From a virus, in IMG/VR virus record IMGVR_UViG_3300029787_000178, positions 1 through 33,785 of that record: a DNA stretch of 33,785 nucleotides; one strand, 5' to 3'. Positions 1-33,785 of the stretch are shown piece after piece. How positions within the stretch are numbered: position 1 is the stretch's first letter; every line of letters starts with the position of its first letter. The position numbers and the translations under genes are program-made. The notes beneath the pieces are model-generated. The model searched no databases and was not told the DNA's origin. It saw nothing but the letters and a program-made list of their open reading frames with translations.

Positions 1-353
1 GCTACTCAAAATTTGGAAGCTACACAGGAAATGGAAATGCTGATGGAACATTTGTTTATACAGGATTTAAACCAGCTTTTGTTATGACAAAAAAAACATC
101 AAGTAGCACTGCAAGAAATTGGTGTATTCTTGATAATAAAAGATCATCTTCTGGTGCTAATGTTGTTGATGATAGACTTTTTCCTAATTTAGCTGATGCA
201 GAAGATTCATCTACAAGTGCAGATTTTTTATCTAATGGATTTAAATTAAGAGATAACGCTGGAGAATTTAATCAAGCTGTTTCATACATCTTCATGGCTT
301 TCGCAGAATCACCATTTGTAAATTCTAATGGTGTACCAAATAACGCAAGGTAG
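1..353 (+). CDS. Tail fibre/tail protein, C-terminal part (DUF7483-like), 5' truncated by window
   Basis: The reading frame is open from the window edge (first full codon at base 3), so the first ATG at 84 is internal. About 116 C-terminal residues are visible. They match, from memory, the end of DUF7483-type phage tail proteins: a GSYTGNG start, a VYTGFKPAFVMTKKT strand, a CILDNKR segment, a GFKLRD segment and a terminal FMAFAESPF. This domain usually forms the distal part of a tail fibre or appendage, so a virion-surface role in host contact is inferred. The gene reading off the right edge of the window is a tail fibre in a compatible frame and may be the other half of this gene. The domain call is good; the exact role is not shown. 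Confidence 0.8.
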   Translation, partial: YSKFGSYTGNGNADGTFVYTGFKPAFVMTKKTSSSTARNWCILDNKRSSSGANVVDDRLFPNLADAEDSSTSADFLSNGFKLRDNAGEFNQAVSYIFMAFAESPFVNSNGVPNNAR

Positions 354-355
354 TT

Positions 356-592
356 ATGTCAAAAAAAAAATCTTCAACTTCACTTGCTCAACAAAGTGTA
401 GGTATAAGATTATCTTCGCATGAAAAGTTATGCGCTGAACGAATGAATAATTTACTATTATCAATTCAACGATTAGAAAAAAAAGTAGATACACTTTCAG
501 ATAGTGTTTCTAAAGGAAAAGGCATTGTATCGGTTTTAGTGTTTTTAGGATCTGTATTTGCTGCTGTCATAGGATTTATTAATTATAAGTGA
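356..592 (+). CDS. Holin-like small membrane protein (78 aa)
   Basis: Residues 20-50 form an amphipathic, coiled-coil-like segment (SSHEKLCAERMNNLLLSIQRL). A basic SKGKG turn and one hydrophobic segment, about residues 56-75 (IVSVLVFLGSVFAAVIGFI), follow. This architecture recurs beside endolysins in marine phages. A holin or holin accessory role is inferred from its position at the head of the lysis cluster. It starts 3 nt after the tail gene stop, and its TGA overlaps the GTG start of the next gene. With one membrane helix it could equally be a pinholin-like or structural membrane protein. Confidence 0.6.
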   Translation: MSKKKSSTSLAQQSVGIRLSSHEKLCAERMNNLLLSIQRLEKKVDTLSDSVSKGKGIVSVLVFLGSVFAAVIGFINYK

Positions 593-876
593 AATATTAC
601 AACAAAGGTATTGCTGCTCATTTAGAGGCAATACTGAAACTGTTGGATGATGACCATTTAGTTTTTGAAAACTTACAAGGTCAAGGTCCAATAGATATTA
701 TTACTGTTAATAAGGAAACTGGCAAAGTTACCTTTTACGATGCGAAATCCGATAGGACAAGCAGACACAAAAAAAGACCTCAATCACAAATACAAAAAAA
801 ATTAGGAGTTAAAAATATATATGTCAACTTACATAAGAGAACAGTCAGACTGGAAGGAAGAGTGGAAAAACTTTAG
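589..876 (+). CDS. Small PD-(D/E)XK nuclease-like protein (95 aa), GTG start
   Basis: The GTG start overlaps the preceding stop (GTGA), so translation is probably coupled. The protein has a compact restriction-fold signature: a G-P-I-D-I-I strand near residues 33-38, then a TGKVTFYDAKSD strand near 44-55. The Asp of PID and the D-A-K pair fit the D...(D/E)xK catalytic triad. Its size suits a minimal VRR-NUC or Holliday-resolvase-type domain. In marine phages such proteins often lie next to lysis genes. Possible jobs are host DNA breakdown or processing of replicated phage DNA; neither is proven. The last 56 nt overlap the start of the endolysin gene in another frame. Confidence 0.6.
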   Translation: MKYYNKGIAAHLEAILKLLDDDHLVFENLQGQGPIDIITVNKETGKVTFYDAKSDRTSRHKKRPQSQIQKKLGVKNIYVNLHKRTVRLEGRVEKL

Positions 877-1216
877 TTTAGATGAATTTAAATGTAGTTG
901 TTGTGGATCAGTAGATATTCATTCTGACTTATTAGATTTATTGCAACAGGCTCGTAATGTCATAGGTCCATTACAAATAACATCTGCTTATAGATGTCCA
1001 GAGCATAACAACAATGTATCATCAACTGGTGAAACAGGACCACATACAACCTCAAAAGCTGTTGATATTCATGTTTCAAACTCTCAGCACCGTAAAAAAT
1101 TAATTGATTATTTTGCTAACAAAGTAAGTGGTCTTGGTATTGCTAAGACTTTTATTCACATAGATATTTTAACATCCGATGAAGTAGCTCATCGACCTAA
1201 CTGTTGGTTGTACTAA
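821..1216 (+). CDS. Endolysin: Zn-dependent M15A-type peptidase (131 aa)
   Basis: The protein resembles peptidase M15A/DUF882 murein endopeptidases. It has a SLDEFKCSCCG N-terminal element (about residues 19-29), the ITSAYRCPEHN strand (54-64), the HTTSKAVDIHV metal site (75-85) and a FIHID strand near residue 113. His and Asp of HTTSKAVDIH and the His of FIHID are the expected zinc ligands. It would cut the peptide cross-links of host peptidoglycan at lysis. No signal peptide is seen, so it would depend on a holin, and holin-like genes flank it. An AGGAG lies 12 nt upstream, which is long spacing. The length is normal for a single-domain enzyme. Confidence 0.88.
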   Translation: MSTYIREQSDWKEEWKNFSLDEFKCSCCGSVDIHSDLLDLLQQARNVIGPLQITSAYRCPEHNNNVSSTGETGPHTTSKAVDIHVSNSQHRKKLIDYFANKVSGLGIAKTFIHIDILTSDEVAHRPNCWLY

Positions 1217-1551
1217 TGCTATTTAATTTACTTGGAAAAACATTAATTGAAAATTCTATTGGTGCATTAAAGCATCATATTAAAAAAAAAGAAGTAGTAA
1301 GAAATCTAGAAATAGATGCTGCTAAAGAAATTCAAATAGAAAAAATTAAACAATCTGGCGGAAGTTTTAAGGATGAAATAATTTTAATTTGGTTTTTAGT
1401 TATACTTTCTCTTCCTTTAATTGGAGAAACTGAAAGATTTATGAACTGGGCTAAAGTTCTCTCAGCTATGCCTAGTGAAATATTTTATATCTTTGGTGCT
1501 ATTGTAGCAGCTTCTTTTGGTATTAAAGTTTCTAATATCTTTAAGAAGTAA
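1216..1551 (+). CDS. Holin-like membrane protein, GTA-holin (3TM) type (111 aa)
   Basis: I take the ATG at 1216, which overlaps the endolysin stop as TAATG. An in-frame TTG at 1204 has no ribosome site. The N-terminal half is charged and helical (HHIKKKEVVRNLEIDAAKEIQIEKIK). It is followed by GGSFKDE, a hydrophobic segment (about 56-71), an amphipathic stretch with MNWAKVLSAMPSE, and a second hydrophobic segment ending in AASFGIKVSNIFKK. This order resembles the three-TM holins of phages and gene-transfer agents (family knowledge). With the overlapping endolysin it forms the lysis cassette. The holin call rests on architecture and context. Confidence 0.65.
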   Translation: MLFNLLGKTLIENSIGALKHHIKKKEVVRNLEIDAAKEIQIEKIKQSGGSFKDEIILIWFLVILSLPLIGETERFMNWAKVLSAMPSEIFYIFGAIVAASFGIKVSNIFKK

Positions 1552-1679
1552 TGGCTCGTAAATTCAAAGACTTTGTAGTCAGAGATAAGCCTCCAAAATT
1601 AGGTAAACACAAAAAATCACAAAACAAATCCGAAAAAAGACAACGTAAACAAACTAGATATAAAGGCGGAGGCAGATGA
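1551..1679 (+). CDS. Basic 42-aa conserved small phage protein
   Basis: The sequence is MARKFKDFVVRDKPPKLG followed by a run of Lys, Arg and Gln and a GGGR end. The gene follows the holin stop directly (TAA then ATG) and its stop overlaps the ATG of the next gene (ATGA), so it sits inside a tightly packed operon. From memory, very similar 'MARK-K-FV-RD-P' micro-proteins occur in marine phages of this type. The strong positive charge suggests nucleic-acid or membrane-phosphate binding, but no function is known to me. Confidence 0.65.
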   Translation: MARKFKDFVVRDKPPKLGKHKKSQNKSEKRQRKQTRYKGGGR

Positions 1680-1798
1680 GAAGTATTCTTAAAATCATAG
1701 TAAGAATGAGAATGAAGTATGCAGTTCTTAGAGGCCATCCTGGTAAACGATGGAACTATGAACCTTCCAAACATTATTTAAGAGGTAGGAATAGATGA
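1676..1798 (+). CDS. Basic 40-aa small protein
   Basis: It starts at an ATG overlapping the previous stop and ends overlapping the next ATG, a classic coupled arrangement. The product is arginine-rich, with an N-terminal IIVRMRMKYAVL helix and a HPGKRWNYEPSKHYLRGRNR tail. No family is recognised. It is supported mainly by the seamless 4-nt overlaps on both sides and by the lack of another explanation for the gap between its neighbours. Confidence 0.5.
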   Translation: MRSILKIIVRMRMKYAVLRGHPGKRWNYEPSKHYLRGRNR

Positions 1799-2169
1799 AA
1801 GATCAAATATCTGTATCAGATAAAACTAGATTAAATATACCTATTGCAAATTTTATTGTTATAGTTTCAATAATTATTTCAGCAGTTTATGCTATAAGCA
1901 ATCTTCAAAACAGAATAACAACTTTAGAAACTCAAGATCAGCTTATGAGTTCAGACCTTTTAAAGAAGGCTGAACAAACACCAAAAAATTTAGAAATTTT
2001 TATGTTGCTTGAGGAACTTTTTAAACAGACAGATAAGCAACAAGAAGCTTTAGATAAAAACATTCATACTCAAATTAAATTAGATCATCTTGAAGAACAG
2101 CTAACAAAAGCTTTAAATGATATTGAAAAACTAAAAGACAAAGTAAGAAAAAATGGAAATAGTTATTAG
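1795..2169 (+). CDS. Membrane-anchored coiled-coil protein, spanin-like (124 aa)
   Basis: After a charged N-terminus there is one transmembrane segment (about residues 17-34, IANFIVIVSIIISAVYAI). Two heptad-rich segments follow (LQNRITTLETQDQLM and LDHLEEQLTKALNDIEKLKDKV). An N-terminal anchor with a long periplasmic coiled coil is the architecture of an i-spanin or Rz-like protein, and the gene sits downstream of endolysin and holin. The next gene overlaps by 17 nt in another frame, as spanin partners often do, but that product lacks an obvious lipobox. The spanin role is inferred, not shown. Confidence 0.5.
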   Translation: MKDQISVSDKTRLNIPIANFIVIVSIIISAVYAISNLQNRITTLETQDQLMSSDLLKKAEQTPKNLEIFMLLEELFKQTDKQQEALDKNIHTQIKLDHLEEQLTKALNDIEKLKDKVRKNGNSY

Positions 2170-2350
2170 CCTTATGTTATATCTTGGAAATCCTCCAGAG
2201 TTGAAAGAACACTTATTAATGCCAGACTTTAAAACTTGCCTGGCTAAAAAAAGATATGCAACCAGGAACTCAAATGCTGACTATAAATGTAGCAAGGTTA
2301 AGGCTGTTGTTAAAGACGGAAAAATAATAAGTATCTCAAGTTTAGATTAA
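2153..2350 (+). CDS. Small protein with hydrophobic N-terminus (65 aa)
   Basis: The N-terminus MEIVISLMLYLGNPPELKEH is hydrophobic and could be a weak signal or anchor. The body has two cysteines (KTCLAKKRYATRN and DYKCSKVKAVV), compatible with one disulfide in the periplasm. I recall similar 'LYLGNPPELKEH' micro-proteins in marine phages, with no known function. The start overlaps the end of the spanin-like gene by 17 nt. An o-spanin-like partner role is possible but no lipoprotein cysteine is placed correctly. Confidence 0.5.
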   Translation: MEIVISLMLYLGNPPELKEHLLMPDFKTCLAKKRYATRNSNADYKCSKVKAVVKDGKIISISSLD

Positions 2351-2360
2351 AATTTAATTT

Positions 2361-2453
2361 TGGCGGAAGGAGTGGGATTCGAACCCACGATAGGAGTTAC
2401 CTCCTATGATGATTTAGCAAACCATTCGTTTCAACCAGCTCACGCATCCTTCC
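2361..2453 (-). tRNA. tRNA-Ser(GCU), complete, CCA encoded
   Basis: Read on the minus strand the gene folds fully: acceptor stem GGAAGGA with TCCTTCC, a three-pair D stem CGT/ACG, anticodon stem ATGGT/ATCAT around loop TTGCTAA (anticodon GCT), a long class-II variable arm TAGGAG/CTCCTA with loop GTAA, T arm GTGGG-TTCGAAT-CCCAC, then G and an encoded CCA. The long variable arm and GCU anticodon make it a serine tRNA for AGC and AGU codons. Phage genes flank it on both sides. Its 3' end points left, away from the integrase. It may be a cargo tRNA or a marker of the integration site. Confidence 0.96.
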
Positions 2454-2476
2454 ATATTTTTTTAAAACATTTATAT

Positions 2477-2704
2477 ATGAAAAAACGAAAAGTAGAAATA
2501 CACGTTAAGTGTGATTATTGTGGTAAATACACCACCTCATTTGTCGTTACAACAGAACATAAAAGGTTTTGCCGATGGCAAACTCCAGGCTTTCCTCCAG
2601 ATGAGGATTGTTTAGAGGATTATATTCAATCTAAACGCACTCCTATATCTGGTAACATCACTTCACAATTACCTACCAAAAAACAAATCAATTCTAAAAT
2701 ATAA
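2477..2704 (+). CDS. Zinc-ribbon-like small protein (75 aa)
   Basis: I start at the ATG at 2477, because the open frame upstream is the tRNA gene read backwards. The protein begins MKKRKVEIHVKCDYCGKY, giving a CxxC knuckle, and continues with RFCRW and a DEDC pair near residue 46. Four cysteines in this spacing suggest a structural zinc site. The tail is basic (SKRTPISG). The gene lies between the tRNA and the attP-like region, and its 3' end contains the first of the TGTTACC-type repeats. Function unknown; a DNA-binding accessory role near att is only a guess from position. Confidence 0.55.
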   Translation: MKKRKVEIHVKCDYCGKYTTSFVVTTEHKRFCRWQTPGFPPDEDCLEDYIQSKRTPISGNITSQLPTKKQINSKI

Positions 2705-2944
2705 ATAAAAAATGTTACCTTGTTGTTTCCAAAACAATAATAATCCTTTTATTTACTTGTCTTTTTTACTGTTTACTTCCGTTTGCTAATCGCATAATTT
2801 CTCAATCAAGAGATGATTATGCAAATAATGCAACCGCTATTAGTTAATATTAGCACCAGTTCTTATGCTGGTTTAAACATAGGAAAATCACAACATCAAA
2901 ACAACTATCCAATAAAAATGTTTCCAGACTGTTACCTGGTAACA
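2649..2944. other. Candidate attP: repeated TGTTACC arm-type elements
   Basis: Four copies of one heptamer lie here: GGTAACA at 2651-2657, TGTTACC at 2713-2719, TGTTACC at 2930-2936 and GGTAACA at 2938-2944. The first and last share nine bases (CTGGTAACA). The last two form a palindrome around a single T. Tyrosine integrases bind repeated arm-type sites on both sides of a crossover core, and the integrase gene starts 77 nt further on. An inverted repeat at 2792-2822, between the two groups, could be the core. This is inference from repeat spacing; no host attB sequence is available. Confidence 0.45.
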
Positions 2945-3020
2945 CTTTTTATGTATGGTCGTTTTTTACTTAAACCATTTGCATATCTATCTCCGCAAAC
3001 TAAAAAAATAGGAGATGATA
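2705..3020. other. Non-coding region upstream of integrase
   Basis: This 316-nt gap holds no convincing gene. The one open frame of size (2813-3043) has no ribosome site and runs into the integrase in another frame. It contains three of the four TGTTACC-type elements, the inverted repeat at 2792-2822, and several T tracts. An integrase promoter must lie here if the gene has its own, but I see no clear -35/-10 pair. Confidence 0.5.
2792..2822. repeat. Nested inverted repeat before integrase
   Basis: Outer arms GCATAAT (2792-2798) and ATTATGC (2816-2822) are a perfect inverted pair. Inside them TCTC (2800-2803) and GAGA (2810-2813) form a second pair around AATCAA. Possible roles are core-type integrase sites, a repressor operator or an RNA hairpin. 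The inner part resembles the TTCTC-N6-GAGAA palindrome at 11459-11474. Confidence 0.45.
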
Positions 3021-4319
3021 ATGGTACACACCAAAATAACTGAAAGACATGGTTATCATGTTTTACAAGTTAAAGACAAACAGACTGGCAAGTATAAGCA
3101 AGTCTTTAAATCTAAAAAAGTATCTGAAGTAAACCATAAGAAAGTAGAGCTGCAAAAGAATAGCATTAAAGCTCAAGCTGCTTTATCTCAAAAAACAATA
3201 GTCAATACATATAAAGACTTTGCTTTAGATAAAATTGCAATGGCTGAACATCCACAATCTGGAATGAGATTGAAGAGTGTTAGTCATTACTTTAGTTTTT
3301 GGAAAAATTGGATTAATCCATACTTTCCAAAAGACTTATTACTTAATGAGATAACAGTTCCAGTTATGGATCAATTCTTTTTAGATATAAAGAAAGCTAG
3401 TTGTACTCATAAACAAGCTAATCTTATTGTTAAAAGTTTTTATACATTTAAAAAATGGTGTATTGAACAGCAATATACAACTGAGCTTGGTGTTATGTTA
3501 AGTTATAAAGTTAAAAACAGACCAGTTCTTAAAGATCCAGTTACAGCTAATATGCTTCCTAAAAAAACTGTTATGATTAACAGACCAGAAGTAAAAAAGT
3601 TGTTTAAACATTTAATGCCAACAGATCAAAATCCTAGTGTTTGGTTAAAGTTTGCTGTTGTTGTAACACTTGCATTTACTGGTTTAAGACTTGGAGAGTT
3701 AAGAGCTTTAAGGTGGGATCGGATTGATTGGATTTTTGGTAAGATTACTATTAATCAAGCAGTTGTTGAAGGTGTAATTAAGGACCAAGTTAAAGCTGAT
3801 GGAAGTTTTGATACAATTAAAATGCACTCCGCATTATTTAGAGTGTTATCTATCTGGAAATCTATTCAGTCTAAATATTACACGCCAAGAAAAATGCCAT
3901 TAGTATTTGCTTCATTAAAATTCGTACATGAAACAGTACCTTTGGCAGATAAAACAATTAATGATTGGCTTAAAATTGCTTATCAAGATCTTGGTTTTGC
4001 AAAGATTGAGGTAGTTAAAAATAGTTCTGGTGGAAAATCACACACTCGAACTGTCGCTAATAAATTTAAAGGTTGTGTAAGTAAAACATTTAGACACTTT
4101 GCAGCTACATCTTTAACTGATGCTCAAGCTGGTAATGAAATTTTAACTGATAATTTTATTAAAGGTCAAATAAGACATAAAGATATTAAATTAACAAAAG
4201 GTCTTTATGGAGATCATTCTGATTTAGATCCATCTGGAGAAAGAGCTGTTGCTGAACAACAAGCTTTAGATGGCGCATTTCCTAACTTAATAGACATGGA
4301 GGCTCTTGATGAAAATTAA
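3021..4319 (+). CDS. int: Tyrosine-family integrase (432 aa)
   Basis: This is a site-specific tyrosine recombinase that would integrate the phage DNA into the host chromosome. The start is ATG 3021: AGGAG at 3010-3014 is six bases upstream, whereas the ATG at 3015 touches the ribosome site. Residues 1-50 look like an arm-binding domain, about 60-160 like the core-binding SAM-like domain, and 190-410 the catalytic domain. Catalytic positions are R223 in TGLRLGELRAL, K267, K355 and R358 in KTFRHF (the usual His of HxxR is Lys here), H386 in QIRHKD and nucleophile Y396 in LYGDHS. It overlaps the small gene downstream by 11 nt. The set of residues is complete, so it should be active. Confidence 0.95.
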   Translation: MVHTKITERHGYHVLQVKDKQTGKYKQVFKSKKVSEVNHKKVELQKNSIKAQAALSQKTIVNTYKDFALDKIAMAEHPQSGMRLKSVSHYFSFWKNWINPYFPKDLLLNEITVPVMDQFFLDIKKASCTHKQANLIVKSFYTFKKWCIEQQYTTELGVMLSYKVKNRPVLKDPVTANMLPKKTVMINRPEVKKLFKHLMPTDQNPSVWLKFAVVVTLAFTGLRLGELRALRWDRIDWIFGKITINQAVVEGVIKDQVKADGSFDTIKMHSALFRVLSIWKSIQSKYYTPRKMPLVFASLKFVHETVPLADKTINDWLKIAYQDLGFAKIEVVKNSSGGKSHTRTVANKFKGCVSKTFRHFAATSLTDAQAGNEILTDNFIKGQIRHKDIKLTKGLYGDHSDLDPSGERAVAEQQALDGAFPNLIDMEALDEN

Positions 4320-4476
4320 AGATTTCAAAGCTATTAAGTATTTTGCTTTAAAGACTGGCAAAATTTATTCTTACAAATCTACTTTTGGCGAAATGCAAAA
4401 GGACCAAGATATTAAAAAGATTGTATCTTTGCCAAAATCTAATGTTGTTATATTTCCTAAAAAATACGTTTCTTAA
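4309..4476 (+). CDS. Small basic protein downstream of integrase (55 aa)
   Basis: The ATG at 4309 lies inside the end of the integrase gene and has a GGAGG eight bases upstream, so translation is likely coupled. The product is lysine-rich (MKIKDFKAIKYFALKTGKIY at the start, then IVSLPKSNVVIFPKKYVS at the end) and looks like a small beta-rich domain. No family is recognised. Its position directly behind int would suit a directionality factor, but a better excisionase candidate is at 9612-9893. A terminator follows. Confidence 0.6.
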   Translation: MKIKDFKAIKYFALKTGKIYSYKSTFGEMQKDQDIKKIVSLPKSNVVIFPKKYVS

Positions 4477-4491
4477 CTAGGTATCAAAGGT

Positions 4492-4545
4492 TATGGAGGT
4501 TGCTGAATCGCAATCTCCGTAGCTCCTAGAGCTTTTATTTTTCTC
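4492..4545 (+). terminator. Hairpin plus terminator after integrase operon
   Basis: Two stems in tandem follow the 55-aa gene. The first pairs 4492-4503 with 4510-4521 (12 pairs, two of them G-T) around TGAATC. The second is AGCTC (4521-4525), loop CTA, GAGCT (4529-4533), then TTTATTTTT. The second has the stem plus T tract of an intrinsic terminator on the plus strand. The stem also lies just past the stop of the leftward cluster (4535), so the region separates the two convergent units. The stems share base 4521 and may be alternatives. Confidence 0.6.
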
Positions 4546-4792
4546 TAATAAGGCTTAAATTACTATTTTCTTCTACTAATCTTTTATTTTCGTTTTTATA
4601 TGTAACATTTTCTTTTTCAATTTTTACAATGTGTACTCTTAAATCTCCATTATTTTTTTTATGAATTGTCTCTAAGTTTTGTAATCTTTTAATTTTAGCA
4701 ATAGCTTCTTTAAGTTTTAATTTTAATAATTTATTTTGGTTTTTAAGATATTCAATTTTTTCCATATCTTTAAACATTCCTTCATTTGTCAT
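4535..4792 (-). CDS. Coiled-coil protein, last gene of leftward cluster (85 aa)
   Basis: Almost the whole protein is a charged coiled coil with Leu/Ile heptads: KIEYLKNQNKLLKLKLKEA, then AKIKRLQNLETIHKKN, then VTYKNENKRLVEENSNLSL. No enzyme motif is visible. Its start overlaps the upstream stop by 4 nt. The plus-strand int terminator covers its 3' end. It may be an oligomerising accessory protein; no specific role can be named. Confidence 0.6.
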   Translation of the reverse strand: MTNEGMFKDMEKIEYLKNQNKLLKLKLKEAIAKIKRLQNLETIHKKNNGDLRVHIVKIEKENVTYKNENKRLVEENSNLSLIREK

Positions 4793-5052
4793 TCTTCAAA
4801 CTCCTCTATAACTTCTATTGTTGATGGTGTTAATTTAACTATTTCGTTAGCTTTAGTTGTTGCTACAATTTCAACATGAGTATCTCTAAGCTCTTCTTTA
4901 CAAGCATCTTTAGCTTCATTTAATTTATCCATTAATGCTGGGAAATTACTTTCATAAACTCCGTAAATATATAAATCATTAATAGCAGCTGTTACTCTGG
5001 CCAGACCTTTATGTCTTTTTTCTAACCTTAATAATCTTTGGTCATTACTCAT
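4789..5052 (-). CDS. Hypothetical protein (87 aa)
   Basis: A small acidic, mainly helical protein starting MSNDQRLLRLEKRHKGLARV and ending in VIEEFEE. A good ribosome site (AAGGAGG, then ATTAAAA before ATG) supports the start. It overlaps the upstream gene by 8 nt and the downstream gene by 4 nt, so it is part of a coupled run. I do not recognise the family. Confidence 0.6.
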   Translation of the reverse strand: MSNDQRLLRLEKRHKGLARVTAAINDLYIYGVYESNFPALMDKLNEAKDACKEELRDTHVEIVATTKANEIVKLTPSTIEVIEEFEE

Positions 5053-5221
5053 TTTTTAATACCTCCTTTAATTTATATTTAATGTTTTCTATTTTTAATT
5101 CAGATACTTCAGCATCTTGTGTAATAGGATCTTTTCCTTCAATTGCTGTATTTTCGTCTGGATATTCTTCTTTAATTACAAAGTCTGCTTGACCAGTAGT
5201 TATCTTAATTATTTTTGTCAT
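5045..5221 (-). CDS. Small acidic protein (58 aa)
   Basis: Reading from ATG at 5221 the product starts MTKIIKITTGQADFVIKEEY and ends YKLKEVLKNE. It fills the gap between its neighbours, overlapping the upstream gene by 17 nt and the next by 8 nt. The N-terminal strand pattern (IIKITTG) resembles that of the upstream 68-aa protein. Function unknown; supported by codon pattern and operon packing. Confidence 0.55.
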   Translation of the reverse strand: MTKIIKITTGQADFVIKEEYPDENTAIEGKDPITQDAEVSELKIENIKYKLKEVLKNE

Positions 5222-5411
5222 TTACTGTATTTCCATCATCAATTGTTTCTTTAATTATCGGTTTTCGATCTGATGTAATAATTTTTGCAAGATCTATAGC
5301 TCCAGTTTTTATGTCTCCAGTTTTAATCAAGACCATATATTTACAACCAGCATCTTCTACTGTTTGCTCTTGCACTTCTATTTCGCAAATATCAGCTTTG
5401 ATTATGCTCAT
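5205..5411 (-). CDS. Small hypothetical protein (68 aa)
   Basis: The product alternates short strands and charged turns (ADICEIEVQEQTVEDAGCKYMVLIKTG near the start) and ends in an acidic, Asn-rich tail. It begins 20 nt inside the end of the XRE regulator gene and runs 17 nt into the next gene. The plus-strand frame over the same bases has no ribosome site and I treat that as a shadow. No family recognised. Confidence 0.55.
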   Translation of the reverse strand: MSIIKADICEIEVQEQTVEDAGCKYMVLIKTGDIKTGAIDLAKIITSDRKPIIKETIDDGNTVNDKNN

Positions 5412-5676
5412 TATTTAATCCTTCGTATGTTGCAATCATCATAGGATCTGCAAGTACATCCATTGAAACATTCAATTTTTTTGCTAATAATTTAAGCTTA
5501 ATACTTGAAACTCCGTTAGATCCTTTTTCATATTTTTGAATTTGTTGGAATGAAGTTCCTATTACATTTGCAAGTCTTGTTTGATTTAGATTCTTTTTTT
5601 TTCTGAGAAACCTAATGTTTCTTCCGACTGTTGCGTTGAACTCAAGTTCTTCGCTGGTTCTATGTCTGTTTGGCAT
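5392..5676 (-). CDS. XRE (Cro/CI-type) HTH transcription regulator (94 aa)
   Basis: Residues about 16-76 form a complete XRE helix-turn-helix domain: VGRNIRFLRKKKNLNQTRLA, then VIGTSFQQIQKYEKGSNGVS, then LLAKKLNVSMDVL. The start has a strong ribosome site (AGAGGAG, ATTTT, ATG), which supports translation even though the first 91 nt overlap the previous gene. It lacks a C-terminal oligomerisation or peptidase domain, so it is Cro-sized. It would bind operators in the phage control region; the two TTCTC-N6-GAGA palindromes (2799 and 11459) are candidate targets. Whether it represses lytic or lysogenic genes cannot be told. Confidence 0.85.
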   Translation of the reverse strand: MPNRHRTSEELEFNATVGRNIRFLRKKKNLNQTRLANVIGTSFQQIQKYEKGSNGVSSIKLKLLAKKLNVSMDVLADPMMIATYEGLNNEHNQS

Positions 5677-5948
5677 AAAATCTCCTCTATGGTTAAGTTA
5701 AAATAATCCTCTAATTGTTTCTTCCAGCCAGTCATATCGTGAACTGTTGTTCGATCAGCTGTTGCAAAGAAAGCAAGAGGTGGCATTTGACGATAAACAT
5801 TGTCAGCTCCAATAAAAAAAGCTGGCATGTTATTTTCAAATTTTAAGTACCAATTAGATTGGTTAATTCGATGTATTGGCATATCTGAGCTAAATGCTTG
5901 ATAACCAACATAAGTTTTAAAATTAATATCTCCGTCTTTTCTAGTCAT
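5586..5948 (-). CDS. Hypothetical protein (120 aa)
   Basis: A mixed protein with aromatic-rich strands (NWYLKFENNMPAFFIGADNV, then MPPLAFFATADRTTVHDMTG) followed by a helix WKKQLEDYFNLTIEEIL. It starts 8 nt inside the preceding gene. Its last 91 nt overlap the XRE gene in another frame; the tail (QQSEETLGFSEKKRI) is probably unconserved run-on. I do not recognise the family. Confidence 0.6.
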   Translation of the reverse strand: MTRKDGDINFKTYVGYQAFSSDMPIHRINQSNWYLKFENNMPAFFIGADNVYRQMPPLAFFATADRTTVHDMTGWKKQLEDYFNLTIEEILCQTDIEPAKNLSSTQQSEETLGFSEKKRI

Positions 5949-6234
5949 TTGTTTTATCTAATGGATCGTATTGAGTTTTAAGTTTGCAAATAAACTCTGC
6001 TAATTTTGAATTTAATCTTGCTGATACAATTTTCTCAAGTTTCATTACTTCGCCAAACATAGCAACTAATTCTAAATCTCTTTCAGAAACCTCAAAAGCA
6101 TCCCAGTCATCTTGAGTTAATCTCCAATTTAAAAAAATTTCTGATGCTTGTTTTTCTCTTTCCATTTCAAGAGCTAACTTTGCAGTATCAGTCATTTGAT
6201 TTGCTGGAGTATTAGGAAATTTAATTACTGTCAT
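5941..6234 (-). CDS. Hypothetical helical protein with IKFPNT N-terminus (97 aa)
   Basis: It starts directly after the stop of the PP-loop gene. After the N-terminal MTVIKFPNTP, which nearly repeats the N-terminus of that upstream enzyme, the rest is helical and acidic (LALEMEREKQASEIFLNW, then DDWDAFEVSERDLELVAMFG). No known domain is recognised. The shared N-terminal peptide could be a common interaction tag. Confidence 0.6.
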   Translation of the reverse strand: MTVIKFPNTPANQMTDTAKLALEMEREKQASEIFLNWRLTQDDWDAFEVSERDLELVAMFGEVMKLEKIVSARLNSKLAEFICKLKTQYDPLDKTND

Positions 6235-7083
6235 TTAAACTCCACAATGACCGCTGCAATCGTTATTAAACATATCCAGCTGATCTTCATCAGGATTAAA
6301 ATTAACTTCATCTAAAGGTTTACAACTACGATGAGTGTAATTTTTCATCTTTGGATCTTTACTGATGTCTCTAATTTTTTTATCAAACTCAACTACGTCT
6401 TTAAATTCATCTGGCTTATTAGTTTTTAAATCATGCCAATATTTATCATCATGGAAAGGACAACAGAGACACGCTGATTTTTCTGGTAAAGGAAATTTAT
6501 TTTTATTCATCCAGTCAATACAATCTTGTCTTGACATATTTGCTTCAATTAAAGGATGTCTATTTAAAATATACTTATCTCTAGCTGGTTTCATTCTTTG
6601 TATTTCGTCTGTAGAAATACCTATCCATTGCTCTACATACTTATCTTTGGGAAATCTTTTGCCTTTAGCAACTCCGCACAACTCTCTTATCTTTTTTTTT
6701 ATTACTAATATTTTATATTCTGAGGTGCATTGCCTACGGATCATGCCTTTTTTGCCAGTTATAGTGTTTTGATTATAAAACGGAGCAACTACAAAATTCG
6801 TAGTACCTTTTGCAGCCAACATATCATCTTTAATATTTCCTTTTTGAACTCTAAATACTGGATAAGGTAAAATGTTTGTTAAATAGTTTAAGTAAAGCAT
6901 TGTAGATTTACTCTCATAACCAGGATCAGCAAATATTGCGCAATCAACTGGTGGAAAATCTCCTTTTGCAGCCATCAAAGCCATTGTTGTAGATTGAACT
7001 CCAACACCAAGACTTAAAACTACCATTTGTTTTGATCTATTTGGATCTATTTTTGTGTTAGGAAATTTAATTATTGTCGCCAT
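6235..7083 (-). CDS. PP-loop / PAPS-reductase-like (DndC-related) enzyme (282 aa)
   Basis: The N-terminal half is an adenine-nucleotide alpha-hydrolase fold: SLGVGVQSTT at residues 24-33 is the modified PP-loop (SGGxDS-like), followed by IFADPGYES (50-58) as in PAPS reductases. Then come RRQCTSEYK with a conserved Cys, QWIGISTDE, the CLCCPFH cluster near residue 205, and a C-terminal CSGHCGV. The cysteine sets could hold an Fe-S cluster, as in DndC-type and thiolating enzymes. It probably activates a substrate as an adenylate, but the substrate is unknown: sulfate reduction, tRNA thiolation or DNA modification are possible. No dnd partners are in the window. The zinc-ribbon micro-gene overlaps its start by 17 nt. 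Confidence 0.85.
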   Translation of the reverse strand: MATIIKFPNTKIDPNRSKQMVVLSLGVGVQSTTMALMAAKGDFPPVDCAIFADPGYESKSTMLYLNYLTNILPYPVFRVQKGNIKDDMLAAKGTTNFVVAPFYNQNTITGKKGMIRRQCTSEYKILVIKKKIRELCGVAKGKRFPKDKYVEQWIGISTDEIQRMKPARDKYILNRHPLIEANMSRQDCIDWMNKNKFPLPEKSACLCCPFHDDKYWHDLKTNKPDEFKDVVEFDKKIRDISKDPKMKNYTHRSCKPLDEVNFNPDEDQLDMFNNDCSGHCGV

Positions 7084-7183
7084 ATGGAAATCCTAATTTT
7101 CGAAGCATACAAATTGCACAAAAATATATTTTTTTTTCTACTATGATTGCTGCTCTTTTGCATTTGCTACACTTTTTTTTCAT
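7067..7183 (-). CDS. Zinc-ribbon micro-protein (38 aa)
   Basis: From ATG 7183 the product is MKKKCSKCKRAAIIVEKKIY followed by FCAICMLRKLGFPYGDNN. The two CxxC knuckles (C5/C8 and C22/C25) make a complete minimal zinc ribbon. It overlaps the upstream DUF6378-like gene and the downstream PP-loop gene by 17 nt each. A nucleic-acid-binding or partner-binding role is likely for such ribbons; the overlap suggests co-translation with the PP-loop enzyme. Confidence 0.65.
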   Translation of the reverse strand: MKKKCSKCKRAAIIVEKKIYFCAICMLRKLGFPYGDNN

Positions 7184-7430
7184 TTTTTTGCATCAATTCC
7201 GCCTGGTGCAGATAGTTTGCTGCGTCATCATAATTGTCTTGTTTAAAAGATTGTCTGGTCCTAATTAGTTTAGCTGCTACATACATACTGGCTACCAGAT
7301 GACCAGGTATATCTTTTTTCAAACCGAGTAGAGATGACCACATTCTACCAATATTTGTCATATTGTTTTCGAATGAGCCATACTCTAGCTCTTTTGTTTG
7401 ACGGATTTGTTTAAGCTTTTCGTTTAGCAT
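7167..7430 (-). CDS. DUF6378-like phage protein (87 aa)
   Basis: The sequence has the pattern I associate with DUF6378: YGSFENNMTNIGRMWSSLLG, then DIPGHLVASMYVAAKLIRT, then NYDDAANYLHQAE. The helical layout and conserved D/H/N residues recall nucleotide-handling all-alpha folds, but no activity has been established to my knowledge. It overlaps its upstream and downstream small genes, so it belongs to the same coupled cluster. Confidence 0.7.
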   Translation of the reverse strand: MLNEKLKQIRQTKELEYGSFENNMTNIGRMWSSLLGLKKDIPGHLVASMYVAAKLIRTRQSFKQDNYDDAANYLHQAELMQKNEKKV

Positions 7431-7587
7431 TTTTATCTTTGTTAAAATCTACATAAGCTTGATCAATAAAAAATGAGGCTGTCTTGGCCATACTTTGTGG
7501 CATCTCAAATTTCTTATCAGACATCTCACGAAGTTTTTTGTAAGTGTCCATGTTCAAGGCTATGCTTTTAAATTTATCCGTATCCAT
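7411..7587 (-). CDS. Small helical protein, possibly RHH-like (58 aa)
   Basis: Starting at ATG 7587 the product begins MDTDKFKSIALNMDTYKKLR and continues EMSDKKFEMPQSMAKTASFF with a lysine-rich tail. A short strand (FKSIALN) followed by two helices and the 'MPQSMAKTASFFI' second helix recall ribbon-helix-helix repressors of the Arc/CopG group. It fills the space between its neighbours and overlaps the next gene by 20 nt. If RHH, it is a small DNA-binding regulator; this rests on pattern only. Confidence 0.55.
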   Translation of the reverse strand: MDTDKFKSIALNMDTYKKLREMSDKKFEMPQSMAKTASFFIDQAYVDFNKDKNAKRKA

Positions 7588-7590
7588 GAT

Positions 7591-7851
7591 TTAGTTCTCC
7601 AAACTTGCTGGATCAAAAGCAGTACCAGCATTATTTTCTTCAAGTGGTTCTACTCGGTGCATCCAATAATAAGGCGCACCTTTTGGAAGTTTACCAGTTC
7701 CAGAAGCTTCAGCTTTATATCCGCCAATTCTAAACTTTTGTCCGTCTGGTAAAGTAATTGTTCCTTTAAGATCATAGCTTTTAGGATTTTCTTTATTTTC
7801 ATTTGGAAATATTACTCCAAGTGATTTACGTTCTTTTTGCTCTTCAGCCAT
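7591..7851 (-). CDS. Hypothetical protein of recombination cluster (86 aa)
   Basis: A small beta-rich protein with IFPNENKENPKSYDLKGTI, then LPDGQKFRIGGYKAEASGTG, then LPKGAPYYWMHRVEP. This layout of antiparallel strands with a 'GY+AEASG' turn recalls short phage proteins seen with annealing proteins and single-strand binders, but I cannot assign it. It starts 8 nt inside the annealing-protein gene, so the two are probably co-translated. Confidence 0.6.
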   Translation of the reverse strand: MAEEQKERKSLGVIFPNENKENPKSYDLKGTITLPDGQKFRIGGYKAEASGTGKLPKGAPYYWMHRVEPLEENNAGTAFDPASLEN

Positions 7852-8446
7852 TTTTAATTATTCCTTTAGTTTCAAGTTGAGTTTTAATCTTGTTAAAATC
7901 TAATAAAAATTTTCCATAATACTTTGGACTTAAATCTTTTAAGTCTTGCATTAGGTTTTTATTATCTGTTATCCAAGATTTATAAGAGCCGATATGTGAA
8001 ACTTTACCAAGATCGGCTAAAGCTGATGTGAGTTTTTTCTCACTTTCAACAATTTTGTTTTGAACATTTATTGCCTGGTCAACTTCTTCAGCTGATGCAA
8101 TATTATCATTAGTTATTGCTAAAAATGCTGCTGCACGACCTATGGCAGAGGTTTCGCAATTCTCTAAAGCTGATGTATTATTTATTCTTGAGGCTGCTCT
8201 AAATTCTTCTGCTAAACCAGATGCTACATGATTTCCATTAATATATATATCTGCACTAACGACTACTCTTTTGTCGTCATGATGTAGCAACTCCGTTCTT
8301 ATATCAAGATCTGAGCCTAAATTTCTTCTAAGTATTGCTACTCTTGGTGCTACTGTTGCATAGTCTTTACCATGAATAGGTGTTGTGGTGCTTTTAAGAT
8401 TTTTTTTAAAATCGTTAATAGCTTTTATTAATTTATCATCTGACAT
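7844..8446 (-). CDS. Putative ssDNA-annealing/recombination protein (ERF/Rad52-like) (200 aa)
   Basis: The N-terminal 110 residues have the features of phage annealing-type proteins: KDYATVAPRVAILRRNLG, strands IRTELLHHDD and KRVVVSADIYINGNHVASG, and the motif TSALENCETSAIGRAAAFL. The ETSAIGRA helix is typical of a phage family often grouped with ERF/Rad52-like proteins (from memory). The C-terminal part is a charged helical tail. It has a strong AGGAGG at 8456-8461, nine bases before ATG. Directly upstream is a RecB-type exonuclease, giving the exonuclease plus annealing-protein pair of phage recombination. The family assignment is moderate. Confidence 0.65.
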   Translation of the reverse strand: MSDDKLIKAINDFKKNLKSTTTPIHGKDYATVAPRVAILRRNLGSDLDIRTELLHHDDKRVVVSADIYINGNHVASGLAEEFRAASRINNTSALENCETSAIGRAAAFLAITNDNIASAEEVDQAINVQNKIVESEKKLTSALADLGKVSHIGSYKSWITDNKNLMQDLKDLSPKYYGKFLLDFNKIKTQLETKGIIKNG

Positions 8447-8498
8447 ATATAATAACCTCCTATAATAATTAGTGAATAAGTGATGATTGATGGAGTAA

Positions 8499-9545
8499 TC
8501 AAACTGAACTCCAAATTTTTTTTGCTTTATTTAAAAATTCATGTCCAATGTTCCAGTAAAAGCTATCAAAATCTGGATCTACATCTTTAACTATTTCTTT
8601 TAAAATCATTTCTGGATCGTCTAAATCTATGTGTCTTGCAAGTAATCTTTCAATTCGCATACAACCTTTAACAAGAGCTTCGTAATAATTATGTAAATTT
8701 TTTGGCTCAAGATCAGCGCAATTCTCTTTTGTAAAAACTTGAAAACCGTCTGCTGTTACATAAACAAGCTTTGGATTGCATGGTTTTTTTACTTCATTAT
8801 AAAATGCTAATTGTTTTAAATGATTTTTATTTGGTGAAGATGGCAGCCGAGCCAGAGAGAAACTTCGGCTACCGTCTTTTTTAATCTTACCTGGTGTTTG
8901 CCAGGTAGTTTTCAATTCAAGGACCGAAAGAAACATTGCATCGCTAGAAACATGAGAAGGCGATGTTGCATCAGCAGATTGCTCGACTGATTTAAAATCC
9001 TTAAAATGAAGATCGGTTCTACCAACTATAGGTAAAGCAAGTCTGCTATCCGTATGATTTATGCTATCTTCAGCAATTATATCTGTTGCTTTATCTGCAC
9101 CTAGTTGATCGAAAACTATAAAAGCTTGTCTTATTGTTTGAGGTATTGTCTCTAAATATTTTTCTTTTTTATCTTTATCTTTATCATTTACTGGAACGTA
9201 ATTTGAAAATTTTTCAATTGCTTTTTCAATAGCTTCTTCTTTAGAAATTTTTTTATTTTTATGTGGTGCTAATTTTTTTTGATTAGGATTAAATTTCCAT
9301 ATTGTGTCTGCATAATGAAATTGAATTGCATCTCCTGTAGCAACACCAGCAGCCATATTAGCATTGCCATCAAACAATCGTCTTTCTTCTTGCGTACAAA
9401 ACAATCTTGAAAAAACATAAAAGCCTAATGGCAACTGCTCGGCAGATGGAGAGTGATGATTAATATTTAAAAGGTCATTTAACTTTTGAAAACTATCTAA
9501 TTGTAAATCTTGTAAAGGATCTGTAATTTTATTTTTTAATATCAT
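8499..9545 (-). CDS. RecB/Cas4-like PD-(D/E)XK exonuclease (348 aa)
   Basis: The catalytic signature is clear: G175-R-T-D178 (IVGRTDLHF), E210-L-K212 (SVLELKTTW) and the RecB-family Q245-xxx-Y249 (LKQLAFY). These are the metal-binding Asp, the ExK pair and the QxxxY motif. The N-terminal 150 residues are helical with MAAGVATGDAIQFHYAD. It probably degrades one DNA strand to give single-stranded ends for the annealing protein encoded next. There is no four-cysteine Fe-S cluster of the Cas4 type, and no CRISPR array in the window. The call as a phage recombination exonuclease is inferred from motif plus neighbour. Confidence 0.82.
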   Translation of the reverse strand: MILKNKITDPLQDLQLDSFQKLNDLLNINHHSPSAEQLPLGFYVFSRLFCTQEERRLFDGNANMAAGVATGDAIQFHYADTIWKFNPNQKKLAPHKNKKISKEEAIEKAIEKFSNYVPVNDKDKDKKEKYLETIPQTIRQAFIVFDQLGADKATDIIAEDSINHTDSRLALPIVGRTDLHFKDFKSVEQSADATSPSHVSSDAMFLSVLELKTTWQTPGKIKKDGSRSFSLARLPSSPNKNHLKQLAFYNEVKKPCNPKLVYVTADGFQVFTKENCADLEPKNLHNYYEALVKGCMRIERLLARHIDLDDPEMILKEIVKDVDPDFDSFYWNIGHEFLNKAKKIWSSV

Positions 9546-9611
9546 GGAATGATTGATATTCCGATGTATTAATATTTGATATGTGAGGTTCTCTTGATTA
9601 GGAGAGTTTTA

Positions 9612-9893
9612 CTATTTTATGTTAGTTTTGTTCTTTTGTATTATTTCTCTAGTTTCGCTAGTTTCACTAGGCTGGAACATTGACTTATTTATCCAAATAA
9701 TTACTGATTTTCTTTGATACATTATCATTAATCCGTCTTGTAAGTATTGAGGACCTCTTAACTTGCCTTCATCTCTACTACATTCTCTTAAATATTTTAA
9801 TTTATCTTTATCAATTCCAAATTCTTTTTGAACATCGTTAGGAGCTAAAAACTTTTTTAATTGTTGCGGAGTGTAATCTTTTAAATCAAGCAA
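9612..9893 (-). CDS. Excisionase/AlpA-like HTH protein (93 aa)
   Basis: Residues 16-72 follow the HTH_17/MerR-like excisionase pattern: LAPNDVQKEFGIDKDKLKYL as the HTH, a basic linker, then GPQYLQDGLMIMYQRKSVII in the place of the usual 'GPKY...GRVRYRRSDVEAWL' wing and helix. Such proteins direct integrase towards excision or act as AlpA-type activators. It starts 8 nt inside the 317-aa regulator gene. With an integrase in the same phage an Xis role is reasonable, but the genes are 5 kb apart. Confidence 0.6.
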   Translation of the reverse strand: MLDLKDYTPQQLKKFLAPNDVQKEFGIDKDKLKYLRECSRDEGKLRGPQYLQDGLMIMYQRKSVIIWINKSMFQPSETSETREIIQKNKTNIK

Positions 9894-10839
9894 GTTTTTT
9901 TTCCTTTATCATTGGTATAACTTCCGCTGTTATATTTTCTGGTTTAAATGCTTTTATAATTGAAACTGCTTCTGGCCTTACATCATCTTTAATTATTTTT
10001 ATTTCAGCTGTTGGATCTATATTAATAATTCGTTTTTTAGTTCCATATATTTGATAGATACCTAAATAATATCTGTATTCGTCTATTAAATAATCGTTTT
10101 TATGTTGACCACCTAATATTCTTTCTCTGACATAACAAAATTTATTATGAGCATCTGCATCAATTTTATTTTTATGATCATAGTAAGCTATCCAATTATT
10201 AAAAGGAGAAGTTTCTGGACCAACAACTTTAATAGCTTTTAAATCTTCTGAATATAATTCTCTTGGTGCTTCATGGGTTTCAAAAAAATCTGGAACAAAT
10301 ACTTTACCATTTTTTAAATTAACATTTGACCAACAAGTCATCTGAGGCGTATCAAACATTAATGATGCTGGATCTATATTTAATTTTTCTGCATACTCAA
10401 TAGCTTTCTTTTTTGTAAGCTCAAGATCACCTTTTAAAATTTTATATAAAGTTGATATACCTCTATCAGTAACTAAATCTTTAACATTTAGATTTTTAGT
10501 TAAAAATAAATCATTTAAAATATAAGCTGTATCATTCTTATTTTTATTAGCTGCTTTCCATTGTTTATTTAATTCATTACGTTCTGTATGTTTTAAATAT
10601 CTTGATGCTTCTTTATAAACTTTACTTTCAACACCTTTAATTTCTTTACTACCTTTACCTAAATATTTAATTTCAACAGTAGCTTCTGGAATTATTTTTT
10701 TCTTTGTTGGTGCAATTCTAGTAACTGTAAATTGTTTTTCATAAGTATCTAAATCCGCATTGTAATAATCTTCATAATTTTCAAATGGATCTATTCCAAC
10801 ACATCTATAAGTAAAAAAAACTGATGCTTGTTTTTTCAT
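9886..10839 (-). CDS. Putative repressor: HTH plus degenerate S24/LexA-like domain (317 aa)
   Basis: Residues 1-90 are a strand-rich region I do not recognise. Residues about 118-162 look like a CI-type HTH (VKDLVTDRGISTLYKILKGD, then LTKKKAIEYAEKLNIDPASL). From about 180 to 300, KAIKVVGPETSPFNNWIAYY, then FCYVRERILGG, YRYYLGIYQI and KKRIINID recall the beta core of S24/LexA domains. The nucleophile Ser of the SM motif and the later catalytic Lys are not evident, so self-cleavage is unlikely. It sits second in the leftward unit, next to the divergent control region. A lysogeny repressor is the best guess; the N-terminal extension is unusual. Confidence 0.5.
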   Translation of the reverse strand: MKKQASVFFTYRCVGIDPFENYEDYYNADLDTYEKQFTVTRIAPTKKKIIPEATVEIKYLGKGSKEIKGVESKVYKEASRYLKHTERNELNKQWKAANKNKNDTAYILNDLFLTKNLNVKDLVTDRGISTLYKILKGDLELTKKKAIEYAEKLNIDPASLMFDTPQMTCWSNVNLKNGKVFVPDFFETHEAPRELYSEDLKAIKVVGPETSPFNNWIAYYDHKNKIDADAHNKFCYVRERILGGQHKNDYLIDEYRYYLGIYQIYGTKKRIINIDPTAEIKIIKDDVRPEAVSIIKAFKPENITAEVIPMIKEKKLA

Positions 10840-11318
10840 TTAAAGTTAAATCTTTTTATGTTTTTTATTGTTCTTTTTAAATTATCAATATTCCACATCA
10901 TCCAGGCTGCTACTAATTTTTCTGATGGTCTAATATTTTTTATTTTTTTATCAGTTGATTTTTGATTACTTTCTTCTGCGTAAATAAAGTAACCAGCATT
11001 TAAACAATCATTTAAAACTTGTTCTTGTTTTCTTAAACTTATTCCTAAATTTCCTATTTTTTTATTTTTATAAAATTGATCACCTTTTGCGCTAAAATAA
11101 ATAACGTGGATCATAATCATCCATCTTGTACTATCTTTAGCAAAATATTTTAGTATTTTACTTTTATTAACTGAGTGCATCTTAAAAATATTATCTCTTG
11201 CAAAGCTACCAGCTATCTTTCTAACAATTTTTATTTCTGGATTAATGTTAATTGATTTCCAAAGGTCTAATGTTGAATTTTCTATTATATTGTATCTTTT
11301 AGTCTCGTTTACTTTCAT
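10836..11318 (-). CDS. Winged-helix-like regulator candidate, first gene of leftward cluster (160 aa)
   Basis: The middle (about residues 55-125) has the order of a winged helix: MHSVNKSKILKYFAKDSTRW, then IGNLGISLRKQEQVLNDCLN as recognition region, AGYFIYAEES as a wing strand, and a basic turn KKIKNIRPSEKLVAAWMMWN. The C-terminus is basic (RTIKNIKRFNFK). The gene borders the divergent intergenic region, where control proteins are expected. Its end overlaps the next gene by 4 nt. The fold is inferred from pattern only. Confidence 0.5.
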   Translation of the reverse strand: MKVNETKRYNIIENSTLDLWKSININPEIKIVRKIAGSFARDNIFKMHSVNKSKILKYFAKDSTRWMIMIHVIYFSAKGDQFYKNKKIGNLGISLRKQEQVLNDCLNAGYFIYAEESNQKSTDKKIKNIRPSEKLVAAWMMWNIDNLKRTIKNIKRFNFK

Positions 11319-11506
11319 CTAACTATCTTTCAAAACATATATATTCTTCAATTTGATGAAAATATAAATACGAAAACTTTTGGTATATTTTAGTCGGTTG
11401 GTTTATATAGAATATCATAGGACTTATTTATACTTTCATATAAATATTTCAAGTAAAATTCTCTGATATGAGAAAATAATATTTGACAATCTATCTCAGT
11501 AAATTA
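11319..11506. promoter_or_regulatory. Divergent control region between leftward and rightward units
   Basis: The leftward cluster and the rightward genes start from opposite sides of this very AT-rich 188-nt gap, so promoters for both must lie here. A palindrome TTCTC-TGATAT-GAGAA sits at 11459-11474 and is a good operator candidate. A TTGACA occurs at 11483-11488 on the plus strand, but no -10 box is placed to use it before the next start codon. Confidence 0.5.
11459..11474. promoter_or_regulatory. Operator-like palindrome TTCTC-N6-GAGAA
   Basis: Perfect 5-bp arms (TTCTC and GAGAA) flank TGATAT. The size suits an XRE-dimer site. A related copy, TTCTC-AATCAA-GAGAT, lies at 2799-2814 upstream of the integrase. 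Both are in non-coding DNA. Confidence 0.4.
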
Positions 11507-11992
11507 ATGGCTAAAAACATGGTAAAACAAGTCTATTTCAAAGGCGTTAAATTTAGCGGTTACTCAAATTGGCATAGACAACAGCATAATTTGCTACATT
11601 TCTCGGATATTGATCAAATTTCATGCTGTAATGCTTGTTTAAAACCGCTTTTTCTTGTTGAGACTGTATTTAATAATGGTCAAGGATTTAAAAAACCACA
11701 TAAAGTTACTAAAAAACTAGCTGAAATGGCTGGAATACCAGCATTTATTCTTTGGTATAAACTAATTGGAGACATGATGATTAACTTTCATGTTAAAAAA
11801 ATAGCTCCAGATTATCCAGGTGGTTATAATTCTGTACCTAAATTAATTGATCCGAATGATTGGCTGCAATATTTAGAATTTAAGCAAGTAGAGCATTTTC
11901 CACATTGCACAAACAAAGAATTATTTATCAAAAAATTAAAAGAAGATCCAAGAGCCAATAGGAGAAAAGCTTATGCGTCAATTCTATATTAG
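11507..11992 (+). CDS. Hypothetical protein with CxxC (161 aa)
   Basis: The start is uncertain: ATG 11507, ATG 11519 or a TTG at 11483 are in frame and none has a clear ribosome site; I use 11507. Features are a SGYSNWHRQQHN segment, a CCNACLKPLFLVE knuckle that resembles half of a zinc site, and a helical part with KKLAEMAGIPAFILWYK. The last resembles a conserved phage motif in which a DNA-binding-like helix precedes 'PAFILWY'. The C-terminus is charged (ELFIKKLKEDPRANRRK). It is the first gene of the rightward unit and overlaps the next gene by 20 nt. No function is assigned. Confidence 0.6.
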   Translation: MAKNMVKQVYFKGVKFSGYSNWHRQQHNLLHFSDIDQISCCNACLKPLFLVETVFNNGQGFKKPHKVTKKLAEMAGIPAFILWYKLIGDMMINFHVKKIAPDYPGGYNSVPKLIDPNDWLQYLEFKQVEHFPHCTNKELFIKKLKEDPRANRRKAYASILY

Positions 11993-12341
11993 TGATCCAG
12001 CAATATTTGACCTGGAAATATCTGCATTTGATTTCAAATTATATTCTTATCTTTGTAAAAACTATGATCTTAAAAGATTAACTCCTTATGTGAGAATGAT
12101 TGATTGCGCTGATCATTTTACAGTTCCATTACCTAAAATTAAGGAAGCTTTGCAGAGACTATCTATGATGAATATTGATTATAAACCTTTGATTACACAT
12201 AAGAATTTTACTTACTTTGATATGCCAAGATATAAACATTTTTTAGAAAATATAAAATTTAAAAAGAATTTCTCAAACAAAGGTTTTAGCAAGGTTAAGC
12301 AAAACATTTATACTTATCAAAACGGAGAATATGACAGCTGA
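11973..12341 (+). CDS. HTH-like small protein, possible replication/regulatory protein (122 aa)
   Basis: AGGAG at 11960-11964, eight bases before ATG, supports the start. The N-terminus (ISDPAIFDLEISAFDFKLYS, then LCKNYDLKRLTPYVRMIDCA) and the helix KIKEALQRLSMMN give the helix-helix-wing order seen in winged-helix domains of phage replication initiators. The basic tail (FKKNFSNKGFSKVKQN) would suit DNA binding. This is the only hint of a replication initiator in the window, and it is weak. It overlaps the next gene by 11 nt. Confidence 0.5.
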   Translation: MRQFYISDPAIFDLEISAFDFKLYSYLCKNYDLKRLTPYVRMIDCADHFTVPLPKIKEALQRLSMMNIDYKPLITHKNFTYFDMPRYKHFLENIKFKKNFSNKGFSKVKQNIYTYQNGEYDS

Positions 12342-12801
12342 ACTACAACTGAAAAGCTCCGTATATGCTCTTAGCAACGTCATTAATTTAATTGATGAGG
12401 CAGCAAGGACTGAGAGGTTTTTAAGCGGTCCTAAGCCTCCTAGAGCTGCTAGTATGTATAATTTGCTAGAGACTACCTATATGCAAGGCGACTGGGCTTA
12501 TTATGAGAAGAAATTATTAAAGCTTAGAGCAACACCAAGACAGATTACCAGGTGGGAGTTTGCTATTGAGGCTTTAACATCTATTGAAAAAGACATATCA
12601 GAAGATCCTATACTTGATAAACAAATAATTTGGATGAAAGCTAATAGATTTAAATGGACTGAAATTGCTAGACATTATGGTTTTACCAGGCATCAGATTA
12701 AAAATAGATATACAAAAGTCCTAAGTAGGTTGTGTGATAAAATAAAAAATAATAATAAAAAGTATTGCAATCTTAACAGAATTTTATATTTATTGGATTA
12801 A
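12331..12801 (+). CDS. DUF6362-like HTH protein (156 aa)
   Basis: The C-terminal half carries the DUF6362 signature as I know it: DKQIIWMKANRFKWTEIARH, then YGFTRHQIKNRYTKVLSRLC. The region is a sigma-factor- or resolvase-like helix-turn-helix. The N-terminal half (INLIDEAARTERFLSGPKPP) is a separate helical part. Such proteins occur next to terminase genes in alphaproteobacterial phages and are usually thought to be regulators. A GGAG lies just before the ATG. The product may control late genes; this is inference. Confidence 0.7.
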   Translation: MTAELQLKSSVYALSNVINLIDEAARTERFLSGPKPPRAASMYNLLETTYMQGDWAYYEKKLLKLRATPRQITRWEFAIEALTSIEKDISEDPILDKQIIWMKANRFKWTEIARHYGFTRHQIKNRYTKVLSRLCDKIKNNNKKYCNLNRILYLLD

Positions 12802-12967
12802 TCTTCAAATTTTTTTACATAAATAATAAACATATTAAATAAAGTTATTATCCTAGTCTTGCAAATCTATATTTCTTTGTATAATTAGCTTGTAGTACAG
12901 GACTAAAACCGTACCAGAACGGATTTAAGATTTTAAAAATAAATATATATAAATTCCAAAACCGATT
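12802..12967. other. Non-coding gap before HGG-motif gene
   Basis: 166 AT-rich bases with no gene. A small stem CCGT-ACCAGA-ACGG occurs near 12909-12922. The gap separates the DUF6362-like gene from the packaging genes and could hold a promoter for them, but no clear -35/-10 pair is visible. Confidence 0.35.
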
Positions 12968-13204
12968 ATGGCAGCTAGACATAAATATAGACTGCAATGT
13001 CAAACTATAAATAAACAAAACAAACTACCTTGCAAAGCCTCTGGTATTCTAATGAAGAATGGAAATATTAGATGCAGAATGCACGGAGGCTGGTCGAATG
13101 GCCAGACTACGATGGAAGGTAAAATTAAAGCTTATAAGAATTTACCACAATTTAAAAACCGCAATGACGAAGAAATTAGAGCTTACATCACAAGTAAGCG
13201 ATGA
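12968..13204 (+). CDS. HGG-motif zinc-finger-like protein (78 aa)
   Basis: The protein matches the common phage type 'C..T..G.PCK....NGRCRMHGG.STG..T.EGK.KA': here C11, C22, C36 and H39 would bind zinc, followed by HGGWSNGQTTMEGKIKAYKN. These proteins usually lie directly before the small terminase gene, as here, and may take part in packaging or endonuclease activity; no function is established to my knowledge. The end overlaps the small terminase gene by 41 nt. Confidence 0.75.
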   Translation: MAARHKYRLQCQTINKQNKLPCKASGILMKNGNIRCRMHGGWSNGQTTMEGKIKAYKNLPQFKNRNDEEIRAYITSKR

Positions 13205-13577
13205 CATAGAACGGATGCTAATGAATGGAACTCCATTAACTTCCATTTGCCAAACCAAAGGTTCGCCAAGCTTATCCAAAGTTTATGACTGGATCAGAAG
13301 TGATAAGGAGTTTGCTGCGAAGATACTCCAGGCTAGACGTGTAGCAGCTCAAACGTATCTTGATAAAATGATTGAAGAGTTAGAGACAGCATCAAACAAA
13401 GATGTTGGATTGCTGCGTGAGAAACTACATCATTATAGGTGGATGGCATCTAAGTTGATTGGTATCTACGGAGAGAAGCAACAAGTTGAAGTGGATCAGA
13501 AGGTTGAGATCACTTGGAATATATCTGACGATAAGACTTACGAGAACGAGATTAAGAATGTTAGTGATGATGCTTGA
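13164..13577 (+). CDS. terS: Terminase small subunit (137 aa)
   Basis: I start at ATG 13164 (MTKKLELTSQVSDDIERMLM). The open frame upstream to 13059 overlaps the conserved part of the HGG gene and does not look like protein. Residues about 10-50 are an HTH DNA-binding domain with the typical NGTPLTSICQTKG then SLSKVYDWIRSDKEFAAKIL pattern. A helical oligomerisation segment follows (LLREKLHHYRWMASKLIGIY), then a C-terminal tail (QKVEITWNISDD) that would meet the large subunit. It would recognise phage DNA for packaging. TerL lies 2.5 kb downstream, separated by the methyltransferases. Confidence 0.85.
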   Translation: MTKKLELTSQVSDDIERMLMNGTPLTSICQTKGSPSLSKVYDWIRSDKEFAAKILQARRVAAQTYLDKMIEELETASNKDVGLLREKLHHYRWMASKLIGIYGEKQQVEVDQKVEITWNISDDKTYENEIKNVSDDA

Positions 13578-13821
13578 GTGGTGGGTAGCTTACACGAAGT
13601 AAACAAAGTTTCGCACACGATATGAGGTTCGAAATATAGAATGTTACCTACGATGTTACTTGTTTTTAATTAAGTCTTTTGTTTTCTAGCTTGTATGACC
13701 GATTAGATAACGATTGCTCTAGTTTTCCAGCAAGTTTTTAACGTTTTTTTTAAAGAGCCATATGCCAGAATCTAGTCGCCAGGTCTATTACATAAATTAC
13801 CGATAATTAAAACAAACAGAC
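13578..13821. other. Non-coding region before the methyltransferase genes
   Basis: 244 nt without a gene. It contains a direct repeat ATGTTAC at 13641-13647 and 13653-13659 (12 nt apart, about one helical turn), and a T8 run near 13753 (acg then t's). The first repeat reads TGTTACC, like the elements before int. A regulatory or small-RNA role is possible; no fold stands out. Confidence 0.4.
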
Positions 13822-14769
13822 ATGAACAAGCTTAAACTACTAGATCTATTTGCTGGAATAGGAGGCTTCTCTTACGGTTTAGAACAAACACAAGGTTTCG
13901 AAACTATAGCCTTTTGCGAGAAGGACAAGTTTTGCCAACAAGTTTTGCGTAAGCATTGGAACGATATTAAAATTTATGACGACATCAGACACATCAAAGG
14001 ATCTGAAATTAAAGCAGAAATCATTACATCTGGATTTCCGTGCCAGCCTTTCTCCGTTGCTGGAAAGCAACGAGGAACAGATGATGACCGTTTCCTCTGG
14101 GATGAAACTATTAGAGTTGTTGCCGAAACAAAACCAAAATGGTTTATTGGAGAAAATGTTGACGGTCTTGTTAACATCCAAGAAGGTAAGGTCTTGCAGC
14201 AGATACAAAAAGATTTGGAAGCCGAGAGTTTCCAAGTCCAATGTCTTGTTATTCCAGCTTCAGGCATCGGTGCGTGGCATCAAAGAAAAAGGATCTGGAT
14301 TATTGGTTACTCCAACAGCAACGCAAATGCCAAAGAGAAGCAAAGCAGCAATGGACCGGAGAATAGCATTTCGAAAGAGTATAGGTCGAAAGACAGTTCC
14401 GTTCAGTTCTCTAGAGGAACAACTAACAACTCTTTATCCAACTCCGAGAGCTTGCGATCTGGAAGGTGGAGTGGTGAAGAATGTAGAATTAAGGAACGGA
14501 AGTTTCAGCAGACTGAACAAAAAAGGAGTTCGTTTCGGAGTGAAGTTAAAAGATGCAGTTCACAAGATGACACCTCAAGCTGGTGGCAAACTCAATCCAA
14601 ACTTTGTGGAGTTCCTAATGGCATATCCGCAGAATTGGACAAAGATCGAGCAAACAGAATTAAATCACTTGGAAACGCAATCGTTCCAGAAATCGCAAGA
14701 GAAATTGGACAATCAATACTCATTGCAGAGGATGTATCGAACACCGACAGCGATGGACACTCAAGATGA
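13822..14769 (+). CDS. DNA (cytosine-5) methyltransferase, Dcm type (315 aa)
   Basis: It transfers methyl from S-adenosylmethionine to C5 of cytosine. Motif I is DLFAGIGG (8-15), motif IV GFPCQPFS with catalytic C74, motif VI ENV (111-113), motif VIII QRKR (154-157), and motif X SLGNAIVPEIA near 282-292, preceded by WWQTQSKLCGVPNGI. The region between, about 163-250, which should be the target-recognition domain, is Ser/Asn/Arg-rich and low in complexity. In the same stretch the +1 frame encodes a different conserved sequence (see the next entry). Likely role: protecting phage DNA from restriction. No restriction enzyme partner is seen. No ribosome site is obvious before the ATG. Confidence 0.92.
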   Translation: MNKLKLLDLFAGIGGFSYGLEQTQGFETIAFCEKDKFCQQVLRKHWNDIKIYDDIRHIKGSEIKAEIITSGFPCQPFSVAGKQRGTDDDRFLWDETIRVVAETKPKWFIGENVDGLVNIQEGKVLQQIQKDLEAESFQVQCLVIPASGIGAWHQRKRIWIIGYSNSNANAKEKQSSNGPENSISKEYRSKDSSVQFSRGTTNNSLSNSESLRSGRWSGEECRIKERKFQQTEQKRSSFRSEVKRCSSQDDTSSWWQTQSKLCGVPNGISAELDKDRANRIKSLGNAIVPEIAREIGQSILIAEDVSNTDSDGHSR

Positions 14770-15154
14770 AGTTTTACATTTTGCAGCTAAATGGATTAAA
14801 GGAAAAGTTAAAAGAGCCTCTAATAGTCAAGTACAAAAAACATTATCTATGGATGTTGCTATTGATTATCTTAATGCTAATCCTCATTTAATAAATCAAT
14901 ATGATATACCTTTTAAATATAGACCTAAACTACCAGAGAAATTAGAGTTTATTGCTTATCTAAAAGGCAATACATCAATTAAAGAATTAATATCTAAAAC
15001 CGATATTACTAAAACTAAAATTGAACATTGGTTCAGAAAAGATAAATGTTTTTCTTATCCATCTATAACAGATTGGAATTTAATTAAACCACATTTAAAA
15101 GAATTAAAATTTAATTACGAAATGACTTATGAAGAAGATAAGGATTGGAAATGA
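14303..15154 (+). CDS. Overlapping frame: methylase-associated protein, alternative start (283 aa)
   Basis: This frame is +1 to dcm. The shown start is a TTG at 14303 with AAGGA nine bases upstream; ATG 14327 is an alternative, and a frameshift from dcm near 14281-14300 is a third. Up to 14660 it encodes a pattern known from many phage methyltransferase-associated sequences: LLVTPTAT, YPTPRACDLEGG, then GGKLNPNFVEFLMAYPQNW. From 14770, past the dcm stop, it continues with TKIEHWFRKDKCFSYPSITD, also of conserved look. The stop overlaps the next ATG (ATGA). The last third is therefore certainly coding; how it is translated is open. Probably part of target recognition for DNA methylation. Confidence 0.65.
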   Translation: MVTPTATQMPKRSKAAMDRRIAFRKSIGRKTVPFSSLEEQLTTLYPTPRACDLEGGVVKNVELRNGSFSRLNKKGVRFGVKLKDAVHKMTPQAGGKLNPNFVEFLMAYPQNWTKIEQTELNHLETQSFQKSQEKLDNQYSLQRMYRTPTAMDTQDEVLHFAAKWIKGKVKRASNSQVQKTLSMDVAIDYLNANPHLINQYDIPFKYRPKLPEKLEFIAYLKGNTSIKELISKTDITKTKIEHWFRKDKCFSYPSITDWNLIKPHLKELKFNYEMTYEEDKDWK

Positions 15155-15339
15155 GCAAATATATCAAAGACAAATATCAGAATGTTACCGCCATCAGTTT
15201 TAAGGCATATGACAATGATTTGATTATTAATTTTACTGGCTTCGAAAGCGAAGAGGATGTCTATGAGTTTTGTGAGTTTGTATTTCATAAAATACATATG
15301 AACTCTAACTTTGGAGAAAAACCACCAACGGTCCATTAA
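15151..15339 (+). CDS. Small acidic protein (62 aa)
   Basis: I use ATG 15151, which overlaps the preceding stop as ATGA; a TTG at 15145 is less likely. The product has two strands (NVTAISFKAYDNDLIINFTG) and an acidic helix (ESEEDVYEFCEFVFHKI), a compact alpha/beta layout. No family recognised. The coupling to the frame upstream suggests that frame is translated. Confidence 0.55.
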   Translation: MSKYIKDKYQNVTAISFKAYDNDLIINFTGFESEEDVYEFCEFVFHKIHMNSNFGEKPPTVH

Positions 15340-15370
15340 TGGATTTATATTAGGTGCTGCTATATTTTAA

Positions 15371-16120
15371 ATGAAATTATACAATGCTGATTGCTTGTCT
15401 ATCTTGCCAAGTCTTGCAGACGAAAGCGTAGATTTAATTATTACAAGTCCGCCTTATGAAGATGTAACTGGAGCTGGATATACCGCAGTCAATAAAGATG
15501 TCTTGTTTTTAAAACTTTATTCAGAGTTTATGGATAAGGTTTTTAAAGAATATAAAAGAATTTTAAAACCAAACGGACAATTATTTTTTAATATTAAAAG
15601 TAAAACTTTAAAAAAAACTTTAAGAACTCCGCATTGGCTTGAATTTACTGACGGTTTTCAAAGCTTAATATATAAATCTTATATTATTTGGAAATATTCA
15701 GGATCTTTTGACAGTACAAAATCTAGGTTTCATTTAGATTATGAAGTTATTTATCATTTATCAAAAGGTAATGACATTTATTTGAATGAAAAATGTGGAA
15801 TTAAAGATCCTTTAAGTTCTGTTTGGTATGTTCCTCACACTATTAAAAAAGATGAGAGAGTGCATCCAACACAAATGCCAATAGCTTTAGTTGATAGAAT
15901 ATTAGCTGTTGCTTCAAAAGATGGAGATACGGTTTTAGATAACTTTATGGGTTCTGGTACTACTGGAGTTTCTGCTTTAAAAAATAATTTAGACTTTATA
16001 GGAATTGAATTAAATAAAGATAACTACGATTTAGCAAAAAATAGAATTAATGAAAATCCAAATTCCATACACGCCACGAAAGCACCAGGCGTACATACAC
16101 CAAGAATTAGACAAGTATAG
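15371..16120 (+). CDS. Site-specific DNA methyltransferase, beta class (SPPY; N4-C or N6-A) (249 aa)
   Basis: The catalytic motif SPPY is at 26-29 and the AdoMet motif FMGSGTTG at 192-199 follows it, which is the beta-class order. HPTQMPIAL (165-173) precedes it as in the family. SPPY is common in N4-cytosine enzymes but also occurs in N6-adenine ones, so the target base is not certain. The middle (70-150) holds the target-recognition part. The last 24 residues lie in the 71-nt overlap with TerL and are probably not structured. With the C5 enzyme upstream it would give the phage two methyl marks. Confidence 0.88.
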   Translation: MKLYNADCLSILPSLADESVDLIITSPPYEDVTGAGYTAVNKDVLFLKLYSEFMDKVFKEYKRILKPNGQLFFNIKSKTLKKTLRTPHWLEFTDGFQSLIYKSYIIWKYSGSFDSTKSRFHLDYEVIYHLSKGNDIYLNEKCGIKDPLSSVWYVPHTIKKDERVHPTQMPIALVDRILAVASKDGDTVLDNFMGSGTTGVSALKNNLDFIGIELNKDNYDLAKNRINENPNSIHATKAPGVHTPRIRQV

Positions 16121-17321
16121 ATATGCTGTACTTTGCTGTCATAGAAGATTTGGTAAGACCGTCATGGTTCTTAACCATCTAATTCGTGCAGCCTTAACAA
16201 ATAAAAATCATGCTCCAAGACTAGCTTACATTGCACCAACTTATAAACAGGCAAAAAGCATCGCTTGGGATTACTTAAAATTTTATACTAAAAATATTCC
16301 AGGCACGAAATGGAACGAAAGTGAGTTAAGATGTGATTTAGTTAATGGCTCAAGAATAACATTATTGTCGAGTGAAAATTTTGACAGCATTCGTGGAATT
16401 TATTTAGATATGGTTGCGATTGACGAACTAGCTCAAGTTTCGCAAGGATTGATTGACGAGGTAATTACTCCAGCTCTAAGTGATCGGAGAGGAAAAATGT
16501 TCCTAATAGGTACACCTAAAGGAATGAATAACATATTTTATGACTACTATAATAAAGCTCAAGCGGATGATAAATGGTTTTTATATAAAGCTAAAGCTTC
16601 TCAAACAAAGATTGTTGCAGAAGATGAATTAGAGGCAGCTTTGTCCGTAATGGGTAAAGCTAAGTTTGATCAAGAATACGAGTGCAGCTTCATTGGAAAT
16701 ATAGAAGGCTCTATCTTTGGAGAGATTGTTCAAGAAATAGATGACAAAGGACAAATAGGCTCTGTTCCTTATGATCCAAGTTTACCAGTAAGTACCGCTT
16801 GGGATATAGGCTATAACGATAGTACCTCAATTATATTTTTTCAATTGCTAAACCATCAGATTAATATCATTGAAACATACGAGGATGATAACGAAGCGTT
16901 ACCTCACTATATAAAATATTTACAAGATAAAGATTATATTTACGAAACTCATTATGGTCCACATGATTTAGATGTAACGGAGTTTAGTAATGGTAAAACA
17001 AGAAGAGAAGTAGCATCAGCTCTTGGAGTTAGATTTAGATTAGCTCCTAGAATTGCATTAGAGGATGGCATTCACGCTGTTAAAATGTTGTTACCAAGAT
17101 GTAGAATTGATAGTGATAATTGTTCAGATCTATTAATAGCTCTTAGACATTACCATAGAAAATTTAACGACAAGGAAAGAATTTTTAAACCAAAACCAGT
17201 TCACGACTGGAGCAGTCATATGATGGATGCTTTACGATGTCTAGCAACTGGTCTTGATGAAAATAAAACAACTAACAAAAACTTACAACGAGTAGCTGAT
17301 AGCAGTTACCAAATTATATAA
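16050..17321 (+). CDS. terL: Terminase large subunit (423 aa)
   Basis: The packaging motor ATPase and nuclease. The N-terminal ATPase has Walker A CHRRFGKT (30-37), Walker B YLDMVAIDE with D125/E126, and the coupling motif GTPKG (154-158). The C-terminal RNase H-like nuclease has D252 (STAWDIGYND), D306 or D308 (GPHDLDV) and D393 (HDWSSHMMDALR). The length is on the short side but complete. The start ATG 16050 lies inside the methyltransferase gene; PYTPRKHQAYIHQ just after it is a typical TerL N-terminus. The product acts at the portal vertex of the prohead with TerS. Confidence 0.96.
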   Translation: MKIQIPYTPRKHQAYIHQELDKYRYAVLCCHRRFGKTVMVLNHLIRAALTNKNHAPRLAYIAPTYKQAKSIAWDYLKFYTKNIPGTKWNESELRCDLVNGSRITLLSSENFDSIRGIYLDMVAIDELAQVSQGLIDEVITPALSDRRGKMFLIGTPKGMNNIFYDYYNKAQADDKWFLYKAKASQTKIVAEDELEAALSVMGKAKFDQEYECSFIGNIEGSIFGEIVQEIDDKGQIGSVPYDPSLPVSTAWDIGYNDSTSIIFFQLLNHQINIIETYEDDNEALPHYIKYLQDKDYIYETHYGPHDLDVTEFSNGKTRREVASALGVRFRLAPRIALEDGIHAVKMLLPRCRIDSDNCSDLLIALRHYHRKFNDKERIFKPKPVHDWSSHMMDALRCLATGLDENKTTNKNLQRVADSSYQII

Positions 17322-17332
17322 AGGAAAAAATT

Positions 17333-17569
17333 ATGTCATTTGTAGCAAGAATGTTTATGCCTAAAACACCACCAATTCCAGTAATAAAACTTCCAAAACA
17401 AGAGGAAGTTCCAAATTACGATGATGAGCAAAGAAAAATGGATGCTGCTAGAGATTTAAAAGAAGCTGCTAGAAAACGTAAAGGTAGAGCTTCAACTATA
17501 TTAACTTCTAATTCTGGTCTGAACGAAAGTGATGAAGATGAGATTAGTAAAAAAACTTTATTAGGATAA
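17333..17569 (+). CDS. Small structural-module protein with C-terminal KKTLLG (78 aa)
   Basis: A short protein with MFMPKTPPIPVIKLPKQ at the start, an acidic/basic helix (DDEQRKMDAARDLKEAARKR), RKGRASTILTS, and a C-terminus ISKKTLLG. Proteins with RKGRxSTxLT and KKTLLG ends are found between terminase and portal in many podoviruses (from memory). A head or tail-core role is likely, function not known. AAGGAA precedes the start. The next gene product ends in the same six residues. Confidence 0.65.
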   Translation: MSFVARMFMPKTPPIPVIKLPKQEEVPNYDDEQRKMDAARDLKEAARKRKGRASTILTSNSGLNESDEDEISKKTLLG

Positions 17570-17572
17570 GTC

Positions 17573-18097
17573 ATGGGCGGATTTGGCGGAGGAAATTCAA
17601 GAGGAGGAAATGGAGGTAAACCTAGTAATCCTAATCAAAGATCTGGTGCATCAGAAGCAAGATCATCAAGCAAAAGTAGAGGTGGAAATAATCCAATTGT
17701 TAATTATATTAAAGGTGGTGGAGTAATAGGTGCTATAGCCAGAGGATTAAAAAAAGCTAGTAAGACAGCTAAAACTAATAAAGATTTATTAGGAACTTCA
17801 GATTATCAAGGTGTTGGTAAATCAAGAGTATCAACTTCAAACAATAATGATAGAGGAGGAGATAATCCTCAAGGTATAGAACTTGCAAAAGCATCAACTA
17901 CAAGTGCAACAATTTTAGGTCCAGGCCAAATACAAAAACAAGCTGCTAATACAGTTAAAGGACCAACGACAACAGAAATGTCTGCTGCTCAAATATCTTT
18001 AGCAAATAAAAGAAGAGGTAGAAGAGCAACAAATATTACAAGTAAAAAAACTTTATCTAAAAATTATACGTTAAGCAAAAAAACTTTATTAGGTTAA
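17573..18097 (+). CDS. Gly/Ser/Asn-rich protein with C-terminal KKTLLG (174 aa)
   Basis: The first 50 residues are Gly/Asn/Ser/Arg-rich (MGGFGGGNSRGGNGGKPSNP) and look disordered. A short hydrophobic, glycine-rich stretch follows (GGGVIGAIARGLKKASKT), then another disordered part. The end carries RRGRRATNITSKKTLSKNYT followed by LSKKTLLG, so it repeats the C-terminal tag of the gene before. The first ATG lies 3 nt after the previous stop. It may be a minor virion or assembly factor; low-complexity sequence prevents family assignment. Confidence 0.55.
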   Translation: MGGFGGGNSRGGNGGKPSNPNQRSGASEARSSSKSRGGNNPIVNYIKGGGVIGAIARGLKKASKTAKTNKDLLGTSDYQGVGKSRVSTSNNNDRGGDNPQGIELAKASTTSATILGPGQIQKQAANTVKGPTTTEMSAAQISLANKRRGRRATNITSKKTLSKNYTLSKKTLLG

Positions 18098-18099
18098 TT

Positions 18100-18219
18100 A
18101 TGTCTTTAGTAAAAAATATTAATAAAAGAAAACGAGCTGGAACTTCAAGATCAAAAAAGAAATCAACAATATCTAAAAAAGCTTACGCTGCAATGAAGCG
18201 AGGCTGGAAAAAGAAATAA
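18100..18219 (+). CDS. Very basic micro-protein before portal (39 aa)
   Basis: From ATG 18100 the product is MSLVKNINKRKRAGTSRSKK followed by KSTISKKAYAAMKRGWKKK. It is almost all Lys/Arg/Ser/Ala. Its stop overlaps the portal ATG as TAATG. Small basic proteins like this often lie before the portal gene in marine podoviruses and could bind DNA or RNA. No known function. Confidence 0.6.
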   Translation: MSLVKNINKRKRAGTSRSKKKSTISKKAYAAMKRGWKKK

Positions 18220-19847
18220 TGCAAGATCAACAATTAAGAAAAAAGGCATCAGAGCTTAAAAACAATTTATCTATCTTAATGGAAAAAAGAGCCAATTGGG
18301 AAAGCCATTGGCAAGAAGTGGCTGATTATATGCTACCTAGAAAAGCTGACATTAATGTAGAAAGACCTAAAGGTGATAAAAGACATACGCTTATATTTGA
18401 TGGTACTGCTATTCATTCCTTAGAATTGCTAGCAAGTTCTTTACATGGAATGCTAACATCATCTGTTAATAGATGGTTTGGTTTAAGATTTAAAGAAACA
18501 TTAGTTAATCAAGATGATCAAGCTAGAGAATGGTTAGAAGATGTAACTGATAAAATGTACTTAGCAATATCAAGATCTAATTTTCAACAAGAAGTTTTTG
18601 AAACTTATTTTGATCTAATTGCTTTTGGAACTTCTTGCTTACAAATAGAAGAAGATAAAGATGATATTATTCGGTTTTCATCAAGACATATAAGAGAAAT
18701 TTATATTTCAGAAGATGCTAAAGGAATGGTTAATTGTATTTACAGACGATTTAAAATGTCTGCTAAAGCAACTGTTGAAAAATTTGGATTAGAAAATTTA
18801 AGTAAAAAAGTTCATGACACTTTTAAAAAATCTCCATTTGAAGATATAGAATTATGTCATGTTGTTAAACCAAGAGATATGTATAATCCTCGAAAAGAGG
18901 ATAAACAAAATATGCCTTTTGTCTCTTGCTACTTTGAATATGATAGTGGCCATATTATTTCAGAAGGTGGCTTTAGAGAATTTCCTTATGTAGTACCAAG
19001 ATATTTAAAAGCTTCTAATGAGATTTATGGAAGATCTCCAGGAATGAATGCTTTAGCGGATGTTAAAGTTTTAAATAAAATGGTTGAAGTTGGAATGAAA
19101 GCTGCACAAAAACAAGTTGATCCACCTTTGCTAGTACCAGATGACAGTATGCTAATGCCAATAAGAATGGCTCCTGGTAGTATTAATTATTATAGATCTG
19201 GCTCAAGAGATAGAATTGAAACTTTAAATATTGGTGCAAACAATCCATTAGGTTTAAATATGGAAGATCAAAGACGACAAGCAATTTCTCAAATATTTCA
19301 TGTTGATCAATTATTAATTACTGAAAACCGTAATATGACTGCAACTGAGGTTGTTCAAAGAAATCAAGAAAAAATGAGAATACTTGGTCCAGTATTAGGA
19401 AGATTACAATCAGAATTATTACAGCCAATGATTATTAGAATATTTAATATTATGTTAAGAAATGATTTGTTTCCACAAGCTCCAGAAATTTTATTAAACC
19501 AAGAAGTAGATGTTGAATATGTATCTCCAATGGCTCTTGCACAAAGAGGAGAAGAATTAAATTCAATTGTTAAAGGTTTAGAATTATTTGGTAACATATC
19601 ACAACTAGCACCACAAACTTTAGATTACATAGATCCTCCAGGATTAATTAAAAATTTAATAAAAATACTTGGATTACCAGCAACGATGATTAGATCGGAT
19701 GAGGAAGTCCAACAATTAGCAGAAGAGAAAGCAGAGGCAAATCAACAACAAGCTGAGATGCAACAACAAATGGCAGAAAGTGAAATGGCCAGAAATGTAG
19801 CACCAGCAGTCCAGGCGGTATCTAATGCAGAACGACAACAACAGTAA
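18219..19847 (+). CDS. Portal / head-tail connector protein, T7 gp8-like (542 aa)
   Basis: A podovirus portal (head-to-tail connector family), the dodecameric ring through which DNA enters and leaves. The typical N-terminus is present: MEKRANWESHWQEVADYMLP, then KGDKRHTLIFDGTAIHSLEL and LLASSLHGMLTSSVNRWFGL. The centre has YGRSPGMNALADVKVLNKM and VDPPLLVPDD, and the C-terminal part MTATEVVQRNQEKMRILGPV. The last 40 residues are Gln/Glu/Ala-rich coiled coil. Size and order match T7-like portals. The next gene starts 23 nt inside its end. Confidence 0.93.
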   Translation: MQDQQLRKKASELKNNLSILMEKRANWESHWQEVADYMLPRKADINVERPKGDKRHTLIFDGTAIHSLELLASSLHGMLTSSVNRWFGLRFKETLVNQDDQAREWLEDVTDKMYLAISRSNFQQEVFETYFDLIAFGTSCLQIEEDKDDIIRFSSRHIREIYISEDAKGMVNCIYRRFKMSAKATVEKFGLENLSKKVHDTFKKSPFEDIELCHVVKPRDMYNPRKEDKQNMPFVSCYFEYDSGHIISEGGFREFPYVVPRYLKASNEIYGRSPGMNALADVKVLNKMVEVGMKAAQKQVDPPLLVPDDSMLMPIRMAPGSINYYRSGSRDRIETLNIGANNPLGLNMEDQRRQAISQIFHVDQLLITENRNMTATEVVQRNQEKMRILGPVLGRLQSELLQPMIIRIFNIMLRNDLFPQAPEILLNQEVDVEYVSPMALAQRGEELNSIVKGLELFGNISQLAPQTLDYIDPPGLIKNLIKILGLPATMIRSDEEVQQLAEEKAEANQQQAEMQQQMAESEMARNVAPAVQAVSNAERQQQ

Positions 19848-20052
19848 AAAAAAAATAAAAGAATTAATACAAAATTATAAAACAGTTTTTGGATCAGACG
19901 ATGGCAAAATGGTCATGGATGATTTAGAAAAAAGGTGCTTCTACAACACATCTACTTATAGTAGCAAGGAGCCAAACGAAACCGCTTTTTTTGAAGGACA
20001 GAGAACAGTTCTGTTATTTATAAAAAGCATGATCAATCATAAAGAGGAGTAA
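19825..20052 (+). CDS. Bbp19-like phage protein (75 aa)
   Basis: The pattern YKTVFGSDDGKMVMDDLEKR, then NETAFFEGQRTVLLFIKSMI matches small Bbp19-family proteins (named after Bordetella phage BPP-1), which lie between portal and scaffold genes. Role in assembly is presumed, not known. The start overlaps the portal end. A strong ribosome site for the next gene follows (GAGGAG). Confidence 0.72.
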   Translation: MQNDNNSKKKIKELIQNYKTVFGSDDGKMVMDDLEKRCFYNTSTYSSKEPNETAFFEGQRTVLLFIKSMINHKEE

Positions 20053-20055
20053 TCT

Positions 20056-20919
20056 ATGGATCAGACAACTGAGCAAACTGCTCAATCTGATGTAACGCAG
20101 ACAACTACTACGCTTACAGCAGAACAACCAACAGAAACAACAGCAACCGAGACACCAGCTGTTGATTTTAAATCTCTTATTCCAGAAGAATTTAGAGAAG
20201 AAAAGTCATTACAAAATTTTAATAAAATGGATGACTTTGTTAAATCTTATCTACACTCACAAAAGATGGTAGGTTTAGATAAAATACCAGTACCAAATAA
20301 ACACGCTACCGATGATGATTGGAAAGAAGTTTATAAAAGATTAGGCAGTCCAGAAACTGCTGATCAATATAAATATTCTTTACCAGAAGATCATAAAGTT
20401 CCAGAAGAAACTATAAAAAGTTTTTCTGAGGAAGCTGTTAAATTAGGATTACTTCCTAATCAAGCAGATGGTATTATGAAATATTATAACGAAGTTGTTA
20501 ATCAAGGTATTAATGATCAAACTATAAAAGCCGAAGAAGCTAGAAAATTATCTGAGCAAGATCTTCGTAGAGAGTTTGGTCCAACTTATGACAATAAAAT
20601 AACTGGAGCTAAAAATTTAGCAACAGCTACTTTAGGTGAAGAGTTTTTAAATAATACAATGTTAGCAGATGGCAGTAAACTTGGAGATAATCCTCAAGTA
20701 GTAAAAGCCTTTGCTAATTTATCAGAAAAATTATCTGAGGATGTTATAGTTAAAGGAGATAATCCAGACTATATGACAACTAATGATATAAATAAACAAA
20801 TTGCTACATTACAACAGCAAGGTTCAGCATACTGGGATAAAAGACATCCAGGACACTCACAAGCTGTAGAAGAAGTAGCAGCATTAATTCGTAAAAAAAA
20901 TAACGAAGATGATGCTTAA
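20056..20919 (+). CDS. Capsid assembly scaffolding protein (287 aa)
   Basis: The N-terminal 40 residues are a disordered Thr/Gln/Glu/Ala tail (QTTEQTAQSDVTQTTTTLTA). Then comes PEEFREEKSLQNFNKMDDFV, the KSYLHSQKMVGLDKIPVPN element typical of podovirus scaffolds, and a helical C-terminus (EEVAALIRKKNNEDD). It would guide coat protein assembly and leave the prohead before or during packaging. A strong ribosome site (AAGAGGAG) precedes it. It sits directly before the capsid gene as usual. Confidence 0.85.
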   Translation: MDQTTEQTAQSDVTQTTTTLTAEQPTETTATETPAVDFKSLIPEEFREEKSLQNFNKMDDFVKSYLHSQKMVGLDKIPVPNKHATDDDWKEVYKRLGSPETADQYKYSLPEDHKVPEETIKSFSEEAVKLGLLPNQADGIMKYYNEVVNQGINDQTIKAEEARKLSEQDLRREFGPTYDNKITGAKNLATATLGEEFLNNTMLADGSKLGDNPQVVKAFANLSEKLSEDVIVKGDNPDYMTTNDINKQIATLQQQGSAYWDKRHPGHSQAVEEVAALIRKKNNEDDA

Positions 20920-21080
20920 CAGTTTTATCTAACGAAAGTTAGGTAAATAAAATCAAAGACAATCGCAAGACCTTTGTTGACGTTAGGAAAGACTAACATC
21001 CAGAAGATGTAAATTTTAGGAAGATCCGCAAGGATAATCAACCGACAACTTAAACTAACACAATAGAGGAGGAACTTATT
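20920..21080 (+). ncRNA. Structured leader of the major capsid gene
   Basis: The 161-nt gap carries several short stems in sequence. One pairs 20924-20933 with 20938-20947 (10 pairs, one G-T) around a GAAA loop. Others are CAAAG/CTTTG (20954-20958 with 20972-20976), GTTAG/CTAAC (20982-20986 with 20993-20997), ACATC/GATGT (20996-21000 with 21006-21010, competing with the one before) and ATCC-GCAA-GGAT (21024-21035). Two loops are GNRA tetraloops. The gap ends in a strong GAGGAGG ribosome site. It may stabilise or regulate the capsid mRNA. No T tract follows, so it is not a simple terminator. I do not recognise a known RNA family. Confidence 0.45.
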
Positions 21081-21956
21081 ATGAGTTCACAAATAACTAC
21101 TTCATTCGTTGAACAATATTCTTCGAATGTTCAGTTGCTATCTCAACAAATGGGTAGCAAATTAAGATCTTCTGTTGATGAGGAAAGTGTAGTTGGGAAA
21201 AACGCATTTTTTGAACAAATTGACAGCACCGCTGCTGTTTTAAGAACTTCAAGACATGGCGATACACCACAAATAGACACTCCGCATAGCAGAAGAAGAG
21301 TATCTCTTGCAGATTACGAGTGGGGAGATCTTATTGATGATTCTGATAAAATCAGAGCATTAGTTGATCCAACTTCAGCGTACGCAAGAAATGCGGCAGC
21401 AGCAATGAATAGAGCTATGGATGATGTAATCATTACAGCTATGAATGCTTCTGCATCAACTGGCGTTGCTGGTGGTACATCTACGGCTTTACCTTCAACT
21501 CAAAAGACTGCAACTTCAAATCAATCAGATGGTTTGACAATTGCTAAACTTTTGTCTGCGAAGAAAATCCTAGATAACAATGACATAGATCCTTCAAGAA
21601 AAAGATTTATTGTCTGCGGTCCGCAACAAATATCAGATCTATTAGGAACTACTTCAGTTACAAGTGCTGACTTTAATACAGTTAGAGCTTTATCAACTGG
21701 AGAAGTTAATTCCTTCTTAGGTTTTGAGTTTATAATGTCAACAAGACTAAACTTTGACGCAACGAATACAGACGACAGACTTGTATTTGCTTATACTGAA
21801 GATGCTATTAAATTAGGTATCGGAAAAGATATTAAAGCAAATATTTCTGAAAGAGCTGACAAATCTTACTCAACGCAAGTTTACTACTGCATGAGTTTGG
21901 GCGCAGTTCGGATGGAAGAAAAGGCTGTAGTCCAAATTCCATGTCATGAAGCATAA
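21081..21956 (+). CDS. Major capsid protein, HK97-fold-like phage coat (291 aa)
   Basis: The coat protein forms the icosahedral shell. Recognisable segments are SSQITTSFVEQYSSNVQLLS, the VGKNAFFEQI stretch, TPHSRRRVSLADYEWGDLID, then DPTSAYARNAAAAMNRAMDD and, near the end, AIKLGIGKDIKANISERADK with AVRMEEKAVVQIP. These match capsid proteins of small podoviruses related to the BPP-1/HTVC-type group (from memory). It has the strongest ribosome site here (GAGGAGG eight bases before ATG). The neighbours scaffold and decoration-like protein fit. Confidence 0.9.
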   Translation: MSSQITTSFVEQYSSNVQLLSQQMGSKLRSSVDEESVVGKNAFFEQIDSTAAVLRTSRHGDTPQIDTPHSRRRVSLADYEWGDLIDDSDKIRALVDPTSAYARNAAAAMNRAMDDVIITAMNASASTGVAGGTSTALPSTQKTATSNQSDGLTIAKLLSAKKILDNNDIDPSRKRFIVCGPQQISDLLGTTSVTSADFNTVRALSTGEVNSFLGFEFIMSTRLNFDATNTDDRLVFAYTEDAIKLGIGKDIKANISERADKSYSTQVYYCMSLGAVRMEEKAVVQIPCHEA

Positions 21957-21975
21957 TCAATAGGAGTATATAATT

Positions 21976-22455
21976 ATGGGAACTAAAAACACAGACTTAG
22001 TGGCTAACTTTGAAGCTAGTCCTCAAGTCCTTAATAATGCTGCTGAACTTCATGGTGTTCTAAGAACTGCTCATGGAACAGTAGAACTAGCATCTGGTGA
22101 TAGTGATGATAATGACATTGTTATGTTAGCACCAATTCCTTCTAATGCTGCTGTACCAAGTTTATTTATTGGTTCAGACACTTTAGGTGGATCGTGTACT
22201 TTCAATGTTGGTATCTACAAAACAGATGGTACAGTTAAAGACGAAGATGTATTCGCAACTCTAGTAGCTGATGCTGCTGGTATGGCGGATGTTCGTTTTG
22301 AAGCTGCTAACATAGATACTGCTGGTAAGAAAATGTATGAATTAGCTGGAGATAGTACAGATCCAGGTGGTTACTACTATATAGCTGCTACAATGGCGGC
22401 TGATGGTCAAACTGCTGGAACTATGTCTTGGAACATTACATACGTTGTAAACTAA
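21976..22455 (+). CDS. Putative capsid decoration/minor head protein (159 aa)
   Basis: A beta-rich protein with many Gly, Ala and Asp (GTVELASGDSDDNDIVMLAP, then GSCTFNVGIYKTDGTVKDED). It ends GTMSWNITYVVN. It follows the capsid gene after 19 nt and has a strong ribosome site (TAGGAGTATATAATT before ATG), so it should be made in amount. In related phages this place holds a head decoration or head fibre protein. No catalytic motif. The role is inferred from position and fold pattern. Confidence 0.6.
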   Translation: MGTKNTDLVANFEASPQVLNNAAELHGVLRTAHGTVELASGDSDDNDIVMLAPIPSNAAVPSLFIGSDTLGGSCTFNVGIYKTDGTVKDEDVFATLVADAAGMADVRFEAANIDTAGKKMYELAGDSTDPGGYYYIAATMAADGQTAGTMSWNITYVVN

Positions 22456-22465
22456 GCAAATAGAA

Positions 22466-22503
22466 TTGAGAGGCGTGAAAGCGAGAGTGGAAACGCCTCT
22501 TAA
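22466..22503 (+). terminator. Strong hairpin after the capsid genes
   Basis: AGAGGCGT (22469-22476) pairs with ACGCCTCT (22493-22500), and the stem extends to TTG/TAA at the base for 11 pairs in all. The loop of 16 bases contains a second small purine-rich region. There is no T tract behind it, so it may be a partial terminator, an RNase-processing site or mRNA stabiliser for the capsid transcript. Confidence 0.5.
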
Positions 22504-22512
22504 TGCAAATCA

Positions 22513-22746
22513 ATGAAATATATTTTAATTTTATATATGTGTAGCATGGCTAATGGCCAATGTCCGTCAAACTCAATATCTGGTTTACAATACAATGATC
22601 ATTTCGATTGTGTTGTTGATGGATATAGAATTGCTCACAATACATTTAAAAATTTAGAAGAATTAGAAGAGTACGACAAAGAGTACATTAATAGAGAAAA
22701 ATTAGTTATTAAATTTGAGTGTAAACAAGTAGGAGAAGAAACGTAA
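22513..22746 (+). CDS. Small protein with signal-like N-terminus (77 aa)
   Basis: The N-terminus MKYILILYMCSMANGQC is short, hydrophobic and followed by small residues, like a weak signal peptide or signal anchor. The rest has two further cysteines (FDCVVDG and KFECKQV), which suggests an exported disulfide protein. The layout resembles the 65-aa protein at 2153-2350. It is followed by a single-TM micro-protein. It may alter the host envelope; function unknown. Confidence 0.5.
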   Translation: MKYILILYMCSMANGQCPSNSISGLQYNDHFDCVVDGYRIAHNTFKNLEELEEYDKEYINREKLVIKFECKQVGEET

Positions 22747-22844
22747 TGAAAAAAATAATAAAATACTGGAATAGTAGAAGTACAAAAATTAAAACCGCTG
22801 TAGGTATTATTATTGTTCTTATTATAATTGGTGCAATTGTATAA
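22746..22844 (+). CDS. Single-TM micro-protein (32 aa)
   Basis: From ATG 22746 the product is MKKIIKYWNSRSTKIKTAVG followed by IIIVLIIIGAIV, a basic head and one membrane helix. It overlaps both neighbours by one base at stop/start (TAATG-type joints), which supports it as a real coupled gene. Possibly a membrane-associated accessory protein; nothing more can be said. Confidence 0.55.
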   Translation: MKKIIKYWNSRSTKIKTAVGIIIVLIIIGAIV

Positions 22845-23422
22845 TGGCTTCTGTTGTAAATATTTGCAACTCCGCATTAAACTTGCTGGGAGCTTCGACT
22901 ATATCAGCATTAACTGATGATACTAAAAATGCCAGGTTATGTAATCAAAGGTATGAGCCAGTAAGAAATAGAGTGTTTAGATCTCATGCGTGGAATTGCT
23001 TACATAAAAGAGTTCAATTAGCACAAAACACAACAGCACCAGTAATCGAATATGATTATGCCTATGCTTTACCTAGTGATTGCCTTCGTGTACTTAAAAT
23101 TAATAACGGTACTACAGACAGCATTTCAACAACTTTAGATTATAAAATAGAAGGTAGAAATATTGTAACAGATATTGATACTGTATATTTAATTTATATT
23201 GCTTTAGATACTGATCCAAATAATTATGATAGTTATTTAAGAGAAAGTATTTCTCATCAATTAGCTGCTGATCTTTGTTATGCCATAACTAATAACGCAT
23301 CGTTAGCAAACAATTATATGACAAGAGCTGATGAAAGATTAAGAGAAGCAAGATTTATAGATGCTACTGAAAATAGTTTAGGAACAGTTGAGGCTAATGA
23401 ATTTACTGATGCGAGATTATAA
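22844..23422 (+). CDS. Tail tubular protein A, T7 gp11-like (192 aa)
   Basis: The family pattern is clear: VVNICNSALNLLGASTISAL, then DDTKNARLCNQRYEPVRNRV and FRSHAWNCLHKRVQLA at the N-terminus, followed by YAYALPSDCLRVLKIN and SISHQLAADLCYAIT. It forms the ring that joins portal and nozzle and recruits tail protein B. Size matches the family. The gene starts on the last base of the micro-gene before and ends on the first base of the tail B gene. Confidence 0.93.
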   Translation: MASVVNICNSALNLLGASTISALTDDTKNARLCNQRYEPVRNRVFRSHAWNCLHKRVQLAQNTTAPVIEYDYAYALPSDCLRVLKINNGTTDSISTTLDYKIEGRNIVTDIDTVYLIYIALDTDPNNYDSYLRESISHQLAADLCYAITNNASLANNYMTRADERLREARFIDATENSLGTVEANEFTDARL

Positions 23423-26199
23423 TGCCAAGAACTACAGCATCGATCAATAGTTTTGTTTCTGGAGAATTTTCCGCAAAATTAGACGGTAGAACAGATTTTG
23501 AAAAATATGCTTCTGGTTGCAAAACATTAGAAAATATGTTGGTGCATCCTCAAGGTGCAGCAGCAAGAAGAGTAGGTACTCAATTTATTTCAGAAGTAAA
23601 AACAAGTGCTAACAAAACAAGATTAATACCTTTTGAATTTTCAACTACTCAAACTTATATGTTGGAGTTTGGAAATACTTATATAAGATTTTTTAAAGAT
23701 AAAGGTCAAATTACAGAAAGCGACAAAACAATTACTGGAATTACTCAAGCTAATCCAGCTGTAGTTACATCTAATTCACATGGATATTCTAATGGCGACT
23801 TTGTAATTATAACTGGTGTAGTTGGAATGACTGAGGTTAATGGTAAAACTTTTAAAGTAGCTGATAAAACTACTAACACTTTTGAATTACAAAATGTTGA
23901 TGGAACAGATATAAACTCATCATCCTTTACTGCTTATTCATCTGCTGGAACAGCTAATAAAATTTACGAAATAACAAGTCCATATTTAACAGCAGAATTA
24001 TTTGATATTAAATTTTCGCAAAGTGCCGATGTGATGTATATTACTCATCCAAATCATGAAGTAATGAAGTTATCAAGAACTGGCCATACTTCTTGGACAC
24101 TTGCAGAAGTTGATTTTACAGATGGACCTTATTTATCTGAAAACACTACAACAACTACTTTAACACCAGGTCAAGCTGGAACTGGAACTGGCGTAAATAT
24201 AACAGCTAGTGCTACTACTGGAATTAATGGTGGTGATGGTTGGTTAGCAACTGATGTTGGAAGAATAATATCTTTTAATTCTGGTAAAGCTAAAATTACA
24301 GCTAGGACAAATTCAACAGTTGCAGTTGCAACGATTACAACAGCCTTTGCTAATACTGATGCTAAAACCGATTGGAAACTTGGAGCATTTTCAGACACAA
24401 CTGGACATCCTTCTTGCGTATCATTTTTTGAACAAAGATTAGTATTTGCTGGAACGAAAGATGAGCCACAAACTTTGTACTTCTCTAAATCTGGAGATTA
24501 CGAAAATATGACTACTGGAACTAATGCTGATAGTGCTATGGTTTATACTATTGCTAGTAACCAAGTTAATAAAATTAGATATTTAAAAGCAGTAAGAACT
24601 TTATTGATAGGAACTACTGGAGGAGAATTTTCTGTTAGTGCCGATGGTACGGATGCAGCAGTAACTCCAACTAACGTAACTATTAAAAGACAATCATCTT
24701 TTGGTGCAGCGAATGTTGATGCTCAACCATCTGGAAATGCTGTTTTGTTTTTACAAAGAGCAAAAAGAAAAATTAGAGAATTAGCTTATAACTATGATAG
24801 TGATGGTTATGTTGCGCCAGATTTAACTATTCTTAATGAAACTGTAACAGATAGTGGAATTAATGAAATGGCTTATCAACAAGCACCAGATAGTATTTTA
24901 TGGTGCGTTAGAGATGATGGAATTTTAGCTGGTTTAACTTATCAAAGAACTGACAATGTTGTAGCCTGGCACAAACACATTATAGGTGGTAAATCCGATA
25001 CAACTAAAAATATTATTCAACAACAAATTAGTTTTACTGCTAACGGTACAATAGTTTCAACAAATAATAATACTATAACTTTATCCTCTCATGGTTTATC
25101 AACTAACGATCCAATTTATTATTATGCTGCTGCTAATCCTATAACTGGATTAACAAGTGGCTCACTTTATTATGTAATAGCAACAGACAGCAATACTATA
25201 AAACTTGCTACAAGTGCTGCTAATTCTGCTGCTGGAACAGCTATTACTTTAACAGCTCCAGGAACAGCCTCGACACAATATATTTATCAAGGTGTAAATA
25301 TTTCATCAAATGTAATTTATTCTGCATCACATGGATTTAAAACTGGAGATATAATATTTTACGACAATATAGGAACTGCAATTGGTGGATTAAGTGAAAA
25401 TACTTCTTATTATGTTTTAAGAGTAGATGATGATCAATTTAAACTTTATACAGATAGTAAATTAACAAATGTTGTTTCTTTAACATCAGCTCACACATCA
25501 GAACAAACAGATAATATTTTACAAGATGCTAAAGTAGAAAGTGTTGCAACTATATCTGGAGATCTTAATGAAGATGAGCTTTGGGTAATAACTCAAAGGT
25601 GGGTTAATGGAGCTATAAGACGTTATGTTGAATGTTTTTCAGATTTTGATTTTGATGAGACTGCACCAGAAGATTTTAAATTTTTAGATAGCCATTTATC
25701 TTATTCTGGAGTTGCTGTTAATTCTTTATCTGGTTTAGATCATTTAGAAGGAGAGACAGTTTATATATTAGCTGATGGTGCTACGCATTCTACAAAAACT
25801 GTATCTGATGGAGCTATAACTTTAGACAGATCTGCTAGAAAAGTAACGGTTGGTTTATCTTATAACTCCGTATTACAAACAATGAGAATTGAAGGTGGAG
25901 CTGGTCAATATGAAGGAACAGCTCAAGGAAAAATAAAAAGAATATCTAAAGTAGTTTTAAGATTATTTGAAACAGTAGGTGCTAAAGTTGGTCCTTCATT
26001 GGATAACCTAGAAACCGTACCATTTAGAACTACCTCTGGAGCAATGAACTTACCAGTATCTACATTTTTAGCTGGAGACAAAGAAGTAGAATTTTCTGAC
26101 GATTACAATACAGACGGATTTATTGTTGTTAAACAAGATCAACCATTACCATTAACAGTTCTTGCCTTATATCCAACTATTGTAACAAATGATGGCTAG
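23422..26199 (+). CDS. Tail tubular protein B / nozzle, T7 gp12-like, with repeat domains (925 aa)
   Basis: The N-terminal signature is typical: INSFVSGEFSAKLDGRTDFE, then KYASGCKTLENMLVHPQGAA and RRVGTQFI. Further on there are STTQTYMLEFGNTYIRFFKD and SGVSFFEQRLVFAGT-like (SCVSFFEQRLVFAGTKDEPQ) segments and the C-terminal AKVGPSLDNLETVPFR. It forms the tail nozzle. Inserted are three copies of a beta module with an 'S-HG....GD/ND' turn, at about residues 108-185, 540-620 and 625-700. These resemble FCCH-like repeats found in phage tail proteins. The copies may reach the outside of the nozzle. Confidence 0.92.
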   Translation: MPRTTASINSFVSGEFSAKLDGRTDFEKYASGCKTLENMLVHPQGAAARRVGTQFISEVKTSANKTRLIPFEFSTTQTYMLEFGNTYIRFFKDKGQITESDKTITGITQANPAVVTSNSHGYSNGDFVIITGVVGMTEVNGKTFKVADKTTNTFELQNVDGTDINSSSFTAYSSAGTANKIYEITSPYLTAELFDIKFSQSADVMYITHPNHEVMKLSRTGHTSWTLAEVDFTDGPYLSENTTTTTLTPGQAGTGTGVNITASATTGINGGDGWLATDVGRIISFNSGKAKITARTNSTVAVATITTAFANTDAKTDWKLGAFSDTTGHPSCVSFFEQRLVFAGTKDEPQTLYFSKSGDYENMTTGTNADSAMVYTIASNQVNKIRYLKAVRTLLIGTTGGEFSVSADGTDAAVTPTNVTIKRQSSFGAANVDAQPSGNAVLFLQRAKRKIRELAYNYDSDGYVAPDLTILNETVTDSGINEMAYQQAPDSILWCVRDDGILAGLTYQRTDNVVAWHKHIIGGKSDTTKNIIQQQISFTANGTIVSTNNNTITLSSHGLSTNDPIYYYAAANPITGLTSGSLYYVIATDSNTIKLATSAANSAAGTAITLTAPGTASTQYIYQGVNISSNVIYSASHGFKTGDIIFYDNIGTAIGGLSENTSYYVLRVDDDQFKLYTDSKLTNVVSLTSAHTSEQTDNILQDAKVESVATISGDLNEDELWVITQRWVNGAIRRYVECFSDFDFDETAPEDFKFLDSHLSYSGVAVNSLSGLDHLEGETVYILADGATHSTKTVSDGAITLDRSARKVTVGLSYNSVLQTMRIEGGAGQYEGTAQGKIKRISKVVLRLFETVGAKVGPSLDNLETVPFRTTSGAMNLPVSTFLAGDKEVEFSDDYNTDGFIVVKQDQPLPLTVLALYPTIVTNDG

Positions 26200-26641
26200 T
26201 GAATTAAAACCTTTTAAATCAGAACACGCAGACGAAATTGTTGCTATAGGCTTAAATGATAAGCTTATGGAAATTGATGCAAGTTTTAAAGAAAACAGAA
26301 TTTGTGATTATTCACAACCTGGCAATGCTTATACCATGTTTGTTAATGGTAAACCAGCTTTTGCTTGTGGAATTGTCGTGCTTTGGGATGGTGTTGCTGA
26401 ATGTTGGGTTATGGCATCACAAAATGTTTTTGAAATGAAATTCTTAGCAGCAAGAACAATATTAGAGTTACAAGAAAAACTTTGTAAAAAAAATAAAATC
26501 CGAAGATTACAAACATCCGTTAAAGCAGATTTTAAATTAGGATTAAGATTAGCTGAATGGTGCGGTTTAGAAATTGAAGGATTAAAAAAAAAATATGGTC
26601 CAGATGGATCAGATTATTATCAACTGGGGAAAATATATTAA
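26189..26641 (+). CDS. T7 gp13-like / acetyltransferase-fold protein (150 aa)
   Basis: The gene overlaps the nozzle gene by 11 nt; ATG 26189 or ATG 26192 can be the start. The product has the layout of the internal virion protein gp13-like group in podoviruses, which looks like a GNAT fold: NAYTMFVNGKPAFACGIVVL, then GVAECWVMASQNVFEMKFLA and a C-terminal LRLAEWCGLEIEGLKKKYGP, DYYQLGKIY. An acetyl-CoA loop is not obvious. In T7 gp13 is needed for particle infectivity. Enzyme activity is not claimed. Confidence 0.72.
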   Translation: MMASELKPFKSEHADEIVAIGLNDKLMEIDASFKENRICDYSQPGNAYTMFVNGKPAFACGIVVLWDGVAECWVMASQNVFEMKFLAARTILELQEKLCKKNKIRRLQTSVKADFKLGLRLAEWCGLEIEGLKKKYGPDGSDYYQLGKIY

Positions 26642-26642
26642 T

Positions 26643-27113
26643 ATGAGTTTTGTTGGAGATATTTTAGGCGGTTATGGCGCAAGACAATTAGGAGATTATA
26701 ATGAACGTCTTTACGCTAAAAAATCTGAAATTAATACTAGAAATGCTGAGATTAAAAAGAAAACTTTTGAAGAAGTTGACTTACCAAGAATTTTAAAAGA
26801 TCAAGAAAGAAATAAATCTAATCAGTTTGTTAATCTAATTAAAAGTGGAATTGATGTGGATAAAATAGGCGAAACTGCATATTTAATTCAATTAGAACAA
26901 AATATTGAAGATGCTTTTGAAGTGTCAATTGCAACTTATAATTCTACACTTGATTACGAACAACAATTAAACAATTCACTTATTATTCAAGCTCAAGGTC
27001 AAGCTGAAGCTTATAAAGGTAAAGTTACTGAAAGAGCTGCTTATGCTAAAGCTGCTGGAACAATGTTTAGTAATTATCAAAGCTCTGGTGGTGAAAGTAT
27101 TTTAACAGGTTAA
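26643..27113 (+). CDS. Internal virion protein B-like, T7 gp14-like (156 aa)
   Basis: I start at ATG 26643 (MSFVGDILGGYGARQLGDYN); the open frame before it lies inside the gp13-like gene. A glycine-rich head is followed by a long charged helix (KKSEINTRNAEIKKKTFEEV) and Ala/Gln-rich helix near the end (QAQGQAEAYKGKVTERAAYA). This fits gp14-like ejection proteins of podoviruses by size, position and 'AxAYGxxxxxxG' end pattern. It would be stored in the capsid and ejected to form part of the channel in the outer membrane. Confidence 0.65.
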   Translation: MSFVGDILGGYGARQLGDYNERLYAKKSEINTRNAEIKKKTFEEVDLPRILKDQERNKSNQFVNLIKSGIDVDKIGETAYLIQLEQNIEDAFEVSIATYNSTLDYEQQLNNSLIIQAQGQAEAYKGKVTERAAYAKAAGTMFSNYQSSGGESILTG

Positions 27114-27115
27114 AT

Positions 27116-28768
27116 ATGGCAGTAATTAAAATTAATAGATCTACATCAAGAATACAAGCACCAACAACTCCTAATCTTGAAGCTGCTAGATTAGATCAAA
27201 GTCTAGCTTTACAAATAGGAAATTCTTTATCTTTTGCTGGTAAACTTGTTGAGGACACTAAGAAAAAAACAAAAAAACAAGAAGATAAAAACACTTTTAG
27301 AAAAGTTAAATTAGAACTTGATAGAGATATTATTGCTAAAAAAACTGCTTACGATAGTAGTACGAACATTGAAGATGCTGATAATTTTTTAAAAGAAATA
27401 GATCCAAAAGAATATAGAGAATTATTAAAACAATATAATCCAGAAGTTCAAACTTTACTTACTAATTATTTATATCAAGAAGGATCTAACGAATTTAAAA
27501 ATTTATATACTAAAATTATTTCAAATCATTTAAACGAAACTATTGAAGGCGATAGTCAAGATATAATGAATTTGGATATGGAAGAAGCATCTAACGATCC
27601 AATTAAAAGAAAACAAGCAAAAGATAAAAAAAGTATTTTATTTTCTAATCCAGAATTTACTAAAAGATATAGTGCTAAAGCTTTAGCAAAATTAAAAAGT
27701 GAAAGTGAATTAAGAACTAAAAAATTTCAATTAGCTTTTAGAACGGAAAATGATCCAATAAGTATATTGCAAATTGGAAAAGAACAGTTTGAAAAAGAAG
27801 AAGGTTTAACACCAGTTGAAGCTGACATTGCCATTAAGAATGCTGAAAATGCTTTAATTTCAAAAATGAATTTAGAAAATTTAGAAGCTGAAAGAGTTGA
27901 AAGAGCAGATACAAAGCAAAAAATTTCCAACTATATTTATATGGTTAGAAAATTTAAAGATGATGACGATCCACCATCTTTAGATAATATTAATGATATA
28001 TATAAATTAGGTCAAATTAACTCTGCACAACGAAACTCTTTATACAAAATGTATAATGGAGAAGTTGAGGTCTCGGATTATAATATATTAGATTTTGTAA
28101 ATGGTGCTATAGCTTCAGCATCAGCTGTTGATGAAATAGATACATTAAGAGAAACTATAATTTTAAATCCAGAAGTTCTTTCAAGATTAAATGTTAAAGA
28201 CGCTGAAAAATTTATAAACATATTTGAAAAATACGATCAAGATCAGCCAGGCTGGACAAACTACACTAATTTAAAAAAGAAATTAGAAGCTAGTTTAGGA
28301 AAATCTGTTATAGGAAATGCTTTTTGGTCTGCCAAAAAAGTAGATACCGATGATGAATATAAATACATAAATGCTATTGATATGTTTGATCAATTGGTTT
28401 TAAAAGGTGTAGATCCAAAAGATGCCTACACTCAAACAGCTACTGCTTATTTGGATAAATCACAATTACCAAATATTTACGAGGTTTCTCCAATACAAAC
28501 TATTTCTCTTCCAAATCCGTCTGAAGAAGATTTTAAAAATCCAGCAAAATATTTTGAAGATAGAAGAACAGAGATTGCTAACATTTATAAAAGTGCGGAA
28601 GGAACTATATCTATAGAACAATTTGCAAGAGATATAGATAGCATTGATACAATGGAAGATACTTTTTTAATGAGACAAGAAAAATTTGGAACAGCACAAG
28701 ACGCATTTTCATCAGAAAATACTGGAAGTGGATTTACACCAATTGATCCAAATAAACCAAAGAATTAA
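27116..28768 (+). CDS. Internal virion (ejection) protein, gp15-like position (550 aa)
   Basis: A long, mostly helical, charged protein without catalytic motif. The N-terminus is SRIQAPTTPNLEAARLDQSL, then a Lys-rich stretch KKKTKKQEDKNTFRKVKLEL; the middle has many Asp/Glu/Lys helices, and the end is Gly/Pro-rich. By place in the row gp13-gp14-gp15-gp16 it corresponds to the middle internal core protein of T7-like phages, which forms the periplasmic tunnel. Sequence similarity to T7 itself is not visible to me. Confidence 0.6.
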   Translation: MAVIKINRSTSRIQAPTTPNLEAARLDQSLALQIGNSLSFAGKLVEDTKKKTKKQEDKNTFRKVKLELDRDIIAKKTAYDSSTNIEDADNFLKEIDPKEYRELLKQYNPEVQTLLTNYLYQEGSNEFKNLYTKIISNHLNETIEGDSQDIMNLDMEEASNDPIKRKQAKDKKSILFSNPEFTKRYSAKALAKLKSESELRTKKFQLAFRTENDPISILQIGKEQFEKEEGLTPVEADIAIKNAENALISKMNLENLEAERVERADTKQKISNYIYMVRKFKDDDDPPSLDNINDIYKLGQINSAQRNSLYKMYNGEVEVSDYNILDFVNGAIASASAVDEIDTLRETIILNPEVLSRLNVKDAEKFINIFEKYDQDQPGWTNYTNLKKKLEASLGKSVIGNAFWSAKKVDTDDEYKYINAIDMFDQLVLKGVDPKDAYTQTATAYLDKSQLPNIYEVSPIQTISLPNPSEEDFKNPAKYFEDRRTEIANIYKSAEGTISIEQFARDIDSIDTMEDTFLMRQEKFGTAQDAFSSENTGSGFTPIDPNKPKN

Positions 28769-28770
28769 TT

Positions 28771-29682
28771 ATGGAACAAGATAATATTTTTCAAACTTAC
28801 CTGGATGCTGTTAATAAAAAAGGTGTTAAAGACAGTACAGCATTTAAAGTCTTAAATAAAAATAATATAGATACTAATGAATTAACTGGTCATGAAAAAG
28901 ACGATCATGCTGGTAAAGTAGATCTTAATTATAAAGACGATAAAGAAAAAGAAATTGATGGTTATAATTATACTAAAGGTTTATTAAACTTTGTAGCCGA
29001 TATGCCAGAAGAAACTGGTAAAGCTTTAATGACTGCTTTCTTAAATGGAACGGATGTTGCTGCTAATGCTGCTGGTGTAGTTTTTAATGCAATGACTAAT
29101 GTTGATCCAGCTATGAACGCTGCATTTAACAATGGCGATGGTAAAAATTTTAAAACATTATTAAATAAAAATATTCAAGATTTTTCTAATTACTTAAACT
29201 CCGAAAAAGAACAAGTTGCTAAAATTGGAGAAGGATCACCAACAAGCAGTAAAGCTGCTGAATTTGTTTCAATGATCACTCAAGATGCACCATACTCATT
29301 GCCAATTTATAAAAAATTTCAAAAACTTGGAATACCAAACTATATGGCTTTGCCAGTAGCTTACGGTATGGGTAGCGCAATAGCTTTTGATGATGATGCT
29401 AGTATTTTTCTAAACTCTGAACAAGTACAAGGTTTTAAAAATATGGTTGGTGTATTACCAGATAGTTCAGAAGAAGAAATCTATAACAAAACTTTTAGAA
29501 TGCTAGAAGGTACTGGATTAGGTTTTGCAACAAGTCCTATAATTAAAGCTTTAAAATATGCTAAGAACAATATTCCAGCATTAATGAAACCACAATCTAC
29601 GGTTACTGTTGGAGGTGCTGCATCTACTGGAGCTGTCGCTGATAGTATAGGAAACAATACTATTTCAAATCTAACAGAATAA
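28771..29682 (+). CDS. Virion-associated/ejection protein (303 aa)
   Basis: It starts 3 nt after the gp15-like gene. Contents are an acidic N-terminus (TGHEKDDHAGKVDLNYKDDK), an Ala/Asn-rich hydrophobic part (LMTAFLNGTDVAANAAGVVF), another semi-hydrophobic part (YMALPVAYGMGSAIAF) and a Thr/Ala/Ser-rich tail. The amphipathic segments would suit a membrane-active ejection protein. It has no T7 counterpart I can name; it may be a split-off part of the large core protein that follows. Followed by a short A/T-rich gap. Confidence 0.55.
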   Translation: MEQDNIFQTYLDAVNKKGVKDSTAFKVLNKNNIDTNELTGHEKDDHAGKVDLNYKDDKEKEIDGYNYTKGLLNFVADMPEETGKALMTAFLNGTDVAANAAGVVFNAMTNVDPAMNAAFNNGDGKNFKTLLNKNIQDFSNYLNSEKEQVAKIGEGSPTSSKAAEFVSMITQDAPYSLPIYKKFQKLGIPNYMALPVAYGMGSAIAFDDDASIFLNSEQVQGFKNMVGVLPDSSEEEIYNKTFRMLEGTGLGFATSPIIKALKYAKNNIPALMKPQSTVTVGGAASTGAVADSIGNNTISNLTE

Positions 29683-29732
29683 TAATAAATAAAGAGTATC
29701 TTAGAATATTCTCAACTTTTTTAAAAAAAAAT
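29683..29732 (+). terminator. Weak terminator-like A/T-rich gap
   Basis: In the gap between two virion genes, GAGTAT and ATATTCTC form an imperfect stem (about 29695-29714), followed by a T run and then an A run just before the next ATG. It could be a leaky terminator or only low-complexity spacer. No other feature seen. Confidence 0.25.
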
Positions 29733-32700
29733 ATGGCAAATCCAAAAATAACGAAAGACTTTGTAGTAGCTGCTGTTGAACAAGCTGGAAAGATTATAAA
29801 ATCTGGAAAAACACCAACGAAAGCAGAAGATTTATTAGAAGGAGTAGGACAAAAAAAATATAAAGTAAGAATTGGACCAGAGAAAAAAGTTTATGTTACA
29901 GATGATGGTATTGATAATAAAGATACTGTACTTAAAATATCAAAAGCTGGATTAAAAAAGAAAATTCCAGATGTAGCTGAAGAAGTAAGCGATGATGCTT
30001 TATTTGCTTATAACGCTACAAAAATTACACCAAAAATATTAGATGATTTTAATATTGATAAAATTAAATCTAAAGAAGATATAGCAAAATTTATAGACAT
30101 TATTTCTAAAAAATATTCATCAGAAATTACTGCACAAAAAAGAGGTGTTCAAACTCAAGGTGCAACTAAAAGATTAGCATCAATCTTACAAAAAGATAAT
30201 GCTCAATTAACTAAAACTATTTTAAGTTTAAGACCTGGCCAAACATTAAATGCAGAATATTTATTTGCAGCTAGAGAATTAATGGCTGCTGGTATGGTTA
30301 AACTAGATGGTATGGCTCAATTAATTAGTTCTGGTAAAGCAACTGATTTACAAAAGGTAGCCTTTAGACAACATTTCGCTTTGATGTCTGAATTTCAAAA
30401 AGTTCTTAAAGGTGTTCAAACAGAAACTGCAAGAGCATTACAACAATTTAGAATACCAACTAGAACTAAAAATTATTCAAATGTTGCTTTAGATGATTTA
30501 AACAAAAATGAATTATTAATAGAGTTAGGTGGTGCAGATGAGATTACTGGTATCGCTACTGCATATTTAAAACTTGGTACTAAAAAAGCACAAATGGAAT
30601 TTACTCAAGGTGCTGGTGCTTTATATAATTTAAAACAATCTTCTAATGCAATAGCTGAAATTTTTATTAATGCTATTTTGTCTAATCCAATGACACACAT
30701 TAGAAATACTGGTGGTAACTGGGTTTCTCAAGCAATAATGAGAATGGAACATAAAGCAGTTGCAAATTTATCAAGATCTCCAAAATTACAAAAAATGCTT
30801 GGTCAAAGTGTTGAAAAAGGAGGTGTTGCACCTTACGAAGATATTGCAAAAGCTTATGGACAATCAATGGCTGCTCAAGAATTTTTACAAGCTTTATCTG
30901 TTGCAACAAAAGGTAAAAAGATAACAGATATTATTAGTAAAATGGATGAGCTAGTTCCAGCAAATATTGGTGGCTCTAAAGTTGAGATGAGAACTGGTCA
31001 ATTTACAGCTGACAAATTTAATATGGCAGAAGGCAAAGGTGCTGATGCTTTTAATATGTTAGGAAGAGTTTTAACATTAGATCGAATACCGACAAAGATG
31101 TTGGTAGCAGCTGATGGTTTTTTTAAAAACAGAGAATACAGATCTGAACTTTACGCTATGGCTTTTAGAGAAGCTATGGAAAATATTGAAAAGAAAACTT
31201 TAACTCAAGAAAACGCTGGAATGTTTATTGCAGATAGAGTTTTAAATCCTACTAAAGCTACTGTTGAGGCAGCCAAAGAAACAACTTTAAAATCTGTTTT
31301 TCAAACTAAAATGAGAAATAGAGCTGATGCTTTAGGCTGGGTAGGTCAAAGAGTTCAAGGTTTAAAAGGACAAGGTGGTTATTTTAGTTGGTTATCTAAT
31401 TATTATATTCCATTTACTCAAACACCGATAAATATTGCTGGTTTTGTTTCTGAAAGAACTCCAGGATTACATTATTTAACAGCATATAAAAATGACATTG
31501 CTGCTGGTGGAGCTAAAGCTCAAATTGCTAGAATGAAATTACAACTTGGCACAATGTTTTATCTGGCTACTGCAAGTGCTGGATATTACGGAAACTCTAA
31601 AGAATTATTTGAAATAGGCGGATCAGATATAGATATACCAGGAAAATTTACTGGTGGAAAATATACTGCACAAAAAGGATTTAACTTTCAACCAAATCAA
31701 TTGCGTGTTCAATATGATGAAGGCAAGTTTTTTGCTATAAATACAACTGGATTAGATCCAGTAAGTACAATGATAGCTCAAGCTGGTAATCTTGCAACAT
31801 ATACAGAGTTAATGCTTCATAAATCTGGAATGATGGATGATGTATTTAACGATGATCCAAGTAATGAAATTAATACAAGTCAATCACAAATGTTGGCATC
31901 AACTATGGCTTTTGCTTTAAGCTTTGGTGAAAACCTTGTTAATCAAACAGCTTTAAAAGGAGCTGGAGATGCTGTTTATGATCTACAGAATTTTTCTAAA
32001 ATGTTAGCTGGAGATATGAAACCAGGTAGATTTGCTAAACAATGGTCGCAAAATTTAGGTAAAGCTTTTGTTCCATCATTTATAAAACAAGGTGGAAAAT
32101 TAACTAGAGATCTTCCAGATAGTTTTGGAGATTTTAAATTATCTGATGATAATAGAAAACTTGCTAATGAATGGAATACTTTTTTAACTGGTCAATTTGC
32201 TAATAAAGATTTACCAACTGAATATAATATTTTTGGTAAAGAAATTGATCCTTTTGGTATGTGGTCAAAATTTGAACATGGACCAGCAGAAAAATTAGTT
32301 AAAAGTTTTATGCCAATGAAATTAAAAAAACCAAAACAAACTATTAGTTATTCTCCAGGAACATTACCTGGAATGAATGTTAGTTTTAATATGACTGATA
32401 AAGAATTATCTTTTTATCAATATAACGCTGGTCAAATTTTTACACAAATGATTGAAAATGATTTAGTAGATAATGAACAATTTTTAAACCAAGATAGATT
32501 AATACAACAAGGAGTTATTCAAAATTATTTAAGTAAAGCTGGATCTATATCAATGGCAATGCTTAAATCCGATGGCGAAACTCCATATACTTTACCAAAC
32601 GGATCAAAAACAATTTTTCCAAAAAGTGATTATGCAGATAGCATAAAAGCTAGAGGAGAAGATTTAATGATAAATAAATTTAAAACATACAATCAAGGAA

Positions 32701-32744
32701 ATCCATTAACAGAAGAAACTAAAACAAATCTAGGAATACAATAA
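29733..32744 (+). CDS. Large internal virion (ejection) protein, gp16-like position (1003 aa)
   Basis: The largest gene here. The central part holds FINAILSNPMTHIRNTGGNW, a pattern common in very large phage core proteins, and later QGGYFSWLSNYYIPFTQTPI followed by NIAGFVSERTPGLHY, which looks membrane-interacting. The N-terminal 300 residues are helical and charged. No lytic transglycosylase motif like that of T7 gp16 is seen, so local peptidoglycan cutting must come from another protein or is absent. It is likely stored in the capsid and ejected with DNA. The next gene starts 2 nt after the stop. Confidence 0.75.
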   Translation: MANPKITKDFVVAAVEQAGKIIKSGKTPTKAEDLLEGVGQKKYKVRIGPEKKVYVTDDGIDNKDTVLKISKAGLKKKIPDVAEEVSDDALFAYNATKITPKILDDFNIDKIKSKEDIAKFIDIISKKYSSEITAQKRGVQTQGATKRLASILQKDNAQLTKTILSLRPGQTLNAEYLFAARELMAAGMVKLDGMAQLISSGKATDLQKVAFRQHFALMSEFQKVLKGVQTETARALQQFRIPTRTKNYSNVALDDLNKNELLIELGGADEITGIATAYLKLGTKKAQMEFTQGAGALYNLKQSSNAIAEIFINAILSNPMTHIRNTGGNWVSQAIMRMEHKAVANLSRSPKLQKMLGQSVEKGGVAPYEDIAKAYGQSMAAQEFLQALSVATKGKKITDIISKMDELVPANIGGSKVEMRTGQFTADKFNMAEGKGADAFNMLGRVLTLDRIPTKMLVAADGFFKNREYRSELYAMAFREAMENIEKKTLTQENAGMFIADRVLNPTKATVEAAKETTLKSVFQTKMRNRADALGWVGQRVQGLKGQGGYFSWLSNYYIPFTQTPINIAGFVSERTPGLHYLTAYKNDIAAGGAKAQIARMKLQLGTMFYLATASAGYYGNSKELFEIGGSDIDIPGKFTGGKYTAQKGFNFQPNQLRVQYDEGKFFAINTTGLDPVSTMIAQAGNLATYTELMLHKSGMMDDVFNDDPSNEINTSQSQMLASTMAFALSFGENLVNQTALKGAGDAVYDLQNFSKMLAGDMKPGRFAKQWSQNLGKAFVPSFIKQGGKLTRDLPDSFGDFKLSDDNRKLANEWNTFLTGQFANKDLPTEYNIFGKEIDPFGMWSKFEHGPAEKLVKSFMPMKLKKPKQTISYSPGTLPGMNVSFNMTDKELSFYQYNAGQIFTQMIENDLVDNEQFLNQDRLIQQGVIQNYLSKAGSISMAMLKSDGETPYTLPNGSKTIFPKSDYADSIKARGEDLMINKFKTYNQGNPLTEETKTNLGIQ

Positions 32745-32746
32745 CT

Positions 32747-33785
32747 ATGACTATATCAACTACAATTATTAAAAACAGCTACAGCGGAGATGGATCTACA
32801 ACTTCTTTTACTTATGCTTTTAAAATAGCAGATCAAGATTTTATTGAAGTAATTGTTAAAACTAATGCTACTGGTGCAGAAAGTGTAAGATCTATTGGAA
32901 CTGGATCTACTAATTATTCTGTAACTGGAGTAGGAGAGGCTGCTGGTGGATCTGTAGTTTTTGTAACAGCTCCAGCTAGTACCGAAACTGTAATACTACG
33001 AAGATCAACAACTAAAACTCAAGCTTTAGATTTAATTGAAAATGACAACTTACCAGCTAATTCTTTAGAAAATGCTTTTGATAAAAACTTATCTATAATT
33101 CAAGAATTACAAGAAGAGATTGATAGATCTATAAAAATTTCAAGAGCAAACACAATGACCTCTACTGAGTTTATTGTTACAGCAGCAAACAGAGCAAATA
33201 AAATTTTAGCCTTTGATAGTTCTGGAGAATTATCTGTAACTCAAGAATTAGGTAGTGTTAAAGGAAACTGGGCAGCTTCTACCTCTTATGTTCCAAGAGA
33301 TATAGTTAAAGATACCTCTACCAATAATATTTTTATAGCTTTAACAGCGCACACATCAAGTGGATCTCAACCATTAACTACTAACACCGATAGTGCCAAG
33401 TGGTCCTTATTAGTTGACGCTGCAAGTGCAACAACATCAGCTACTAATGCTGCTTCATCAGCTACAGCCGCTGCTAGTTCTGCAACTGCTTCTGCATCTT
33501 CAGCTTCAACATCTTCTACTCAAGCATCTAATGCTTCAAGTTCTGCGACTGCCGCCGCTTCATCGGCAACAGCTGCCGCAAGTTCAGCCACATCCGCTGC
33601 TAACTCTGCTGATGCTTTTGATGATATTTATTTAGGTTCTAAATCGTCTGATCCATCAACTGATAATGATGGTGATGCTTTAGCTGCTGGTATGCTATAT
33701 TTTAATACTACTAATGATGTTCTTCGTGTTTACTCTGGTTCAGCTTGGCAAGACGCTGCAATTAGTTCTACTGGTGTTGTAACAT
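32747..33785 (+). CDS. Tail fibre protein, N-terminal part (T7 gp17-like), 3' truncated by window
   Basis: 346 residues are visible before the window ends. Residues 1-120 are the T7-type tail-fibre N-terminal domain: TIIKNSYSGDGSTTSFTYAF, then KIADQDFIEVIV, and RRSTTKTQALDLIENDNLPA with SLENAFDKNLSIIQELQEEI. This part attaches the fibre to the tail. Then GNWAASTSYVPRDIV resembles a carbohydrate-binding-like insert. Residues about 225-290 are Ala/Ser/Thr repeats (trimeric coiled-coil shaft), then GMLYFNTTNDVLRVYSG, a typical phage-fibre module. The distal, receptor-binding end is missing; it may be the fragment at 1-353. Confidence 0.9.
   Translation, partial: MTISTTIIKNSYSGDGSTTSFTYAFKIADQDFIEVIVKTNATGAESVRSIGTGSTNYSVTGVGEAAGGSVVFVTAPASTETVILRRSTTKTQALDLIENDNLPANSLENAFDKNLSIIQELQEEIDRSIKISRANTMTSTEFIVTAANRANKILAFDSSGELSVTQELGSVKGNWAASTSYVPRDIVKDTSTNNIFIALTAHTSSGSQPLTTNTDSAKWSLLVDAASATTSATNAASSATAAASSATASASSASTSSTQASNASSSATAAASSATAAASSATSAANSADAFDDIYLGSKSSDPSTDNDGDALAAGMLYFNTTNDVLRVYSGSAWQDAAISSTGVVT
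33415..33610 (+). repeat. Ala/Ser-rich coiled-coil repeat within tail fibre
   Basis: The stretch codes for repeating Ala-Ser-Ser-Ala-Thr units (TAAASSATA-type, several times over) with little else. In DNA it is a run of near repeats of GCTTCATCAGCTACA-like units. Such shafts form long trimeric helices in fibres and are prone to copy-number change. Confidence 0.6.

Follow-up and report, generated by a model that had tools for sequence, protein, structure and literature searches.

What is known about split C5-cytosine methyltransferases?

The closest described system is M.EcoHK31I of E. coli (YGGCCR), in which motifs I–VIII and X are carried by the large subunit and motif IX by the small one, the predicted target-recognition domain having been placed on the large subunit (PMC3404938). 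The gene for its beta subunit is also nested within the alpha gene, in another frame. M.AquI (CYCGRG) is likewise a two-subunit C5 enzyme, and the multi-specific C5 methyltransferases of the Bacillus phages SPbeta and phi3T carry several exchangeable recognition cassettes in one enzyme. In the literature that we searched, we found no description of a family of nested C5 methyltransferases. Here we consider a viral locus that appears to belong to such a family, lying in a stretch of 33,785 nt (IMG/VR record IMGVR_UViG_3300029787_000178, positions 1 to 33,785; this whole stretch is 'the window' below). We think it very likely, with a probability of roughly 0.87, that two overlapping genes here specify the two polypeptides of a single C5-cytosine DNA methyltransferase, although complex formation, activity and specificity are inferred.

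How is the locus organised?

Both genes lie on the plus strand, as do all the features described in this paragraph. Alpha (the dcm gene, in what we call frame A; 13822–14769) encodes a 315-residue C5-cytosine methyltransferase bearing motifs I–VIII and X, with motif IX absent in frame, while beta (frame B, +1 to alpha; 13976–15154, from ATG 13976 to TGA 15154) encodes 392 residues in a frame that shows almost no stops and synonymous constraint in relatives. Beta overlaps alpha from just before motif IV (SGFPCQPFSV, 14032–14062), where it is already open, covers most of the catalytic domain and extends 385 nt beyond the alpha stop. Further downstream, frame A encodes a Ser/Asn/Arg-rich linker in place of a target-recognition domain (14308–14580), and over it frame B carries cassette 1 (TPTATQMPKRS...SLEEQLTT, 14309–14431, found also in our loci L009 and L012) and cassette 2 (YPTPRACDLEGG...KLKDAVHKM, 14435–14569), followed by motif IX (GGKLNPNFVEFLMAYPQNWTK, 14582–14644). 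Motif X (SLGNAIVPEIA, 14665–14697) is again in frame A, and beta ends in a largely single-coding, mostly helical domain of unknown function (14762–15151). Without beta, some 380 nt between dcm and the next gene would be empty; beta fills this gap, its TGA and the ATG of the next gene (15151–15339) sharing the letters ATGA.

A preliminary description, made from the sequence alone, had correctly read WWQTQSKLCGVPNGI (14581–14625) and motif X in the dcm frame and, in the +1 frame, GGKLNPNFVEFLMAYPQNW (14582–14638) together with LLVTPTAT and YPTPRACDLEGG, which start at 14300 and 14435. Its placing of the overlap start at 14303 did not hold, the overlap beginning near motif IV and the +1 reading frame being longer than described. 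Across 69 relatives, the frame B start codon precedes motif IV, most often by 14 codons, and a Shine-Dalgarno match of at least five bases lies 3–12 nt upstream in 47 of them (with no chance control); the window's own ATG at 13976 has no clear Shine-Dalgarno sequence.

As to the neighbourhood, the adjacent gene at 15371–16120, just upstream of a terminase-like gene, resembles by eye an N4/N6 (DPPY-type) DNA methyltransferase, and a minus-strand gene at 6235–7083 looks, by eye only, like a phosphoadenosine phosphosulfate reductase-type protein.

Are both frames under selection?

The answer is yes, and the overprinting that the preliminary description had claimed is real. Loci were chosen with motif patterns, and relatives were gathered mainly via the alpha (Dcm) protein and reduced to 69 distinct viral genes. 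Since our locus filter partly required frame A to be open, nothing was rested on its openness in this first set, where the openness of frame B was not demanded. Over alpha residues 60–279 of these relatives, frame B contains one stop in about 16,270 codons (in L073), compared with 1,362 in the third frame of identical codons, so that the earlier claim of a pattern beyond that of a random +1 frame held, and far above chance. Outside this stretch the density of frame B stops is ordinary, at approximately 4–19% per codon before it and 7–9% over most of the sequence after it (summed bins). Synonymous recoding of alpha with the codon usage of neighbouring genes, possible for the 62 of 69 genes that could be partitioned, predicts about 337 +1 stops in the catalytic part and about 228 in the target-recognition part, against one and none observed. 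In addition, 44 distinct bacterial loci, whose overlaps range from 46 to 67% G+C, show no frame B stop in 8,482 codons where about 253 would be expected.

The pattern of divergence points the same way. Ahead of the overlap (58%), over the catalytic part (53%) and again over motif X (57%), pairwise differences fall mainly at third positions of frame A, but in the recognition stretch (57%) and motif IX (53%) they fall mainly at first positions of A, where frame B has its third. In the recognition stretch amino-acid identity is 0.79 in B versus 0.59 in A, and the proposal that this part of Dcm has been shaped by the second frame therefore held. At four-fold sites where the A residue is unchanged, 0.58 of comparisons differ before the overlap and 0.49 in motif X, as against 0.34 in the catalytic part, 0.34 in the recognition stretch and 0.12 in motif IX, with disjoint bootstrap intervals for single-coded and overlapping regions; these intervals ignore shared ancestry, and related loci are not independent. 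The constraint at four-fold sites in the catalytic part means that B is selected there too. The two outcomes named beforehand as refuting overprinting, namely a frame broken by stops or evolving neutrally in homologues and a +1 protein without independent homologues, were not met, synonymous sites being constrained as well.

Do the two proteins make up one enzyme?

Family searches were run separately for the two proteins. Alpha matches PF00145 (E 2.8e-54) and TIGR00675 (E 3.9e-47), with both matches ending near residue 250, and its nearest solved folds are M.HhaI and M.HaeIII, to which it is some 31–34% identical in Foldseek alignments. It meets the criteria for a C5 methyltransferase in motifs I, IV (PCQ), VI (ENV), VIII and X and in its catalytic fold; PCQ and the Ser that follows are invariant in 37 aligned alphas. 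Motif IX was not found in alpha's own frame and was found in beta. The AlphaFold model of alpha has a confident core, a disordered segment at residues 173–283 (pLDDT about 28–48) and an ordered motif X helix (287–311), and alpha alone aligns to M.HhaI only up to HhaI residue 177. The model, together with weak constraint in A, predicts that the Ser/Asn-rich recognition stretch of alpha is an open, flexible linker.

Beta matches phrog_1008 (E 2.6e-20 for the window protein), as do all 38 aligned betas, none of which gave a match in a Pfam search; searches of Pfam, NCBIfam and PDB sequences with beta yielded no match either, and Foldseek found no significant match to its model. The phrog_1008 profile is labelled 'DNA methyltransferase' although it is a profile of the beta frame, and we regard the label as misleading because the matching betas have no catalytic motifs. 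The conserved end of these proteins, GGKLNPNFVEFLMxYPxNW, is C5-methyltransferase motif IX, which refines the preliminary description of it as a methylase-associated segment, and consequently the frames represent two halves of one enzyme and not two unrelated proteins. A composite of alpha motifs I–VIII, the beta cassettes and motif IX, and alpha motif X covers positions 2–329 of 329 in TIGR00675 and 2–322 of 324 in PF00145, where alpha alone reaches only 237 and 233 and a shuffled control stops at 192 and 207, respectively. Bit scores are scarcely higher than for alpha alone, so the gain is one of coverage. In the composite's match to M.HhaI the beta motif, with its residues that are invariant in the beta alignment, falls on KLHPRECARVMGYPDSY; the requirement for a motif IX between recognition domain and motif X is thus met, by beta. 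Modelled alone, beta is poor over the cassettes and motif IX and better over its C-terminal 130 residues (pLDDT mostly 77–95, with one dip near 50), part of which is matched by proteins of Staphylococcus phages Alsa whose annotation reads DNA methyltransferase.

Betas are arrays of YPTPxAxD-type units, and the window protein carries two such "PTPxA" cassettes in addition to motif IX. From 131 distinct betas we cut 367 units, using simple patterns that make the counts approximate; with a single exception, each protein yielded one to seven. Of the unit clusters, 37 turn up at least three times, and the larger ones mostly occupy more than one array position. Cassette 2, for example, sits at varied positions in L009, L010, L022 and others, and 33 of 35 residues are identical in KT997847. 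The latter locus (L001) shows a frame change near the start of alpha, natural or a sequencing error, and its beta, annotated as a methyltransferase, ends just after motif IX. That each cassette serves one DNA target is an inference, specificity being untested.

How widespread is the arrangement and how does it vary?

Searching GTDB genomes with a beta profile gave 80 loci; a strict dual-frame test is passed by 67 of these, always in the +1 frame, and most of the failures are cut by contig ends or missed by the motif patterns. In IMG/VR, 58 of 78 loci pass. Genomes with the nested arrangement are labelled Firmicutes, Acidobacteria, Nitrospirota and Proteobacteria. Single-chain relatives were not systematically surveyed, and these counts give no share of nested enzymes among Dcm homologues.

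Nature has also provided variants. In L137, alpha and beta stand in tandem and are not nested, and this beta aligns with nested ones (98% probability) over a span that takes in the N-terminal part, which there overlaps nothing. Elsewhere (L256, L261 and others) alpha terminates directly after motif VIII, beta bears motifs IX and X, and the cassette region is riddled with stops in frame A, from which we conclude that frame A must stay open in the window in order to reach motif X. Three open reading frames at L202:542–2085 carry motifs I–VIII, the cassettes with motif IX, and motif X, respectively, while Gordonia phage Rabbitrun has motifs IX and X in the catalytic frame of a single chain. It is the tandem arrangement of L137, motif X on beta in L256 and L261 and motif X on a third reading frame in L202 that establish beta as a separate protein. 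L176, tried as an example of an in-frame fusion or single chain, was rejected on account of a deletion in its catalytic domain.

Some further observations deserve mention. A stand-alone unit of 77 residues (L396:2983–3214), with one cassette and motif IX, directly follows a complete nested pair and is possibly a spare specificity unit. Five nested loci (L168, L169, L171, L173 and L174) are reported at different positions on one Roseovarius MAG chromosome (OX638333.1). L106, on a contig labelled Lokiarchaeota, has a beta close to those of marine phages and lies beside a masked stretch; contamination or a provirus is possible.

How might the enzyme work, and what else could explain the locus?

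In our proposed mechanism, alpha would supply the SAM-binding and catalytic motifs I–VIII and motif X, its middle serving as a flexible linker, and beta, starting inside alpha at ATG 13976, would supply the target-recognition cassettes and motif IX. The two are inferred to assemble, with motif IX completing the fold, and beta would guide the enzyme to its DNA targets, each cassette probably serving one of them. The complex may then methylate phage DNA, in all likelihood to shield it from host restriction, a role that we infer from the nature of the gene and from the neighbouring second DNA methyltransferase. Selection on both frames, the motif partition, the modular cassettes and the separate beta gene of relatives are shown. 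Counting against the two-subunit reading is the lack of any peptide, expression, complex or activity data behind it, as are the poor beta model over the cassettes and motif IX, the lack of a fold or Pfam match for beta, composite bit scores that are hardly better, the unclear Shine-Dalgarno sequence in the window and the prediction that in M.EcoHK31I the recognition domain is on the large subunit (PMC3404938).

A bolder reading goes further and, taken as one joint claim, is one we would lean slightly against: that this is a widespread class of methyltransferase with a specificity subunit overprinted on the catalytic subunit and exchangeable cassettes, in which cassette recombination rewrites specificity while keeping both frames open, beta serves several targets and its C-terminal domain adds a function.

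Programmed frameshifting, in which motifs I–VIII and X of a single chain would be read in A and the part between them, with the recognition region and motif IX, in B, is very improbable. The A–B–A periodicity of divergence, taken alone, would look just so. However, both frames are open over the whole overlap, and a shift would require neither an open B in the catalytic part nor an open A across the cassettes; in a frameshift gene each frame should be open only up to or from the shift site, and this is not what is seen. In addition, B has its own upstream start codon, L137 carries beta as a separate tandem gene, and the ribosome would have to shift twice, in opposite senses.

We give as little credence to the idea that alpha is a complete enzyme with an odd recognition stretch and that beta is an unrelated overprinted protein, acting for instance in regulation or against restriction. 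In its favour, the alpha linker is open in all selected loci, and beta has no Pfam family and has an extra folded C-terminal domain. Against it, motif IX is missing from alpha and present in beta, the alpha linker is predicted to be disordered and is weakly constrained, and beta bears motif X in some relatives.

That one frame is a relic, an alternative raised by the preliminary description, or an artefact of codon usage or locus selection can be all but dismissed. The filter did partly require an open frame A, and the loci are related to one another. The first set, however, was assembled without requiring an open frame B; the recoding controls, the constraint on synonymous sites and the high-GC bacterial loci all point the same way, and frame A of similar cassettes has stops where motif X is on beta. 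The relic alternative fails on two counts: synonymous sites are constrained, and of well over 100 loci the great majority keep both frames open.

Why does it matter?

An arrangement reported as an exception in one E. coli enzyme appears to be common in phage and bacterial C5 methyltransferases. Annotation pipelines would call one gene of the two, or mislabel beta, so that many of the 'Dcm' proteins in databases probably represent only half an enzyme, without annotation of the recognition part. Because nested, tandem and three-frame forms, single chains and motif X on either subunit all occur naturally, the question of how a long overlap arises and is maintained becomes directly testable, and the cassettes offer a route to predicting and testing phage methylation specificity.

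How does the locus compare with known systems?

Alpha and beta of the two-subunit reading meet the motif partition of M.EcoHK31I, a likeness that rests on this partition and not on sequence comparison. A small-subunit gene nested in the large-subunit gene, as in that enzyme, is also met, although the window beta runs past the alpha stop. A recognition domain on the large subunit is not met: the window cassettes evolve in frame B and the corresponding alpha stretch is predicted to be disordered, so evolutionary evidence supports placing the recognition part on beta in this family, with activity untested. Compared with M.EcoHK31I, the window beta has two cassettes (relatives one to seven) and a C-terminal extension. 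The M.AquI type, with motifs IX and X on the small subunit, is not met in the window, whose alpha carries motif X and whose beta carries the entire variable region, but its partition is matched by the beta-borne motif X of L256 and L261. Single-chain M.HhaI, M.HaeIII and Rabbitrun gp78 share the catalytic fold and motif set, but their motifs and recognition domain all lie within a single frame and polypeptide chain, and the SPbeta and phi3T enzymes keep their cassettes in the catalytic chain, whereas in the window they reside in an overlapping gene. What is new beyond M.EcoHK31I, as far as we have checked, is the breadth of the arrangement, the reshuffled arrays of one to seven cassettes and the folded C-terminal domain of beta.
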